Shown: positions 1-64,000 of the stretch, one piece after another
Position numbering within the stretch: position 1 is the stretch's first letter
Layout of the letters: each line of letters starts with the position of its first letter
Virus record (IMG/VR): IMGVR_UViG_3300042350_003081
Coordinates: 1 to 64,000 of that record
Source of the DNA: a virus
Direction: 5' to 3' (one strand)
Length of the DNA stretch: 64,000 bases
Notes under the pieces: model-generated
What the model saw: only the letters and a program-made list of their open reading frames with translations
Database searches by the model: none
Told to the model about the DNA's origin: nothing
Translations under genes and position numbers: made by a program

Positions 1-578
1 TTAATTTGAAATTCAGCACGTTTATGAATATCACCACATAATACCGTTTCCAAACCATCAAACTTTTCAATCTCGTAAGCTTCTTCACCAAACTCAAAAC
101 CAAGATCTGTTTTTAACCCTGAAATAGGTCCGTGAAATAATCCAATACGTCTACCATTTGCTTCAGTGATTTCTGGTGGTATATTTCCCTGATATTGTGA
201 ATACACACACCAACTAACATTATCATCCTCATACACACCCCTGTCTCTATAATATACAATGTTTGGGTTATTCAAAGAATTAATAATTGGTGTAAGTGCG
301 TCCAATCTTTCAGTGTTGTTTACCAAAAAGTCGTGGTTACCAGGTATAATTATTGTTTTAGCAATGTTAGAACATTCAGTTAAAATCCAAGCAACGAACT
401 CAATAAGTTCAGGTGTCATTTGGTTTTTAGAATGAACTAAATCACCCGTAAAAATTATACGGTCAGGAGACAATTCTTTCCATTGCTCAATCGCCGTTTC
501 TAATATTGAACGGTATAAATCGTGATCCTTATATAATCTGATATGTAAATCAGAAAAGTGAACTAAAGTTTTAATCAT
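1..578 (-). CDS. Mre11/SbcD-like recombination nuclease (T4 gp47-like), 3' end cut by window edge
   Basis: Open frame from an ATG at 578 running off the left edge, so only the first 192 codons are visible. It shows calcineurin-like phosphoesterase motifs in the expected order: SDLH at residues 9-12, GDLVH at 45-49, PGNHD at 79-83, then a later HGP and a GDIH near residue 186. These metal-binding Asp/His/Asn residues define the Mre11/SbcD/gp47 nuclease family. In T4, gp47 works with the SMC-like ATPase gp46 to resect double-strand ends for recombination-dependent replication. A gp46-like partner would be expected just beyond the left edge. The start overlaps the stop of the upstream methyltransferase as ATGA (575-578), suggesting translational coupling. 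Confident about the phosphoesterase family, less about the exact gp47 role. Confidence 0.85.
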   Translation of the reverse strand, partial: MIKTLVHFSDLHIRLYKDHDLYRSILETAIEQWKELSPDRIIFTGDLVHSKNQMTPELIEFVAWILTECSNIAKTIIIPGNHDFLVNNTERLDALTPIINSLNNPNIVYYRDRGVYEDDNVSWCVYSQYQGNIPPEITEANGRRIGLFHGPISGLKTDLGFEFGEEAYEIEKFDGLETVLCGDIHKRAEFQI

Positions 579-1195
579 TTTAATCCACAATAAAGTTTAT
601 TTAAGTCAAATAATATAAGACATTTGTCATTATATTGAAAATCTCCTTCAAAACAATTTTCATTAATTAGATAAATTGGTTTAAATAAAAATGGTTTTAA
701 CATTAAATTTATTGGTCTCCAATCACCATTTTTTATGTCTACATTATATTCCCATTTTGTAAAAGAAGTTGTTAACAAATATTTACTGCCACTACGAATT
801 ATGTTTTTTATTGTTTTTTCAATATTTTCATAATCAAAATGACCTAAAATGTCTCTAGCAAAAATTAAGTCTACTTCGGGTAGATCGTCTTCAGTTATAT
901 CTAAAACTTTAAATTCATAATCTTTAAAATTATTTTTGTTGTCCTCAATCATATTTTCCACAATATCAGCACCAATATAATGGACCTCTTTTAAGTCAAC
1001 ATTATTCATCCAATTAAAATCCCCACATGGTATATCCAAAACACTTTTAATGTTGAATTTTTTAAATACTTCTGGTAGTTCTTTTCGTATTGTTTCAGTG
1101 CTAAGCAATTCAGAACCAAGTCCTGACCTACTTTCGGAACTAGTCCAAGAATTACTTTCGTATATTTCAGTAAATACTTTTTTTAAATTAGTCAT
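575..1195 (-). CDS. Class I SAM-dependent methyltransferase
   Basis: A 206-residue protein with a Rossmann-type methyltransferase core. Motif I is VLDIPCGDFNW at about 52-62, followed by an acidic motif II (GADIV), then VLDI and a motif IV-like DLIFARD stretch. It resembles stand-alone class I methyltransferases that carry a conserved GDWRP segment near the C-terminus, seen here as NGDWRPINL. The substrate cannot be told from sequence; there is no target-recognition domain typical of DNA methylases and no DPPY/NPPY motif, so DNA adenine methylation is unlikely. It sits between the SbcD-like gene (ATGA overlap at its 3' end) and the secreted Lcl-type gene, in an early or accessory cluster. It could act on a small molecule, glycan or protein. 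Confidence 0.75.
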   Translation of the reverse strand: MTNLKKVFTEIYESNSWTSSESRSGLGSELLSTETIRKELPEVFKKFNIKSVLDIPCGDFNWMNNVDLKEVHYIGADIVENMIEDNKNNFKDYEFKVLDITEDDLPEVDLIFARDILGHFDYENIEKTIKNIIRSGSKYLLTTSFTKWEYNVDIKNGDWRPINLMLKPFLFKPIYLINENCFEGDFQYNDKCLILFDLNKLYCGLK

Positions 1196-1205
1196 TTTTA
1201 TTATT

Positions 1206-1583
1206 TTATTGTTTTATTGTTTTAACTGCTCTAGCATTAATATGACCTTCTTTTAAGGTTATTGCTATAAGTTTGTGTGTAAACACTTGCATCCAAACAT
1301 AATCAGAACTATACTCTGTAGAACTCCAATAATTAGTATTAACAAAATTACCGATAAGGTCCTTATTTTCATACATTTTTTCTAATTCGTCTTTAGTTGG
1401 TAATCTCCAACCTTTACCTAATTCTTTACACTCTCTTTTAGCGTTATACCATGTCACCTCTGTCGGTAAATCATATTGAGCAATTTCTATACTATCAAGC
1501 TTATATGTCGCTCCTATTATCTGAGATACAGATGTGAATGTAATAAAAAACAAAAAGATGTTTAATATTATACTTGATTTCAT
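1206..1583 (-). CDS. Secreted Lcl C-terminal-type (DUF1566-like) small protein
   Basis: A 125-residue protein beginning with a basic N-terminus and a hydrophobic run (about residues 3-20) that looks like a Sec signal peptide. The mature part carries the pattern of the Lcl C-terminal/DUF1566 family: an alpha segment with AKRECKELGKGWRLPTKDEL at 49-67, then YWSSTE at 85-90, a W-x-Q-x-F strand, and a terminal RAVK. In bacteria this domain occurs in exported, often surface-attached proteins and is thought to bind ligands or matrix components. Export of a phage early-region protein suggests it alters the infected cell's envelope, but that is inference. Genes on both sides are unrelated in function, so it behaves like an accessory gene. 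Confidence 0.7.
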   Translation of the reverse strand: MKSSIILNIFLFFITFTSVSQIIGATYKLDSIEIAQYDLPTEVTWYNAKRECKELGKGWRLPTKDELEKMYENKDLIGNFVNTNYWSSTEYSSDYVWMQVFTHKLIAITLKEGHINARAVKTIKQ

Positions 1584-1585
1584 AA

Positions 1586-1822
1586 TTACATTACTATTTT
1601 TGGTGGATATCCCAAATCGTCATCTTCTGAAAATGGGTTTATTGTAATTGGGTTTATTGGAATTGGTATTCTCTCAAATGGTGTGATTTTAATTGATTCA
1701 TGTTTTTCCTCCTTAACATGGCTCATCTTTTCAACAATTGGTGATATATCAATCTGTTTATTTTCAAGTTTACCATAAAGATAACCCTCTAACCAAATAT
1801 AAAATTCTTTGTATGTTAACAT
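1586..1822 (-). CDS. Hypothetical protein, 78 aa
   Basis: A short protein with no family I recognise. The first 35 residues look helical and aromatic-rich; the C-terminal half is proline/isoleucine-rich (PIPINPITINPF) and ends in an acidic patch and YPPKIVM. No signal peptide or membrane segment. It starts just inside the stop of the 48-residue ORF upstream (TGTTAACATG arrangement) and ends 3 bases before the secreted Lcl-type gene, so it is part of the same coupled string. It is supported as a gene mainly by this packing. Confidence 0.55.
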   Translation of the reverse strand: MLTYKEFYIWLEGYLYGKLENKQIDISPIVEKMSHVKEEKHESIKITPFERIPIPINPITINPFSEDDDLGYPPKIVM

Positions 1823-1962
1823 GATTCTCTATTATAAAGATTGGCCAAGATAAGTCTAGCAAACTTAAAATCTTTAACCCTGTTTAATTTTAAATCATAC
1901 GCCAATGCCACAATTTTAAGATGTGGATAAGCTTCACTAATTGTCATGTCCCCTAATCTCAT
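1816..1962 (-). CDS. Small hypothetical ORF, 48 aa
   Basis: An ORF reading MRLGDMTISEAYPHLKIV at its start and ending NRESC. Its ATG overlaps the stop of the zinc-ribbon gene as ATGA (1959-1962 region), and its stop overlaps the start region of the 78-residue gene. It fills exactly the only gap between these two genes, which is the main evidence that it is real. The sequence looks like a compact two-helix protein rich in Leu, Lys and Arg. I do not recognise a family. Confidence 0.55.
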   Translation of the reverse strand: MRLGDMTISEAYPHLKIVALAYDLKLNRVKDFKFARLILANLYNRESC

Positions 1963-2180
1963 CAGTCAATAAATAATTCAAAGTCTTTATTCACATAACC
2001 ACACTCATTACACATATATGTAGGAAATGGCACAATTGTGTCTTCATGACTTCCTGTTAATAATTTAGGAACTTTCTTTAACATTGTTACTTCTTTGAAG
2101 TATTTTGATTCACATTTTTCACACTTGATCGTTTTTTGTTCTTTCAAGTTAATTTTTGGTCTTATGATGTCGTCGCTCAT
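1962..2180 (-). CDS. Small zinc-ribbon protein, 72 aa
   Basis: Two CxxC pairs, C20-x2-C23 and C57-x2-C60, with the second in the form CNECGYVNKDF, make a zinc ribbon with a long connecting loop of about 33 residues. Such small zinc ribbons are common near phage replication and transcription genes and may contact nucleic acid or RNA polymerase, but the role here is unknown. It is coupled by ATGA overlap to the 48-residue ORF downstream, and possibly to a 29-residue ORF upstream. No catalytic residues are seen. Confidence 0.65.
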   Translation of the reverse strand: MSDDIIRPKINLKEQKTIKCEKCESKYFKEVTMLKKVPKLLTGSHEDTIVPFPTYMCNECGYVNKDFELFID

Positions 2181-2266
2181 TTTATAATATAATTTACATT
2201 TATTTTAATTGTTGTGGTGTCCCAACTTGTGTTGGTATACCAAATTGGTGTAGTTGTAGTTCCCAT
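2177..2266 (-). CDS. Possible tiny ORF, 29 aa
   Basis: ATG at 2266 followed by 28 further codons rich in Thr, Ile and Asn (MGTTTTPIWYTN at the start), with a TGA that overlaps the ATG of the zinc-ribbon gene as ATGA. It occupies the whole gap between the RecB-type nuclease gene and the zinc-ribbon gene. The overlap style matches its neighbours, which is the only support. It could be chance, or a leader peptide coupling translation of the next gene. Confidence 0.35.
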   Translation of the reverse strand: MGTTTTPIWYTNTSWDTTTIKINVNYIIK

Positions 2267-2279
2267 ACTCAATAATAGT

Positions 2280-3143
2280 TTATTTTTTAAGTTTAGTCAA
2301 ATGTTGTTTTATATCCATTTCAAGAATTTTATTTATAGTTTTTTTAGAAACTCGATGTTCGTGATACTCTCTTTCTTCTGTTATTAACACAATAATACAA
2401 CCTAAAAGTTGTATGTCTTCATATTTTGATCCTTCCAACATTTTCAAAATTAGTTTACCATAAAAGGGTAATTGAGTGTTATAGTGACCCAATGCGTTGT
2501 CAGGTAAATCTTCAAAAGGTTTTTTCATTTTTTTTGTATAACGAGTAACCTCAAAGTTTTTTGGCTTATTTGATTTCCAGTCTGTTATCAAAATACCGAC
2601 CTTTCCGTTTGTTCCAATAACCAACCATACCTTATCGGGTTGACCGGTATATCCAAGTTCAGGGTGCCCTAAAACAATCTCAGTATCAATCAACACGCAC
2701 CCTCTTTCTTTGATTAATTCAATATATCTTTTACCAGCAATTATCATAGTATCACTTTTGATGATTTGTTCGGCATCACAATCAAATATTGGTTGACGAA
2801 CCACTTTATCAATCCCAAACTCTTTAAGAGTGTGTTCCTCTAAAAAGAAGTGACAACGAGACCCCAAGTTAGCTGATTTTCTTCCTAACTCCGCCCATTC
2901 ATTGACTAATCTTTCTGCCTCATCGGGATCTCCACCAGCCTTATTAAATGCCGCCTGTTCAGTTGGAAACTCGTCGTAAAAAAGTTTCATGACTTTAGAT
3001 ACAGAAGGAAAATCACTTCTTAAATCACCTTTATCGTCCAACATGGTATATTTATGACTTTCCTCCTCAAAGGTAAGTTGGAATTCTTTTTGTCTTTCAG
3101 AGATGATGTCTCTTATTTCTTGTGCAATTTTTTTTAAATCCAT
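2280..3143 (-). CDS. PD-(D/E)XK nuclease, RecB/Cas4-like
   Basis: A 287-residue protein with the RecB-type nuclease pattern: a helical N-terminus with HFFLEEH at 98-104, an acidic DTE at 153-155, GYTGQPD ending at D170, the catalytic ITDWKS (D188, K190), and a C-terminal QLPFY at 224-228, which matches the QxxxY motif of the RecB family. These residues bind divalent metal and cleave DNA phosphodiester bonds. No iron-sulfur cluster cysteines are apparent, unlike Cas4. It overlaps the primase stop as TAATG, so the two are co-translated. It probably processes DNA ends during replication or recombination or degrades host DNA. Family call is strong; exact role is inferred. Confidence 0.8.
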   Translation of the reverse strand: MDLKKIAQEIRDIISERQKEFQLTFEEESHKYTMLDDKGDLRSDFPSVSKVMKLFYDEFPTEQAAFNKAGGDPDEAERLVNEWAELGRKSANLGSRCHFFLEEHTLKEFGIDKVVRQPIFDCDAEQIIKSDTMIIAGKRYIELIKERGCVLIDTEIVLGHPELGYTGQPDKVWLVIGTNGKVGILITDWKSNKPKNFEVTRYTKKMKKPFEDLPDNALGHYNTQLPFYGKLILKMLEGSKYEDIQLLGCIIVLITEEREYHEHRVSKKTINKILEMDIKQHLTKLKK

Positions 3144-4042
3144 TATTTTATTATATGATAATATTCATCTTTTATTTCACCTCTTAGGTCGGCGATATCC
3201 TTGTTGTCAGGTAGTTTAACCAATTTTATTCTACCCCATAATTCACCACCATTTAACTCGTGGTAAAGTTTAACCGCATTTTGCCATGCATCGGCATCCA
3301 AACAAATAATAACATTACTTTTGGCATTCATATATATTGTTTCAAATAAAAGTTCGGACATGTGTTTACCCAACAAAGGGATTACATTATCTAAAAATAA
3401 CCCATCAAAAGCACCCTCAACCAAAAATATATCTTTGTTCCAGTCAATAAGATTTTCCCAAAATATAATTTTATCTTTTTCTGCTTCAGGGTTCTTATAT
3501 TTCGCCCTTGACATTGGATCCCAACTTCTTGCAATATAGTAATTAAGTTCTCCTTTTTTATTATACGATGGAATTACAATACGACCAGCGTGGTCTCCGT
3601 TATCACAAAAACCAATACCATACCTTTCAATCATATCATCTGTGATACCACGACTATTTAGATAATTCATTGCTTGTCTTCTAATTGGATAAACCTTACT
3701 TGAATCTTTAAATTGTGTAAATCTGTCCGGTAGTTTTAATGTTTTTTTCTTTCTCTCTCGTTTTATTATGGTTTCAGGTTTTAATACCTGATATAATTTC
3801 TTTTGTTTCTTATTACCAAATTTATCAAATAACTTACCCAAAGACCCGTGAGTTCCCTCATAGTCACCACAACTCCAACAATGAAAGAGTGACTTTTCTA
3901 TATTAACCTCTAAATTACCTTTATTCCCACCTTCATCACACACTGGACAATTCCAAGACACCTGTGAAGTATTTTCATAAACTTTTTTTGGTTCACCCAA
4001 AAATTCACTAATAATTTCAACAATAGTATCAAACTCGTCCAT
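3143..4042 (-). CDS. DnaG-type DNA primase (zinc finger plus TOPRIM; T4 gp61-like role)
   Basis: A 299-residue protein with an N-terminal zinc finger (C32-x2-C35 and C55-x2-C58, with H54) of the CHC2 type, a basic linker near residues 92-105, and a TOPRIM domain. The TOPRIM motifs are VEGAFDG at 208-214 and LDADAW at 248-253, carrying the conserved Glu and DxD. It would make RNA primers for lagging-strand synthesis with the DnaB-type helicase at 33684-35072. It is about the length of T4 gp61 and much shorter than cellular DnaG, lacking a helicase-binding C-terminal domain. It is the first gene of the leftward group and is divergent from the plus-strand pair at 4118. Confidence 0.9.
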   Translation of the reverse strand: MDEFDTIVEIISEFLGEPKKVYENTSQVSWNCPVCDEGGNKGNLEVNIEKSLFHCWSCGDYEGTHGSLGKLFDKFGNKKQKKLYQVLKPETIIKRERKKKTLKLPDRFTQFKDSSKVYPIRRQAMNYLNSRGITDDMIERYGIGFCDNGDHAGRIVIPSYNKKGELNYYIARSWDPMSRAKYKNPEAEKDKIIFWENLIDWNKDIFLVEGAFDGLFLDNVIPLLGKHMSELLFETIYMNAKSNVIICLDADAWQNAVKLYHELNGGELWGRIKLVKLPDNKDIADLRGEIKDEYYHIIK

Positions 4043-4117
4043 CTCTTATAATATAATCATAAAGTTTCAATACATCAACTACACAAAGTTTTAGTTTCTT
4101 TTATATTTATTACTGAT
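4043..4117. promoter_or_regulatory. Divergent promoter region between primase and plus-strand cassette
   Basis: A 75-base gap between two divergent start codons. On the plus strand TATATTTATTA (4102-4112) lies 5 bases before the ATG at 4118 and fits the TATTTAT element seen before other virion genes. On the minus strand, TTATATTATAAGAG lies directly before the primase ATG and resembles the TATATT-type element before the recombinase and SSB genes. No Shine-Dalgarno sequence on either side. Promoter function is inferred from position and repetition only. Confidence 0.4.
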
Positions 4118-4336
4118 ATGCCAACACAAATAACATTAAACGGACTCTCAGGGGCAAGCCCATTTGACGTATATACTTGCGATACAGGTTTTACCACTTG
4201 TATTTATATTGCAACCATTAATAGTGGTGATATTCCTTATGTTTTTGACCTACCTTCAGTTTTTTATGGTATGGCCTCCTTTGAGGTGAAAGTTGTGGAT
4301 GATAATGATTGTGTGGTAACAGAAACTTTTAGTTAG
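4118..4336 (+). CDS. Small Cys-containing virion-type protein, 72 aa, paralogue of the N-terminus of the 11998-12756 protein
   Basis: The whole protein aligns by eye with the first 72 residues of the protein at 11998-12756: both begin MP-x-QIT, then a G-x-x-PF-x-x-Y-x-C block, a C-x-Y strand, an LP-x-x-F block and a final D-x-x-x-C-x-x-x-E. The shared Cys and aromatic pattern suggests a small beta-sandwich held by disulfides or packed cysteines. It is on the opposite strand from nearly all other genes and sits one base upstream of the next gene. Likely part of the tail-fibre or adhesin set. The function is unknown. Confidence 0.7.
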   Translation: MPTQITLNGLSGASPFDVYTCDTGFTTCIYIATINSGDIPYVFDLPSVFYGMASFEVKVVDDNDCVVTETFS

Positions 4337-4337
4337 T

Positions 4338-5609
4338 ATGGCTTGTAATAATTTAGGTGATTTTTCAATTGGAACTGATTTTGTTAATCTGTGTTTTTCG
4401 GCACTAACAACTACCTTATATGGTAATGATTTGTTATCAGGAACGGTAATTTATACAGATGTTGCTTGTACTACAGGAACTGAGTTGGTATCCGCAACTT
4501 TTTCAGATGGTTTAACCAAATATGGGACTGATTTAACTGGTAAGATTGAATTTATAGAAGCATGTGATTGCACCCAATTTTATTGTATTCAAAACGATAA
4601 TATCTATAACGATACTTACCAATATGCCGGAACTTATGATGTAAATTCTTATTTCACAGGACAAACCACAGGGTTTGTTATTTACTATTCGTCAGGTGAA
4701 ACAAGGTGGTGTTTATCCCAAACTCTTAGTAACCCTTGTGATCAATTTGGTCCTTATGGTAGCTCTTCTGTATGTCCCGATTTTGACGACACTGTTATGT
4801 ATGGTGGTATATGCATAACAACAACCACAACAACATCGCCTTGTGAAAATTTTGATTTTGACGCTATATTTGATTGTTACATACCTTCAACACCTAGTGC
4901 TACTCCAACAAATACTCCAACACCAACTCCAACACCAACTCCAACGGTATCTAATATTTGTGGTGGACTATCAATGAATGTTTCTGTGATAAATATATCA
5001 CCGTCACAAACACCAACTCTATCACCAACCCCAACACCAACACCAATGTTATCATATAGTTGTAATTTTTCAGGAGAAGTAATATTTAACTCCATTAATG
5101 AAATAATACAATGTGCTAACAGTAAAAAATTCAAAGATTGTTTCACAGGTATTGACTATTACACTTCGGATCTTGTTTTAGTTTCAGGAACCACACAAGC
5201 AAAAGAAGGATATGTTTATAACGCAACTATAAATGGTCAAGGTTATTGTGTTATTTACGATGGTCTATTTGAAAATATTAGTGGTGTTGACTCAATTGTC
5301 CTTATAACTGAAATTGGTTCTAGTGTTAGTGGAGCTTGTTTAGATTGTATACCTAATCTAACTCCAACACCAACAACGACTCCAACTATGACACCAACAC
5401 CAACTCCAAGTGCGACCCCGTGTGTGTTATATAAATATACCGCAAGTAATAATAGCCCATCTAAAGTAAGTATTAGATACACAGATTGTAATGGTGAGTC
5501 GTCGCAATCAATTTCACCATACTCATCTATACCAGTATGTTCAACAACAACACCAACATCGAACAATCCTCAGAATGTTACAATTATTCAATCACCGTTT
5601 GTGTGTTAA
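4338..5609 (+). CDS. Thr/Pro-linker, Cys-rich adhesin-like protein, 423 aa
   Basis: Three Cys-rich globular segments separated by low-complexity linkers. The N-terminal segment runs to about residue 160, followed by a TTTTTT stretch and then linkers of alternating Thr-Pro at about 190-206, 224-236 and 345-364. The C-terminal segment has a C-x-x-Y, then YTDCNG, then a final Cys; the same pattern ends the 11998-12756 protein and occurs near the start of the 8895-10961 protein. No signal peptide. The architecture of small domains on extended Thr-Pro stalks suggests a surface-exposed virion fibre or decoration. The gene starts one base after the stop of the 72-residue gene, so the two are a unit. 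Receptor binding is inference. Confidence 0.7.
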   Translation: MACNNLGDFSIGTDFVNLCFSALTTTLYGNDLLSGTVIYTDVACTTGTELVSATFSDGLTKYGTDLTGKIEFIEACDCTQFYCIQNDNIYNDTYQYAGTYDVNSYFTGQTTGFVIYYSSGETRWCLSQTLSNPCDQFGPYGSSSVCPDFDDTVMYGGICITTTTTTSPCENFDFDAIFDCYIPSTPSATPTNTPTPTPTPTPTVSNICGGLSMNVSVINISPSQTPTLSPTPTPTPMLSYSCNFSGEVIFNSINEIIQCANSKKFKDCFTGIDYYTSDLVLVSGTTQAKEGYVYNATINGQGYCVIYDGLFENISGVDSIVLITEIGSSVSGACLDCIPNLTPTPTTTPTMTPTPTPSATPCVLYKYTASNNSPSKVSIRYTDCNGESSQSISPYSSIPVCSTTTPTSNNPQNVTIIQSPFVC

Positions 5610-5613
5610 AAAC

Positions 5614-5649
5614 AAGAAATTTAACGATTAATTTATACCCAAATTTCTT
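5614..5649. terminator. Possible bidirectional terminator hairpin
   Basis: A perfect 9-base inverted repeat, AAGAAATTT (5614-5622) and AAATTTCTT (5641-5649), lies where the plus-strand pair and the minus-strand RuvC-like gene converge. The right arm is inside the last codons of the RuvC-like gene. The loop is 18 bases and the T run after it is short, so it is a weak candidate, supported mainly by its position at a convergent junction. Confidence 0.35.
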
Positions 5650-6238
5650 TTAATCTCATAAGACCCAATACGCATGTATAGGCATCTGTTTGATCAAAAT
5701 TTTCTTTTCTTAGAGTATTATTTTTTGTGTATAACCATTTTATTTGTGGCTCAAGTTTAGCAACTTTTTCCCAGATTATCATTTTTTTATCAATATTTTT
5801 TGGTAATCCTCCAAATAAAACAAATTTATTTTTATCATTTTCTTTAATAAGATCAGGAAACGCATACTTTCTTGAATTATACGTAGATATGAATTCTGGC
5901 ACTATACCTAAAATATTATATATTTCTTTAAAAACAAAACTATTGAATCTTAATAGGGTTTGAACCGTATAAACATTATTTGAATTTAAAAGGGGTTCTT
6001 CTATTACGATTCTAACAATTCCAAGATTTTTATATTCTTTTAATTTTTCGGCAAAAATTTCAGATTTTACCAATAATTCTTTTAATTTGTCTTTGTCATT
6101 ATCTAACTTAGGTCTTGGAGATATGTGAGTAAGTTCTAAAAGTTCTTTAGTTTGGATGTCAAATAAAGCCCAACCAATTGTTTTTGTTGAGATGTCTAAT
6201 CCCAATACTTTGGGTGAGTTTTTTAAATTTTTATTCAT
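5633..6238 (-). CDS. RuvC-like Holliday junction resolvase
   Basis: A 201-residue RNase H-fold nuclease. VLGLDISTKTIGWAL (D15) is the first strand with the catalytic Asp, VRIVIEEP (E80) the second acidic position, and DQTDAY (D182, D185) the C-terminal acidic pair, matching the D/E/D/D arrangement of RuvC. The length is close to bacterial RuvC. It would cut branched DNA during recombination and before packaging, replacing the unrelated T4 endonuclease VII. The start is at MNKN; the gap upstream holds a TATTTAAA stretch rather than the exact late-type element. Confidence 0.8.
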   Translation of the reverse strand: MNKNLKNSPKVLGLDISTKTIGWALFDIQTKELLELTHISPRPKLDNDKDKLKELLVKSEIFAEKLKEYKNLGIVRIVIEEPLLNSNNVYTVQTLLRFNSFVFKEIYNILGIVPEFISTYNSRKYAFPDLIKENDKNKFVLFGGLPKNIDKKMIIWEKVAKLEPQIKWLYTKNNTLRKENFDQTDAYTCVLGLMRLKEIWV

Positions 6239-6293
6239 AAATTTAATGGTATTTAAATATTATAAGACATTATAAAAAAAAATGTAGTTTATC

Positions 6294-8861
6294 TTACAAA
6301 TCAAGTTTTACGACATATTGTTGTATTCCTTGTCTAAGAACCGGTGACTGTAATTTTGACATAACCAAAATATCTTTATTTTCGTCTAATAACGCAATTT
6401 CAGAAACATAAGATTTAGTTCCAAAAGTCCATGTTGGGTTTTGAGAAACCAAAAACTCGGTTGAACTTAGATTTATTTTATATTTCATTTCATAAATTGT
6501 TGCTTGAATATCAGTTTCTAAACTACCGTAAAAATAATACTCATCACCAAAATTTAACTTTGGAGTTGTGGTATTTAAAGGAACTAAGTCAACATAATTA
6601 TTTAAATTATAAAATGGGGCTGACGAATAATTTTCTGAAGTAATAACAAAAGTTGTTGCCGTTAACGATTCTTGTGTCACATATCCATTGACAAACATAC
6701 CACTTATTTGATCTGTAAAATCTATAAGTTTCCATTGTGTTGGGTTAGGTCTCACACCATTTAACGTCTTTTGTGCCAACACTTCAAATTGTGTGGCGTA
6801 AAAACCTGTTGGAACAATACAAGTTGGACAATGTGTTGTTGTTGTTGTAACAGGATTATTAGTTGTCGTTGTTGTTAACGGACTATAGTTTGTTGTAGTT
6901 GTTGTAACAGGACTATTAGTTGTAGTTGTCGTTAACGGACTATATGTTGTTGTAGTTGTTGTTGGAGAGTATCCTGGTTGAACCAAACAATAAAATTCTC
7001 CACCAAATCTAACCGCAACATTTTGTGGTGTGTCCGGTGTGCAAACATTTTCGGTTCCAACTAAACTACTGTAATAATTACAATGTAGTGAATTTGTAAA
7101 ATCATAATTATTTGATAACCTATATGTTATCCAAAGTGTTTCTGAACCACCAGTTAAAACCCCGGTTGTATTTGAGGTTCCACAAGTGTTTGGTGTAATT
7201 AAAGAAATTTGTGGTGCCGGTAATGTCCAATTCCTATTTGATTTATATGAAAGAGCCGCAACAACTTCTTCATCATCAATAACTATCATTTGTGAATCAG
7301 GATATACTTTTCCAATTCTACTTGGTAAACCATTTGATTGTGCAAATGTATCCCACAAGTTAAAGTATCTCAAACCAGGTTGATTCATGTTTGACGATAC
7401 ATTCGATTTAGTATATTGGACTTGGAATAGATTTTTACCATCAAAATTAGGTGGATCAACATAGAATGTTTGACCAAAACAACATTCGGTGTTTTTATGC
7501 CACATTAAAGTTGGCATATATAATTTAAAATTTCTTGCTTGTCCTTGTGTGTTTTCAGGATTTTGACTATCGTAAGGTTGCATTGCGAATTTTTCACCAT
7601 AAAAGAAATCAATTGTTTGATTAGTGTAGTGAATAATGGCAATTGCTTTTTGTTCTTTTGGTGTAACAACTTTTTTATCTCCAAAAGAATTATAATAATA
7701 AACATCATCTGTTGATGTTTGAGCACTTGTAGTATATCCTAAATATTCTTTTTGTCCAATATAAGCAATTGACCCAAATTTTGTGTAATCGTCATAAATT
7801 GTTGAAATAAGTCCGGCCGGATTTTCAGTCCAAGGAATATTCATGTTCCAAATTTTAACATCAAATTGATCTGTATCACAAACTGATTCAAAATCAATAA
7901 CACTTTTACTCCAATGAGGTTCAGGGGTAAAACTATCATAAAGTGGTGTCATTTTTGGAGGATAAATTAATGCCCTTGCAATACACTCAACTGAAAAATT
8001 TGTATAATCAGGTGTTGATCTATCTAATGTAAGTTTATCTTGACAAACATTTATGATTCTATATGTAAGTGTTGGGTAACAACTAAACATCATTTTTTCA
8101 CAACTTGGGGGTTCCGGTAAAGGACAAGCCGCACTTGGTGATGGGGTTAAACAAGGGGTTCTTGTTGGTGATGGTGTTGGCGTTGGTGACGCACACGGAT
8201 CAGAATTAGTATTTGATGCGGTGGGGGTATTAGTTTGTGTTGGTGTTGTTCCTATTGTTGCCGTTGGTGTTGGTGTCGGTGTAGGCGTTGGGAATCCAAC
8301 ACAATTACAATCATTTTTTGCCAATCCATCATAATATATTGTAATAAAATCTCCAATTTGTGGTGTTGTATTATTTAATGAATTACAATCAATTCTATAG
8401 ACATTAATTTCGTTAGAACCACTTAAAGAATACATATCCACAACATAGTTTGGTGTTGATACGTATTGATTATTCGTTAAAGCTTTCCAATTTACGGTAG
8501 TAGCACTTGTATTTCCTGTAAAAAACCCTCTCATGGCCGCTCGGTTAAAAACCGATTCTACTTGTGAATCCATAAATGGTATACCATATATGTTTGTTTG
8601 TTCTTGATCCACCAAATAAGGATATTTAAGATATTGTCTATTTGATTCCGGTACCCCTGAGTTGTTTTGTGAATTAAATTGTGGCTCTAAAATTACCGTA
8701 TCAGATTGATTGTAGGTTTGTGGTAATGTGTTGTATGAAATTTCACTATCCCCTATTGCAAAATAAGAAATATTAAAATTACCCTCCGACAATTTTTGTC
8801 TACCAGTATCGGTAACTCGTGTGTTAACTAAACCTGAAGTATTTTTAATTATGTATGCCAT
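6294..8861 (-). CDS. Large tail/fibre protein with Thr-Pro and poly-Thr linkers, 855 aa
   Basis: The N-terminal 130 residues (beginning MAYIIKNTSGLVNTRVTD) look like a compact virion-binding domain. A Pro/Thr/Ser linker of alternating Thr-Pro lies at about 190-254 and a second tract, with repeated TTTTT separated by YSPL, NSPV, NYSPL and NNPV, at about 632-679. Between them is a large Cys-containing globular region of about 380 residues, and the last 180 residues form another domain ending QYVVKLDL. It is probably a tail fibre or baseplate-attached adhesin, given the flanking structural genes. An AATATTTATTATTAA element precedes the start. No enzymatic motif seen. Confidence 0.7.
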   Translation of the reverse strand: MAYIIKNTSGLVNTRVTDTGRQKLSEGNFNISYFAIGDSEISYNTLPQTYNQSDTVILEPQFNSQNNSGVPESNRQYLKYPYLVDQEQTNIYGIPFMDSQVESVFNRAAMRGFFTGNTSATTVNWKALTNNQYVSTPNYVVDMYSLSGSNEINVYRIDCNSLNNTTPQIGDFITIYYDGLAKNDCNCVGFPTPTPTPTPTATIGTTPTQTNTPTASNTNSDPCASPTPTPSPTRTPCLTPSPSAACPLPEPPSCEKMMFSCYPTLTYRIINVCQDKLTLDRSTPDYTNFSVECIARALIYPPKMTPLYDSFTPEPHWSKSVIDFESVCDTDQFDVKIWNMNIPWTENPAGLISTIYDDYTKFGSIAYIGQKEYLGYTTSAQTSTDDVYYYNSFGDKKVVTPKEQKAIAIIHYTNQTIDFFYGEKFAMQPYDSQNPENTQGQARNFKLYMPTLMWHKNTECCFGQTFYVDPPNFDGKNLFQVQYTKSNVSSNMNQPGLRYFNLWDTFAQSNGLPSRIGKVYPDSQMIVIDDEEVVAALSYKSNRNWTLPAPQISLITPNTCGTSNTTGVLTGGSETLWITYRLSNNYDFTNSLHCNYYSSLVGTENVCTPDTPQNVAVRFGGEFYCLVQPGYSPTTTTTTYSPLTTTTTNSPVTTTTTNYSPLTTTTTNNPVTTTTTHCPTCIVPTGFYATQFEVLAQKTLNGVRPNPTQWKLIDFTDQISGMFVNGYVTQESLTATTFVITSENYSSAPFYNLNNYVDLVPLNTTTPKLNFGDEYYFYGSLETDIQATIYEMKYKINLSSTEFLVSQNPTWTFGTKSYVSEIALLDENKDILVMSKLQSPVLRQGIQQYVVKLDL
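6825..6965 (-). repeat. Tandem poly-Thr repeat region inside the 855-aa gene
   Basis: Four to five imperfect tandem units, each encoding five or six Thr followed by a short spacer (YSPL, NSPV, NYSPL, NNPV, HCP). At DNA level the units share TTGTTGTAACAGGA and GTTAACGGACTA blocks in alternation, so the array is a two-part repeat that has been duplicated. It could expand or contract by slippage and so change the linker length. Confidence 0.7.
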
Positions 8862-8894
8862 TTAATAATAAATATTATAAATTGTTTTTTATGT

Positions 8895-10961
8895 TTAAAA
8901 ACTTGGTGGTTTTGGTGTCACTGGGTTTATTAATATTAACTCACAACACGAACATCCATTTACGATTGGTTTATCCATATTTATGGTATAATATGCAATT
9001 GCGTCTTCGCAATTACCACTTGGTTGATTAATAATAAAATTAGTTGTTGATCCTGTAACAGTTTGATTACTAACTAAGGTTATAGATCTTTCGTATGTTC
9101 TTTGATATTGTATTATATTTATAGCTCCGTCGGCGGTACAAGGACCTGTAAGTGGGATTGTGTTTGTTGTTATACTAATGAAATTCATAGTGTACGACCC
9201 ATCAATTGTTGTTGTGTTATTATAACTTGGACTAGGGTTTAACGATATTGGGTAATACGATAAAGTTGAAATCATTACTAAATTAACAGTAAAAGTAACC
9301 CCTCCTGGTAAGGTTGGTGCTGTAATAGAAAATGTGTTGTTTACGTAATTAACATTCAATGTTAATGTGTATGTTGTTGGGGGAGTATTGGTAATTGTTA
9401 CGTTTCCAAAAGTCCCAACTATACTGTTAGAATCTTTGGCGGTTACCGAATATATTCCTGGTAAAAGATTATTAAACATAGGAGATGGTTGATAAGATAA
9501 ACCTCCGTCAACAGAAAATGTGTATGGAGGTGTTCCACCAGCGGCAGTAACCGATATACTTCCAAAACCACCACAAACAGCATCATTATCACTAGCTCCA
9601 ACACTTACTAAATATGATGAACCACAACTACCTTCTCTAACTGTAATAGATACAACACTAGGAGGTCCTAAAATCTGCCAATTACTTAAAGGAGGATATG
9701 ATGGGTCATTATTTATAAAAATTGTTGTTGGGGAATATCCAGTTAATGTCCATTGTGATGGTGTTGATCCTGTATTCCAATATAAAAGGTATTGACTAGT
9801 TGATGAAGTCCAACTTTCTTCCCCATTTATTATTAATCCAGGTTGTAAATCTATCTGAACCACAGAAATTGCTGGTATTTCTAAACTATAATCAATAACC
9901 TCTAAACTAACACATAAATCGTAACTACTTTTTGGAATAACAGGTATTTGACATGGTCCAATATATGACTCTTGAATTAAAATTTCGGTGTCTGCCGCAA
10001 TAACCCAACTACCAGTAGTTCCTGTAGGGTAAAATTCGTCATAATCTAATATATTATAAGGAGATGTTTGACATTCTATAGTTTGACAAAAATACCATTC
10101 TTGAGTTGCTTCATTCCAAAAAACATAACCTAATTCTTGTAGACCATATTGTAAAAAATAATGTGGTCTTCCATTTTTAAGTCCAATACTTGGACTATTA
10201 ATATAAACCAATTGATCTTTTACTATTCCTGACACCACAAAACACATTGCAGATAATATTTGTGTTTCTGCCGTTAACACACAAATTGTGTTAGAACTAA
10301 AATCACCATAATAATCAACAACAGTTGCTGAATATTGACCAACACCAATATTAGCCAATGCTGGGGCAAAACTACCTATCTCCCAAAATACCGTATAAGG
10401 TGGTGTTCCTCCGGTAATTGATAATGCGGCCGCTCCGTCAAATGTTCTATCGTTAGTTGGATTTTGAACAATACAATCAACACCCATAGGAAATATTGTA
10501 ATTACGTCACATTCATTTGGTGGTTTTACAGTTGGGATTGTTGGTGGACATTGTCCGTTTTCACATATGTCGGTTAACTTAATCGGTATTTGAGTTATTG
10601 TATCAAATTTAGGGTAAGTTTTACTACAAATATTATATGTTAAACCTTCTTGAATAGTATCTATAGTTATTTGGTCATCACAATTAACATAAGTGACATT
10701 TGTTGTTTCTGTGGCAGATCTTATAAAATAACAATAACATAGACAATTACAATCACCAGAAACTATAGTAATGTCATAGGTTGGGTCACAATCTATTTTA
10801 CCTAAACTTAAAACATAAAAACAAGTATCTGCGGTTATAGATAGGTCTAATATTTCTATATTAACGTATGATGAGGTATTCGCGCTCAATCCACTAAAGT
10901 TAGAAATTATTGGTTCGTAACTCCCATCACATGAATATAATATATAACAATCTTCAACCAT
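8895..10961 (-). CDS. SprB-repeat adhesin-like tail protein, 688 aa
   Basis: It contains at least two SprB-type repeats, recognisable by the GGTPPYT block (near residues 183-190 and 475-482) followed by a loop, then a PGIYSVTAKDSNS-type ending. SprB repeats are typical of flavobacterial gliding adhesins. Near the N-terminus is a C-x-Y, then TYVNCDD, then Cys domain similar to the ends of the 423-residue and 252-residue proteins. It is rich in Cys, Thr, Tyr and Ile, with no charged catalytic cluster. It is probably a fibre that contacts the host surface. The short gap to the next gene means it is co-transcribed with the fibre block. Confidence 0.75.
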   Translation of the reverse strand: MVEDCYILYSCDGSYEPIISNFSGLSANTSSYVNIEILDLSITADTCFYVLSLGKIDCDPTYDITIVSGDCNCLCYCYFIRSATETTNVTYVNCDDQITIDTIQEGLTYNICSKTYPKFDTITQIPIKLTDICENGQCPPTIPTVKPPNECDVITIFPMGVDCIVQNPTNDRTFDGAAALSITGGTPPYTVFWEIGSFAPALANIGVGQYSATVVDYYGDFSSNTICVLTAETQILSAMCFVVSGIVKDQLVYINSPSIGLKNGRPHYFLQYGLQELGYVFWNEATQEWYFCQTIECQTSPYNILDYDEFYPTGTTGSWVIAADTEILIQESYIGPCQIPVIPKSSYDLCVSLEVIDYSLEIPAISVVQIDLQPGLIINGEESWTSSTSQYLLYWNTGSTPSQWTLTGYSPTTIFINNDPSYPPLSNWQILGPPSVVSITVREGSCGSSYLVSVGASDNDAVCGGFGSISVTAAGGTPPYTFSVDGGLSYQPSPMFNNLLPGIYSVTAKDSNSIVGTFGNVTITNTPPTTYTLTLNVNYVNNTFSITAPTLPGGVTFTVNLVMISTLSYYPISLNPSPSYNNTTTIDGSYTMNFISITTNTIPLTGPCTADGAINIIQYQRTYERSITLVSNQTVTGSTTNFIINQPSGNCEDAIAYYTINMDKPIVNGCSCCELILINPVTPKPPSF

Positions 10962-10975
10962 TACTTAATAAATAA

Positions 10976-11956
10976 TCAAATGTTGTATTTTTTAATAAAT
11001 GATTTCATATTATCAATATATTTTATAGTCGCACTATTTGAATCTATGTAGTCAAAATAGTTTGGATTTTCTTTTAATTTCATTATTGGGTCTAAATTAA
11101 TGTAATCACCTTTGTAAAATTTTGTTGTTTTTAAGTCGTTAGTAACTCCTGCCATATGTAAGATAGGTCGTTTTTCATATATCTCAATACTATCAGTTGC
11201 CCAAGAAAAATCTAACTCTTTTGTTATTTCTGTTTTATGTCCATGTAACCAAAGATTCCAAAGTAAACTCCACATTTCTGCAGTCCAAAATTGAATCTCT
11301 CCTGGTGAAATTGGAAACCTTTTTTGATAATCTAACATTTGATCATATAATATAGTTGAATCTCGATATATTTTATCCCACAAATCAGAATCAGTATTTT
11401 TAATTAAGTATTGCCCACCACCCGCATTTTCTCTATTTTCTTTAACAATTTCCTTATTTAGTCCAACAACGTCAACCATCTCTTGTAAAAGTTGTTCTTT
11501 TTTAGAATTATGGTGTTGTTTTTCATATCTCTTACAACAATCAATAATATAATCATAACCAATATACCCAACTGTGTCAGATAAATATATCTTATCGTCA
11601 TTAACCATTTTTTCAAAATCAGGCAAATTATTAAACATAATATCAGCATCGTGAAGGAAAAATAATTTTCCGTAATCAAGATTTGTTTTTAACCAACACG
11701 AAATAAGAAATGGTTTTATAGATGGTATATAATGTTTTTTTCTTCTAAAATCAGAGAAATGATGAACATTAATACCAAACTCTTTTAATTTTAAAGATTC
11801 TTCAGATGGTTTTGTATTACCAAGAACTAATCCTAAAACAACATGTATTTGATTTGGGTCAATCCCCTTTTCAATAAAATTATTCACATATAGTTTTATT
11901 TGCCAAATAAAGTATGGTACATCAGGTTGTGCTGTTACAAATAATATATTTTTCAT
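10976..11956 (-). CDS. GT-A-fold glycosyltransferase, putative
   Basis: A 326-residue protein with a Rossmann-like N-terminus (MKNILFVTAQPDVPYFIWQI), a central FFLHDADIMF with a DAD triad at 103-105 matching the metal and nucleotide-sugar binding DxD of GT-A enzymes, then NAGGGQYLI and an acceptor-side EIQFWTAEMW segment. A late LHMAG is a plausible metal-contacting His. There is no signal peptide or membrane helix, so it is cytosolic. It sits inside the block of Thr/Pro-rich fibre genes, so a likely target is Ser/Thr in those linkers, though host glycans or modified DNA bases are alternatives. The fold call is fairly good; donor and acceptor are unknown. Confidence 0.65.
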   Translation of the reverse strand: MKNILFVTAQPDVPYFIWQIKLYVNNFIEKGIDPNQIHVVLGLVLGNTKPSEESLKLKEFGINVHHFSDFRRKKHYIPSIKPFLISCWLKTNLDYGKLFFLHDADIMFNNLPDFEKMVNDDKIYLSDTVGYIGYDYIIDCCKRYEKQHHNSKKEQLLQEMVDVVGLNKEIVKENRENAGGGQYLIKNTDSDLWDKIYRDSTILYDQMLDYQKRFPISPGEIQFWTAEMWSLLWNLWLHGHKTEITKELDFSWATDSIEIYEKRPILHMAGVTNDLKTTKFYKGDYINLDPIMKLKENPNYFDYIDSNSATIKYIDNMKSFIKKYNI

Positions 11957-11997
11957 TAGTGAAATAATAATAGTTATTTTTAATAAGTGAATTCAAA

Positions 11998-12756
11998 TTA
12001 AGGGGGACAAGGACCTGAATCTGAAAATGTCCCACTACCTGATATTAGTGTTGGTGTGGGTAAAAGGTATCCACAACGATATTCGGAACTAGCAATACCA
12101 ACCAAAAGAATTTGTAAGAACCCATCACAATCTGTATAATCAAAAGTAGCTCCTGCTGGACCGCCATCAAATAACCAATAAGTATCACAAGGTATTGGTG
12201 TTGGTGTAGGCGTTTCTGTGGGTGTAGGTGTCGGCGTTTCTGTAGGTGTAAGTGTGGGTGTTAGGCTTGGCGTTAATGTTGGTGTGGGAGTTTCTGTAGG
12301 AGTATAAGTTGGTGTAGGCGTATAAGTTGGTGTAGGTGTGGTCGTTACCGTATTTGTAGGTGTAAGAGTAGGTGTTGGTGTGGGAGTTGGTGTTTCGGTT
12401 GGGCTTAATCCTGGTGTAACTGTATTGGTTGGTGTAACAGTAGGTGTTTCCGTTACCGTTTGTGTTGGGGTTATAGTAGGTGTAGGGGTTTCTGTTGGTG
12501 TAGGAGTTGGTGATGGGGTTGGTGGTGGGGTTGGTGGAGCACAATATATTTCTTCAAATCTTTCACACCCAATTGAGTCTATTATTAATAAACCAACAGC
12601 TGGTGCGGTGTTAAATTGTGGTGGTAGTGTTATAGTAATCGGCGGAATTATTGCCGAACCAACATAGACACATTGATTACCATAAACATTACAACAATAT
12701 GCACTAAATGGTGGGGTTAGTCCAAAAATACTTGTTATTGTTATTTGATTTGGCAT
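11998..12756 (-). CDS. Thr-Pro stalk protein with Cys-rich end domains, 252 aa
   Basis: Three parts. Residues 1-72 match the 72-residue protein at 4118-4336. Residues about 73-190 are a nearly pure Thr/Pro tract with interspersed Glu, Val and Ser ([14 protein letters not shown]). The C-terminal 60 residues carry C-x-x-Y, YTDCDG and further Cys, like the end of the 4338-5609 protein. The long stalk should be extended, resembling mucin-like spacers. It lies between the glycosyltransferase and the seven-repeat SprB protein. Probably a virion surface fibre or decoration; I see no enzyme motif. Confidence 0.75.
12190..12540 (-). repeat. Degenerate Thr-Pro coding repeat
   Basis: A stretch of about 350 bases made of degenerate hexamers coding for Thr-Pro (minus-strand ACACCAACACC-type units). 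The period of 6 bases leaves the other frames open and creates misleading long ORFs on both strands. Similar shorter tracts occur at about 4900-5050 and 5360-5420 (plus strand), 8110-8290 and 59220-59345. Confidence 0.8.
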
Positions 12757-12757
12757 T

Positions 12758-14956
12758 TTAAATACAACTTACACAAGATATGTTATAATCAATAACCAAT
12801 TTTACAATTACTTCATTATCTTGCAACGGATTTATTGGAACTATTTCACATCCCTTTGGTATGTCTTCACAAGTTGTATTTATTGTAATCCTATTTGAGG
12901 GTATGTCTACGGTTGTTCCCGATATACCTAAAAATGAATCTAAAGTATTAACAATTGTTTCTGCCCAAATTTGATCGTTAGGGTAGTCGGTAGCTCCTGA
13001 GGAAGTGTAAAACTCTGTTTGAGCAGATTGAGAACTTATTTGGGCGTATATTGAAAAAGTCGCTTCGTTTATTATGCAATTTGTATCCCCACTTGTAAGA
13101 TCTGAAAAACCTTCTAAATACATGGATCTAATTCCTCGTTTTGTAATATCCCCACTATTTCTAAATTCGTTACTACAAACATTATAATATCTATAATTTG
13201 AATATTTTTTTGTTCCGGTAAGAGTTTTATATTTTGTTAAAGTACAACCACTGGTGTCAATAACCGTACAACTATAAGTTCCTGCGGTAAGCCCTGACAC
13301 AGTGCTTCCCGTTTGTGATGATGTTGTTCCACCGCTCCATATATAAGTGAATGGTGGGGTTCCATTTGTAATTAGAACAGTTATTGATCCGTCATTACCA
13401 ATCGTGGGTTGTGTTGCAAATAAACTAAAAAACATTGATTGACTATTTCCAATAAAAATTGCAATAGTTTGAACACATGATGGTATTCCTGAGTCTTGAA
13501 CTGTTAATACGTAATTACCATATTTTAACCCTGTAAAAGTGCTGACTGGTGTTGTGATTGATATTGGAGCATAACTAGGTCCGACTAATGTAAATAAGTA
13601 TGGTAATGTGCCTCCAGTTGATACTTTTACATCTAATATGCCGTTATTTTGACCACAAGTTGTTCCTGTTGTAGCCGTGCTTAAAGTATATAGGTTTGTA
13701 GAACTTATTGTTGTTGTTGCCGTGTATGAGCACGCAATTGAAGATACGGTTACTAAGTATGTTCCATTCGCTAAACCGTAAAAATATTGGTTTGAATTGT
13801 TTAAAGTTCCCGTTTGTTGAATTCCTGATGTTCCTGAAATTGATATTTGTAAATTTGTTGCGGTGCTTAATCCATTATCAACCAACACTTGGATTATTCC
13901 ATCATTTACAGAACAATTAGAATTTGTGGTATTAATTGCAACATTGGTAAATGAATTTGGGGTTAATAAACTAACACTATCATATGTGGTACAAAGGCCA
14001 GCATCAGTAACTAAAAATGAATATGATCCTGAAGTTAGTCCTGTGAAATTAACCGATGATCCAAATGTGATTTCCACTTGGCCTGTAGAAGCACTAAAGA
14101 AATAGGGTGGAGTTCCATTTATAACAATAAACTCAACTTCCCCATCGTTTTGAAAACAAGTTGGTTGATTTATAACAATAAATCCACCCGAAGATACTGG
14201 TGTTACAGTATTAACAGTAAATGACACACTGTTAGAACAACCATTAGGTTCCGTTACCGTTGCAATATAAGTGCCGGCAGTTAATCCAGTTACAGTGGCT
14301 CCGGTTTGAGTTAAAAGGCCGCTTGGACTCCAAGTTATTGTATATGCCGATACAGGTAAAGTTAAACCTGTTAAAAATATTTTACCACTTCCCGTTCCCA
14401 AACAAGATGCGTCATTAACAACATACCCACTAAAGGTAAATGGATTAGACGGATTAATTATTACAGAAGCGCTTTCTCCATCACAACCACCACCATCGTT
14501 TGCAGAAACATAATAAGTTCCGGCAGATAACGATGTAAATGTATAATCTGTTGATACCGATGTTCCTGAATTTATATAATTATCATCTCCGTCATATAAA
14601 ATAAAGGTTGAAAATCCATAAACACCAGAAGTAAATCCTGTAACCTCTCCGTTATCTAATCCACATGTTGTATTTGAAGAATCTATACTTACGGTAGTTC
14701 CTGTTGATATATAAACCGATTTGATCTCAAACGCCGAACTACCATCCGTTATTTGTAAAAAATAAGTTCCACCTGAAATATTCTCGTATGAGTATATGTA
14801 TGGTGCGGTTAATGCTGATGTTGGTAAAGGACAAGACGGTGAAATACAATTAACCGCAAATGGAGGTGTATCTCCACTTACTTGTAAATAAACTGCGCCA
14901 ACATTTAGATTTTCACAATCTCCTGTTACATTATATTGTAGAATTGATATACTCAT
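12758..14956 (-). CDS. Seven-repeat SprB-type adhesin, 732 aa
   Basis: About seven successive SprB-type repeats fill residues 10-560. Each has a C-x-x-x-DG start, a GTPPY-like strand, a TGLTAGTY or SGSYSF turn and an ending such as VTDAGLC or VIDTSGC. This is the pattern of repeats in the flavobacterial gliding adhesin SprB. The last 170 residues form a separate domain with a W-x-x-x-x-x-x-L segment and paired Cys that resembles the C-terminal part of the neighbouring 996-residue protein. It ends one base before the 252-residue gene starts. Likely a long fibre made of Ig-like modules. It could bind the host or mimic host adhesins. Confidence 0.8.
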
Positions 14957-17946
14957 TATCCGTTACAGAATATTTCAAAGTTTATTCCAACATTCAATTC
15001 GAAGTCGTCAAAATTAGGTATGCAATTATTATTAAAGACGATTAATTCTTCTGTGTCTTCATCAATATTATAACTATAACCTAAAGTTAGTAAATTAATA
15101 AAAGAGTCTTTAACCGCAGTAACCCATTGTTGTGGTGTTGGAAAACTTCCTGTTCCAATTCCATTAAAAAACTCATAATATGAAATTACAACACCATTAA
15201 TTCTAATATCAACATACCAAGTGCTTGTTGTTGTGTTTAATTGACAACTATTTGGGTCCACATTTTGAGATATAAAAAAGTCTTGTAATGTTTGAGTTAA
15301 AACAACGGCAAATGATGTAATGTTAGGATTACTATTCCAAGGATATAAACCACAAACAACTTCTTGGACCGGACAATCTAATACGTAAAGTTGTGTTGTA
15401 AGACTACAAGGTTTACATGGTATTGGTAAGAATTTACATCCTTCTTGTCTTCTCCATACAAACTTTTGTCTGTGAAATATTGAATTTTCCAATCTAACAC
15501 CTGTATTCCAAATTGTAGTTGCTGGTACCATTTGTTCTACCAATCTAATCCAATAATCACCCATACCGTTTACAAAATCAATCATTGTTTTGTATGTAAA
15601 ATTATTGTTTGGTATACCTGCCTGAGTTAAAGATTCCAAATACTTCCAATATATTGATTGGAGTGTTGGGTATCCACCAGTTTTACCATCGGTGATAAAT
15701 TGCCTATTTCTTGTGTTAATCATGTTCCTCCAAAAAGTTTGAGCAAACTCAAAAAAAGTTTTTTGTTTTGGTTTTGGAACTATTCTTGTCCAATCTACCC
15801 CACCCGCCTTTGGATATTGGTTTGGTGGTGTGTAACATGGTGAAGGTGGTGTGTAAAATAATCCTTGTTCGGGTATTGGGTAGTTATATTCTCTTGACAT
15901 TGACCAAACATCATATGATAAACCTTGACCAGGGTTAATCATAATATCCACATTTTTAACATTTAAAGTTAAACATTCCTCCCCAACGAAATAATAAGAT
16001 GTAAACCCACCATCTGAAGAAGTTCTAAGGGTTGTGTTTGTATCAATCCAACTTTTTTTATTATCAATAACATTTCTTAGTTTAAACCCTAAATCCATAT
16101 ATGGAAAATACCGATACCTATACAAGTATTCTTGCCCATAATTAAAAGGCAATAGTTGTGTTTGAAAATTTGGGTTGTCTCCAACAAACACCTCATTTGT
16201 TGGTATCGCAAATTCTGGCATTCTATGGTCAGGAGTTGATTGATACCAACCACCACCAATTTGGAAAAAATAATCGTCAGAGGTTAGTGGCATTTTAGGA
16301 CACCCAAAATTATCTAACGGATAATCATCTCTTGTGGTTAAGACATTGGCATTAGTTGTTGTGGTTGTAAATCCAGTATATTGTATTCCATGTATTGAAA
16401 ATACATTGGTTGTTTCTAAGACCGGAAATTCTTGTGTATAATTCCCTAAACTTATTTGGGCGTATTGTTGATCAAACTCCGACATATTAATTCTTGTATC
16501 GGCAACATATATGTATTCATTAAAGTCTATTAGAGCTTCGGGAGCTCCAACCATTCTTAACAAACACTCAATTGATTTTCTAGTTCCTTTAGACTTAAAA
16601 AGATATGCAGAATTAATAATTAAATTTCTATAAAATTGATAATTAATTTCTTCGGGTGTTGGCCCTATTTGTAATCCTGAAAACTTATTTGGTTGTGTTG
16701 TAAACACAGCTTGTAATAGTTCGTCCTGAGATATTGGCGAAAAATTAGTAACCCAACCTAAAGTTTGTGCTAAATTTTTTAAAAGTTGTGATGGTATATC
16801 ATTTTTAATTGTGTAATTAACACTATTAATATTACCTAATGTTGTTATAAAACTTCTTGTTTCGTCAAAACTTCTACCATATATTTGTAATAGTTTTTCA
16901 AATTTTTGATCTGGAGTGTCAAATTCTTTTAACGCCCCTGTTGTCATAAACCTAGATATTAAATTAGTATTATATTGATCTAAATTTAATGAAAAAGCAT
17001 TAATTTTTTCTAAATAATTGTCAAATGATCCCGATATTATGTCTAAGTTCCATAATCCAGATCTTGGCCACATAACACTTTCTTTTATAATGAGATAACT
17101 ACCATCATCTTGTTCAGTAGGCACAAAAAATTGGGCGGTATATGGTGGATTTATATTTCTATTTAATAAAAAATTCTCTACCGAATCAAAATTTAAATTA
17201 AAAACTTTATTTATTTCAAAGTCATTAGGTCTTACTACCAAATAATCTGATGTTGAGGTATAACCACTGAATGGATTTCCATCAACTATTATTTTTAATG
17301 TGGTTGAGTTGCTTGTTGTTGGATATAAATAATTTAAAGGGTATTGGGTTCCGTTTACATAAAGAACATACTTTTTATATTCCAACTTCATATTTCTCAA
17401 AGGTGAAACTGGCATCTCATAAAACATCATGTTTGTTTCTGCGTTTTGAGAATAATCAATTTCAAAAGGATTTTGAATTGATGTTAAATATATCTCTAAG
17501 GTTGTGTCGTTAGATTGTTGATCGTATGATATGTTTATTGCGGTTTCTTGTTTAACAAATTTTGGGGTAACAGGATTAACCTCAAGACCACCAGGATAAT
17601 AGTTAATAATTTTTGTTACTGAAACAGAAAGTCTTTTAACTAAAGATCCGTATTGGGTAAAGTTAGTAACCTGCGATAAATCATAATTAGGATATACTCT
17701 ATAATTTGTTGATAATATATCTGCCGCCTCTACTTGGTTTTGGATATTCATCGACTCTAAATTTATTGGATCAGAAAAAGTTCCAATAGTAAAAGTTCTA
17801 TTTTGTTTTTCACTAATTCCGGTTGTAAAATTAAAATTAGCCTGTGTTAATCCTCCTCCAGTAACTAACTGAACTCCAACCAAATTGTTTGAGAATTGGT
17901 TGGCCGCACTACTTTGTGGTGGACAATATATATTATTAGATGCCAT
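14956..17946 (-). CDS. Large tail protein, P2 gpI-type architecture, 996 aa
   Basis: The middle of the protein (about residues 350-480) has helical segments QKFEKLLQIYGRSFDE and LFKSKGTRKSIECLLRMVGA, a pattern seen in phage tail proteins of the gpI kind, which link the baseplate to fibres. The C-terminal third has a conserved-looking IYWKYLESLTQAGIPNN and ENSIFHRQKFVWRRQEGC segment, then a Cys-rich domain (CKPC) and a terminal beta domain. It probably anchors the SprB and Thr-Pro fibres encoded just downstream. It overlaps the 732-residue gene by one base (TAATG) and the 301-residue gene upstream in the same way. Confidence 0.65.
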   Translation of the reverse strand: MASNNIYCPPQSSAANQFSNNLVGVQLVTGGGLTQANFNFTTGISEKQNRTFTIGTFSDPINLESMNIQNQVEAADILSTNYRVYPNYDLSQVTNFTQYGSLVKRLSVSVTKIINYYPGGLEVNPVTPKFVKQETAINISYDQQSNDTTLEIYLTSIQNPFEIDYSQNAETNMMFYEMPVSPLRNMKLEYKKYVLYVNGTQYPLNYLYPTTSNSTTLKIIVDGNPFSGYTSTSDYLVVRPNDFEINKVFNLNFDSVENFLLNRNINPPYTAQFFVPTEQDDGSYLIIKESVMWPRSGLWNLDIISGSFDNYLEKINAFSLNLDQYNTNLISRFMTTGALKEFDTPDQKFEKLLQIYGRSFDETRSFITTLGNINSVNYTIKNDIPSQLLKNLAQTLGWVTNFSPISQDELLQAVFTTQPNKFSGLQIGPTPEEINYQFYRNLIINSAYLFKSKGTRKSIECLLRMVGAPEALIDFNEYIYVADTRINMSEFDQQYAQISLGNYTQEFPVLETTNVFSIHGIQYTGFTTTTTNANVLTTRDDYPLDNFGCPKMPLTSDDYFFQIGGGWYQSTPDHRMPEFAIPTNEVFVGDNPNFQTQLLPFNYGQEYLYRYRYFPYMDLGFKLRNVIDNKKSWIDTNTTLRTSSDGGFTSYYFVGEECLTLNVKNVDIMINPGQGLSYDVWSMSREYNYPIPEQGLFYTPPSPCYTPPNQYPKAGGVDWTRIVPKPKQKTFFEFAQTFWRNMINTRNRQFITDGKTGGYPTLQSIYWKYLESLTQAGIPNNNFTYKTMIDFVNGMGDYWIRLVEQMVPATTIWNTGVRLENSIFHRQKFVWRRQEGCKFLPIPCKPCSLTTQLYVLDCPVQEVVCGLYPWNSNPNITSFAVVLTQTLQDFFISQNVDPNSCQLNTTTSTWYVDIRINGVVISYYEFFNGIGTGSFPTPQQWVTAVKDSFINLLTLGYSYNIDEDTEELIVFNNNCIPNFDDFELNVGINFEIFCNG

Positions 17947-18851
17947 TAAGCGGTTATATTATTAAATGCCTTAGAAAAATCTATATTTTCTCCACGATTT
18001 TGTCTTACTTCATAAAGAAGACTATTAAATTGGTCTTTAATCTCATACAAATTGTATTGTTTATAAATATTATTATCAGAATCGTAAATAGTGTAAATAC
18101 CATCCTCAATAGATTTGGTTTGATTACCATAAAGAGCAATTGCTAAGGTAGATATGTCTTGATCAACAATTTCAATTTCAGTTGTAATAGGGTTAAAGTA
18201 AGTATTTGTTAATATAATACTTTGGTTAGGTTGTCCAATAAATGGGGTTGCGCTTGGCTTATTTGTTGGTGATGATGATGGCGATAAAGTGCAAAACAAT
18301 AAATTGGTAGAACCCTCAACATATCTATATCTTATTGATTTTTGTATTGTATTTGTAAGATTTTGGACAACAGGTTCACAATAAAAAGATGAGGTAACTA
18401 TTCTAAAAAAGTTTGGTATTTTTGTTCCATCAGAATTTAAATACTCAACTCTAAACCCAACTAAACCTTGATTTACAAATTTATTTTTATATTCACTAGA
18501 AACATTATTTAAATCAATAACAATACCTTTCACATTTGGTAAAGACGATAAAACCCCACAATCTGTAATTACAGTTCTGATCTCGTTAGGTCGTATCATT
18601 AAAGTATAAATTCCAAGTTTGTTAAAAGAATCGGCGGGTAGTTTTAAATTATATAAACCACCTAAAATTTCAACGTTACTACCTCCTGTTTCATTATTAT
18701 TAAAGTATGGTCGTAAAACATCTTGAGCATTTAATGTCGTTAAAACAAAGTTTTGTGTGTCATCTCTTGACTCCGTATATACCATAACAATTTGCACGTC
18801 TTCGGGACTTACATCTGCCGGTCTTATAGTTCCATAATTTCCTGTTGCCAT
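17946..18851 (-). CDS. Tail/baseplate-associated protein with short Ser/Thr/Pro linker, 301 aa
   Basis: A beta-rich protein of about 185 residues, followed by a short SPSSSPTNKPSATP linker at about 188-202 and a C-terminal domain of about 100 residues ending in KAFNNITA. I do not recognise the family. It overlaps the gpI-type gene by one base. An AAATATTTATAAAC element (18874-18881 core) lies 22 bases before the start, similar to other virion genes. Its position between the PKD-containing protein and the gpI-type protein suggests a baseplate or fibre connector. Confidence 0.6.
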   Translation of the reverse strand: MATGNYGTIRPADVSPEDVQIVMVYTESRDDTQNFVLTTLNAQDVLRPYFNNNETGGSNVEILGGLYNLKLPADSFNKLGIYTLMIRPNEIRTVITDCGVLSSLPNVKGIVIDLNNVSSEYKNKFVNQGLVGFRVEYLNSDGTKIPNFFRIVTSSFYCEPVVQNLTNTIQKSIRYRYVEGSTNLLFCTLSPSSSPTNKPSATPFIGQPNQSIILTNTYFNPITTEIEIVDQDISTLAIALYGNQTKSIEDGIYTIYDSDNNIYKQYNLYEIKDQFNSLLYEVRQNRGENIDFSKAFNNITA

Positions 18852-18882
18852 ATTTTAATTTTTTACCTTTGTTTATAAATAT

Positions 18883-20058
18883 TTAAGTTGATATTTTTTC
18901 AACCTTAAAATATTTGTATCCGTATTTTTCTAAGTCGCCAACGTTATCAACTTCTCCTAATCTCATTATATTTTCTAGTGGAGTATTTTTTCCTCTTTCA
19001 ATATAAACGTCTGTAATTATCTCTCCCTGATCGATTACGTTTAATAATCCCTCATCTTTTGTTATTCCTGTCATCACAATTTCTCCCGGTAAAAACCCAT
19101 AAGAATCTACAACATAAATTGTATAATCTTCATAGTCGTGATAAATCATGTCGTTAATTGTATATGCGGTATAAGTTCCTGATGGATCAACACCATAAAA
19201 AGTTCCAACTCCACCTGTTGTTCCTGTTACCTGAACACCCAATTTAAATTTACCACCAACTAAATTAATTTTAGGTCCAAATTGTGCCAAGTCATTTAAA
19301 TTAGATTCCGTAAAACCTGTAATTGGAAATGGAACTGTTGTATTATTAAATGAATAATAATCATTAATATTAGTGTTTGAATCTCCCGTAAAAATATAAT
19401 CATAACTAACAGGTGTTCCAGTCCAACTACCTGACGCCGAAAAGAATGTTATAGATCCCTGTGGGTTTGGTATTGTCACATTTGTGAATGGAGTTAAAAT
19501 TGGTTTTTGAACCTTTGATATACCCCAAGGCGAATTGGCGGTTAATGTTATTGTATAATTATTTTGTGCTGTCGGGTAAGTGTGAGTTATTGGTGTAATA
19601 CCTAAAACTACCTGAGTTGGTGATCCATCACCCCAATCTAATGTGAATGTAACCAAACTCAAAAACTTAATAAGTTCTAAATCAGATGTATTATAAAAAA
19701 CATAAGTATATGGATTAATTGTGTCGGCAGTGGCGATAAAATTATTTAAAACGTCAGCTTGTATTATCATCCCATCAAAAGGAGAATAATATCCGATATC
19801 TACCGCAGATTCCGTTATCATTATATTAACAGAAAGTCCCGTTAAAAATGATGTTCCACCTGTGTTTCCACTTAAAATATAAGACATAGGAAGATAAACA
19901 CCTGTTTGTCCAATGTCAGATAAAGTTTGTGTTGAATTTGTAAGACAACAAGGGTCTATAAAATTTGTAATATCAGTTTCACCAGTAAAACCTACAAAAG
20001 TAAGATCACTTTTTACATTTTCAGGTGATATAATAAACTTATAGTCAGTAGATTCCAT
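18883..20058 (-). CDS. Tail protein with PKD-like domain, 391 aa
   Basis: Residues about 135-190 contain a PKD-type signature: a strand ending FTLDWGDGSPTQV, then ITHTYPTAQNNYTITLTA, where the WGDGS and HTYPTAQNNY-x-ITL blocks are characteristic. PKD domains are Ig-like and mediate protein or carbohydrate contacts. The N-terminal third has several G-rich turns and a CCLTN pair; the rest is beta-rich. It overlaps the 269-residue gene by one base. Probably a wedge- or fibre-associated structural protein. Confidence 0.65.
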   Translation of the reverse strand: MESTDYKFIISPENVKSDLTFVGFTGETDITNFIDPCCLTNSTQTLSDIGQTGVYLPMSYILSGNTGGTSFLTGLSVNIMITESAVDIGYYSPFDGMIIQADVLNNFIATADTINPYTYVFYNTSDLELIKFLSLVTFTLDWGDGSPTQVVLGITPITHTYPTAQNNYTITLTANSPWGISKVQKPILTPFTNVTIPNPQGSITFFSASGSWTGTPVSYDYIFTGDSNTNINDYYSFNNTTVPFPITGFTESNLNDLAQFGPKINLVGGKFKLGVQVTGTTGGVGTFYGVDPSGTYTAYTINDMIYHDYEDYTIYVVDSYGFLPGEIVMTGITKDEGLLNVIDQGEIITDVYIERGKNTPLENIMRLGEVDNVGDLEKYGYKYFKVEKIST

Positions 20059-20867
20059 TATGGGTTTACATATTCGTACCAGATTATCGGTGATATACTA
20101 TCTCCAACTCTAAGTTGAGTTGAGGTAGAAATCACTTCGTAAGTTTTATTAGGATAATTTAAATCCACCCTATAATAAAGGTAATCGGCATTATTGAATT
20201 GAAATTTGTTTGGAGTAATTAAATCTTGTCTTGTGTTAGTCATTTGTTTAAAAATTCCAAGTCTTGCATTAAAAAACTTAGCTGTCATATAAAATTTAGA
20301 CACATCAATAAAGTTTTTGCTTCTTAACCAATAAATATAAAAACCTTCTTTATCTGCTCCAATACTATCTAAAACCATTGTTGGTTTTTTAATTTGGACT
20401 TGTGGTAGAATAGGAGATAATAAAACACTTTGTGTGAGACCTTGTTGTATGGGCAAAATTATTGAAAGATATAGTTGTTGTGTTAGTTCGTCTGGTGTGT
20501 CATAAAAATCTAACTTGAAGAATGATTTAGTAAAAGGTTTTGAAAAATAATAAATGTCTTGTACGGAAAATCCTTCATTTAAATAAGTGCTAGACCAATT
20601 ACCAATTGTATTTGCGGTTATTGGAGCTGTATCATCATAAAAATTAAATTCATAATTTATGTCGGTATTAAAGTTTTGAAAAATATTATTAGAAAATCTA
20701 GCAACTTCAAAATCTGCAGCAATTCCGGTAACCTCTTTAATCGCCTTTGTTTCATATTCGGAAATACTATCATCACGACCCATAAAATCCCACTGCATGT
20801 TAACAGGAATATTTACAAACTTGTTAATATCATTTTTTACTATTTTAATTCTATTCGCAATCATCAA
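20058..20867 (-). CDS. Hypothetical tail/baseplate protein, 269 aa
   Basis: A soluble protein rich in Phe, Tyr, Asn and Asp with alternating hydrophobic patterns, as in phage structural proteins. I do not recognise the family. The start region MMIANRIK overlaps the last 17 bases of the 600-residue gene, and its stop overlaps the start of the PKD-containing gene by one base. The order and coupling place it in the baseplate-to-fibre assembly group. No catalytic or metal motif. Confidence 0.6.
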   Translation of the reverse strand: MMIANRIKIVKNDINKFVNIPVNMQWDFMGRDDSISEYETKAIKEVTGIAADFEVARFSNNIFQNFNTDINYEFNFYDDTAPITANTIGNWSSTYLNEGFSVQDIYYFSKPFTKSFFKLDFYDTPDELTQQLYLSIILPIQQGLTQSVLLSPILPQVQIKKPTMVLDSIGADKEGFYIYWLRSKNFIDVSKFYMTAKFFNARLGIFKQMTNTRQDLITPNKFQFNNADYLYYRVDLNYPNKTYEVISTSTQLRVGDSISPIIWYEYVNP

Positions 20868-22653
20868 CGATAGGTTCTGGTATTGTATTTATGTTTATTG
20901 GGACTGCCCCTGACAAACCATAGTCACTTGGTATGTTGTAAGTTTCTGGTGTAATTCTAAAAATTGAATTTAAAAATGGGTAATGAGCATCATTTAAATA
21001 GGGATAATCAACCCCAATTCCATCGGTGTCTATAAAACCATATGGGTATAAGTCTTTCCACCTAAAAAGTGCGTTAGTTGTTGAGTAATAAGAATAGTCA
21101 GGAATGCCAACAACATTTAGACTATCACCTTCTTCAATGTAATCAGAAAAAGATCTGATTTGTATTGCTTTGTGTGGTTGGTAAAAATAACCATAAGTAT
21201 TATAATAATCTTGTGTTGTAGCAGATAAAGTGAACCAACTATTATTGTAGGTTATTTTATGTTGATATTCTGATATAACTCTTTCTAATTGTTCAAAATT
21301 ATTCCATTCACAAAAATCACCATCTATTGTGTCCCCGCTAACTAAAAAATCGTTATAAAAAAATGGACCGTTACCCAATAAAGAATTATATTGACTTTGA
21401 TTTATTATTGTGTTTGAGTTTACATTATTTTGATCCCACCAAATCTGAGGTTTATTTTTATCTAAATAGGTGTTAAAATGCCAACCTTGTTTTAATTTTT
21501 GTGTCCATCCAAAATAACCCCTCCAAAGTGTTGTAAAATATAATTGACTAATTGGTCTTTTTTGATTATCTAAAAGTGTTTGTGTATTAACATCACAATT
21601 AAAAGACAGACTATAAGATCTTGATCCTTCTTTAACTGATGTTCTTTTTATTTGATTAGGAGTTAATTCTTTTATTTCACATTTTTGTTTATTATTATAA
21701 ACATTTTGTTCATATCCAGCATTTACTAATACCGCACATTCTGAATTTGTTAATATTTTATGTTTTCTAACATAATACTCACTAATAGTATCTGCGGAGT
21801 TTGCTGGAATTAAAACCCTTTTAAATGTTCCCTGACTTAGAGTTAAAAATGTTGATCCTGTATATCCAACATTACGAACATTAAAAATATAATTTTCAGA
21901 TCCTGCTCCTCCGTCCCCTAAACTTGACACTTGGAAAAATGAATTCCCATTATAGTTTGTGGATAGTAATACAAATTCTCCAGCGGACAAACCATGTGTT
22001 ACCGGACATTTAAAACTAATAAATCTTGTTGTTTGATCCGAACCAAACAATATTACATATGGTATTCCGTCCGATGCTGTCCAATTCCAAGAAATATTTG
22101 TATTAGGTTCTATTGCGTATAATTTCTTATTGTATTCATTTGCAAATGCATAACTTAAATAATGTGACCAATTATATGTTGTAGCACTTACTGATTTAAA
22201 ATCTAAATGTCTTCCATTTCCAATCGTATACCCTGAAACATCATTGTCTGTTCTTATTAAATCAAACTCAGGGTATTGTGGAAATCCATCCCAAGGTATA
22301 TTTGGATTAATTGGTTGTGGTGGGACTGATGGAACGTTTCCTGAGGGATAGTATGAAGAGGCATTTTTAATTGCATTTGTATAATATAAATTATCCCTAA
22401 ATGGTGGGTATACGGTTGACCCTGTATATGCGTTTTCAAAAACCATCATAAATTTACAAACAGGTCTAAAAGTAAAAGATAACTGTCTTTCCTCATCAAA
22501 AACGGTAGAAAGACTTAAATCAACACTTCTATCAAACTCAATAAGTTCTTTCTGTGTTTGGACTAAAGGAATATTAAGTTGTTGGTCCTGTTTTGGGGCC
22601 CCCTTATATCTCTGTGTCGACTCAATTATTCTTGTTGTAGGATTTATTTCCAT
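20851..22653 (-). CDS. Hypothetical tail/baseplate protein, 600 aa
   Basis: A large Tyr/Asn/Trp-rich protein without linkers, starting MEINPTTRIIESTQRYKG. The composition (aromatic-rich, few Cys, many NNxW/Y turns) fits a virion structural subunit. It sits one base downstream of the 1882-residue gene and overlaps the 269-residue gene. It may correspond to a wedge component between gp6/gp7-like parts and fibres, but I cannot assign a T4 homologue. Confidence 0.6.
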   Translation of the reverse strand: MEINPTTRIIESTQRYKGAPKQDQQLNIPLVQTQKELIEFDRSVDLSLSTVFDEERQLSFTFRPVCKFMMVFENAYTGSTVYPPFRDNLYYTNAIKNASSYYPSGNVPSVPPQPINPNIPWDGFPQYPEFDLIRTDNDVSGYTIGNGRHLDFKSVSATTYNWSHYLSYAFANEYNKKLYAIEPNTNISWNWTASDGIPYVILFGSDQTTRFISFKCPVTHGLSAGEFVLLSTNYNGNSFFQVSSLGDGGAGSENYIFNVRNVGYTGSTFLTLSQGTFKRVLIPANSADTISEYYVRKHKILTNSECAVLVNAGYEQNVYNNKQKCEIKELTPNQIKRTSVKEGSRSYSLSFNCDVNTQTLLDNQKRPISQLYFTTLWRGYFGWTQKLKQGWHFNTYLDKNKPQIWWDQNNVNSNTIINQSQYNSLLGNGPFFYNDFLVSGDTIDGDFCEWNNFEQLERVISEYQHKITYNNSWFTLSATTQDYYNTYGYFYQPHKAIQIRSFSDYIEEGDSLNVVGIPDYSYYSTTNALFRWKDLYPYGFIDTDGIGVDYPYLNDAHYPFLNSIFRITPETYNIPSDYGLSGAVPININTIPEPIVDDCE

Positions 22654-22654
22654 A

Positions 22655-25600
22655 TTATTCTACTGTGGGGACATAAAGTTTATAAAACCTATTAATGGCT
22701 GTTTTTCCATTATTTAATCCAAAGTAGAAGTGGTAAGGAGCTCCTACTACAATAGGTGATGATCCAGGTGCTCCTGTGGCAGGAGCAGGAATGGTGATTG
22801 GGAGTGGGTCTCCATTAATATCAAAACTTGCAAGATATCCAACTTGGGTTAAACTTGTTTGATATTTTTCATTAGGGGATATGAAATCCAAATCTTGATA
22901 TTTTTTCATAAAAAATCCTTGACCTGGTATTGCATCTGTATACCAATTATTATCCTCAGATCCAAAAATGTTTGCGGTTCCGGCATATGTTGTGGGAAGT
23001 GTAATTGACCACTTATAATGTGGCACGTTTTGTGACTTTGGATAACCAAATTTTTGTTCTAATAAAGGACTAAAGTTATATGTTTCAATTCCAGGTGACA
23101 TTATTTTTCTATATCTTATATCAGGTGTACTAGCGGTAAAGAATAACCCCATTATTGGTTTAATATCGTCAGGTTGGATTGAGTTTGGTATTCCGTTTTG
23201 ATTATCTCCAAAATAAATATATTGGTTACTAGGGATATTTTCGGTGATAAAAGGTAAAACTTTCCATTCTGAATTTATTGATAACATTTGAGACCAATCG
23301 CCATCAATTCTGTATCCACCTCTAGTGCTATTAAAGAATTGTACGATTCCCTTACCCTCACTATTATTTCCTCCATTAGAAATTGGTATTATTCTTTGTC
23401 TAACACCTTCGTTTAGAATTCTAGATAAAAAACCAAGCTGAACAATATCAGAATTATCTTGATATGAGGTCGATTTAATTTGGTCAGAATAATACGAACC
23501 AAAACCATTTTCGCCAGCTGAACAACAAATTTCATTAATAAAACTATCTCTAGGCCCTAAATCAACAACGGTCGTTGGAAACTGTATTTGTTTTTTGTTA
23601 TATCCTGTTCCTGGAAAATCATTAGCAATACTAGCGGGTATTAATGGTGAAATTGTTGGGGAGTTTTTTCCTATAAAATTTTGTGTCACACCATTCCAAG
23701 GTGAAGATCTATAAAAAAATATATTTCTTAACTCATTAAAAACGATCACATCTTTACAGTAGTTATATGTGGGTTCTTGTAATAGACCAAGTGTTGTTCT
23801 TTTGTTAAAGCTAAACATATATAATACTCCGTTAATCCAATTGTTTTGGAATGTTTGAGCAAATACTCCTCTACAAGCGGCAAAGTTCATAGTAAACCTA
23901 ACTTTCCATTCTAAAAATAATCTTGCGTCGTCATCAAATTGGGCTAAGTATGTTTTATTTAATAAACAATAACAACCATTTATCATTCTATTTGCAGGAA
24001 CAGAACATGACCCTGCAGGTAAAATACCAACATTTGATCCTGAACCACTATAACACTCTAAAGGAACCATACCTTCACAAGTTAATGTTTCTGTCAATCC
24101 AAATGTTATTGGGTCTTCATCATATGAATCTCCACTTGGTAAATCGCCACCTGCAGATATTGTAGGTTCTGTCTGAAGACCGGTATCAGCATAAATAGCA
24201 AAATTATTATTTTGATGAAGACCATATCCTGTATGAGACTCAACACCATTTTCTATTTTAGTTGATGTTGGTAACCTATCACTTCTCATTACAAGATTAG
24301 TGTGTTGGAATTGGACACCTGTTAATCCATATCTATAATAAGCTGGTGAATATAACGCCGAAAGGTTACCCCCAACTGATGGATTGTTAAACCACCCATC
24401 ACAATTATTATAGTATTCTTTTTCTTGACAATTTTGATCACACCCACCAGGACAATTTGTTGTATTTGTATTAATATTATCAGTTTTAATTATTTTAGTA
24501 AATGTAGATTGATTTAAATTCCAAGCTAAAAATGCGCTACCACCAACATAAGCCCCAGCAACTAATGGGGGGAACGTATAATTTGTTCCACTAATTAAAT
24601 TTGTTAAATTACCACCAACTGTTAGTTGTAATGATGTTTGCCAGTTACTTGGTGGTGGTGATCCTCCAAGCGGACTATAGTTACCAATACCCGATAATAA
24701 AGTATCGTCGGTGCATAAATAAAAATAGGGTAAAGTAGATGTAAAAGCACTAAAACTTGGAGCGTCAGGTGTAAATGTAAATGAAGGGAAATATAAGTTA
24801 GATACGTTATTAGTAGCACTTACGTGACTAACAGGTTTATCACCTGAAGCAAAAATGGTATAACCCTGTATTGGTTGATTTATATAGTAAGATCCTTCAA
24901 TACTAACACTATTATTTAACGATGTGTAACCAAATATTTTAGATAAATCATATTTAACCGTTTGTTTTTGGGTAAACGCATCAACACCTCTAACAAAAAT
25001 ACAGACTTCTAAACCTTGATAGTTATTAACCTTTGTTATTACATCACTAATGGTTCCCATAGCAAAGTTAGGTGATGACACAGGACATCCCGGTCTTAAA
25101 TATCTAATGTCGTATGACAAATACCCACTTGGAAAGTAAGCCGATATAGCTGTTGTATTTTGTAAAGTTAAGAAATTACTTACCGTTAAACCTGTTATAA
25201 GTTGAAAATACTCAACATCGGTTGGGTATTGTAGATAAGCTTGTTCCACACTACTATTACCTGAAACTGATAATTGACTAACTTGTGGTAAATTAAGGAC
25301 TACTTGACTTGATAATGAGTTCGTCTGGGAAGTCGGATCTGCATAATTTATGGTAACAGTTGTTTGACCTGTTAATGTGGTACCAGTAATTGCGTTTGTT
25401 CCAAATTGATTTAATGTTGCCCCCGTTAGGTTTATTAATCGATTAGGTGATAGTGGGTCTGTAAAATTTGGGTCTTGGAACGAACATAGATTACCAACAC
25501 CAATTTGAGATGATGTTCCAGGGTTCATTAAAACAACAACAACTTGGTCTAAAAATGGTGTTGATCCTGAAGTTTGATTAATTGTTGTTTCAATTTGATT

Positions 25601-28303
25601 TACTTGTCCACCTGAGTTAAAATATTTATTCCTTAGGTTAAAGTCATTTAATCTTTGTGGGAAAGTTGGGTCTATTGGATACGCAAAGTATCTCTCATCA
25701 GAATTACTCGCAAACAAACCATCTTTATCTGCGGACCATAGGAATGGTTGTGGAGCATGTAAAAGATATTTTTCATTTTGATATAATCTATTTGGATTGG
25801 TTGAAGATAAGACATCATACCCCGAAACTATTCTTCTATAATCTAAAGAAGCCTGAATTGCTAAGTCTTGGTTTATATCTTGATCACCAATTAAAGTTCC
25901 CAAACTTTTATATGGCCCTGTTAATGGTGGTGGAAAGCATGGGTATGGTTCATCGTTGTCTGAGTTTTTATTTAAATTAGGGTGTGATAATTCGTAGGAT
26001 CCAGCAGAGTTAATTGGGGCTATTACTGAATTTGCAGGAATTAATGTCATGTCATAAAAACTTGAAGATCCTCCTTGCGCCGCGGCTGTAATTTCATTCT
26101 GAACTGAGTTTGTGTCAAAATCATCATCTAATTCCGCGTTTTTACAATCACAATCACAACTAGTGCAATCAGGATATGCAATCATTGGTAGACCAATTCT
26201 TGGGAATCCTTTAACTTTAATCGCCGCAAGTACTGCAAATGCAGTAAATGCTGCGGCTAACGCTATTTTAAACGCCGCAATTGCAATCTGAGCAAAACCC
26301 CATAATATTAATCGTATTGTTTCCCCTAAGAATCCAGCATTAACAACAACACCAAGTCCAATACTTAGTATACCAAGTCCGGCGTTTATGGCCGCAGCTC
26401 CCGTTTGGAACGCTTGAAGTCCCGACACAACAGCGTCATAGGTTAAATAAATTCCCAATGCAATAAGAACATATTTTAATATAGGCCACATAAATGCGAT
26501 TAAATGCGCAACAAATAAAAGTGTTAAGATTGGAAATGTTAATATGTTAATCAATATGTTGAATACGAAGAATATAAAATCAAAATTTCTAATTATGTCG
26601 TTTACTGGAAACGTGTTAGTATTTGATTTACACGATCTATTGTCAATTTCTTTTATACCTAAGTGTCTCGCTCTTCCTATCCCATTTTTATATCGATCCA
26701 AAAACATGGCGGTAGTGTAAACTTTATTATAACCAAAAGCATAAAAAGTATCTTCACAATTAATCGCCTCTGTAACATTTACATAATCATCCCAATCTGT
26801 TGTAAACGCATATGATTTATACAATTCAAATAATGGTTGTGGATACTGCGTAAACGATATGTTTTGAACTTGAGTTGAGTCCACTGGGGTTGCAATAATT
26901 TGAAATGTGTCTCCGACCAATATTGGTATTGAGTTTAAAGTTCCAATATATGGTTGACCATTAATTAAAATTTGATATGATTCTACGTTTATCGTATTTA
27001 AAACGGATAAACCAAAATTAATAAAAAATGGCACCGTTGTTCCTGATGTTTGCCCAATTGGAATTGTGGGATAGTTGTAAACCGATGATTGATTATTTGT
27101 AAATGGATCAGTACCGGAAGATGTCCATCCATATTCTTTTACGTTTGGAACCAAAAAGTCTGCCTTTAAAAAACTACTTTGTAGTCCTTGTTCATTTTGC
27201 CATCTAAACTTAAACCTATATTTACCTGTTGTTGGAATTCCTTTTTTAGGGTCATTAGATATTATTTGTTGTCCAAATTCGTTTGTAAAAACGTAATCCA
27301 TATTCATTGGAACATTTAACAAATATGTTCCGTCACCATCAATTACTTTTCCTCCCTCTTCTATTTCATATTTTTCTAATATCGGCAATCCATTATTATC
27401 GGAAAATATGGTTTGTCGTATTGCACTTATTTCACCAGGACCAGAAACTAACTCACAAAGATTACCCGTATTGTTTTTTGGTTTACAACCAACCTTTAAC
27501 GCATCATCATCTGTTGTAGAAATAATAGACCCCATGAATATTGAGGTAGGTTGTATATTAATATTTGCTTGTTTTGTTAAATCAAAATCCACTCTTGTAA
27601 TACCAATTTGACAAAGATCTGCGTCACCCCAAAATGGTCTAACATCAACATCAAATACTAAATTTTTAATTTGTGGTAATTCTCTTAAATTAGTTGAGGA
27701 TTTAAATCTGGCACCATTTACTTGCGTTTCTGTCGCTAAACCTTGTTGTATTAAGTCTTGTGGTGAAAGAGAAAAACAACCAATATCAGATAAATCAATA
27801 TCCATTACTATTGTTTGTGTTCCAACTGGAACCCCAAAAATCATAAAATCACCACTATCATTTGTTGTTACGGTAAATCTATAGTATTTGTTAAAAACCT
27901 CAATGTAAGAACCATCCATTAATACATCCCCTTTGTTTGGAAAAGATCCGGTAGATGTGTGTCCGTTATATGATGGCAATTTTGGGAGTAAGTTGTATCT
28001 ATAACCTTCTTCAGTGGTATCTGAAATAGTTTTAAAAGGATAAAGTTCGTTAATAACAGGATCTAATTCGTCTGTAGGTTCTAAAGGAATAAAAACAGAA
28101 ACTTTTGCATTTGGTAAACCAAAACCGTTATTTACAAAAACTCTACCCGTAACAATACCGTAATCCGCACAAAATCTTGTATATATATCATTTGATAAAA
28201 TTTTTAAAGAAAGTATTTCTAAAGATTCCCAATCTTGTTCTAAGTTTACATTGATATACTTATCAATACCAACTTCGGTTCTTATTCTATATGATTTTGG
28301 CAT
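22655..28303 (-). CDS. Giant tail protein with carboxypeptidase-regulatory-like N-terminus and internal hydrophobic region, 1882 aa
   Basis: Residues about 50-180 include VTGRVFVNNGFGLPNAKVSV and later GDFMIFGVPVGTQTIVMDID, which match the CarboxypepD_reg-like beta-sandwich common in Bacteroidetes surface proteins. Residues about 570-697 are strongly hydrophobic: several helices rich in Ile, Leu, Phe and Ala, then a glycine/alanine-rich section, ending just before a CTSCDCDC cluster. The remainder is beta-rich and Cys-containing. It lies directly after gp6-like and gp25-like genes, where T4 has gp7, so a wedge or fibre-hub role is plausible. A membrane-embedded stretch inside a phage tail protein is unusual. 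An ACTATTTATCAAAA element precedes the start. Confidence 0.65.
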   Translation of the reverse strand: MPKSYRIRTEVGIDKYINVNLEQDWESLEILSLKILSNDIYTRFCADYGIVTGRVFVNNGFGLPNAKVSVFIPLEPTDELDPVINELYPFKTISDTTEEGYRYNLLPKLPSYNGHTSTGSFPNKGDVLMDGSYIEVFNKYYRFTVTTNDSGDFMIFGVPVGTQTIVMDIDLSDIGCFSLSPQDLIQQGLATETQVNGARFKSSTNLRELPQIKNLVFDVDVRPFWGDADLCQIGITRVDFDLTKQANINIQPTSIFMGSIISTTDDDALKVGCKPKNNTGNLCELVSGPGEISAIRQTIFSDNNGLPILEKYEIEEGGKVIDGDGTYLLNVPMNMDYVFTNEFGQQIISNDPKKGIPTTGKYRFKFRWQNEQGLQSSFLKADFLVPNVKEYGWTSSGTDPFTNNQSSVYNYPTIPIGQTSGTTVPFFINFGLSVLNTINVESYQILINGQPYIGTLNSIPILVGDTFQIIATPVDSTQVQNISFTQYPQPLFELYKSYAFTTDWDDYVNVTEAINCEDTFYAFGYNKVYTTAMFLDRYKNGIGRARHLGIKEIDNRSCKSNTNTFPVNDIIRNFDFIFFVFNILINILTFPILTLLFVAHLIAFMWPILKYVLIALGIYLTYDAVVSGLQAFQTGAAAINAGLGILSIGLGVVVNAGFLGETIRLILWGFAQIAIAAFKIALAAAFTAFAVLAAIKVKGFPRIGLPMIAYPDCTSCDCDCKNAELDDDFDTNSVQNEITAAAQGGSSSFYDMTLIPANSVIAPINSAGSYELSHPNLNKNSDNDEPYPCFPPPLTGPYKSLGTLIGDQDINQDLAIQASLDYRRIVSGYDVLSSTNPNRLYQNEKYLLHAPQPFLWSADKDGLFASNSDERYFAYPIDPTFPQRLNDFNLRNKYFNSGGQVNQIETTINQTSGSTPFLDQVVVVLMNPGTSSQIGVGNLCSFQDPNFTDPLSPNRLINLTGATLNQFGTNAITGTTLTGQTTVTINYADPTSQTNSLSSQVVLNLPQVSQLSVSGNSSVEQAYLQYPTDVEYFQLITGLTVSNFLTLQNTTAISAYFPSGYLSYDIRYLRPGCPVSSPNFAMGTISDVITKVNNYQGLEVCIFVRGVDAFTQKQTVKYDLSKIFGYTSLNNSVSIEGSYYINQPIQGYTIFASGDKPVSHVSATNNVSNLYFPSFTFTPDAPSFSAFTSTLPYFYLCTDDTLLSGIGNYSPLGGSPPPSNWQTSLQLTVGGNLTNLISGTNYTFPPLVAGAYVGGSAFLAWNLNQSTFTKIIKTDNINTNTTNCPGGCDQNCQEKEYYNNCDGWFNNPSVGGNLSALYSPAYYRYGLTGVQFQHTNLVMRSDRLPTSTKIENGVESHTGYGLHQNNNFAIYADTGLQTEPTISAGGDLPSGDSYDEDPITFGLTETLTCEGMVPLECYSGSGSNVGILPAGSCSVPANRMINGCYCLLNKTYLAQFDDDARLFLEWKVRFTMNFAACRGVFAQTFQNNWINGVLYMFSFNKRTTLGLLQEPTYNYCKDVIVFNELRNIFFYRSSPWNGVTQNFIGKNSPTISPLIPASIANDFPGTGYNKKQIQFPTTVVDLGPRDSFINEICCSAGENGFGSYYSDQIKSTSYQDNSDIVQLGFLSRILNEGVRQRIIPISNGGNNSEGKGIVQFFNSTRGGYRIDGDWSQMLSINSEWKVLPFITENIPSNQYIYFGDNQNGIPNSIQPDDIKPIMGLFFTASTPDIRYRKIMSPGIETYNFSPLLEQKFGYPKSQNVPHYKWSITLPTTYAGTANIFGSEDNNWYTDAIPGQGFFMKKYQDLDFISPNEKYQTSLTQVGYLASFDINGDPLPITIPAPATGAPGSSPIVVGAPYHFYFGLNNGKTAINRFYKLYVPTVE

Positions 28304-28339
28304 TAAAAAATTGTTTTTTTGATAAATAGTTTATTTCCC

Positions 28340-28400
28340 ATTTTCATAGAAACATACACCTTATTAAAAAAAAATAAATCTCTAGGAGAAATTAACTGAC
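28340..28400 (-). terminator. Weak terminator candidate after the gp6-like gene
   Basis: On the minus strand TCTC-CTA-GAGA is followed by TTTATTTTTTTTT, directly after the gp6-like stop. The stem is only four base pairs, so termination is doubtful, but the long T run right after the gene is suggestive. Confidence 0.25.
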
Positions 28401-30223
28401 GTAAGATTCAATACTCTAATATTTATATCCTTATTAGGATATCTAATTTGATAAATTTGAGTTGGTGTTGCAAATAGAGTATCTGCGGTTGGTCTTATCT
28501 GTCGTGTTACAGGGTCTGAATATGGCATAGATGTTTGACTTGATGAATATTGACCACCGACTTGATTAAAAAATAAAATGTCTGAAATGCTAACAATTCC
28601 ATTTTCTGTTTGAATTAGTCTTTTTAGTTCTGAAGTATTAACATTTTGTCCTAACTCCCTAACTAATGGGTTAAAGAAATTTCCAACAATTTGAATTGTT
28701 TTTGCAATTATAGCACCTTGATTTTGACTATTATCTAAAACAACATCAACAGTAACCGCTAAGTCTATTGTTTCTGCCGCCTCAATTGATATATAATCAT
28801 TTATCATTCTATAATTTGATAAATAGTTAGCCACATTTTGTTTTAAACTGTTTGATATAACATTAGTTAAACTCCCATTTAAATCATAAGACAACATTTT
28901 AATTCTTATTTTGTTGTTTTCTTCTGTTATAGCAACTTTTGCCGGAGCTCCAAATTGGGCCGGCATTTTTCTTAAAATAGAATTATAATCATTAACAGTT
29001 ACAGCTCTGTTTTGTGCCGCAAAATTAAATGAAACCATATTTCTAACATCCTCTATTGTTGGTGGATTAGCTCCTCCAATTGCTGCAGTAACATTATTAC
29101 ACTGTAAACTATTAATAACACTTTTATTAAAAACTTCAGATGGTCCATTAACAGAAAACGAAACCGTTCCAATTTGATTAATAGTATTAATACCAAGATT
29201 ACTACCTAAACCACCACCGATCCTATATTGAACAAATAGTGTGGTATTAGGTGTTAACGCCGCACCCATGGCGTAGTTATTTGTGTATCTACTTAAGTCA
29301 AACCCTTTACCGTCACGAGCAAACTCTTTAAGTTGTTCTTCTGCTGAAATATTTCCTCCACCAAATGTTAACTTACAAAAACTTTCTGACGTATATTCAG
29401 ATATAAATTTATTTGATGTTGTAATATACGTTCCGACTTTAATACCTGGTTGATCAGACACTTTTGTTGGGTCTTCAATAAAAACTCTGTCTTGAACTAA
29501 AGCGTCTACCTCAAACCACCTTTCAGGTCCTAATGTTAAAAAATCTTGTGGATTTGGTATTGTTGAGTATTGAGTTCCTGATTTTAATAAAACACTTGTT
29601 ATTCCCAAAATAGTTTTTTCAGGTAAGAATAATTCTAAATATGGTTTAACATCATTTGGTGTAATAACTCTTTTAAAAACTTTTGTGATACCATTAACAA
29701 CGACTTCTCTTTTGACTATCGTGTAATTTAATAACTTCCCACTTGAGTCAAAATTTGGTATTTTAACCCTGTTTGGTGATCCTTCTGCGTTTATTGGTGA
29801 TGTAAAATCAATATCATAAACAGTTTCAAATGGTTGTCCACCACCATTAACTTGGGATCCTCTTCTTAAAACCCCACAATATCTTAAATCTTCTCTATCT
29901 CCAAAAGCCGGAACTGTAATTGAAAAATCAATTAATGCAACAGATGGTCTTTGACCTGGAATTTTTAAACCATAGGTTCTTGCAATATTATATATTGATG
30001 TTTTTTGTTGTGCGAACTGAAGAACCGTTTCTTGGATACTCCTATCTATTTGATAATTTAAATTATCTGTTACCGCAGCATTCAAATCCAACATCACCGA
30101 AAAAATACCGGCGTCGTTAAAGTTTTGAATTAAATCAGGATAATAAGTTCTTGTAAAATTTATTAATTCCGTTCTTACTCCTTGAAAGTCTCTTACCGTA
30201 TAGGATATTTTTTTTTCTGCCAT
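28382..30223 (-). CDS. Baseplate wedge protein, gp6/baseplate J-like
   Basis: A 613-residue protein starting MAEKKISYTVRDFQGVRTEL, with an early FNDAGIFSVMLDLNAAVTDN segment and a central beta domain followed by VNDYNSILRKMPAQFGAP, a pattern typical of gp6 and gpJ-type baseplate proteins. T4 gp6 (660 residues) forms the iris ring that holds the baseplate together. The adjacent upstream gene is gp25-like, the same order as in many contractile tails. Confidence is good for the family. Confidence 0.85.
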   Translation of the reverse strand: MAEKKISYTVRDFQGVRTELINFTRTYYPDLIQNFNDAGIFSVMLDLNAAVTDNLNYQIDRSIQETVLQFAQQKTSIYNIARTYGLKIPGQRPSVALIDFSITVPAFGDREDLRYCGVLRRGSQVNGGGQPFETVYDIDFTSPINAEGSPNRVKIPNFDSSGKLLNYTIVKREVVVNGITKVFKRVITPNDVKPYLELFLPEKTILGITSVLLKSGTQYSTIPNPQDFLTLGPERWFEVDALVQDRVFIEDPTKVSDQPGIKVGTYITTSNKFISEYTSESFCKLTFGGGNISAEEQLKEFARDGKGFDLSRYTNNYAMGAALTPNTTLFVQYRIGGGLGSNLGINTINQIGTVSFSVNGPSEVFNKSVINSLQCNNVTAAIGGANPPTIEDVRNMVSFNFAAQNRAVTVNDYNSILRKMPAQFGAPAKVAITEENNKIRIKMLSYDLNGSLTNVISNSLKQNVANYLSNYRMINDYISIEAAETIDLAVTVDVVLDNSQNQGAIIAKTIQIVGNFFNPLVRELGQNVNTSELKRLIQTENGIVSISDILFFNQVGGQYSSSQTSMPYSDPVTRQIRPTADTLFATPTQIYQIRYPNKDINIRVLNLTSVNFS

Positions 30224-30229
30224 ATACTA

Positions 30230-30688
30230 TTAAATATTGATTATAATAAAATCTTGTGATTCAAAAGCAGAATCAAGAACTCTATAATCTATTTTAATTT
30301 TTGCGGTGTGTTCTAAAGTTGCAATATTTGTGACTTTAAATTCTCTCTCACCATATTGATTAATTGTGGTTCCTTTATCTTCTAAACCGGCCGATGCGGG
30401 CTCTACGCTTATATTTGTTATTTGTAAATTTGGCATATACGTCCTAATACTGTCTTGGATTTCTGATTCAATGTCCGAAAATGTTGGTCCGTCTAATGGT
30501 TCAAAAATATATTCATATAATCTTGTCCCAAAATTTGGTAAAAAATATCTACTTCCCCTTCTTGTTAATAAAAGATGAACAAGGCTTCCTCTAATCTCTC
30601 CTTCAGTTGAGTTTGTAACGTCTAAATACCTTCCTGTAAAAGAATCTACAAAAGGAAAAGAAATACCATAAGTTATACCATTTGACAT
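30230..30688 (-). CDS. Baseplate wedge protein, gp25-like
   Basis: A 152-residue protein of the GPW/gp25 family: GISFPFVDSFTGRYLDV, then EIRGSLVHLLLTRRGSRY with the conserved arginines, FGTRLYEYIFEP and a Pro-containing helix before IRTYMPNLQITNISVEP. gp25 is the core of the wedge and nucleates sheath attachment. It ends 6 bases before the gp6-like gene. TTATATTTATATGTG lies 6 bases before the start codon (30695-30702 core), a very short leader if it is a promoter. Confidence 0.9.
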   Translation of the reverse strand: MSNGITYGISFPFVDSFTGRYLDVTNSTEGEIRGSLVHLLLTRRGSRYFLPNFGTRLYEYIFEPLDGPTFSDIESEIQDSIRTYMPNLQITNISVEPASAGLEDKGTTINQYGEREFKVTNIATLEHTAKIKIDYRVLDSAFESQDFIIINI

Positions 30689-30739
30689 ATCACATATAAA
30701 TATAACTTAAGTTTTTTTTAAGTAAAAATTATAAAAATA

Positions 30740-31528
30740 TCACAAATTATTTTTTATATATGTTTTACACTTTTGACCTTCAGTTGGTTGTTTATTTTTT
30801 GAAACCTCACCATGCCCATAAATTTGACCATAAGAATATCCTAATTTTTTAACTAAGATTAAAGCCGCTTTACATTGAACTTCTAAAACATCGTCATCAT
30901 CATTTGCAATTATTTCAACACCTTCAGCGGTAGAATTTGACACATCTTTTGGGGCTTGTCTTCCAATTGCTTTAATATGTGCTCCTCGACCCTTTAAAGG
31001 TAAGGTTTGAAATATTTTTCCTTCTCGATCTATAACCCATTGAATTCCTAACCCTCTATTGTTTAAAATATTTACAATATCTTCTTGTTTTTTACCACCA
31101 GCCGTGTGGTGTATTATAAAATATTTTGCACCAATTTTTTCATTTTTTCTTTTATATGTTGAACTTGATGAAACATCATTAATTTGTGACAAATCAACTG
31201 TAGATTTATTATCTTCTATATTATTATCAACATTATCTATTTTGGAATTTTTATTAAACTTATCGGGAGTTATTCCAGAAATTAAAGATTCATGAGCTTT
31301 TTTTGTTAAGTCACCATATTTACCATCTACACCATTTTTTTCTGGTCCATAACTTCCAATATCATAATTTTTATCAATAAGTATTTTTTGTAATTTAACA
31401 ACATCGTCATCATGATTATTTGAAATTTCAAATTCTTTATTAACAATCTGGTCTTCTTCAGATTCACTAATTAAATTAATAACCCCCATTAATTCTTTTA
31501 TCCTATTAAGGTTTTCTTGTAGATTCAT
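30740..31528 (-). CDS. N-acetylmuramoyl-L-alanine amidase with peptidoglycan-binding domain (endolysin candidate)
   Basis: I chose the inner ATG at 31528 (MNLQENLNRIKEL), giving 262 residues, because the longer start lies inside the TATTTATA element (31545-31552) and adds only an AT-rich translation. Residues about 38-90 resemble PG_binding_1 (VVKLQKILIDKNYDIG, then VDGKYGDLTKKA). Residues 135-260 are Amidase_2: IIHHTAGG (138-145) with zinc-binding His, IQWVIDREGKIFQ, GRGAHIKAIG and a late YGHGEV with a Lys. It cleaves the amide bond between muramic acid and the stem peptide. No signal peptide, so it needs a holin if it is the endolysin; alternatively it is a virion lysin, given its position beside baseplate genes. 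Confidence 0.85.
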   Translation of the reverse strand: MNLQENLNRIKELMGVINLISESEEDQIVNKEFEISNNHDDDVVKLQKILIDKNYDIGSYGPEKNGVDGKYGDLTKKAHESLISGITPDKFNKNSKIDNVDNNIEDNKSTVDLSQINDVSSSSTYKRKNEKIGAKYFIIHHTAGGKKQEDIVNILNNRGLGIQWVIDREGKIFQTLPLKGRGAHIKAIGRQAPKDVSNSTAEGVEIIANDDDDVLEVQCKAALILVKKLGYSYGQIYGHGEVSKNKQPTEGQKCKTYIKNNL

Positions 31529-31567
31529 AACAATTAGTTTATTATATAAATATACCAAAAAAAAAAT

Positions 31568-31585
31568 CCCAACTTAATGTTGAGA
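31568..31585 (-). terminator. Intrinsic terminator after the DUF5522 gene
   Basis: Minus strand: CTCAAC, loop ATTAA, GTTGGG (one T-G pair), then A and a run of ten T. It overlaps the stop codon of the DUF5522 gene and lies just upstream of the amidase leader, so it separates the replication block from the amidase transcript. Confidence 0.65.
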
Positions 31586-31795
31586 TTTTAATGATTTATT
31601 TCCCTTTTGGTAAAGAGGTTCGTAAGGACAATGTAAACATCTACTACCACAACAACTTCCTCTCTTAATGTGATAAGATTCTGTCATTACTATATTACCG
31701 TCTTTATCCTTATAAAAGTCAGGTTCAGGAGATTTTTTTGTTGTCTCCTGAACATATAACTGTTGTATCCAATCTTTAGATGCTCTTACTGTCAT
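31574..31795 (-). CDS. DUF5522-like cysteine-cluster protein, 73 aa
   Basis: It contains GNIVMTESYHIKRGSCCGSR followed by CLHCPY, that is, RG-x-CCGS-x-C-x-HCPY. This matches the conserved core of the small DUF5522 family, found in Bacteroidetes and some eukaryotes. The Cys/His cluster probably binds zinc or another metal. Its function is not known. It starts 10 bases after the stop of the ribonucleotide reductase gene, so it is likely expressed with it, and ends in the terminator described here. Confidence 0.7.
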   Translation of the reverse strand: MTVRASKDWIQQLYVQETTKKSPEPDFYKDKDGNIVMTESYHIKRGSCCGSRCLHCPYEPLYQKGNKSLKSQH

Positions 31796-31805
31796 TTTAA
31801 TTTTA

Positions 31806-33665
31806 TTATACTATTTCACATGCTCCACCAGCACAAGCGGCTTCACCTCTAAGGTCTGTATTATCTTGTAACTCAATAACTTTTGTAAGATCAACATCTG
31901 ACAATGTTTTAACTAATCTTTCAAAATCTTCTTTCGTACAATCTTCAAAAGGAGCTTGAGTATAAGTTCCTCCGTTATATGGTAATACCGATAGTCCGTT
32001 ATAGAAATCTCTATTATTCCACATCCAATCACCAACTAAATCCCATTCATCCTCTTTAACTGAAATTGTTGCGGATACGTTATGACTATTTTGTCCGTTT
32101 CTATGACCCGGTTTAATCCATTCTTGAGATACCTTTTTAACTCGTTCTAACATTTGAAAAACAGATTCGTGTCTAATGATAGATCCTTCTGGCGCTCTTT
32201 GTGGAATAGCGATTACCGCAGTGTCGTGAGGACGGAAAAACTCATCTTCAATCAACTCAGGGTGATTATTCGCCAAGTAAGAATAGATTGATTCATTCTT
32301 ACCTACACGGATTCTTCTTAGATAATAATCATTATGCCAAGCATGAATTCCTGATGATGTTCCCAAAACTAATGATGAAGTACCAGATGGTTTAACGGTT
32401 GTTGTTCTTGCCGATTTATTAATACCAATAAGATTTGCAACTCTTTCGTTTTCTTCTTTAACCATCTTTGCGGCTTTTTTCATGTCATAACCTAAAACAA
32501 CTCCTGAACCAATACCTGTCATTCCAACACCAATAAGTGCATCTTTTTCGGTAGTTCTTTTCCAAATATCTCTTAAATAATGGAAGTCTGTATATCCAGC
32601 TTGTAGTGTTCCAATGAATGATGCCGCTTTAACTCTTTCGTTAAAATCTTCTTGTGATTCAATGTCTGAAGCGTTAACCTCACACAAATTACAGAATTGG
32701 AATGGTCTAAGTGCGATTTCGCAACAAGGGTTTGTTCCCCAATCTTTATCGTTAGATAAATAAATTCCCGGTTCTCCTGCTCCTGACAACTCAATACGTT
32801 TCCATAAACCCATAAAGAATTCTTTAGTGATTTTGTGTCTAAGTAGTACCGCTGAGTTATTTGCTCTACCTCTTTGTGCGTTTTGTTCCCACCAACTTCC
32901 TGATTTACAAGAAATCATTTCTTCGTCGTCAGCCGAGAATAATGAAATAAGTGCCGCTCTTCTAATACCTCCTGCCAATACCGCATCTGCAATATGACAT
33001 ACAATATCGTGAGTCTCAATTGGTGTTAATTTTTCACCATCTTTTTTGTTATCCAAAACTTTTGTGATATTATGAATACAATCTTTCAATGGTTGTGGTC
33101 CTGGTGCCTTTCCTCCCGATGTAACAAGCATTGCCCCCTTTTGTCTAATATCTGAAAAATCAAATATAGGTGTTGACGATTTGTATCCCAAATAAGATTC
33201 CATTAATACTTTAATAGCGTCTGCCCATCCTTCAATAGAGTCACCAATTAGGTATCGTCTTGTTCTTTCTTTGTTTGGTTTTTTAAGATCGGGTAATTTT
33301 TCAACGTGATGTTTTTGAACTGAATAACCAACTCCTGTTCCACCTAAAAGTAAAAACATTGTTTCAGAAAAAGAGTCAACATGGTCAATTGGCATATAAG
33401 CACAGTTGTAAACTCTGTTTGGTGAAATTTCAATTGATTTACCACCAAACTGTAAAGATCTCATTGATGGTAATACTTTTTTATCGTATACCATTTTATA
33501 CACCTCTTCGATTTCACTTGTAATTTTAGGGTATTTTTTTTGGTGCATTTCTTTGTTACGAGTCACCAACTCTTTCCAAGTTTCTCTACGATTTTTTTCG
33601 GGTTGAAACTTAGCGTATTTCATAAAGACAGTAATGTCACTTAATATTTTTTGCGAAATATCCAT
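31806..33665 (-). CDS. nrdJ: Adenosylcobalamin-dependent (class II) ribonucleoside-triphosphate reductase
   Basis: A 619-residue single-subunit reductase with features of the Lactobacillus leichmannii-type enzyme: VYNCAYMPID with the first redox Cys, GGTGVGYSVQ, SGGKAPGPQP, HIADAVLAGGIRRAAL, the active-site NPCCEIALRPFQFCNLCEVN near 311-330, and a C-terminal CAGGAC (C611 and C616, a CX4C pair) that re-reduces the active site. It converts ribonucleotides to deoxyribonucleotides using cobalamin, independent of oxygen. It is about 120 residues shorter than the Lactobacillus enzyme. It sits between the DUF5522 protein and the replicative helicase, supplying precursors for phage DNA synthesis. Confidence 0.88.
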   Translation of the reverse strand: MDISQKILSDITVFMKYAKFQPEKNRRETWKELVTRNKEMHQKKYPKITSEIEEVYKMVYDKKVLPSMRSLQFGGKSIEISPNRVYNCAYMPIDHVDSFSETMFLLLGGTGVGYSVQKHHVEKLPDLKKPNKERTRRYLIGDSIEGWADAIKVLMESYLGYKSSTPIFDFSDIRQKGAMLVTSGGKAPGPQPLKDCIHNITKVLDNKKDGEKLTPIETHDIVCHIADAVLAGGIRRAALISLFSADDEEMISCKSGSWWEQNAQRGRANNSAVLLRHKITKEFFMGLWKRIELSGAGEPGIYLSNDKDWGTNPCCEIALRPFQFCNLCEVNASDIESQEDFNERVKAASFIGTLQAGYTDFHYLRDIWKRTTEKDALIGVGMTGIGSGVVLGYDMKKAAKMVKEENERVANLIGINKSARTTTVKPSGTSSLVLGTSSGIHAWHNDYYLRRIRVGKNESIYSYLANNHPELIEDEFFRPHDTAVIAIPQRAPEGSIIRHESVFQMLERVKKVSQEWIKPGHRNGQNSHNVSATISVKEDEWDLVGDWMWNNRDFYNGLSVLPYNGGTYTQAPFEDCTKEDFERLVKTLSDVDLTKVIELQDNTDLRGEAACAGGACEIV

Positions 33666-33683
33666 TTTATTTAAATTTATTTG

Positions 33684-35072
33684 TTAATTGTTTTGTGTTT
33701 GAATTTCTTTTTCTTTTCTTTTAGATAAGAGTTCTCTAACTCTATTTTTATTTCTTTCTTCTTTTTGTTCTTCCATTCCTAAAAATGTCATAGAACTTTC
33801 GGTGTCGATATCTATCATTGCGTTATCAAATTTACAATTCTCAAATACAACTCCATCATCACCAATTCTTGATTTTGTTATCGCTATTGTTGCTAACTTT
33901 AACTCTTTTTGTTGTAGAGTCTTGGCTACAGTTATAATAACGTGCCCAACTTGTGCTTTCTTAATCGATCCACCCATTTGATCTGTTGTTACTACTTCAG
34001 ACGAAATAGATTGTCTATTACCTTGAGTTGCTGTCCATCCCACTAAATTAAGTTCGTGACACATGGCCTCAAATCCCCTCATAACCGAACCTTCACTTTT
34101 CCATTCGTCACCCAAATTCTTATCAGGAACAACACAATCAATGTAATCTAAAACAACCATATCAACCTTAACCCCATCAGCAATCATTTTTCTAATTTGA
34201 TTTTTTAATTGTAACATCGTTACTGTGTCCGATGGTAATTTTTTCATGATTAGTTTGTTTAACATACTATCCTCAATCTCTTTAACTTTAGTCATCACTT
34301 CTTCTTTTCTCTCTGACAAATCATCAGGGTGGATTTTTGTCCACAAGGTAAAGTGTTTTCTCTGTATTATTTTTGAATTATCCTCAAAGAACACTTGGAG
34401 AACGTTATTACCTAAGTTAAATGCGTGGTTCGCAATCTTAGTTAAAATTGTAGACTTACCTACACCTGTTGGTGCTAAAATAACCCCAATTTCACCTCTC
34501 GCTAAACCACCTTTTAATAGTCTGTCAATACCTGGTATTCCCATTGGAATTGGGTGTCTATAGTCTTCATCAAGAACTTGTTCAAGATTTGAGAATACAT
34601 TCAACATTGATGTGTCTTTTGCTCCAACTTGTAATGCCTCCCTAACTAACTCTTCAAGAGTGTCGTAATTCTCAAACTCACCTCCGTCAATAATCTTTTG
34701 AGCCTTACCCATTACCTTTTGAAGTTCCTGTTGTTTACAAAACTTTAACGCCTTTTCTTGGACAAACCCCACACCATCGATAGGTGCGTCTTTAATCTTC
34801 TTAATAGTGTCAAGAACTATTTTTGATGCAATTTCTTGTTGTAGTTCTGATTTTGTAACCTGTTCAAGTGTCTCAAAAGATGGTGTGTGATCAAACTTAA
34901 CATAATACTCTCTAATCATCTGTATTATTATTTTGAAATATTTGTTTTCAAAATAGTTGTTCTCTATTACATCAATTATTGAATGTGAAAAATCCTTATC
35001 TAATATAATTTGATTTAGTAGTTGTAACTGAAATGTGTTACCTAAATATTCAAAATTTTTGCCCGTCGCCAT
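33684..35072 (-). CDS. Replicative DNA helicase, DnaB/gp41-like
   Basis: A 462-residue protein: helical N-terminal domain to about residue 155, then a RecA-type ATPase. Walker A is APTGVGKST at 200-208, Walker B is VDMVVLDYID near 303-312 and the H3/H4-like segment has GWTATQGNRQS, followed by QMGGSIKKAQVGH. This is the DnaB family that unwinds DNA at the fork, comparable in length to T4 gp41 (475). Its partner would be the primase at 3143-4042. The start MATGKNFEYL follows GAGTATTTATC by 24 bases. Confidence 0.9.
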   Translation of the reverse strand: MATGKNFEYLGNTFQLQLLNQIILDKDFSHSIIDVIENNYFENKYFKIIIQMIREYYVKFDHTPSFETLEQVTKSELQQEIASKIVLDTIKKIKDAPIDGVGFVQEKALKFCKQQELQKVMGKAQKIIDGGEFENYDTLEELVREALQVGAKDTSMLNVFSNLEQVLDEDYRHPIPMGIPGIDRLLKGGLARGEIGVILAPTGVGKSTILTKIANHAFNLGNNVLQVFFEDNSKIIQRKHFTLWTKIHPDDLSERKEEVMTKVKEIEDSMLNKLIMKKLPSDTVTMLQLKNQIRKMIADGVKVDMVVLDYIDCVVPDKNLGDEWKSEGSVMRGFEAMCHELNLVGWTATQGNRQSISSEVVTTDQMGGSIKKAQVGHVIITVAKTLQQKELKLATIAITKSRIGDDGVVFENCKFDNAMIDIDTESSMTFLGMEEQKEERNKNRVRELLSKRKEKEIQTQNN

Positions 35073-35107
35073 ACTTTTTTTCCTTTCGTTTGTAAAGATA
35101 AATACTC

Positions 35108-35557
35108 CTAGTTTTTGATTAATTCTGGATAAAAATAATTAAATTTTTGGCCTGAAAAAATGTCAGTAAAGTCCGACATGATCGTTTTTAACTTTGGGCG
35201 TAGGTCTACGGTATATCTGACCTTTGGGGGGTATGGTTTTGCGTCAAACTGCCTATGACAAATTGTCATGTCTCCAACCTTAAGAATTAAATTAAAATTT
35301 TCAGGTCCATTGGTAATGGATGTATTTAGTAGTTCTGAATTTTCTAAAATTTCATATCGATTTTCTAACATATAAACAACAGACCTCATTTTTAAGTCGT
35401 ATGTTAACTCTCGACACAGACGACTAACATGGTCATAAAGTTCTTCAGATTTGTAAGCGTTTCTATTAAAACCTCTCACGTTAAAAAATCTTTGGACAAC
35501 AATGTTGTCATTACACATTAACAAAAACTCTACTTTTGTTATATCTTGTTCCTTCAT
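35108..35557 (-). CDS. Hypothetical replication-region protein, 149 aa
   Basis: A soluble mixed alpha/beta protein starting MKEQDITKVEFLLMCNDNIV, with one Cys-Arg-Glu-Leu helix and a C-terminal FSGQKFNYFYPEL. I do not recognise the family. It lies between the FEN-type exonuclease (7-base gap) and the DnaB-type helicase, so a role as a helicase loader or replication accessory (compare T4 gp59) is possible but not shown by sequence. Confidence 0.55.
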   Translation of the reverse strand: MKEQDITKVEFLLMCNDNIVVQRFFNVRGFNRNAYKSEELYDHVSRLCRELTYDLKMRSVVYMLENRYEILENSELLNTSITNGPENFNLILKVGDMTICHRQFDAKPYPPKVRYTVDLRPKLKTIMSDFTDIFSGQKFNYFYPELIKN

Positions 35558-35564
35558 TTGTTTT

Positions 35565-36575
35565 TTATTTTTTTTTGTTTTTAAAATTTGTTTTTTCTTT
35601 TCTTGTTAACTTTAAGAATGGTTTTAAAAAACTAACCCAAGCGTCGTCACCCTTTGGTAGGTATTTAAAAAACCCGTCATTCATCATAAATCTAATTAGA
35701 TTTCTATGTCCTCTTCCGTCGGGATCCATCGACTCGGAATAATAAGATTCAACTAATTCTTTCCCTTCTTCACTTATTAGTGGTTCCGATAAATCCACAA
35801 GTTTTTTATTTATCTTGTAATACTCATCACCAAAAATACCATCTTTAGTTCTACCACTTAATAAGTTTTTTAAAGATTGATTGTCTTTATCTTCTTTTAA
35901 GAGTAATTCTCCTTTTGTTAAAATATCGTCGATATTTACCTCTTTGTCAAGTAACTCAGGAAATAACTTAACTAATGTTTTTTCTCCCAAATAATAAATT
36001 CCATTAATGTTGTCTGACTTATCACCAGATAATATTTTCCAAGTCTTAACGTTATAGTGTGGTATCTCAACATCATACATTTTAATCATATCTCCATTCT
36101 TATAATGTTTTTTAGTGCTTGGCGAATAGATACTCACATCTTCAGAGATAAGCTGTGTAAGGTCTCTATCACTTGAGAATATAGTTTTGTGTTCGTCTTT
36201 AGATATTTTACAATAGTATGCAATAATATCGTCGGCCTCACAATCATCAATTTCAATATGCCTTATAAACATCTCTTCAAGGTATTGTTTTACTCTTGTC
36301 TTTTGATATGAGAATGAATTTACTTGTTCTTCGGTATTTGCTTGTCTTCGGTTAAGTTTATAATTAGGATAAAATAATCTTCGTTGTGTTGAGTTACTTT
36401 CACTATCCCAACAAACCACAACCTTGTTGTAATTTCCTTCATCCAAAAATCTTCTGGTTGTGTTTAAGAAATGCCAAATCCCACCAACATGTTCTCCGTT
36501 ATTATAAAAATCTTTGACCCCACAAACCCCAATCTTCAGTAGATTGTTGCCGTCAATAACAAGAGTTTTAATCAT
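35565..36575 (-). CDS. 5'-3' exonuclease, FEN/T4 RNase H-like
   Basis: A 336-residue member of the PIN/FEN nuclease fold. LVIDGNN (D8) begins strand 1, VVVCWDSES the second acidic site, EADD at 113-116 the third, SSDRDLTQLI at 134-143 the fourth and GDKSDNINGI at 184-193 the helix-hairpin and last acidic cluster. It removes RNA primers and flaps from lagging-strand fragments. The C-terminal region is basic. It is about the same length as T4 RNase H (305). It precedes the 149-residue unknown gene with a short gap. Confidence 0.88.
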   Translation of the reverse strand: MIKTLVIDGNNLLKIGVCGVKDFYNNGEHVGGIWHFLNTTRRFLDEGNYNKVVVCWDSESNSTQRRLFYPNYKLNRRQANTEEQVNSFSYQKTRVKQYLEEMFIRHIEIDDCEADDIIAYYCKISKDEHKTIFSSDRDLTQLISEDVSIYSPSTKKHYKNGDMIKMYDVEIPHYNVKTWKILSGDKSDNINGIYYLGEKTLVKLFPELLDKEVNIDDILTKGELLLKEDKDNQSLKNLLSGRTKDGIFGDEYYKINKKLVDLSEPLISEEGKELVESYYSESMDPDGRGHRNLIRFMMNDGFFKYLPKGDDAWVSFLKPFLKLTRKEKTNFKNKKK

Positions 36576-36589
36576 TTGTATTTTTTAAA

Positions 36590-37573
36590 TTATTCGTCAA
36601 TATCATCATCAGATTCGTCCAAAGAATAATCTGAATAACCTAACTTTGTTTCCCAATAATCTGAATATTCTTTCTTATAGTTATCCAAAGATTCTTTTGT
36701 GTCTGCAATATAACCTTGTGGTACTGCAATTATCTTACCATCTTTATACCCAAGACCATTAACGTGATTCTTTAATATAGAAATTTTTGTTCTAATTGCG
36801 AACGATACTTTTCTACCATTCTTAGTCGCATCAATGTGACTAATACCCGCCTTTTTCTGATTACCAAACAAGAATACTAATGATGATGCCAACCATACCG
36901 CTTCACCACCTTTGGCCTTTATTTCAGGTTGACCAAATGGATTGTCAGGAAGTAACACCCATGGCTGATTTAAAATAACCAAAGTGTTGTAATATGGATA
37001 CTCTTCTTTTTTGGATTTTGAGATCCTCGAATGGATCCCCATACCGATCTTATCCGCTAACACTTTTGCATTGTGCATCCCACCACCTTTTCCATCAAAA
37101 GTCATCTGACAAGGCACGCTACCAATACTATCCCATAAAAACAATAAGTTATAAGGTATATCCCCCTTTTCTTGGGAATCAAGAATATTATTAATGAATT
37201 CTGTTGCTTGTTCAATCACATCAAACGAATCATTAAAAATGAACATACCATCATACTCACCAATTTCGTTTTTCTCCGCTTGTAACCCTAATTCAATTGC
37301 ATGTTCCCAAGACCATTTTTTCTCAGTAATAATAAGAACAGGTAAATGACCTTTCTTTTGTGCGTCAGCCGCCGCCAATATCATTGCCGTTGTTTTTGAT
37401 GTATTTGAATGTCCTAAGAACATATTAATACCTCCCATAATAGGTCCGGGTAATCCACAAGATCCCATGAACGCTTCACCACAATTATAAAAACTTTCGG
37501 GTTTATATTTTGTTTTGGTGGAAAACTTGCTTTTTATTGCGTCTAAACTAAATTCTTTCTTTTTCAATGCCAT
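36590..37573 (-). CDS. UvsX/RecA-like strand-exchange recombinase
   Basis: I use the inner ATG at 37573 (MALKKKEFSL), giving 327 residues; the upstream in-frame ATG adds 16 residues translated from the promoter region. The ATPase core has a degenerate Walker A, GHSNTSKTT (54-62, with Ser in place of the usual Gly before Lys), Walker B NLLFLWDSIG (142-151), and a later VILNQPWV that matches the RecA motif around the L2 region. T4 UvsX is also divergent at Walker A. It drives strand invasion in recombination-dependent replication with the SSB and the SbcD-like nuclease. Acidic C-terminus (DESDDDIDE). Confidence 0.85.
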   Translation of the reverse strand: MALKKKEFSLDAIKSKFSTKTKYKPESFYNCGEAFMGSCGLPGPIMGGINMFLGHSNTSKTTAMILAAADAQKKGHLPVLIITEKKWSWEHAIELGLQAEKNEIGEYDGMFIFNDSFDVIEQATEFINNILDSQEKGDIPYNLLFLWDSIGSVPCQMTFDGKGGGMHNAKVLADKIGMGIHSRISKSKKEEYPYYNTLVILNQPWVLLPDNPFGQPEIKAKGGEAVWLASSLVFLFGNQKKAGISHIDATKNGRKVSFAIRTKISILKNHVNGLGYKDGKIIAVPQGYIADTKESLDNYKKEYSDYWETKLGYSDYSLDESDDDIDE

Positions 37574-37600
37574 AATAATTAATAATTGTTTTATAAAATA

Positions 37601-37645
37601 TACATAAAAAAACGGGAACAATAAACTGCTCCCGTTATCTTTTTT
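37601..37645. terminator. Bidirectional intrinsic terminator between SSB and recombinase genes
   Basis: AACGGGA (37611-37617) pairs with TCCCGTT (37630-37636), flanked by a run of A on the left and a run of T on the right. On the minus strand the hairpin comes just after the SSB stop and is followed by a seven-T run, so it would end SSB transcription before the recombinase gene, which then has its own leader. Confidence 0.75.
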
Positions 37646-37654
37646 TAATTAAAA

Positions 37655-38524
37655 TTAGAATGGTAATTCTTCGTCAACCTCATCATTTGATTGTGGGTCG
37701 GAAACCTCTTTATTAGTTTTTGATGGTTTTGTTCCTCCCATTGAAACTTCAGAAGTTTCGCTATTAGAATAAACAAACCCTCCTTTTTCAGTATCCCATC
37801 TTGGTGTGTCACCTTTTGCGATAGCCTCTAAATACTCAATTGGTTTTTTAGAATAAACATCTTCCCAAGTCAACTCATCATTAATCCATGTTGACGCTTT
37901 TTTAGAATCTTCGTGGGTTGGTGACGGATCGTCATACATTACTGTTTGGATTACTGTGTAAAACGCTCCTTTTGGGGTTTTTGCCTTTGTAAGTTCAAGG
38001 ATTAAGTCACGACCATTATCAGAGTCAGTAACGTCACCTTTTGCTTTCCAAATTGGAATAATTTTGTCAAGAATTCCTTCTTGTTTGTAATTGTGTTTAA
38101 ATCTCCAAAATTTAACACCATCTTCTTCGTTATCACGATCAATTACTTTTACAATATAAAACTTACGTGATCTATATTGTGTTGCTAATTGTTTGTCGGA
38201 TTCACGACCTGTTGAAATCAACTCTTCATAAACCTCATTTAAAGGTGAACGTTCGTTGTCATTTTTTCCTGGATCATAGAACTTCTGCCATTTACCATCA
38301 ACATTGATTTCGTGAAACCAAACTTCCTTAAAGGGAGATGATCCATCTGTTGTAGGTAAAATACGTATCATTTTTTGACCTTGTTTTTCGTTGTCCTTAA
38401 GGATTGCCGCGAAATACTTTTTCATTCTTTCTTCTTGTGTGAATTTTGAAGTGGAAGAAGAACCACTTTGTTTTGAACTCTCATATTGAGCCAAAACTGC
38501 ATCTAAGACATTGTTTGTCGCCAT
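37655..38524 (-). CDS. Single-stranded DNA-binding protein, gp32-like
   Basis: A 289-residue protein with a gp32-type layout: short N-terminal cooperativity region, a core beginning near residue 40 (KMIRILPTTDGSSPFKEVWF) with alternating aromatic and basic residues through RSRKFYIVKVIDR and FKHNY, and a low-complexity acidic tail ending DEVDEELPF. The acidic tail with terminal Pro-Phe looks like bacterial SSB tails that recruit partner proteins. The position between the recombinase gene and the tail genes, with its own terminator, suggests high and separate expression. I do not see the zinc-binding cysteines of T4 gp32. Confidence 0.8.
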   Translation of the reverse strand: MATNNVLDAVLAQYESSKQSGSSSTSKFTQEERMKKYFAAILKDNEKQGQKMIRILPTTDGSSPFKEVWFHEINVDGKWQKFYDPGKNDNERSPLNEVYEELISTGRESDKQLATQYRSRKFYIVKVIDRDNEEDGVKFWRFKHNYKQEGILDKIIPIWKAKGDVTDSDNGRDLILELTKAKTPKGAFYTVIQTVMYDDPSPTHEDSKKASTWINDELTWEDVYSKKPIEYLEAIAKGDTPRWDTEKGGFVYSNSETSEVSMGGTKPSKTNKEVSDPQSNDEVDEELPF

Positions 38525-38600
38525 TGTGTATATAATTTATTAAAGGTTTACGTAGAAAATATAGTTATAAAAAGTAGGGTTGTCAATAAAGTATTTAAAA
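38525..38600 (-). promoter_or_regulatory. Probable SSB promoter region
   Basis: The gap after the terminator and before the SSB ATG contains, on the minus strand, CAACCCTACTTTTTATAAC and then CTATATTTTCTACG about 40 bases before the start. It lacks the TATTTATA element and instead has TATATTTTC, closer to the TATATTTTATA before the recombinase gene. Inferred from position only. Confidence 0.35.
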
Positions 38601-38634
38601 AAAATTTAAGAGAGGGTCGTTTATTTCCCTCTCT
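38600..38634 (-). terminator. Intrinsic terminator upstream of SSB, after the 232-aa gene
   Basis: AGAGAGGG (38609-38616) pairs perfectly with CCCTCTCT (38627-38634). On the minus strand the hairpin follows the stop of the 232-residue gene and is followed by TTAAATTTTTTTT. It isolates the SSB promoter region (38525-38600) from the tail genes upstream. Confidence 0.7.
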
Positions 38635-38639
38635 AATTA

Positions 38640-39338
38640 CTAAGAGTTATATCTGTTTAATAAAGTGTCGTCGTCGTCGTCATCCATAGGTTGATTAAAT
38701 GAATTTTCAATATCAGATGGGTTAAAATTTTCAACTTCATCATTTGTTAAAACATATTCATTTTTTCCACTTTTTTCCATTTCAACTTTTTTCTCATCGA
38801 AAAAATCGGCTAAATTTTGTTTAAATGGTCCAGAATCTAAACTTCTTAACTCTAATTTTTCTTGTGGGCTTTTTGGTCTAAACTTATCAAATTTAGTTTC
38901 TAACGAATCTATTTTAGAAACTAATTTATCCATTTCGGATAATTTTTCTTCCATATTTTTAATTTGATCAAACAAGTTGGTAAAATATTCTTCTTGTTTG
39001 TCAGCCATAGTTTTTTGAGAATCAACTAAATCTGTTATATCAAGTTCTTCAACACCTTCACCTTCTTCACCTTCTTCTCCTTCACCTCCTTCACCTCCAA
39101 CTTCTTCAACATCAGGGTCCGAAGCAACATCAACAGGTGTTGGTGGGGTTGTTGGTGCTCCTGCCGCAGCGGGATCTGCTGGAGGTGGTGGTGCTCCTGC
39201 CGCAGCGGGATCTGCTGGAGGTGGTGGTGGTGCTCCTGCCGCAGCGGGATCTGCTGGGGGAACATCTTGTTCAGTTATATATCGATTAATTGAATTGTAT
39301 CTAGCAATTTCATTTAATATTTTCTCATCTATTCTCAT
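38640..39338 (-). CDS. Acidic coiled-coil protein with Ala/Pro tandem repeats, 232 aa
   Basis: N-terminal helix (MRIDEKILNEIARYNSINRY), then three near-identical copies of an ADPAAAGAPPPP unit at about residues 28-65, a Glu/Gly-rich acidic tract, then a heptad-like coiled coil (QIKNMEEKLSEMDKLVSKID, about 130-150) and an acidic C-terminus with DDDDD. The organisation suggests an oligomeric, flexible structural or assembly protein rather than an enzyme. It sits at the end of the hub gene group. I do not recognise the family. Confidence 0.6.
   Translation of the reverse strand: MRIDEKILNEIARYNSINRYITEQDVPPADPAAAGAPPPPPADPAAAGAPPPPADPAAAGAPTTPPTPVDVASDPDVEEVGGEGGEGEEGEEGEGVEELDITDLVDSQKTMADKQEEYFTNLFDQIKNMEEKLSEMDKLVSKIDSLETKFDKFRPKSPQEKLELRSLDSGPFKQNLADFFDEKKVEMEKSGKNEYVLTNDEVENFNPSDIENSFNQPMDDDDDDTLLNRYNS
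39154..39257 (-). repeat. GC-rich tandem repeat coding Ala/Pro units
   Basis: Three copies of a 29-base core starting GGTGCTCCTGCCGCAGCGGG at 39154, 39190 and 39229 (periods 36 and 39). Copies are identical in the core and much richer in G and C than the surrounding AT-rich DNA, which suggests recent duplication by slippage. Confidence 0.8.
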
Positions 39339-39339
39339 A

Positions 39340-39564
39340 CTATCCGTTTAATAATGTTTTTATGCCATGTGTGGTCTCTACTTGTATTTTTTTAAATGCT
39401 CTCTTCGTATTGTCAACCCTCTCAATAAGACCATCTTTCATTCTTAGGGTATAACAATCACCAGTGTCTAGATCACAAACTTCTTTTGTTCCGTCACCCA
39501 TTTCTTTTTCAGATACTCTTGTGTTTTTTCCAAGATAATTATCTAATAATAATTTTGTATTCAT
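39340..39564 (-). CDS. Hypothetical protein, 74 aa
   Basis: A short protein starting MNTKLLLDNYLGKNTRVSEK, with a CDLDTGDCYTLRMKDGLIER beta-hairpin-like stretch and a basic C-terminus. No family recognised. It begins after GATATTTATAATAAAAC (core 39578-39585, 13 bases before ATG) and abuts the 232-residue gene, so it heads a small transcription unit of two genes. Confidence 0.55.
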   Translation of the reverse strand: MNTKLLLDNYLGKNTRVSEKEMGDGTKEVCDLDTGDCYTLRMKDGLIERVDNTKRAFKKIQVETTHGIKTLLNG

Positions 39565-39596
39565 AATTGTGTTTTATTATAAATATCTACATTATT

Positions 39597-42500
39597 TTAT
39601 TTTTTAAAGAATGACGTAAAAACATCGTAAGCTTTAATAAATTCGTTAGTAAGTTTAAGTATTTGGTTTGGGTCTTCTTCTATTTGTTTATAAACATTTG
39701 GTTCCTGATTAATTGGGTAATGAATAACATATTGTTTTGCTAAATTACTAACACTCGCCAAATCAGCATTATTTGGGTATTTTTGATTAAAAGTTGAAGA
39801 ATCTTGTCTTAAAAAAGTATTTATACCAGAAACTTTATTTAACACAAAGTTTACAAAATCGTTTGTGGATCTAAACGCAACAATTGGGATATTTTTATCT
39901 CTGCCTCTAACCACACAAAAGTATTTTCTATTTATATATTCGTAAAATGTGTCACCATATACCTCTTTAAGGTTAATAGTGCTATAGTTATTTTCATACG
40001 CAACAAGTTGATTTCCATTATTATTTCCTGAATCAACAAAAACATACATAAACGCCATTGCGGCAACATTAAATGAAGTTTCTCCGGTCATATCATAATT
40101 TCTTTGAATCATTAAAGTTCGTATTGTGTTAAAAAATTCGTTAGTGGATATAGTTGTTTGTTGTGGGGCGTCAACACCAACAAAATTATTATATCGACTA
40201 TTTAAACTTTCGGCACAATCTTGATTTTTAGTTAACGTATCTTGAGCATCTAAGTTTGAGATAACATTTGTCGCTTGGAATAAAATATTAACTGAGCTTG
40301 TTTTTTCTGTGGTTTCTTTTTCAACCACTTTAGCTTGAAGTTGTGATAATATCTGAGTATTAAGGGTTTGTAGAAAATTATCTATGGTTGGTAAACTATA
40401 AAAAGGTTGTCTCACCCCTTCAATAGTAGTGTTAAACTCTCCCTCACCAATTTGATGACTGACTTTAGTAATCATATATGGACCAGAAAACATAGGTATA
40501 TTTCTAATATTAAAATACATCATAGGTTGTATCAAAGCACATCCCATCATATCAACAGAACAACCATAACTTCTGTTTTTATATAAATTATATAAAGAAA
40601 CAGATTGCGATGTAGATCTTCTATTTTTACCTAAATTCGCCATTTGGTTTAACATTTCTAAAGATTCTGACGTTGGTTTTCCAGGATCTTGTGAGACACT
40701 AAAACTTTTAAAAATCTGTTGGGTTTGACTTGTTGGGTCCACATTAAACCCAACAACTTTGTTTGATTTTCCCCAATCCGTTTTATTTGTTTGATTTTCA
40801 GTTAGTGGGTTGTCACTAGCCCTTCTTAAGTCAAAAGCATCATCTCTAAATCTATAATCAACATTATCTTTCATGTTAAGATGTTCACTAGGTTTACTTA
40901 CATAATAACATAAAAACTTTGGTGAGCTTTCTCTATAATCAACATTTAAAAAAGTCCCAAACATTGTATTAGCAACGTCTAAAGTTCCATCAGGTCTTGG
41001 GGTTGGGTTTTTTTGATTGTCTTGTACGTTATAAAAATTAACATACGCAGGTAACATAAAGTGTTGGAAATTATTTTGAGTTAATATGGTCGTAATCATA
41101 TCAAGTAATGTATTTTTGTATGAGGTGCTTCCTTGATGTCTATCTGATGCTCCGTCCTCTAAAATATCTATAATTTTATAAATATCTACCAAAACTTTAT
41201 CACCAACATTTCTACTCGCCCTATCAACAAGTAATACGTCTTCAAAAAGAGTTTTACTTTCAAAATCAAAACCTGCAATCCAAGTGTCATTTAAAGCCTT
41301 AAATGTTTCCCAAAGTTCTAATCTTGTTTGTTCTGTAAATCCAGCTTCTAAAGGCGCCCTATTAGCCCCATCACCATCACCAATGAATACGTTTGGTAAT
41401 TGTTTTCTTACCGCTGGTAACATAACGTTTAAAACATTTCCAATATAATAATTATTTTGTTCGATATATCCATCCATCAATCCATAAAATTTAGCAACAT
41501 TTGTTCCGCTATTAGCAAAAGAAGTATTTGTTGGTAATCCAGGAGGTGCTTGTTGTTGTTGTGTGGTGGTTGTAGTTACCTGAACATTTTGAGATGAAGG
41601 TGAAACATTAACTATAGTTTTAACAAACTGAGGATCGTTTTGATTTAAAGATATTGACCCATAATAACTTTGTATAATTTCTTTTCTTAATTGTTCGTTT
41701 GTGGTGATTGATGCCGATGCGTTTTGACCTTGTTTTAATATTGTTCCATTTTGATCTCTTAAAACAGCGTATATGTTTGGCCCAAATTTATATATCGTTA
41801 CCGTACTACCACTTTGTAATGTTGCAAGTTCTATTGCATCCCCTTGATTATTTGGTGCCGATGGTAATTGAGGAGGTTGAGGTCCGTTTGGTGCGGGAAC
41901 AGGGTTAGATGGTGGAGCATTTATTGGTTGTGGCTTTGGTGGTGCGGCAAATCCATTTAATTTTTGTGTCGCATATATCTTAATTAAAGGTGTAAAATCA
42001 ATTACATTTTTTTCATTAAACTGAACATTAAGGTCTATAAAAAAGTCAGTTATATATGATCCTGAATTTTTATATTCTAATTGTGGAATTGTGGAATTAC
42101 CAACATAGAATTCAAGTGCCTCCCATGTTTTTGGGTTTTGTGTTTTTGATTGAGCTAAAGTAATTTGTGGTGGTAAATTTCCTTGTTCGTATGAACTATA
42201 ACTTATTGGATTTTCAATGTATCTTGTTGAAAATGTGTAAAATAGCCTTTTATCAAAATTACTTGGGTTACCAAATTTAAACACAACATCATACTCCATA
42301 AATGATTTTAAATTGGATTGGAAGATTGTATTTTGATTTTCAATTACTGATTGTAGTTTTGTTTCAGGAGATGTTCCAACTGGTTTTGAAACTTTCATTA
42401 AAGATCTCATAAATAAATGAAAGTTTTGATAAGTTGGTTCACTATCTGTTTTTTGTCTTGTAAAACTATTATCATTAAGAGGTAAAATATTAGTAAAGTC

Positions 42501-45500
42501 ATACAGAGATTTACTAAAATTTAAAAAATGTCTTTCAAACTCATCCATCAATTGGTTGTCAAACGTTGTGAATAATTCTTCAAAATTAGTATAGTCTGTT
42601 TGTTTTCCCGATATTAAAAAATTTTGTTGATCTTTTTGTTCGTTTAAAATTTGTTTAAGATATGTTTCAGGGTTATTTTTTACAAGTTTTGAATTATCAA
42701 ACCATCCATATTGTGGAGAGTTCCAAAACATTCTAACAGTGCCATTAAACATTGCAGGATTATTAGAAAGGTCTACTTTCATATTTCCGTTTTTAAACAC
42801 CTCTTCTTTCGCTTGATTAACATTTGACCCAAAAGAAGGAACAACATAATATTCTTCAGGATTTTTAGTGTCTCTAACCAATACTGACCAAGGAGATACT
42901 CTCATAGTTCTCAAATTATTAGAAGTGTCAAATCCCGAAGTTTCAAATAAAGTTGAGTTTGTGGTGTTAAACATCATTAACTTTTCCGTATCTAAATAAT
43001 TTTGTATTTGTTGTGACCCAATTCCTTGTGTAAACGAGTTTTTAACAACAAATGTCGAAATTGTTGGTGGGGCAATATTTGTTGTTTGGTATAAACCAAC
43101 TCCACCTGTTGTTCCTGATATCTGAGATAATATTGTAACGTCGCCACTTAAATATTGACCATTTATAATTGTTCCTCCACTCAAAACATTGGCACTTATT
43201 TTAGTAACTTGTATTGGTGGATTTAATACGGTAAAACTAAATGTTTGTGCAGACACAGTTGTAACCTTACAAAGAGGTGTTGACCCTGTTGACCCACTAA
43301 TTATGTTTAGAATTGTAACTCCAGTGACACCAGTTGCACCACTTAAAATTTGTCCTGTTTTAATTGGGTTTACCGTATTGTTAGTTATATTTGCATAGTC
43401 GCCCAATTTAAATGTTACACCTGTAAAAGAAACGTTAAAATTTAATGGAGTTGTATAAAATCCTGTGCCACCTGAAACCCCATTAACTTGCGAAACTAAC
43501 TGAATACTAGAATTAAATTGTGGTATAAATATGGTGTCCGGAGTTTTAATATAATTTTTACTTATATTAGTAATTGTAATTCCTGTCCCGTTTGTTGAGC
43601 AAGTTCCTGTAACCTGAAAAGTATCAGAAGAACCTGAAATATTTAAACCGACACAAATTCCATCATTTTGGGTTTGTCCACTAAATAGTTTTAATCCTTG
43701 TATAAATACATTGTAGTCATCAATAAGCTGAGGGTAAAATCCTGTGTTAATATCTGTAAAAGGTGGTGTTCCAGTTGTGTCATCTAAAACCAAATTTCTA
43801 GCTATACCATCAATTACCAAATTATAAGAATATGTAGTTGCCGATGTTGATGGATCCCAATTTTCTTTGTAGTTGAAGTTTTTCCAAACATCGTCTAAAA
43901 AATCAACTCCAGTTTCTTTATATGTTTTATATCTATTCCATATAGAACCATATTTTAAAATCCAAGAATATGGTAGTTTATGAATTGATCCAAACTTTTT
44001 TAACGTAGATAATATATAACTAAGATCAGTTGTTGTTTCACCATTTAAAGTTTTATATTTTTCCCTTAAAGTACCTAATGGTAAACTGTTCAAAAACAGA
44101 TAGGCCGCCGATTTATAGGGGTGAAGATCTTTTGATTTATATCTAAAATTAAAAACTCCCTTTTGTATTGCATTTATAAAATATGGTGAGTTAAGGATTG
44201 AAGTTGTTTGTGTGTCAGAAACATAATTTGTGTAATTATTATAAAATAAATTTCCTTCTGTAACAAATTGGTCTTTGTAATTTCTTGATCCATAAAAAGT
44301 TTTAAAAGATAAAATATTTGGTATTGTGCTTAAAGAAATAAAATTAAAGTGGGTAAAAGGTTGTTTAGAAGTTGTTCCGTCATTTAAATCAAAGTTTGCA
44401 ACAGTTTTTACAATATCATTATAACTTATAACTTCTTTAGTGTCATAAACCTCAGTTAAATTATTTAAAAATTTTCCGTTAGCTAAATTTTTCTTGTTCC
44501 AATTAAAATCTGTTATTGGGTATGTATCAACAAAATCAAATTCGTTTGTTATTGAAGTTCCTGTTAAGTATTTATCAATATTAACCAAACTTTTTGGGTT
44601 AGTTAATGAAACTCCTGGTTGTGATTTAACGGAATCTAATATGTCTCCATTGTAAATTACATTTGGTGATTTAACATCATTTTTTATATATGGGGTTACA
44701 AAATCTCCTTTTACAAAATTTTGCCAACTTTCACCTTGTCCTTGATTTGAAATATGTTTTAAAAATGGAACATAATTACTTGAATCTAATAGATATTCTT
44801 TAATTTTTTTTGTTAGGAATGGGTTATCTGCCCCCAAACTTTGTATCATATTTACCGCTTCGTCGTCCGCTTCAACTTCGTGAATAGAATAAACATCTCC
44901 CGATTTTTTTGAAAATCTACTGTAAAATGAATTTAACATTAATCTTTCATATACTTCAAAAAAATATTTTGTTTCTTCTTTGTTTTGTAAAATTTCATTA
45001 TTAACAACAAAATCAATAGCGTTCAAAGATATTCTTGATGGTTGTAGATTAACCTCAAAAATACCTGCGTCTTTGTCTCCGGTTGTTTGTCTTTGAACAT
45101 ACCCTTTAATAAATTGTTCAACAAATTCAACCTCAGGCCAAACTTCAGGACTATATGCTCTATATGAAGACGCAACTGTTTGATCTCCAGGATAAATTAT
45201 TTCAAATTTTTCTTTATTATCGTCACCTACCGATTCTTTAATAACTTGTGGCCAAGGATAAATTGGTTCATTATTTTGTGTTGACGATTTAACATCAACA
45301 CTTGGCGCGGTTGACATTGAATTAAATATTGCTCCTCGTCTATATGGGTTTTCTCTTTGATCCCAAGCTGATTTATGAACATCATCTAATAACCTTAAAA
45401 AGGCTTCTCCTTGACAATAAAATACGGCCAAAATATTTCTTATTGAAGGAACGAACCCTAACCCACCATTACCTTGTGAGTTAAACTTTGTTGCTAAACT

Positions 45501-47084
45501 TGCGGATATTTCTGTTTCAACTTTTTTTCTTGTTTCAGAGGCCTTTTTTGCCATACCATCAGTTATTTCCATAAAAGATTTGGGACCTTCAAAAAAGTAT
45601 GCTATACCTCCATTTGTGGTTATTTGCGCCTGTAGTGTTTGTTTAAATTGTTGTATTACCGCATCTGTTTCAATAAAGTTTCCTTTTGGTGCGTTTTTTT
45701 GAGAAACATAAGTTTTAACTAAATCAATCTTGTCAATTGTTAAATCGGTTACTTGCGTTGTTTTTAACGTTATTGGAATATCAATATTAGATGGTGTTGT
45801 TATTCCTCCTACAGTATATTTTCCTCCAATACCAAAAACACCGTTTTGTGATAAAATATCGTTATATTTTTTTATTTCACCATCAAGTTTGTTTGTTGCA
45901 TTTAATTTTGATTCTCCAGTTGATGGTTTAAATAAAAAAACATTTTGAGAATCTTGTTTTAAAACAATTGGGTTATTTTTATCAGTATATGTGTTAAACC
46001 AAGAAGAATTACTATATAAAAAAATATTTTGTTGATAGTTTAATAAATTTTTTTGATATACGGTCATGTCGGTAAGAATTCCCATATTTTCTTTTTCAAA
46101 TTGATCAAGAATTGTTTTTATAAAAGTTTCTAACCTGTATTTTAATTGCATTAAAGTTATTTCAGGAAAGTTGTCATCAATTAAACCTTTTGACTTATAT
46201 ATAGAATAAACTTCTTTCATCTTTTGATACCCTCTACTAACTACAATAGGGGATGTTGCCGTTGCATCGGTTTTTATTTCATTTCCTTGAGTTATGGAAG
46301 CCGGAACTTGGGTTACAGTATTATTATACATTTGAGGAACTGCCATTAAAGCCCCAAAATTTACATAAGACAATAAAGTATATTTATACCCATAAAAAGT
46401 TAAAGTAATATTAAAATTATGTGTGTTCGGATCAAATGTGGAAGTAAAAGACTGTAACATTATTGGAAACTTGATCGCCTTTCCATACCAACCTTTTAAT
46501 GTTAATGTGAATTGTGGATATGGTAGTTGAAAAAAGGCGGCATATGGTGAATTATTTCCAGCCTCAAACAAAGCTCTTCCTTTAACATCTTCTAAAGTTA
46601 CCATTATAACAGGTAAAAAACTTGTATTAATATCCATCTTTATTGACTTCATACCAAGAAATCCGTTATCAACAGCTCCTGGTGTTCCATTAGAGTTTAA
46701 ATTTTGGGTTATATAGTAATCGTCAGATTTGTTTGGGTTTTTAACTGCGGTTTGTTTTATTTGATTAACACCCTTACCTTGTACAGTGTCTTTACCGGTT
46801 AACTCGTCGGACCAAGCGGTGTCCATAAAAGTTTTATTACCAGGATTTAAAAAATTTATTTTACCAACTGAAATTGTTCTTTGAGAATCATTCATTGCGG
46901 TGCCTACAGCCAATTTAGTTCTTGGAAGAACATTGCACTCTAAATTAGCATACATCACTAAGTTTTCTTGTTTAACTAACCTATCTTTAACATTACCCTC
47001 TTGATCTATAGTTTTGTTTGGATCAATAAGGCTTATATTATCGTAGTCTAATTCAACTAATATATTTTCTTGATCATCTACCAT
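39597..47084 (-). CDS. Giant baseplate hub-like tail protein, 2495 aa
   Basis: The N-terminal third has beta-rich sequence with FQLPYPQFTLTLKGWYGKAI and MLQSFTSTFDPNTHNFNITL, which looks like gp27-like/hub tube-domain architecture. Near the end, PMMYFNIRNIPMFSGPYMIT, then VSHQIGEGEFNTTIEGVRQP, also fits a tube or hub domain. The last 200 residues (after about 2290) have NNF-x-GVD, AFMYVFVD and NNYSTIN blocks that faintly recall lysozyme/glucosaminidase folds. A proline-rich stretch with PPKPQPINAPP lies near 1715-1750. Being much larger than T4 gp27 (391), it probably fuses several baseplate modules. It overlaps the gp53-like gene by 11 bases. Confidence 0.65.
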   Translation of the reverse strand: MVDDQENILVELDYDNISLIDPNKTIDQEGNVKDRLVKQENLVMYANLECNVLPRTKLAVGTAMNDSQRTISVGKINFLNPGNKTFMDTAWSDELTGKDTVQGKGVNQIKQTAVKNPNKSDDYYITQNLNSNGTPGAVDNGFLGMKSIKMDINTSFLPVIMVTLEDVKGRALFEAGNNSPYAAFFQLPYPQFTLTLKGWYGKAIKFPIMLQSFTSTFDPNTHNFNITLTFYGYKYTLLSYVNFGALMAVPQMYNNTVTQVPASITQGNEIKTDATATSPIVVSRGYQKMKEVYSIYKSKGLIDDNFPEITLMQLKYRLETFIKTILDQFEKENMGILTDMTVYQKNLLNYQQNIFLYSNSSWFNTYTDKNNPIVLKQDSQNVFLFKPSTGESKLNATNKLDGEIKKYNDILSQNGVFGIGGKYTVGGITTPSNIDIPITLKTTQVTDLTIDKIDLVKTYVSQKNAPKGNFIETDAVIQQFKQTLQAQITTNGGIAYFFEGPKSFMEITDGMAKKASETRKKVETEISASLATKFNSQGNGGLGFVPSIRNILAVFYCQGEAFLRLLDDVHKSAWDQRENPYRRGAIFNSMSTAPSVDVKSSTQNNEPIYPWPQVIKESVGDDNKEKFEIIYPGDQTVASSYRAYSPEVWPEVEFVEQFIKGYVQRQTTGDKDAGIFEVNLQPSRISLNAIDFVVNNEILQNKEETKYFFEVYERLMLNSFYSRFSKKSGDVYSIHEVEADDEAVNMIQSLGADNPFLTKKIKEYLLDSSNYVPFLKHISNQGQGESWQNFVKGDFVTPYIKNDVKSPNVIYNGDILDSVKSQPGVSLTNPKSLVNIDKYLTGTSITNEFDFVDTYPITDFNWNKKNLANGKFLNNLTEVYDTKEVISYNDIVKTVANFDLNDGTTSKQPFTHFNFISLSTIPNILSFKTFYGSRNYKDQFVTEGNLFYNNYTNYVSDTQTTSILNSPYFINAIQKGVFNFRYKSKDLHPYKSAAYLFLNSLPLGTLREKYKTLNGETTTDLSYILSTLKKFGSIHKLPYSWILKYGSIWNRYKTYKETGVDFLDDVWKNFNYKENWDPSTSATTYSYNLVIDGIARNLVLDDTTGTPPFTDINTGFYPQLIDDYNVFIQGLKLFSGQTQNDGICVGLNISGSSDTFQVTGTCSTNGTGITITNISKNYIKTPDTIFIPQFNSSIQLVSQVNGVSGGTGFYTTPLNFNVSFTGVTFKLGDYANITNNTVNPIKTGQILSGATGVTGVTILNIISGSTGSTPLCKVTTVSAQTFSFTVLNPPIQVTKISANVLSGGTIINGQYLSGDVTILSQISGTTGGVGLYQTTNIAPPTISTFVVKNSFTQGIGSQQIQNYLDTEKLMMFNTTNSTLFETSGFDTSNNLRTMRVSPWSVLVRDTKNPEEYYVVPSFGSNVNQAKEEVFKNGNMKVDLSNNPAMFNGTVRMFWNSPQYGWFDNSKLVKNNPETYLKQILNEQKDQQNFLISGKQTDYTNFEELFTTFDNQLMDEFERHFLNFSKSLYDFTNILPLNDNSFTRQKTDSEPTYQNFHLFMRSLMKVSKPVGTSPETKLQSVIENQNTIFQSNLKSFMEYDVVFKFGNPSNFDKRLFYTFSTRYIENPISYSSYEQGNLPPQITLAQSKTQNPKTWEALEFYVGNSTIPQLEYKNSGSYITDFFIDLNVQFNEKNVIDFTPLIKIYATQKLNGFAAPPKPQPINAPPSNPVPAPNGPQPPQLPSAPNNQGDAIELATLQSGSTVTIYKFGPNIYAVLRDQNGTILKQGQNASASITTNEQLRKEIIQSYYGSISLNQNDPQFVKTIVNVSPSSQNVQVTTTTTQQQQAPPGLPTNTSFANSGTNVAKFYGLMDGYIEQNNYYIGNVLNVMLPAVRKQLPNVFIGDGDGANRAPLEAGFTEQTRLELWETFKALNDTWIAGFDFESKTLFEDVLLVDRASRNVGDKVLVDIYKIIDILEDGASDRHQGSTSYKNTLLDMITTILTQNNFQHFMLPAYVNFYNVQDNQKNPTPRPDGTLDVANTMFGTFLNVDYRESSPKFLCYYVSKPSEHLNMKDNVDYRFRDDAFDLRRASDNPLTENQTNKTDWGKSNKVVGFNVDPTSQTQQIFKSFSVSQDPGKPTSESLEMLNQMANLGKNRRSTSQSVSLYNLYKNRSYGCSVDMMGCALIQPMMYFNIRNIPMFSGPYMITKVSHQIGEGEFNTTIEGVRQPFYSLPTIDNFLQTLNTQILSQLQAKVVEKETTEKTSSVNILFQATNVISNLDAQDTLTKNQDCAESLNSRYNNFVGVDAPQQTTISTNEFFNTIRTLMIQRNYDMTGETSFNVAAMAFMYVFVDSGNNNGNQLVAYENNYSTINLKEVYGDTFYEYINRKYFCVVRGRDKNIPIVAFRSTNDFVNFVLNKVSGINTFLRQDSSTFNQKYPNNADLASVSNLAKQYVIHYPINQEPNVYKQIEEDPNQILKLTNEFIKAYDVFTSFFKK

Positions 47085-47397
47085 AATAGAAAAAATAATT
47101 TTCGTAAGAATTTTTATAATCCTGTAATGAAGCTACTAAAGGAAATGGAATTGTCAATACTGCGCCGTCAGGAATTACAAATTCATATCCAGAGTATTGT
47201 GGATTTGCCGCCTGTATTAACCAACCAAAATATGGTGTTCCATACATCTGTTGAGATATTTTATCTAATCTACTTTGTCCTACCTTATATATGTAATTTT
47301 TGTCAGAACTTTTTGATGGTAAATCAATATATGGAACAACAGTTTGTTGTCCATTAATTAAAAAATCGGTATATCTGTTCCAATATTGAAGTGGCAT
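47074..47397 (-). CDS. LysM-like baseplate wedge protein, gp53-like, 107 aa
   Basis: A short protein with YKVGQSRLDKISQQMYGTPY, then FGWLIQAANP and IPDGAVLTIPFPL, which is the LysM-type beta-alpha-alpha-beta pattern found in T4 gp53 and in tail LysM proteins. It would sit in the wedge or hub and help baseplate assembly. Start MPLQYWNRYTDF follows the 1690-residue gene by one base; its end overlaps the start of the 2495-residue gene. Confidence 0.7.
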   Translation of the reverse strand: MPLQYWNRYTDFLINGQQTVVPYIDLPSKSSDKNYIYKVGQSRLDKISQQMYGTPYFGWLIQAANPQYSGYEFVIPDGAVLTIPFPLVASLQDYKNSYENYFFYYGR

Positions 47398-47398
47398 T

Positions 47399-50300
47399 TT
47401 AGTTTAAAGTTACTTTACCATTAAAGGTTTGTTTATCTTGATTTAAATTTTGTGATGAGTATAGGTCTTTTAATTTTTTTGTTTTTACTTCTAAGTCTCC
47501 AACCGCAGGGTATATGTAACTACAAGTTTTTACTGTATTATCTGGGATTTTCCAAGTAGTATATGTCTTATAATCTCCGGAATCTTCAATATCTGTTTTA
47601 AACTTTGTTTTCCAAAAAGTCTGAAAGTCTCCATATGATGTTTTTAATCCTTCAGATATTAGTTTAATTCCATCAACTAAAGATGGATTTTTCTTTATTT
47701 CATCACCATTTGTTAGATCATTAACAAATGATGTAAAATATTCAGGATTTGTAAATAAAGGAGTATTTAAAACATAAAACCTATTATCTTCACAAGTACC
47801 AAAAAAGTTATTATTACTGTTTGTGGTAAAGATGCATGTTCCATCAGAACTCTGAATAGTTGATTTATCTGTTTTATAAAAATCAAACGTCATCTGTCCA
47901 CTGACTAATAAAGCATTAAAGTCATTAATAACTGTTTTAACTTTATTTGTGTAAACATCAAATATTGATCCTGTATCATTTGTTGAAATGTTAAAGAATG
48001 TGTCTCCACTTAAATCATAAATTAAAGGTTCGTTAGAAGGACTCATATTGCCATCAGTTTTTGATGCAATAACATCTAACTGTCTAAAGATGTAGTTTAT
48101 ATCATTTTGTATCGTAACTAAATTTGTGGTATTATTTAATATAACATTTAATAACGCAGTTTGTCTTTGAGATATAATATTTGTTAATTTTTCTTGTAAT
48201 TCTCTAATTTGTTGCTTGGTTGAGTTATAAAATGGTAGTTTAAGTTCGCTAGTGAACGGATCGTTTTCTTTAGAAATATCATTTTTAACTTCTTCAACAA
48301 GTTTGTTAACTAAGTCTTGATACACATTAGTTTTACCATAAAGATTTGTTTCAACTTTCTGTTCGGTTAATGGAGATAAATCTCCTTTAATATAGTTTCT
48401 ATCTTTATTTGCCAATTGTAACGCCCCATACCCATAATCATTATTTATTTTGGATAATGAGTCGTAGTATGATTTAAAATATTCTTGTAGTTTTCCCTCT
48501 AATGACCCATAAAGAGCGGTGTAGTCCATTGTTGTTGCATCTACAATATTGCCCATTGTAGATCCACCTCTTTTTGGTTGAACGCTATTAATCACCACCT
48601 GTTCTGCTTGACCAACCAATGGTAAACCACCCATTATTTTTTCAACAACATATTTATCTAACTTACTTGTGTCTTCAGTTGCTGTTGCTCTTTCATCATA
48701 AATTTCAGTATTTGCATAGTAATTAAATGAAAGCGCGTTTTGTAATTCTTGTACTGGCTCTTTAAGTCCCATACCTCCAATAATTTTAAACGCAAGTGTT
48801 ATTTTTGCCAACATAGGTTGTATTCCAATACCTTCTGGGTTTAAATCCAATCCTTCGTATGTTATACTTAACGTGGACGGAATAATTTTGGTGTGATAAA
48901 AATCTCCAATTCTTAAAACTAAAACGGGCGGAGCTCCAAATGAAGTGTTAAGAGCGTCATTATATTTTGGTCTTCCATCGGGACCTATTATTGGAATTGT
49001 TTGTCCTGGTCTTGTACATTGTTGTAAAAAAGTTAATCTAGCATTTAATCCTTCAGGTGTCATTGAGTGAAATGCTGGATTAAAATATTTTATTTTATCT
49101 CTTATATTATCATAGACCATTGGGTCTGTTTCTTTTATAACTTGAAAATAATCGCATTCTGAAAATAAACTTCTTAATATTTTTTTAGATATACCTTCTT
49201 TTATTTTTTGTTCTATAGTGAGTTTTGGTTCTGGCTTTATACTATTAGTTTGTGTGTTTGGAACAACTTGTGGGTTATTTGTTGTTGACGTTGTTACCAC
49301 AGTTGTCTGTGTGTCTTGGACCGCAGGGGTTTCTTTTTCTTTACCTGTAATTTTTTGAATATACACACGTCTACACGACATTGCCGGAATGCTATATACT
49401 TGTGATTTACTGTTAACCGCTGGTGGTTGAGAGGATAAATTTATAACATCAGTATTACAATTAACAGGTGACGATAGGATTTGACCACCTGATGAATTAG
49501 TAACGGTATTATCGTTAGGGTCAGGAGTTGCCGCGGCGTCAGCCCTTGATACCGGTATTGATATTGTTTCACCTCTTGGATCCAAATTAATTTTAAACTT
49601 ACCTGAATCTTTATATGTTTGTATTGTTGTTGTTGTTGTTCCAGCACTTATAGTTTGTTTTAAAAACCATTGTTCAACAGAGTTGTTTCTTCTTCGTGAT
49701 AATTTCTCATTATATGATTCAGTTGCAGTCGCAGAAGCCGAACCAACCATATCTATGGTTATTTCACCGCCGCCAGATAAAATTTTCTCAATCCTTGGCA
49801 TCAACGATGTTTTTATATAGTTAAAGTTACCTTCAACAACATCTGTAAAGAAATTTGGGACTGATGATCCTGAAAATTCATCTGAACCAATCTTAACTTT
49901 TTGTGGAGCTTGTTCTGTGTATGTTTGTTTTTTTGCAACATATTGATTATACCAAATATCATACGGTTGACTTGCAACAATAGCGGTTGAGTTAGTACAC
50001 TCAGGGCAGTCATTATCAAAATAAAAACCAATACCTTCGTATTCAGATAAAGTTACATCAATAAGTTTAGGTGCGTCTTCCGTTTTGGTGGTTCCTTGAC
50101 CGGTTGAATTACTAGTTACAGTGTTCGCACCAGTAGAACTATTAGGTTGTGAAGTGCTCTCATCTTGTGGAATACTTTTTAAAACTTGTGTTTGTTCTTC
50201 TGCTGTTAATCTTGGGTTGTTTAATATTTGTTGGTATGTAAATAAATCGCTTGGTTTTAATTGGTTAAATTTAATGCCCAACTCATAAAGATCATATTTA

Positions 50301-52471
50301 ACACATCCAGCAAAAAATGAGTCTGTAATACTTTGTATTCTTTCTTTTTGAGCCCCATTAAGTTGTTTTTCAATTATTGTGTTTATTGCCGAAGGATGAT
50401 CCACAATTATTGTCCAAGACATTGTTCCTGATCTAGATGTATTCTTATAAGTATAAATTGGTTCTGGCCTTCCTATAAAAGTCGTAGGGGTAAAATCAGG
50501 AGTTGAGTCATCAGCAAAAGTTAACCCATATGGTGGAAACCACATAACACGTCCACCGTTTGGTCCTTTTTCACAAACAGGAAGATCATCATATGTGAAT
50601 CCTGGTCTATCTGATGTTCTCCATGCTAAGTTCTCAATAGAGAACATGTATTTTTTAACTTTACCATCAACAATATTTGTTGATCCAGGATTTCTTAAAG
50701 GAGCTATATTTAAATTATATGTGTTATCTAAAACAGAATAATCAAAACGTCGACCTGATTTAGTTATTCCGTCTGTTTTTTGTAAATCAGCAAATGTATA
50801 ATATGGTGTGTCTTTTTGAAAGACTCTACAATATTCTAAACCAGCTAAAGATCCGTCAGTTTGATCTGTATATGAAAGAACCATAGATCCTTTAGTCATT
50901 TCTTTATACCCGTCGTTAAAAACTTTAGACACTTGATTCATTGCATTTCCAACATGTTTTAATCTTGCCTGACCTTGTACTTGATCGGCAGATTCAACAA
51001 GTCTTTGAGTATTATAAAGTATTGACCCTGGTCTAAATTCAATTTCGGTAGATTGGTATTGTAAATAATCTGCAGATATCTGATTAAATTCATCATCTAA
51101 ACTTCCCGATCCTCCGCCAACCGTAGCCTTAAATCCGGCATTATTTTTATATTTTGGTGATACCCAAACCAATTGTCCTGCGGTTCCACCCCCATCGCTA
51201 TAGGATTTACCTTTAAGTCCAAATTTAATTGTTTCTTCATTTCCTTCATAAAGAATTGACAACTCTTGTGGACCATAAACAATACTTTGTTGTTGAACCC
51301 CAAATTGATTTGATGGAAGTTGATTTGGCGGTCCGTCTATTTGAGACGGTTCTGCATTTTCACTACCAACATAATATCCTGAAGATTGGGCTTTATCCTG
51401 ATTAAATAATCTATTTACGGCCGCAGATGCTCCAGCAATTAAACCACCAATAATACCTCTATTATATGCAGGTCTATATAGATTATAATCTAATGCCGAA
51501 AATAATGCCGATCTTTGTCCGTTTCCTGTATTAGCAACAAAAACCTCAGAAGGGTTTCTATATCGATTCATTATTGGGGATAACAATCCTCCAGTTAAGT
51601 TATTAGCAACACCTAAGGCCGCTTCCATTTGTGGTCTATTAACCGGATCATCATCATCAAAATAATCACCTGGAATGAAAGAAACGGGGAAGTAAGTTCC
51701 TGTTAATCTATTTGCCAAAGAAACCGCCGCTAACACAGGATTTTCAGGAACTGTAATTTTCCAATTTCTTATAAAAAACGGTTGTTGTCCTGTTGCTAAT
51801 AAACTTGCAGAAAAAGGATCACTTATGGTATCTAAGTTAATAGCCCCAATTGTTGCTTGTTGTATTTCTTGAGAAACTCTTTCGTTAAACGCAAATTTAA
51901 GTTGTGATGCTCCAATTTGAGCTAAAAACGTATCTTGCGATAAAGGTCCGTTAGATCCGTTTGGGTCATCTTGAAATACAAGATTAAAGGTAGGGTATGA
52001 AGAATAAACATAATATCCTGGATTCCAATATGGTTGATATATGTTGCCCGCATTTATTATGTCGGTTATTACAATCAAATCCTTATAACCACCCGCAGGT
52101 CCCCATTTATTCGTTACATATGCCGACTCAATAAAAAATTCATTAATTATATCTAAGTTCGTTCCTTGTTTTGGATAATAAGGTCCTTGATTTGGATCTA
52201 AGACAGGGACTAAATTTACATTAACTGGAGGTCCAAATCCACCATCTGGCCCAAATTCATTTAGTGGGTATAGATCATTTGCAAATAAATTTGTAGACAC
52301 ATAGTTGTTTGGAGAGTCAACAACATTTAAAGATCCTATATTTGTTTCGTAGTTAACAGGGTTGCCGGGGGATGTGTATGCTCCTGGCACATTATACGGC
52401 GGTAGGTTTCTTACCAATAATTGTTTTCTAAAAGATTCAGAGTTACCAAAAGAAAGAAAGCTTTCCGACAT
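47399..52471 (-). CDS. Giant baseplate protein with embedded OmpA-like domain, 1690 aa
   Basis: Structural parts: an N-terminal region with FIGRPEPIYTYKNTSRSGTM near residue 665 and a later APPVLVLRIGDFYHTKIIPS followed by TLSITYEGLDLNPEG, both resembling tube-junction or baseplate domains. Between them, about residues 800-1040, lies a domain with YFDNDCPEC, FFTDVVEGNFNYIK, then EITIDMVGSASATA and YNEKLSRRRNNSVEQWF, and finally VYSIPAMSCRRVYI. This is the layout of Bacteroidetes OmpA-family domains, which bind peptidoglycan. A baseplate protein with such a domain could grip the cell wall during contraction. It is preceded by CTATTTATAAAATAAAA (core 52482-52489). Confidence 0.7.
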   Translation of the reverse strand: MSESFLSFGNSESFRKQLLVRNLPPYNVPGAYTSPGNPVNYETNIGSLNVVDSPNNYVSTNLFANDLYPLNEFGPDGGFGPPVNVNLVPVLDPNQGPYYPKQGTNLDIINEFFIESAYVTNKWGPAGGYKDLIVITDIINAGNIYQPYWNPGYYVYSSYPTFNLVFQDDPNGSNGPLSQDTFLAQIGASQLKFAFNERVSQEIQQATIGAINLDTISDPFSASLLATGQQPFFIRNWKITVPENPVLAAVSLANRLTGTYFPVSFIPGDYFDDDDPVNRPQMEAALGVANNLTGGLLSPIMNRYRNPSEVFVANTGNGQRSALFSALDYNLYRPAYNRGIIGGLIAGASAAVNRLFNQDKAQSSGYYVGSENAEPSQIDGPPNQLPSNQFGVQQQSIVYGPQELSILYEGNEETIKFGLKGKSYSDGGGTAGQLVWVSPKYKNNAGFKATVGGGSGSLDDEFNQISADYLQYQSTEIEFRPGSILYNTQRLVESADQVQGQARLKHVGNAMNQVSKVFNDGYKEMTKGSMVLSYTDQTDGSLAGLEYCRVFQKDTPYYTFADLQKTDGITKSGRRFDYSVLDNTYNLNIAPLRNPGSTNIVDGKVKKYMFSIENLAWRTSDRPGFTYDDLPVCEKGPNGGRVMWFPPYGLTFADDSTPDFTPTTFIGRPEPIYTYKNTSRSGTMSWTIIVDHPSAINTIIEKQLNGAQKERIQSITDSFFAGCVKYDLYELGIKFNQLKPSDLFTYQQILNNPRLTAEEQTQVLKSIPQDESTSQPNSSTGANTVTSNSTGQGTTKTEDAPKLIDVTLSEYEGIGFYFDNDCPECTNSTAIVASQPYDIWYNQYVAKKQTYTEQAPQKVKIGSDEFSGSSVPNFFTDVVEGNFNYIKTSLMPRIEKILSGGGEITIDMVGSASATATESYNEKLSRRRNNSVEQWFLKQTISAGTTTTTIQTYKDSGKFKINLDPRGETISIPVSRADAAATPDPNDNTVTNSSGGQILSSPVNCNTDVINLSSQPPAVNSKSQVYSIPAMSCRRVYIQKITGKEKETPAVQDTQTTVVTTSTTNNPQVVPNTQTNSIKPEPKLTIEQKIKEGISKKILRSLFSECDYFQVIKETDPMVYDNIRDKIKYFNPAFHSMTPEGLNARLTFLQQCTRPGQTIPIIGPDGRPKYNDALNTSFGAPPVLVLRIGDFYHTKIIPSTLSITYEGLDLNPEGIGIQPMLAKITLAFKIIGGMGLKEPVQELQNALSFNYYANTEIYDERATATEDTSKLDKYVVEKIMGGLPLVGQAEQVVINSVQPKRGGSTMGNIVDATTMDYTALYGSLEGKLQEYFKSYYDSLSKINNDYGYGALQLANKDRNYIKGDLSPLTEQKVETNLYGKTNVYQDLVNKLVEEVKNDISKENDPFTSELKLPFYNSTKQQIRELQEKLTNIISQRQTALLNVILNNTTNLVTIQNDINYIFRQLDVIASKTDGNMSPSNEPLIYDLSGDTFFNISTNDTGSIFDVYTNKVKTVINDFNALLVSGQMTFDFYKTDKSTIQSSDGTCIFTTNSNNNFFGTCEDNRFYVLNTPLFTNPEYFTSFVNDLTNGDEIKKNPSLVDGIKLISEGLKTSYGDFQTFWKTKFKTDIEDSGDYKTYTTWKIPDNTVKTCSYIYPAVGDLEVKTKKLKDLYSSQNLNQDKQTFNGKVTLN

Positions 52472-52553
52472 TTTTTTATTTTATAAATAGATTATAGGAT
52501 AGTTTTTTTATTTTGAATCGTTCATATCCCACATAATTAAACATTAATTAATT

Positions 52554-54299
52554 TTATGGTGCGGCAACTCCAGATAGTTTTAATTTAAGATCACTTACAA
52601 AATTTACGTCGTCTAACAATTGTTTTGTTAAGTTATTTTGTACCTGATTACCCGTAGCATCAGTTACCTTAACATTAACAGTTACATTATTCTCTGTCTT
52701 GCCCTCAATTTTTATTGGTTCTGAGTAAGCGGTTTTAACCTTTTCAATTAGGTTTTCTTGAACGGAATTTACTTCTGTTGAAAACTTACTACTAAAGTCA
52801 TTAAAAGTTTTTAAAATATTTGTTTCTAAGTTTCCTATTTCGGTTTTTACCATATTATCATCACCAGTTACTTTTCCTTTTATAATTCCCTCAACTGGTT
52901 TTGTTAAGTCTCCCATTGCCGTTCTCATATCTTCGGTTGATCCAAAAATATTATCTGAAGCTTTTGCAATTTCTAATTTACTGTCAGCAACTAAACCATA
53001 AAATTTACTTAGGGTGGGTGTTGTTGCTTTTGCAAATTTTGTGGCAACCTCTCCAGTTGCCAATAAATTTTTAATTTGTGTTGTAACATCTAGTTGATTG
53101 AACGCTAACTCCTCAATTGTTTTTGAAGAATCTTCATTTGCCTTTTTTAAATTTTCAATATCTTCAGGTGTTAATTCTTCTACCTTTTTTTCCGTTGTTA
53201 TTCCGGTTTCTTTATCTCTAACTTGGATTGTAGCAACCCCATCTTTCATTTGTGCCATTGTGGCAATCATTTCTTTAGTTTCGTCATCATCAATACCTAA
53301 AGACGGCATTTTAATTTGTTTAAGTTTCATTTCAAAGTCGGAACTTTTAAGTGCCATTTTTGAAAATTCTGTTGCGGTCAATCCAACAGCTTCTGCAACT
53401 TCTTTCATTCTTCTTTTAGCCCCAGGAAGAATTTCCATCTGCCCCGTTTTTTCATTAAACCGTGTAAATTCTTTACCAAGATTTACAATTTCTTTTTGAA
53501 ATTGTTCAGGATCGTTTTGAGACATATCCATTGCCCTTAAAGGGTCTAATAAACCACTTGATGTTACGCCTAATCGTTGTAGTGCTGCTGACATATCAAT
53601 TGCCCCTTCTGGATTCATAACTTTTTCTGATTGAGCAAATATTTGTTCCATTTTAATTCCAAGTCTTTCTGCTTGTGCCGACATTTTAGCCAACCCTTTA
53701 ACTCCGTTTTCAAAATTAAAGAGATTCATTTTTTCTAAATTGTTCATTACTTTACCTGAAACCTGATTAACTGAAACTCCGGCCGATCTCGCAACCTCAG
53801 TCACAGTTTTCATTTGTTCCCCAACATCATAAACAGAAATTCCAACATCTCTAAAGTTAGTTGTTAACGTACCAACGTCTTGACCAGTAAGTTTTGCCGC
53901 GGCACTTAATTCTACAATGGCCTCTTTACTAACACTGGCCGCCCCTCCAAGACCTTGCATAATTGATATTAAATTTGTAGTTATCTCACTTTCACTATAA
54001 TCTAATTTAGTTAATTCAGGCGCTACATCAGCAATACTAGTTTTAAACTCGTCCATCCTTTCTTTAGATAAACCAAAGGCTTTTTGAACACTGTTTGCAG
54101 ATGTTTCTAACTGCGCGAAAATAGTACTATCTAATGGATTAATTGAATTAAGTAGTCCTTCAAATTGTTCGCCAATTTTTGCGGTGATAGCTCCAATGTT
54201 TAAAGTATATGCGTTTTTATCAAAGTCGGCAGCTGTTCCACTTAATATATCATCCCCTAACGAACTAGTTCCAGTAGTATTACTAAAAAAAAATGCCAT
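52554..54299 (-). CDS. Tail tape measure protein
   Basis: A 581-residue, largely helical protein with ELSAAAKLTGQDVGTLTTNF, then TVTEVARSAGVSVNQV and a later MSAQAERLGIKM segment, the pattern of TP901/gp29-type tape measures. The length is close to T4 gp29 (590 residues), which sets a tail of roughly T4 length, if the same residue-per-length rule applies. It follows the tail chaperone region directly, the usual order. The start MAFFFSNTTGTSS is preceded by AAAAGTATTTATTAATT (core 54313-54321). Confidence 0.8.
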   Translation of the reverse strand: MAFFFSNTTGTSSLGDDILSGTAADFDKNAYTLNIGAITAKIGEQFEGLLNSINPLDSTIFAQLETSANSVQKAFGLSKERMDEFKTSIADVAPELTKLDYSESEITTNLISIMQGLGGAASVSKEAIVELSAAAKLTGQDVGTLTTNFRDVGISVYDVGEQMKTVTEVARSAGVSVNQVSGKVMNNLEKMNLFNFENGVKGLAKMSAQAERLGIKMEQIFAQSEKVMNPEGAIDMSAALQRLGVTSSGLLDPLRAMDMSQNDPEQFQKEIVNLGKEFTRFNEKTGQMEILPGAKRRMKEVAEAVGLTATEFSKMALKSSDFEMKLKQIKMPSLGIDDDETKEMIATMAQMKDGVATIQVRDKETGITTEKKVEELTPEDIENLKKANEDSSKTIEELAFNQLDVTTQIKNLLATGEVATKFAKATTPTLSKFYGLVADSKLEIAKASDNIFGSTEDMRTAMGDLTKPVEGIIKGKVTGDDNMVKTEIGNLETNILKTFNDFSSKFSTEVNSVQENLIEKVKTAYSEPIKIEGKTENNVTVNVKVTDATGNQVQNNLTKQLLDDVNFVSDLKLKLSGVAAP

Positions 54300-54324
54300 A
54301 TATTAGTTTAATTAATAAATACTT

Positions 54325-55231
54325 TTATTGTGTTTTTTTATTATCCTCAACATATTTATTGATCAAATATTTTCTCACATAAGTTGGCATATTAATAAAC
54401 TCAGAATATTGGGTTCTAAAGATTCTTGAAAAATAATAAAATTCGTCAATTATTATTGTTTTATACTGATATGAAAGGCCGAAAAAATTCCACCCCAAAA
54501 GTAATGTCGATCATTACTTTTTCTCCAGACGGGGCGATAATTTCTTTTGATAAGTCTAATCTTGGTTCGTTTTCGGCTATAAATCTTCTAATATATTTAG
54601 AATCGGCAATTGGCATTTGTTGAATAAATGTTGCTATATTTCCCTTGTCTGTATTACCATCAATAGATACAATAATTAAAGATAATTTTGTTGTTATTGA
54701 TGGTGCTGTTCTATCATTAGGATATGATTTTAAAATTGTTTCTATTTTAATTTTATCAGAGATATTTAAAATCTTTAATTTAACTTGTTTTTTAGAAACA
54801 GGAAGAGTTGTGTCAAACAAACCTTCCTCATTTGGAATATTTTTTGGTTTTTTAATATTTAATTCGTCCAACAAAATTGTTGATGTAAATTTTTTATCTG
54901 TATTCGGATCATTTACGGTTATTGGATATTCGGGACCAAAAGACGTGTTTCTTAAAAATAAAAGTATTGCTTCAACGTCTCCGTCAACTAATTCTTCAGG
55001 TCTTAAATCTTTTTCATAAATTTTATTCCTAAGCAAAGGAAGAACTATACTTTCTTGAATACTTTTTTTATAGTCAGCTTCGGCAATTATGTTTTCATCA
55101 AACGCAGTTAAATAACCAACTTTAATGGTTTTCTTTTTAGATTTATAAAAGATCCCTCCAGAAGGTAGGGTTATAACATCGTGTGGTAAATTGAAATCGG
55201 CTTGTCCTGCCGTGTAAGCATTTTGTTCCAT
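54325..55231 (-). CDS. Predicted frameshift fusion of tail assembly chaperone (gpG/gpGT-like arrangement)
   Basis: The gp26-like frame stops at 54461, but a second frame, offset by +1, runs open through that region to a TAA at 54325 with no suitable ATG of its own. It encodes about 51 residues: GLSYQYKTIIIDEFYYFSR and later INMPTYVRKYLINKY. Upstream overlap has a six-T run followed by the rare codon CGG (GAA TTT TTT CGG, T run at 54482-54487). A +1 slip at TTT-C, or a -2 slip, would fuse the frames to give a product of about 301 residues. Gene order tube, chaperone with frameshift, tape measure is the standard arrangement for this mechanism. The frameshift itself is predicted, not shown. Confidence 0.6.
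54461..55231 (-). CDS. T4 gp26-like baseplate/tail assembly protein, 256 aa
   Basis: It has the opening pattern of the T4 baseplate protein family PF12322: DVITLPSGGIFYKSKKKTIK, then VGYLTAFDEN, a leucine-rich helix, RPEELVDGDVEAILLFLRNT and FGPEYPI, and a C-terminal ITFGVEFFRPF. It is 256 residues against 208 for T4 gp26. It lies between the tube and tape measure genes, the place where tail assembly chaperones are usually encoded. It ends in frame 0 at 54461, while an overlapping +1 frame continues (see the fusion entry). Confidence 0.75.
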   Translation of the reverse strand: MEQNAYTAGQADFNLPHDVITLPSGGIFYKSKKKTIKVGYLTAFDENIIAEADYKKSIQESIVLPLLRNKIYEKDLRPEELVDGDVEAILLFLRNTSFGPEYPITVNDPNTDKKFTSTILLDELNIKKPKNIPNEEGLFDTTLPVSKKQVKLKILNISDKIKIETILKSYPNDRTAPSITTKLSLIIVSIDGNTDKGNIATFIQQMPIADSKYIRRFIAENEPRLDLSKEIIAPSGEKVMIDITFGVEFFRPFISV

Positions 55232-55300
55232 ATTTTTTTTAATTTAAACATAATTAACATATGTTTTTTTGTAAAGATTAAAACAATTACATAACGTTTA

Positions 55301-55338
55301 CAAAAAAAAATTCCCATACATAAAAACATATAGGAATT
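55301..55338 (-). terminator. Intrinsic terminator after the tail tube gene
   Basis: Minus strand: AATTCCTATA pairs with TATGGGAATT (one G-T wobble), followed by a nine-T run. It comes just after the tube gene stop and before the leader of the gp26-like gene, allowing tube protein to be made in excess. Confidence 0.65.
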
Positions 55339-55360
55339 AATAATATTGTTTATTAAAAAA

Positions 55361-55849
55361 TTAATATACTAATATACAACGATCCATTCTCATAGAACTC
55401 GTTACTTTAGCTAAACCATCACTAGTGTATGTTAAAGCTCCACCATCATATTTTGTTAAAAAAGCTCCCTCTAAAATCCATTTTTCAACAACAACTCCGG
55501 TTGGGTCTAACATTTCAAGGTCAACATTTTTTTTGTAACCAGCCGCATATCCCATTCGTCCTGTTACAGATTCAGCACATAAACGAATCCACTCCATTAA
55601 TGCCTGTGATGCTGATGGACCAATAGGGTCTCTAAAAGTTACCGCTAATTCACCCCAAGTAAATCTACCAGCAACGTATGTTTCCGTATTTAGGAAAGGA
55701 ATTGGCGTTGCTGCAATAGTAAGAGAAGGTCTTGCCGTGGACTCTACATACCACTCATTTATACCAAGTGACGAAGGAAATCTTAAGATCCATCGGTTTT
55801 CCCTTTTTGGTTCGTAGGGTATCGGCATTTTCATTAGTAAATCAGCCAT
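55361..55849 (-). CDS. Tail tube protein, gp19-like
   Basis: A 162-residue protein with the T4 gp19 layout: PYEPKRENRWILRFPSSLGI, WYVESTARPSL, a small beta-hairpin (TYVAGRFTWGELAVTFRDPI), then ALMEWIRLCAE and a final set of strands with LEGAFLTKYDGGALTYT. It is the same length as T4 gp19 (163) and forms hexamer rings of the inner tube. It has its own leader element (TGTATTTATAATAAAA, core 55884-55891) and terminator. Confidence 0.9.
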   Translation of the reverse strand: MADLLMKMPIPYEPKRENRWILRFPSSLGINEWYVESTARPSLTIAATPIPFLNTETYVAGRFTWGELAVTFRDPIGPSASQALMEWIRLCAESVTGRMGYAAGYKKNVDLEMLDPTGVVVEKWILEGAFLTKYDGGALTYTSDGLAKVTSSMRMDRCILVY

Positions 55850-55966
55850 AATTTGTTTTTTTATTTTTTTGTTTATTTTTTATTATAAATACATGTAATA
55901 ATTTTTTTTTCTATTTACTTCCACTTTTTTTTAAAATATCTTATTACTAGATCCAGTTATTAATTA
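55850..55966 (-). promoter_or_regulatory. Leader and promoter-like region of the tube gene
   Basis: An AT-rich gap of 117 bases. The minus strand has TATTTATA at 55891-55884, 34 bases before the tube ATG, and long A runs between. No Shine-Dalgarno. The remainder, towards the HAD-type stop, shows nothing else I can identify. Confidence 0.4.
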
Positions 55967-56797
55967 TTATTCATATTCTTCTTTTCCTTTTTTAGATGTA
56001 GCATAAATCTTTAATTCATCTTTATTTGGAAAATTTTTTCTCATTGTATTCACATTTCTTATGTCGTCATCTGAAAAACCAATAAAAGGGTTAAAATAAT
56101 TACTTATTTTATTCTTTATAAAAGCTTTCTCTTGTAGTTGTTGGGACATTTGTTTAACATATGTCATAAATTCTTTCATATATTTAACTTTTAATTCTTC
56201 TGGATTCGCAGCTGATCCCTCACCAAAAGTTACAGGATAATATTTACACATATCCAAATAAGACTTTATTAGTTCATCATTGGATAAATCATCCTCATCT
56301 GATAATTCTCTATATTTTTTAAGATTTTTAACTAACTCACTTGAAGATAATCCGTTTTTGTTTTGTTTTATTAAATTATAAATGGAATTTCTGATCACAG
56401 ATGGGGTATGTCCCCTTGCTGTGACGATTGCAAAAATTGACCCGTTATTAACCGCCTCAACAAAATCAGACCAAGCAGGACCTGTTTCAGCCGTCATAGA
56501 ATCTTTCATAAATAACTTATCACCAGGAACTCTGAAGTTCTTAAAAGAATTGTCATAAAAGTCAACTATAGTATGTCCTTCATATTTAAAAGGTTTTTCA
56601 CCAATCTTAGTTCTATATTCTGCAAAATCTTCGGTAGACATACCAACAGAATTTCCCTTATCATCCTTTAAATATATTTTGGTTGGCATATACATTAGAT
56701 TGTCATCCCAGTCAAAAGCATAATACTTCATAGTAGGGGTCATCTGATCGTGAATAATCTCACTAATGATTTCTCTTACCGTATTTTTATAATTCAT
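55967..56797 (-). CDS. HAD-superfamily phosphatase-like protein, 276 aa
   Basis: I use the inner ATG at 56797 (MNYKNTVREIISEIIHD); the longer start lies in the CTATTTATTATTATG element. YYAFDWDDNLMYMPT carries the DxD of HAD motif I, AIVTARGHTP is motif II (Thr), a Lys-containing AFIKNKIS could supply motif III and GFSDDDIRNV matches motif IV acidic residues. HAD enzymes transfer phosphate through an Asp intermediate. Its substrate is unknown. Location between sheath and tube genes is odd for an enzyme. It may be an assembly factor that kept the fold. Confidence 0.7.
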   Translation of the reverse strand: MNYKNTVREIISEIIHDQMTPTMKYYAFDWDDNLMYMPTKIYLKDDKGNSVGMSTEDFAEYRTKIGEKPFKYEGHTIVDFYDNSFKNFRVPGDKLFMKDSMTAETGPAWSDFVEAVNNGSIFAIVTARGHTPSVIRNSIYNLIKQNKNGLSSSELVKNLKKYRELSDEDDLSNDELIKSYLDMCKYYPVTFGEGSAANPEELKVKYMKEFMTYVKQMSQQLQEKAFIKNKISNYFNPFIGFSDDDIRNVNTMRKNFPNKDELKIYATSKKGKEEYE

Positions 56798-56822
56798 AAT
56801 AATAAATAGTTTGTTTAACAAA

Positions 56823-56847
56823 AAAGGGGAACTTTCGATACCCCTTT
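56823..56847 (-). terminator. Intrinsic terminator after the sheath gene
   Basis: AAAGGGG (56823-56829) pairs with CCCCTTT (56841-56847); on the minus strand it follows the sheath stop (56874) and is followed by six T, counting those that close the stem. It separates the sheath transcript from the HAD gene leader. Confidence 0.7.
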
Positions 56848-56873
56848 CTTTTGTGTTTGTATTTTAAACCGAT

Positions 56874-59800
56874 TTATATATTCTCAAACGATGCTCCAGT
56901 TGGAGTAATGTAGAAGGTTATATCTATAAATTCTAAAGCTCTAGTTGGCTTAATGTAAATCTTACCGGTCATTTGGTTTCTATCTAAATCTTCAGGATCA
57001 CTAGAAACTGTTACTCTAAAGTCATAAAGACCTCTGTCTCTTCTAATCGCATCTAAGATTGGATTCACCGCATTTAAGAAGTCTTGTCTTACTTGTGCAT
57101 CGTTCTGTTCAAACAATAACCTCACGGATACCGCTGAAATCAATTTACGTGCTTGTAATAACAATCTTCTAACGTTGATTCTATCAAGAGCAGACTCTCT
57201 AACTTGTAGAGTTTTATTACCCCAAATTACAGTTCCTACATCTGAGAAGGTTGCAATTGGATTAAGTCTTCCGTTATAAAGAATGTCTCTATCTTCTTGA
57301 GTTAATTTCTTACGAGCCTTTATACAATTTACTATACCACGAGTGTAACCTGCCGCTGCGAACCAAGGGAATGCAATGTTGTCAGTTAATGCCAAGTTTT
57401 TTGTAACTTCAGCTGTTGGTGGAATATAAATTTGTGTGTTGTTTACACTGTCTCTTGTCAATACCCACGGATAGTAAGTTGCGGTATAGTTAGAGTCAAT
57501 TCCTGTGTTATCTAAGTTATCTACCGCCTCAGTTGGATAAATTAATCCATCCCCACCAGTAGTTGTTGGTAAGTAAAGATCGTAGTCAGGGGTTGTTGTA
57601 ATATACAAAGAGTCAGCTCTATTGAATTCAATCATCTGAACCGCATCTTCAACCAAATTACTGTTATTAACATAATCAATACCAGGTGTTACAAATACAT
57701 TAATATTAGTTGATTCTGGATTAGCAAATGTTTGTTGACCCAACAAGTATGCGTAGTAGTCGGTATTTGCAAAATTTTGAGTTCCATCTCCAAGAGAAAT
57801 TTCTTTAAATGCTCCCCAACCTTTAGCTGTAGGATAACGTGATGAAGGACAAGCCCCATTCAAATATCCGGTTCTACCAATTTGGAATCTATCTTCGTTT
57901 GTTCTCCATTCTCTATATATATCCCATCCGTCAAATCCTCCTTGAACTAAGAATGTAAATTTACGAGCGAACAGTCTATAATATGCGTTTGTTGGTAATT
58001 CAGGGTCTGTTATAAATGGTGAGTTACCACAAATAAATCTTTGTCCACCACTTGTTGAAAACTCGGGTCCTATTGTTAATCCACTTGCATTTACATCCAT
58101 GTGGAAACCAGCTGATCTGTAATTAAAAGGTAGACCCTCAATATCACAAGAGTTAATAGGGTTTCTTTTACCAACATATTCAAAGAATGCAGGATCCCAA
58201 CCATAAGAATTAGACATACCTAAGTAAGTTCTTCTAACGTTATCACCTGAACTAACCAAAGCATCGTCGTTTCCTGAAGATAAACCAAATGGAGGATTAT
58301 AAATAACTTCACCAGGGAAATCATACTTACCTTTAATTATCGGGAATGGTGACTGTGCTCCTGCGTAGTTTCTAAAATTAAAACCGTTAAATCCACAAGG
58401 AAGAGCGTCAATTGGAGCATCTTCAGACATTTCAACCATAACATATTTTGAATTTAATACGTATTCACCATCTAAAGTTCCAACTTTGTTTGCAATATAA
58501 TTATTTTGTCCTGGATCCATTGCACAGTTTGTGAATTTTTCTAAAACAACAGGATTTGCATCTGTATCAAAATAATCACGAATTAATATATCAAACGTTA
58601 AATTATTAAATGTTTGATTAATTATTGAAATTTTAATTAAGGTGTTGGCCCCGTCACCATCAGAAATTGTATAGAATCTAAATAAATCATAAACTTTATT
58701 ACCTCTAAGTTCAGACACAACAAATGGAGAGTATGGTGTTTGCCATTTATCTAAATACCATCCTATTGAATTTGGATCACTACTTTGTGCGGAATCAAGA
58801 GCAATTAGGTTTGGATTAAGACCTTTAATGTAACCTTTCCTCCAAGCAAAGTTTAGCCAAGATTGGAAATTTTCTTCTGCAAACACAGGAACCTCAATTC
58901 TTGGTTTTTGAAAGTTAGTTACACCAAATACTTTACTCCAATACTCAGGGTCGTTTTGACTAAATGAAGTTTCAAAGAAATATTTGACACCAAACTTATC
59001 AGTAACGTTTACACCAAAAGTGGTATAAGGATTTTTAAGAACTGAAGAATATTGACCAGTCATATTTAAAGAAACCTCTGATGTTCCTGTAACAGAATAA
59101 GACGGGTTATTTCCGGTTGAGTATGTTGCAACACCTCTTGACCTTAAAGACCCAACAACTACGTTATCATACTCCGTAAACGATGTTCCTGTATAGAAAT
59201 ACATTTTTAATACTAGAGTTCCTTGATAACAATTTAACGGTAAAGTTGTTGTCGTTGTAGTTGGTGTTATAGGAATTGGTGTTGTACAAGGGTTTGGTGT
59301 TGGTGTTGGAGAAGGAGTTAACGTTGTTGTAGTCGTAACTGGATTCATAGTTAAGTCCGTAACATAAGTGAAAAATGAATATCCACTATAATTTGTATTA
59401 CCAGTAGTATTAAATAATGCATAATACCAAGGATCATTTAAAGCTGATTCTAAATCAGTATCATCAAGTGAAACTGAAGGAACTCCAAATACGTTTGTAG
59501 ATGCTGACCACCCTGCGTTTGTTAAAGTGTTGTAATCATCAGTATCTATAGATCCAAAATATGAAATGTATTTATCTTCTGCGGTAAATGGGTTTGAATT
59601 TGTGATAACATCAAAAATCAAACTTCTAATGTCATCATTTAATGTGGAAGTGCCTCCATCAAATTGTTCGTATTGACTATAAAGAATATCTTGAATTTCT
59701 TGAGGGAATTGTGATAGATATGAAATTGTTGACACATCATTATTACAACCACTAAATGCTACGAAATAACTTTCTTGGTAAGGAAGAGCACATATTGTTT

Positions 59801-60206
59801 CACAAGTATATACATCAGTAACTGAACTTAAGCACCAAATACCAACAGTTGATGGATCAACATTTGCAACAGTTGCGATAGACCAAGACGGACCCGCATC
59901 ATATCCTGACAAACCTAATATTCTTGTTACAAATAGTTGGTTTGATTGTTGTAAATATGCTTTGGCGATATAAGATGCCTCATATTTAGGGATTTGTGTG
60001 TTTATAAATTTTTCTGGTGATGTTCCACCGAATACCGTTTGGAATTCGTTAAAACTTGTGATAAAAATTGGTTCGAATGCTGGACCAATTAACGTTTCTC
60101 CCACGATACCCAAAGTTGTTACTCCGACACTTTGTGCCACAAAACTTAAATCAACTTCTGAGGTATAAACACCTGGTGAAACAAAAACTTTACTATTAGT
60201 TGCCAT
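56874..60206 (-). CDS. Contractile tail sheath protein (gp18-like) with large insertion
   Basis: A 1110-residue protein against 659 in T4. The N-terminal region (PGVYTSEVDLSFVAQSVGVT) and the C-terminal part are typical sheath: GTVIWGNKTLQ, then RINVRRLLLQARKLI, FLNAVNPILDAIRRDRGLYD and ITFYITPTGA. The middle (about 120-560) is an expanded insert, including a mucin-like stretch of Thr and Pro at about 287-327 ([10 protein letters not shown] and TTTTTT). The insert should lie on the outer face of the sheath. Start MATNSKVFVSPGVY is preceded by AAAGTATTTATA (60237-60248). Confidence 0.9.
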   Translation of the reverse strand: MATNSKVFVSPGVYTSEVDLSFVAQSVGVTTLGIVGETLIGPAFEPIFITSFNEFQTVFGGTSPEKFINTQIPKYEASYIAKAYLQQSNQLFVTRILGLSGYDAGPSWSIATVANVDPSTVGIWCLSSVTDVYTCETICALPYQESYFVAFSGCNNDVSTISYLSQFPQEIQDILYSQYEQFDGGTSTLNDDIRSLIFDVITNSNPFTAEDKYISYFGSIDTDDYNTLTNAGWSASTNVFGVPSVSLDDTDLESALNDPWYYALFNTTGNTNYSGYSFFTYVTDLTMNPVTTTTTLTPSPTPTPNPCTTPIPITPTTTTTTLPLNCYQGTLVLKMYFYTGTSFTEYDNVVVGSLRSRGVATYSTGNNPSYSVTGTSEVSLNMTGQYSSVLKNPYTTFGVNVTDKFGVKYFFETSFSQNDPEYWSKVFGVTNFQKPRIEVPVFAEENFQSWLNFAWRKGYIKGLNPNLIALDSAQSSDPNSIGWYLDKWQTPYSPFVVSELRGNKVYDLFRFYTISDGDGANTLIKISIINQTFNNLTFDILIRDYFDTDANPVVLEKFTNCAMDPGQNNYIANKVGTLDGEYVLNSKYVMVEMSEDAPIDALPCGFNGFNFRNYAGAQSPFPIIKGKYDFPGEVIYNPPFGLSSGNDDALVSSGDNVRRTYLGMSNSYGWDPAFFEYVGKRNPINSCDIEGLPFNYRSAGFHMDVNASGLTIGPEFSTSGGQRFICGNSPFITDPELPTNAYYRLFARKFTFLVQGGFDGWDIYREWRTNEDRFQIGRTGYLNGACPSSRYPTAKGWGAFKEISLGDGTQNFANTDYYAYLLGQQTFANPESTNINVFVTPGIDYVNNSNLVEDAVQMIEFNRADSLYITTTPDYDLYLPTTTGGDGLIYPTEAVDNLDNTGIDSNYTATYYPWVLTRDSVNNTQIYIPPTAEVTKNLALTDNIAFPWFAAAGYTRGIVNCIKARKKLTQEDRDILYNGRLNPIATFSDVGTVIWGNKTLQVRESALDRINVRRLLLQARKLISAVSVRLLFEQNDAQVRQDFLNAVNPILDAIRRDRGLYDFRVTVSSDPEDLDRNQMTGKIYIKPTRALEFIDITFYITPTGASFENI

Positions 60207-60236
60207 GTTAAATATTTTTTTTTAGTTATTTATTTC

Positions 60237-60288
60237 TATAAATACTTTGTAAAATACTAAAAACTTTACATTACTAAAAGTATTTATA
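60237..60288. promoter_or_regulatory. Divergent inverted repeat of the AAAGTATTTATA element
   Basis: TATAAATACTTT (60237-60248) and AAAGTATTTATA (60277-60288) form a perfect 12-base inverted repeat with a 28-base spacer, between the divergent sheath and ribbon-helix-helix genes. Each arm reads AAAGTATTTATA toward its gene (30 and 37 bases before the ATGs). This strongly suggests a pair of divergent promoters of the same class or a symmetric operator. Confidence 0.55.
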
Positions 60289-60325
60289 TTTTGGTAAGAT
60301 TTTATTCTGCCTTTTTTCTGCCTCT

Positions 60326-60490
60326 ATGACTAATGATAACAAGAAGATAAAAAACCTCAAGATTGACTCCGAAGTTCACGAAGTCCTAAAAAAATATTGC
60401 GATAAACGAGGACTTAAAATATATAAATTTTTGGAGTCATTAATCATTGAAAAATGTAAGGATAAAAAAGATATATATGGTGAAAATTAA
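60326..60490 (+). CDS. Small ribbon-helix-helix-like protein, 54 aa
   Basis: A short ORF (MTNDNKKIKNLKIDSEVHEV and later LKIYKFLESLIIEKC) with a beta strand, a helix (DSEVHEVLKKYCDKR), a turn, and a second helix (YKFLESLIIEKCK), the pattern of MetJ/Arc/CopG proteins. Such proteins dimerise and insert the strand into the DNA major groove. It lies divergent from the sheath gene, next to a perfect inverted repeat, and its end overlaps the convergent gp15-like stop by four bases. It may regulate late genes or its own promoter; this is inference. Confidence 0.6.
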   Translation: MTNDNKKIKNLKIDSEVHEVLKKYCDKRGLKIYKFLESLIIEKCKDKKDIYGEN

Positions 60491-61527
60491 ACTAAACTTT
60501 GAGTAAACAAAAGATAAGGATCCTCAGATCCACCACTAGATATTATATCAATCCTTAACATGTCATTTGTATTAATTTGAATTGATTCAACATTATCACC
60601 ATAATATTGTTCATTTATGTAGACAGAAAATTCTTCTATATTAACGGATCGATCAAAAAGTAAATTACAAGTATATTCAAAATAGCGTTCTTGCGTTGTG
60701 ACATTATTTAAATATTGTAATTTAATTACCTCAAGTTCTATTGGGGTTTGTTTTTTTTGTTTCCTTTTTATATTTCTTTGGTCAGTTTCAATTACCTGAA
60801 AGGTTCTAGATATTGCGGGGGAAACTTCAAACTGTTCTTCATCTATTAAGAATCCCATCATTGTGAACTCATACTTCTGTATATAATATTTTCTTTTCTC
60901 TAAATCCATAACAGACTCGTCGGCAAATGAATCATTTATTATTGGAATATAATGTCCATTAATAGTTTGATACGCTTGTTTTGATGCAAATGTTTCAAGA
61001 ACTCTTTGATTTAAAGTGTTAAGATCCCTCATTCTATTACATATAATTGCAACAGTATATTTAAAATCGGCCGGAACTGGTTGTGGAATTTTGTATATGT
61101 CAGATCCTTTTCTATTTCCATCCCATGTTGGTACTTCCATATAATAATACATTTTTCTATTTGGAATATTATACATAACCGCAGGGTTATTTCCATACTT
61201 AACTTCGGGGTTTCTAATAACAGTTATAAATGGAGGTTCAATATTTTTATCTATATTTTGAAAATCCCAAGTTTCAACAAACTGAGACCAATTTTGGGTT
61301 GTAATTAAAATATCTACAACGGGAATTTTTTTACCTTCCGAAACTATACTAAACTTTTCTTTTACAAAATCTAAAAATCCACGATCTAAATCTGCATGTA
61401 GTAATGACTTAGGAAGATATGTTCCATCCTTAGTAATCATGTCTTTTATCTGTTCCCTTCTCGGTAAAAGAGTTTTAGGGTAGTTTAAAGGTATGGATGG
61501 TTTAATTGATTTCTTTGGTATTGCCAT
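60487..61527 (-). CDS. Tail sheath stabiliser/completion protein, gp15-like
   Basis: A 346-residue protein. Around residues 160-230, FKYTVAIICNRMRDLNTLNQ, then FASKQAYQTINGHYIP and YEFTMMGFLI, follow the order of the corresponding T4 gp15 segments (an ELSIF-type strand, a helix, then a strand ending in a Trp/Phe turn). Position just upstream of the sheath matches gene 15's neighbourhood in T4. gp15 caps the tail and joins it to the neck. The identity is by pattern and synteny only. It ends with a four-base overlap with the plus-strand regulator. Confidence 0.55.
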   Translation of the reverse strand: MAIPKKSIKPSIPLNYPKTLLPRREQIKDMITKDGTYLPKSLLHADLDRGFLDFVKEKFSIVSEGKKIPVVDILITTQNWSQFVETWDFQNIDKNIEPPFITVIRNPEVKYGNNPAVMYNIPNRKMYYYMEVPTWDGNRKGSDIYKIPQPVPADFKYTVAIICNRMRDLNTLNQRVLETFASKQAYQTINGHYIPIINDSFADESVMDLEKRKYYIQKYEFTMMGFLIDEEQFEVSPAISRTFQVIETDQRNIKRKQKKQTPIELEVIKLQYLNNVTTQERYFEYTCNLLFDRSVNIEEFSVYINEQYYGDNVESIQINTNDMLRIDIISSGGSEDPYLLFTQSLV

Positions 61528-61553
61528 TATTAATTTTATTACTTTTAATTATA

Positions 61554-62066
61554 TTATAAACCTTTAAATTCGTTTGGCCCAACAGGTGCGGCAATTATTG
61601 TTCTAAAAAATGGTTTAAACCCTTTATATGTGTGTTTTGTATCTGAAATTACACGACCATCATTAACAACCGTATAATATCTAACAAAATTTTCACTATC
61701 ATAATACCCAACATAATCACCAAAATCAACATCAATATTTAAGTTTTCTAAAGTTTTTAAATAAACAGAAATAGTAATATTACCTGGCTCAAACTGATCC
61801 ATTTTTGTTGATCCAATCATTTTATTTTCAGGTGCTGCAATAGTAATTTGTGCGTTAAATTCGACAGGAGGTAAAAATTTAATACCGTCTTCCACAACCT
61901 CACCATAAACATCGTCAGTTTTAATTTTGTTTCTATCAATTTTATAGAGAACACAAGTAAAGTTCATATCACCTATCAACCACTCCTGACCCATACTAAT
62001 TTCAAGTTCAAAATCACGATCCCCAAAAAATTTACCTAATCTAGAAATTGGAACATTATTTTGCAT
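61554..62066 (-). CDS. Neck protein, gp14-like, putative
   Basis: A 170-residue beta-rich protein starting MQNNVPISRLGKFFGDRDFE, with IDRNKIKTDDVYGEVVEDGI, a segment like those in T4-type gp14 neck proteins, then a strand-rich C-terminal half with YVGYYDSENFVRYYTVV. Synteny (just upstream of gp15-like and sheath) supports a neck or head-completion role. It is shorter than T4 gp14 (256). An AAGATATTTATCAATAAAA element (core 62084-62091) precedes it. Assignment is tentative. Confidence 0.5.
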   Translation of the reverse strand: MQNNVPISRLGKFFGDRDFELEISMGQEWLIGDMNFTCVLYKIDRNKIKTDDVYGEVVEDGIKFLPPVEFNAQITIAAPENKMIGSTKMDQFEPGNITISVYLKTLENLNIDVDFGDYVGYYDSENFVRYYTVVNDGRVISDTKHTYKGFKPFFRTIIAAPVGPNEFKGL

Positions 62067-62126
62067 AAAAACACTATTTTATTGATAAATATCTTTTTTA
62101 TTAGTATTTTTATTAAAAGACTAAAA

Positions 62127-63890
62127 TTGGAAAACTTATCTTCCTTAGTTGAGCAAAAAGCGCTTGTACTACTCGAGTCATATAGTGGTGCGAATAACCA
62201 TATAATATACTTACAAAATAAAAAAAAAACTAATGGTAAGTTTTATCCAACAAGAACTCAATCGGATTACATTATAAATTATTTTAACACAACACCAAAG
62301 ATCGCACGTAAGTGGGTTGATCTTGACACATATTTCGCAAAGAAGTTTGCAGAAGAAAGATATTTGATGGAAACCCCTGAAAAAATTTACATTGAGAAAT
62401 TATTAGTTGAGAAAGAAAAATCGTATCATATTTGGGGTAAATTCTTTGAGAAAGATCCTTTAACAGAATTTTGGGTTCCTAAATCAGCATTAATAAAATC
62501 ACACAATGTTGAGGTAGTTGAGGTAGATTATTCTAAATATAGTCATAGACCTCCACTACAACATCAAAAAGAAGCAATAGAAAAATTAGCAGGATCAAGA
62601 AGATTCATTCTTGCCGATGATATGGGACTTGGAAAAACTACTTGTACGATCATAGCAGCTTTAGAGACAGGTGCAAAAAAAATATTAATTATATGTCCCG
62701 CATCATTAAAGATTAATTGGCAACGTGAAATTGAAAATTATTCAGATAGACCTGTTTATATTTCGGAAGGTAAGAAATTTTCAACTGAATCTGATTTTGT
62801 TATTGTTAATTATGATATTTTAAAAAACTTTCACGACACAAAAGAAAAAGACAATTCATTACTCAACCAATCAAATTTTGACCTTGTTATCTTAGATGAG
62901 GCTCACATGATCTCAAATCCCCAAGCTCAACGAACAAAAATCATAAATCATTTTGTTAAGAATATTAAAAGAGTTTGGTTATTAACGGGAACTCCAATGA
63001 CTTCTCGTCCAATGAACTATTATAACCTATTAAACATTATTGAATCACCAGTCGCTCAGAATTGGATGGCTTACGCTATTCGTTATTGTCAGGGTTATCA
63101 ATTTATGGCAGGTAGAAGAAAAGTTTGGAATGTAACGGGAGCATCTAATTTAGAGGAATTAAGAGATAGGACTTCAAAACAAATTCTTCGTAGGTTAAAA
63201 GAAGATGTGTTAGATCTTCCTGATAAAATTATTTCTCCTGTATATCTTCGTTTAAAATCAAAAGAGTATGAAGAACTGATGGGGGAATATTATGCTTGGT
63301 ATGATAAAAATCCTGACGAAGCATCATCACTTACCGTTCAGTTTTCAAAATTAATGAAGGTTAGAAAAGTTATTTCAAATGAAAAAACAAAACAAACCAT
63401 AGAAATTGTAGAAAATATTATTGAACAAGGAAAAAAAGTAATCGTATTTACAAACTTTACAGATTCTTTACAAACGATTTACCAACACTTTGGTAAACAA
63501 GCAGTTTATTTAGACGGTAGTTGTTCTAAACCTCATCGTCAAAAAGCTGTTGACGAATTTCAAGACAATGAAAAAATTAAAGTTTTTGTTGGAAACATAA
63601 AGGCGGCTGGTGTTGGGTTAACTTTAACTTCTGCTGAGGTTGTAATTATGAATGACCTATCATTTGTTCCAGCAGAACATTCTCAAGCCGAAGACAGGGC
63701 GTATAGATATGGTCAAAAAAATAATGTGTTGGTTTATTATCCTTTATATGAAAACACAATAGAAGGTGCAATATATGATATTCTAAATCGTAAAAAACAA
63801 ATTATCAGAACTGTAATGGGCGATCAATTAGAAGAAAACATTGGTGATGTTGCCGAAGAGATGTTAAATATGATAAATAAATATCGATAG
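62127..63890 (+). CDS. SNF2-family helicase/translocase (UvsW- or SMARCAL1-like)
   Basis: A superfamily 2 ATPase. Motif I is LADDMGLGKTT, motif Ia ILIICPASLKINW, motif II VILDEAHM (DEAH), motif III LLTGTPM, and the C-terminal lobe has VIVFTNFTD and VGLTLTSAEVV, then AEDRAYRYGQ. The last block is typical of SNF2 proteins with the QxxGRxxRxGQ motif. I favour the TTG at 62127, because the upstream ATG at 62061 overlaps the neck gene start and adds a hydrophobic, non-conserved stretch (ILLINIFFISIFI). It probably remodels forks or drives branch migration like T4 UvsW. It is on the plus strand, divergent from the neck gene. Confidence 0.85.
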   Translation: MENLSSLVEQKALVLLESYSGANNHIIYLQNKKKTNGKFYPTRTQSDYIINYFNTTPKIARKWVDLDTYFAKKFAEERYLMETPEKIYIEKLLVEKEKSYHIWGKFFEKDPLTEFWVPKSALIKSHNVEVVEVDYSKYSHRPPLQHQKEAIEKLAGSRRFILADDMGLGKTTCTIIAALETGAKKILIICPASLKINWQREIENYSDRPVYISEGKKFSTESDFVIVNYDILKNFHDTKEKDNSLLNQSNFDLVILDEAHMISNPQAQRTKIINHFVKNIKRVWLLTGTPMTSRPMNYYNLLNIIESPVAQNWMAYAIRYCQGYQFMAGRRKVWNVTGASNLEELRDRTSKQILRRLKEDVLDLPDKIISPVYLRLKSKEYEELMGEYYAWYDKNPDEASSLTVQFSKLMKVRKVISNEKTKQTIEIVENIIEQGKKVIVFTNFTDSLQTIYQHFGKQAVYLDGSCSKPHRQKAVDEFQDNEKIKVFVGNIKAAGVGLTLTSAEVVIMNDLSFVPAEHSQAEDRAYRYGQKNNVLVYYPLYENTIEGAIYDILNRKKQIIRTVMGDQLEENIGDVAEEMLNMINKYR

Positions 63891-63893
63891 AGA

Positions 63894-63901
63894 TATTTAT
63901 A
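63894..63901 (+). promoter_or_regulatory. TATTTATA element before the right-edge gene
   Basis: TATTTATA lies 4 bases before the ATG at 63906, in the short gap after the helicase gene. The same core precedes many virion genes on the minus strand, so it is listed as a member of that class. A promoter here would give an almost leaderless message. Confidence 0.35.
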
Positions 63902-63905
63902 ATTA

Positions 63906-64000
63906 ATGGAATTAAAAATAACATACGAAGATACCAAGTTTAAAAAAGAAGATAAAGAACTTATACATAATTTTATAAAATTATTACAAGAAAAATATCC
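63906..64000 (+). CDS. Partial unknown gene at right edge
   Basis: An open frame from ATG at 63906 to the window end (MELKITYEDTKFKKEDKELI and onward, 31 codons visible). The start follows the TATTTATA element and lies 15 bases after the helicase stop. It reads as a charged helical N-terminus. Too short to assign. Confidence 0.5.
   Translation, partial: MELKITYEDTKFKKEDKELIHNFIKLLQEKY

What the first reader, a model, noticed from the sequence alone, without database searches (positions are those of the whole stretch)
54325..55231. Probable programmed frameshift in a gp26-like tail chaperone
Seen: the gp26-like frame ends at 54461, and a +1-offset frame stays open from upstream of that stop to 54325. 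It has no internal ATG before its MPTYVRKYL segment, and it encodes a plausible helical domain. A run of six T followed by CGG (54479-54487) offers either a +1 slip (UUU to UUC) or a -2 slip. Known: tailed phages often make G/GT chaperones by frameshift just upstream of the tape measure gene. T4-like phages use separate genes 26 and 51 instead. Inference: this phage may unite the two by frameshifting, with +1 or -2 rather than the common -1.
Basis: partly seen in the sequence, partly recalled or inferred. Interest (0 to 1): 0.85.

Follow-up and report, generated by a model that had tools for sequence, protein, structure and literature searches.

The report
+1 frameshift in phage tail chaperone
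A T4-related phage appears to make a short and a long version of its tail-assembly chaperone from one gene by having some ribosomes skip one base forward at UUU_CGG, whereas relatives slip one base back at the same spot and T4 itself uses two separate gene copies.

Summary
A gp26-like gene (55231-54461, minus strand; Pfam PF12322) is overlapped by a +1 frame that runs to 54325. In all 28 IMG/VR relatives with a full-length gene (60-100% identical) that frame is open. Beyond the gp26 stop it evolves as protein (dN/dS 0.11, against 1.5-1.8 in the other two frames). GAR_TTT_TTT_CGS is invariant. CGG is 3 of 18,325 codons counted, and TTT_CGN occurs once in those ORFs, at this site. A sister clade (28 loci) keeps GAC_TTT_TTT_TGG with the same +1 offset; in one member the frame opens only 17 nt before the stop. 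Microcystis, Flavobacterium, Rhodothermus, Bacillus SP-15, Streptococcus and Pseudomonas phages share the +1 layout. Cyanophages, KVP40, a pelagiphage and Rhizobium phages have the homologous extension in the -1 frame over U_UUU_UUY. T4-type phages instead carry two copies, gp26 (short) and gp51 (long, in-frame tail). Best reading: +1 programmed frameshifting yields short (256 aa) and long (301 aa) tail assembly chaperones. T4's two-gene form, and -1 sites in some T4-likes, are already published (Vladimirov 2022, known here second-hand); the +1 variant and the switch of direction appear new. No peptide evidence exists; a conserved TTG start is not excluded in this clade.

The parts
54461..55231 (-). 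gp26-like tail assembly chaperone, short form, 256 aa (0 frame, includes the TAA stop)
   Evidence: PF12322 T4_baseplate 34.4 bits against cut-off 24.5; phrog_150 E 2.5e-12; AlphaFold2 model pLDDT 85, best PDB match HK97 tail assembly chaperone 2ob9
54479..54490 (-). shift site GAA_TTT_TTT_CGG; proposed P-site UUU slips +1 onto UUC while CGG waits in the A site
   Evidence: GAR_TTT_TTT_CGS invariant in 13 distinct relatives although gp26 synonymous difference is about 0.55; CGG is 3 of 18,325 codons and TTT_CGN occurs once in the counted ORFs
54325..54486 (-). +1-frame extension (T-like C-terminal domain) from the shared FF to its stop; adds 51 residues, long form 301 aa
   Evidence: open in all relatives; dN/dS 0.107; homologous to -1-frame extensions (hhalign 90%, E 1.5e-6); predicted three-helix domain, pLDDT 89; long-form translation
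54464..54510 (-). 47-nt window in which the shift must occur (opening of the +1 frame to the 0-frame stop)
54491..54499 (-). conserved TTTGGGGTG just upstream of the site: candidate stimulator, and it contains the only possible start codon (TTG 54498-54496) of the +1 frame
   Evidence: TTT GGG invariant in 11 of 11 and GTG in 10 of 11 divergent sequences; TTG conserved in all 13; function not tested
55361..55849 (-). tail tube protein gene immediately upstream (context)
   Evidence: phrog_4542 tail tube E 8.7e-20; PF06841 E 3e-5
52554..54299 (-). 581-aa gene immediately downstream, probable tape measure protein by position and length (T4 gp29 is 590 aa)
   Evidence: inferred from position; no significant family match

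Best explanation
The locus encodes a tail assembly chaperone (TAC) of the T4 gp26/gp51 family in two versions. Most ribosomes read GAA TTT TTT CGG CCT TTC ... and stop, giving a 256-aa short form (G-like). A minority pause with tRNA-Phe on the second UUU in the P site while the very rare CGG codon waits in the A site. The tRNA slips one base forward onto UUC, and translation continues GGC CTT TCA ..., giving a 301-aa long form with a 51-residue three-helix C-terminal domain (GT-like). By analogy with lambda G/GT, the short form would coat the tape measure protein and the long form would recruit tube subunits. Shown here: conservation of both frames, of the site and of the domain. Inferred: the shift itself, its efficiency and direction (+1 preferred over -2), and the assembly role.
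For: Frame and site are conserved in 28 relatives and, with GAC_TTT_TTT_TGG and the same offset, in 28 loci of a sister clade. Extension dN/dS is 0.107, against 1.5-1.8 in the other frames. CGG is 0.16 per 1000 codons and the TTT_CGN hexamer is unique in the counted ORFs. In the sister clade 11 of 23 loci examined have no ATG/GTG/TTG ahead of the core; in L053 the extension frame opens only 17 nt before the stop, around T7, and has no near-start codon either. The conserved block of the extension begins exactly at the shared FF (FFGLS..Y). The same +1 layout occurs in Mel-JY01, immuto, RM378, SP-15, GXN1, Psa3 and LR756508. The extension is homologous to the -1-frame extensions, which match the in-frame tail of gp51 (98.3%, E 1.6e-14; column-shuffle controls). 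The base before the site is never T in +1 lineages and always T in the -1 lineages with a UUU-type heptamer, as U_UUU_UUY requires. One chaperone copy and one extension copy per record in the window's own record and six +1-lineage records up to 272 kb. PDB top match is HK97 TAC 2ob9, probability 0.85, next best 0.05. UUU_CGU is an experimentally shown +1 site in influenza A (PMC3498833).
Against: No peptide or ribosome-profiling data. In the window's own clade a TTG in the +1 frame (54498) is conserved in all relatives, so internal initiation is not excluded there by sequence alone. T6 also allows a -2 slip in this genome. No conserved downstream RNA structure with covariation was found. The fold match to 2ob9 is weak by E-value (0.23). 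Direct comparison of the +1 extensions with gp51 tails is weak (13%); the link runs through the -1 extensions.
Confidence: 0.88

Rival explanations
1. The extension is a separate small protein started at the overlapping TTG (54498) or by stop-coupled reinitiation, not a fusion.
For: TTG conserved in all 13 distinct window-clade sequences. The Pseudomonas phage Cygsa01 extension has an ATG overlapping the gp26 stop (TAATG) and no slip site. Most cyanophage loci examined have an ATG 5 nt after the start of the stop codon in the extension frame.
Against: 11 of 23 sister-clade loci have no ATG/GTG/TTG before the conserved core, some not even a near-start codon. RM378, KVP40, S13, phiAS5, LG08, VmeM-32 and HTVC008M also have no suitable ATG. 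The conserved block starts at the shared FF. In T4-type gp51 the domain is fused in frame. TTG is forced by the conserved 0-frame TTT GGG.
Confidence: 0.07
2. The shift is -2 (tRNA-Phe slipping back two bases within T6), giving FFF-G instead of FF-G.
For: T6 or T7 permits it in the window and sister clades; phage Mu tail chaperone uses -2 (PMC3498833).
Against: Related +1-offset sites in GXN1 (GAA TTC TTT CGT), Psa3 (GAC TTC TTT CCC) and LR756508 (AAC TTT CTA) allow re-pairing at +1 only. A rare A-site codon is typical of +1 shifts (PMC3498833).
Confidence: 0.08
3. RNA polymerase slippage on the T6 run makes a mixed mRNA population; no ribosomal shift is needed.
For: The site is a homopolymer of six or seven T.
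Against: Six to seven T is short for slippage (own knowledge), and the +1 sites of GXN1, Psa3, LR756508 and immuto have interrupted runs.
Confidence: 0.04
4. Sequencing error or pseudogene: the frame break is an artefact and the gene is really one ORF.
For: None beyond the break itself.
Against: The same break occurs in dozens of independent metagenome assemblies and in isolate genomes, with the stop at varying positions and codons.
Confidence: 0.01

Closest known systems
T4 gp26 / gp51 tail assembly chaperones (PF12322), two-gene form (Vladimirov, Gautam, Davidson 2022, cited in PMC10885494)
   Same: Same family: window gp26 passes the PF12322 cut-off. gp26 corresponds to the short form, and the gp51 tail matches the -1 extensions to which this extension is homologous.
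   Different: T4, Acj9, AS-gz, phiP4-3, Skers and RB43 carry two PF12322 genes and no frameshift site. The window phage has one gene and an out-of-frame extension.
-1 frameshifted tail chaperones of T4-likes and other phages (poly-T sites; PMC12846349 citing Vladimirov 2022; SPP1 17.5/17.5* UUUUUUC, PMC6316719; lambda G/GT)
   Same: One gene, two C-terminally nested products, shift at the end of the short form before the tape measure gene; homologous C-terminal domain in the T4-likes.
   Different: The shift is +1 at UUU_CGG, with a non-T base before the run (no -1 heptamer) and a very rare Arg codon in the A site.
HSTV-2 haloarchaeal myovirus tail chaperone, 'very likely +1 frameshifting' (PMC5009743)
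   Same: A tail chaperone with +1 shift.
   Different: Sequence relation not tested here; archaeal virus.
Influenza A PA-X site UCC_UUU_CGU (PMC3498833)
   Same: P-site UUU slips +1 onto UUC with a rarely used CGN Arg codon in the A site: UUU_CGN.
   Different: Unrelated gene and eukaryotic ribosomes; only the decoding motif is alike.
Bacillus phage 0305phi8-36 two-gene tail chaperonin (PMC2147016)
   Same: Alternative ways of obtaining G and GT forms.
   Different: Two genes with partly duplicated domains, no frameshift.

Membership tests
PF12322 T4_baseplate (gp26/gp51) | HMM score above the curated cut-off over the full length | tested here: met
   34.4 bits against 24.5, profile 10-218 of 219
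Long-tailed phage tail assembly chaperones (G/GT type) | Gene between tail tube and tape measure genes | tested here: inconclusive
   Tube gene immediately upstream; the 581-aa downstream gene is probable tape measure by position only
Long-tailed phage tail assembly chaperones (G/GT type) | Short and long form from overlapping frames, both conserved | tested here: met
Long-tailed phage tail assembly chaperones (G/GT type) | TAC fold | tested here: inconclusive
   Best of 350,542 PDB chains is HK97 TAC 2ob9, probability 0.85 but E 0.23, TM 0.49 to target
Long-tailed phage tail assembly chaperones (G/GT type) | Needed for tail assembly, absent from the virion, binds tape measure and tube | not testable with these tools
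   needs experiment
T4 two-gene chaperone arrangement | Two PF12322 genes, one with the tail in frame | tested here: not met
   One copy only in the window's record and in six related records up to 272 kb
-1 U_UUU_UUY frameshift sites | X_XXY_YYZ heptamer and extension in the -1 frame | tested here: not met
   Site is A_TTT_TTT_CGG and the extension is in +1
UUU_CGN +1 frameshift motif | P-site UUU, next base C, slowly decoded CGN in the A site, extension in +1 | tested here: met
UUU_CGN +1 frameshift motif | Measured +1 frameshifting | not testable with these tools
   needs reporter or mass spectrometry

The most novel reading that the evidence does not exclude
One homologous chaperone gene family uses three mechanisms to obtain the same two proteins: -1 slippage on U_UUU_UUY, +1 slippage on UUU_CGN or UUU_U, and gene duplication with in-frame fusion (T4). 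The direction of slippage has switched during evolution at the very same Phe-Phe position. The window lineage would be a bacterial-virus case of the influenza-type UUU_CGN +1 site with a rare Arg codon in the A site.
Probability: 0.75. Interest if true: 0.65.

Novelty: new variant of a known kind. Interest (0 to 1): 0.55.

Why it matters
Frameshifted G/GT chaperones are a near-universal feature of long-tailed phages, usually with -1 shifts, and T4 was listed as the exception (PMC5009743). Here the same gene family is found with +1, -1 and duplicated forms, so the ratio of short to long chaperone seems to be what selection keeps, not the way it is made. It offers a natural series for studying what sets slippage direction (the base before the run and the A-site codon), and it shows that the small 'hypothetical' or 'gp51' ORFs annotated after gp26 in many phages are probably the tails of longer proteins.

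Tried and rejected
The extension alone gives no significant Pfam, PHROG or NCBIfam match. A link to the DUF6760 protein of contractile injection systems was an idea from memory: no paper holds the name, no family match appeared, and scans of bacterial genome contigs with the window and SP-15 proteins found no relatives, so it is not claimed. A conserved RNA structure: the predicted hairpin over GGGGTGG..CGGCCTTT shows no covariation. A Shine-Dalgarno-like stimulator (GGGGTG) is noted but its spacing differs from the RF2 case; untested. The plasmid collection gave no T4 gp26 match. The key prior paper (Vladimirov 2022) is not held, so its content is known only through papers that cite it.

Full report
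OBSERVATION. On the minus strand the gp26-like ORF runs 55231..54461 and ends ...GGG GTG GAA TTT TTT CGG CCT TTC ATA TCA GTA TAA. The +1 frame is open from 54510 to the TAA at 54327-54325. It has no ATG before the MPTYVRKYL segment; it does have a TTG at 54498. The ORF passes the PF12322 cut-off and matches phrog_150. The tail tube gene lies just upstream, and a 581-aa gene, probably the tape measure protein, just downstream.

CONSERVATION IN CLOSE RELATIVES. A scan of IMG/VR found 29 loci. In all 28 with a full gp26 end (60-100% identity) the +1 frame is open for 44-47 residues past the stop (one contig, L007, ends within the extension), and the sequence ..RT.Y.EF...PTY.RK.L..K.. is kept. GAR_TTT_TTT_CGS is invariant even in the L023-L027 group, where the gp26 stop has moved and changed to TGA. 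Beyond the gp26 stop, dN/dS is 0.107 in the +1 frame but 1.49 and 1.80 in the two others; gp26 itself gives 0.195. In the ORFs counted CGG is used 3 times and CGC twice in 18,325 codons, and TTT_CGN occurs in frame exactly once, at this site.

SISTER CLADE AND DISTANT PHAGES WITH +1. A scan with the Mel-JY01 extension gave 28 further loci. All have GAC_TTT_TTT_TGG and the extension FFGLSNEY... in +1. Of 23 examined in detail, 11 lack any ATG, GTG or TTG before the conserved core; in L053 the frame opens only 17 nt before the 0-frame stop (ACTTTTTTTGGTTTAAGTAA), so the shift is pinned to T7. Named phages with the +1 layout are Mel-JY01 (AAC TTT TTT TGG), immuto (AGC TTT CTT TGG), RM378 (TCC TTT TTT TGG), SP-15 (GAA TTT TTT CAC), GXN1 (GAA TTC TTT CGT), Psa3 (GAC TTC TTT CCC) and LR756508 (AAC TTT CTA). 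GXN1, Psa3 and LR756508 do not permit a -2 slip of tRNA-Phe but do permit +1 onto UUC.

-1 FORMS AND TWO-GENE FORMS. In P-SSM5, LG08, RL38J1, VmeM-32 and LR756511 and in KVP40, S13, phiAS5, Syn9, S-PM2 and HTVC008M, the extension is in the -1 frame over a U_UUU_UU heptamer (third base C, U or, in RL38J1, G). The same holds in about 49 distinct cyanophage- and pelagiphage-like loci (one further locus is truncated). Cygsa01 has lost the site and has an ATG overlapping the stop. Counting PF12322 genes per record, phages with a frameshift layout have one copy; T4, Acj9, AS-gz, phiP4-3, Skers and RB43 have two (Mel-JY01, immuto and Psa3 were not detected by that model, and RL38J1's second hit is a 20-position fragment below the cut-off). 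In those two-copy phages gp26 has neither slip site nor extension frame, and gp51 carries an in-frame tail. Profile comparison: -1 extensions against gp51 tails 98.3%, E 1.6e-14; -1 against +1 extensions 90.2%, E 1.5e-6; +1 extensions against gp51 tails weak, 13%. In 200 column shuffles none reached the first two scores (best 19.6 and 17.0 against 66.9 and 32.8); one reached the third. The window's record and six related records up to 272 kb each hold one chaperone gene and one extension.

DIRECTION RULE. In +1 lineages the base before the run is A, G or C (GAA, GAG, GAC, AAC, AGC, TCC) and the next codon is CGG, CGC, TGG, CAC or the like. In the -1 lineages it is always T (AGT, AAT, GCT, TCT, GAT, GGT), as U_UUU_UUY needs. 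This is what the sequences show; that it sets the direction is inference.

STRUCTURE. The window gp26 model (pLDDT 85) has as its best PDB match the HK97 tail assembly chaperone 2ob9 (probability 0.85, next best 0.05; E 0.23). Its BFVD matches are baseplate-hub or gp26 proteins of T4-likes and SP-15. The extension is predicted as a three-helix domain (pLDDT 89).

MECHANISM. Proposed: P-site tRNA-Phe on the second UUU slips +1 to UUC while rare CGG waits; the products are 256 aa and 301 aa. This is the same motif type as UUU_CGU of influenza A, where the shift is in the +1 direction and the rare A-site codon is discussed as a stimulator (PMC3498833). By analogy with lambda G/GT (PMC5009743) the short form would bind the tape measure and the long form recruit tube protein. 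Frames, site and domain conservation are shown; shift, direction and role are inferred.

PRIOR ART AND NOVELTY. A 2016 review named T4 as the exception to conserved G-T frameshifting. Vladimirov et al. 2022 then identified the T4 chaperones as a short gene plus a long fused gene (as summarised in PMC10885494), and poly-T -1 signals in T4-like chaperone genes are credited to the same paper in PMC12846349. The paper itself was not available. A +1 tail-chaperone shift was proposed for HSTV-2 (PMC5009743). What seems new is the +1 form within the gp26/gp51 family, the UUU_CGN site with a very rare codon, and the switch of direction at a homologous site. Hence: new variant of a known kind.

Noticed in passing
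L064:4693-4866, L076:1262-1384, L067:4654-4830, L080:809-982: Small ORFs after gp26 annotated 'gp51' or 'baseplate hub assembly catalyst' in P-SSM5, phiAS5, RL38J1 and Cygsa01 correspond only to the C-terminal tail of T4 gp51; except in Cygsa01 they sit in the -1 frame over a slip heptamer, so most are probably frameshift extensions rather than genes.
   Followed up: yes
L034:4635-4754; L065:3848-3958; L031:4740-4976: SP15_046, immuto35A_232 and WWT39326.1 are annotated as separate small proteins from internal or TTG starts but are the +1-frame extensions of the upstream chaperone gene.
   Followed up: yes
L101-L180, 5 nt after the first base of the gp26 stop: Cyanophage loci keep both a U_UUU_UUC heptamer and a conserved ATG in the extension frame: possibly both a fusion and a free short protein are made.
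   Followed up: partly
L080:800-820: Pseudomonas phage Cygsa01 has lost the slip site (AGC ATT TTC ACC) and has an ATG overlapping the stop (TAATG): a possible switch from frameshifting to coupled reinitiation.
   Followed up: partly
window 54299 and 5' ends of the downstream gene in L008, L013, L014, L015: The gene after the chaperone (probable tape measure) starts with quite different N-termini in relatives whose chaperone is up to 97% identical, suggesting recombination right after the extension.
   Followed up: no
window 56874-60206: Tail sheath protein of 1110 aa with a Thr/Pro-rich stretch, much longer than T4 gp18; only its C-terminal part matches sheath families.
   Followed up: no
window 55967-56782: ORF between sheath and tube genes with a HAD-phosphatase-like DWDDNL motif; no Pfam match.
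   Followed up: partly
window 62061-63890: SNF2-type helicase (PF00176, E 4.7e-32) on the plus strand, opposite to the tail genes.
   Followed up: partly
window 54491-54499: TTTGGGGTG upstream of the site has almost no synonymous change in 11 divergent relatives although it is not in the translated overlap: a possible stimulator or a start-codon constraint.
   Followed up: partly
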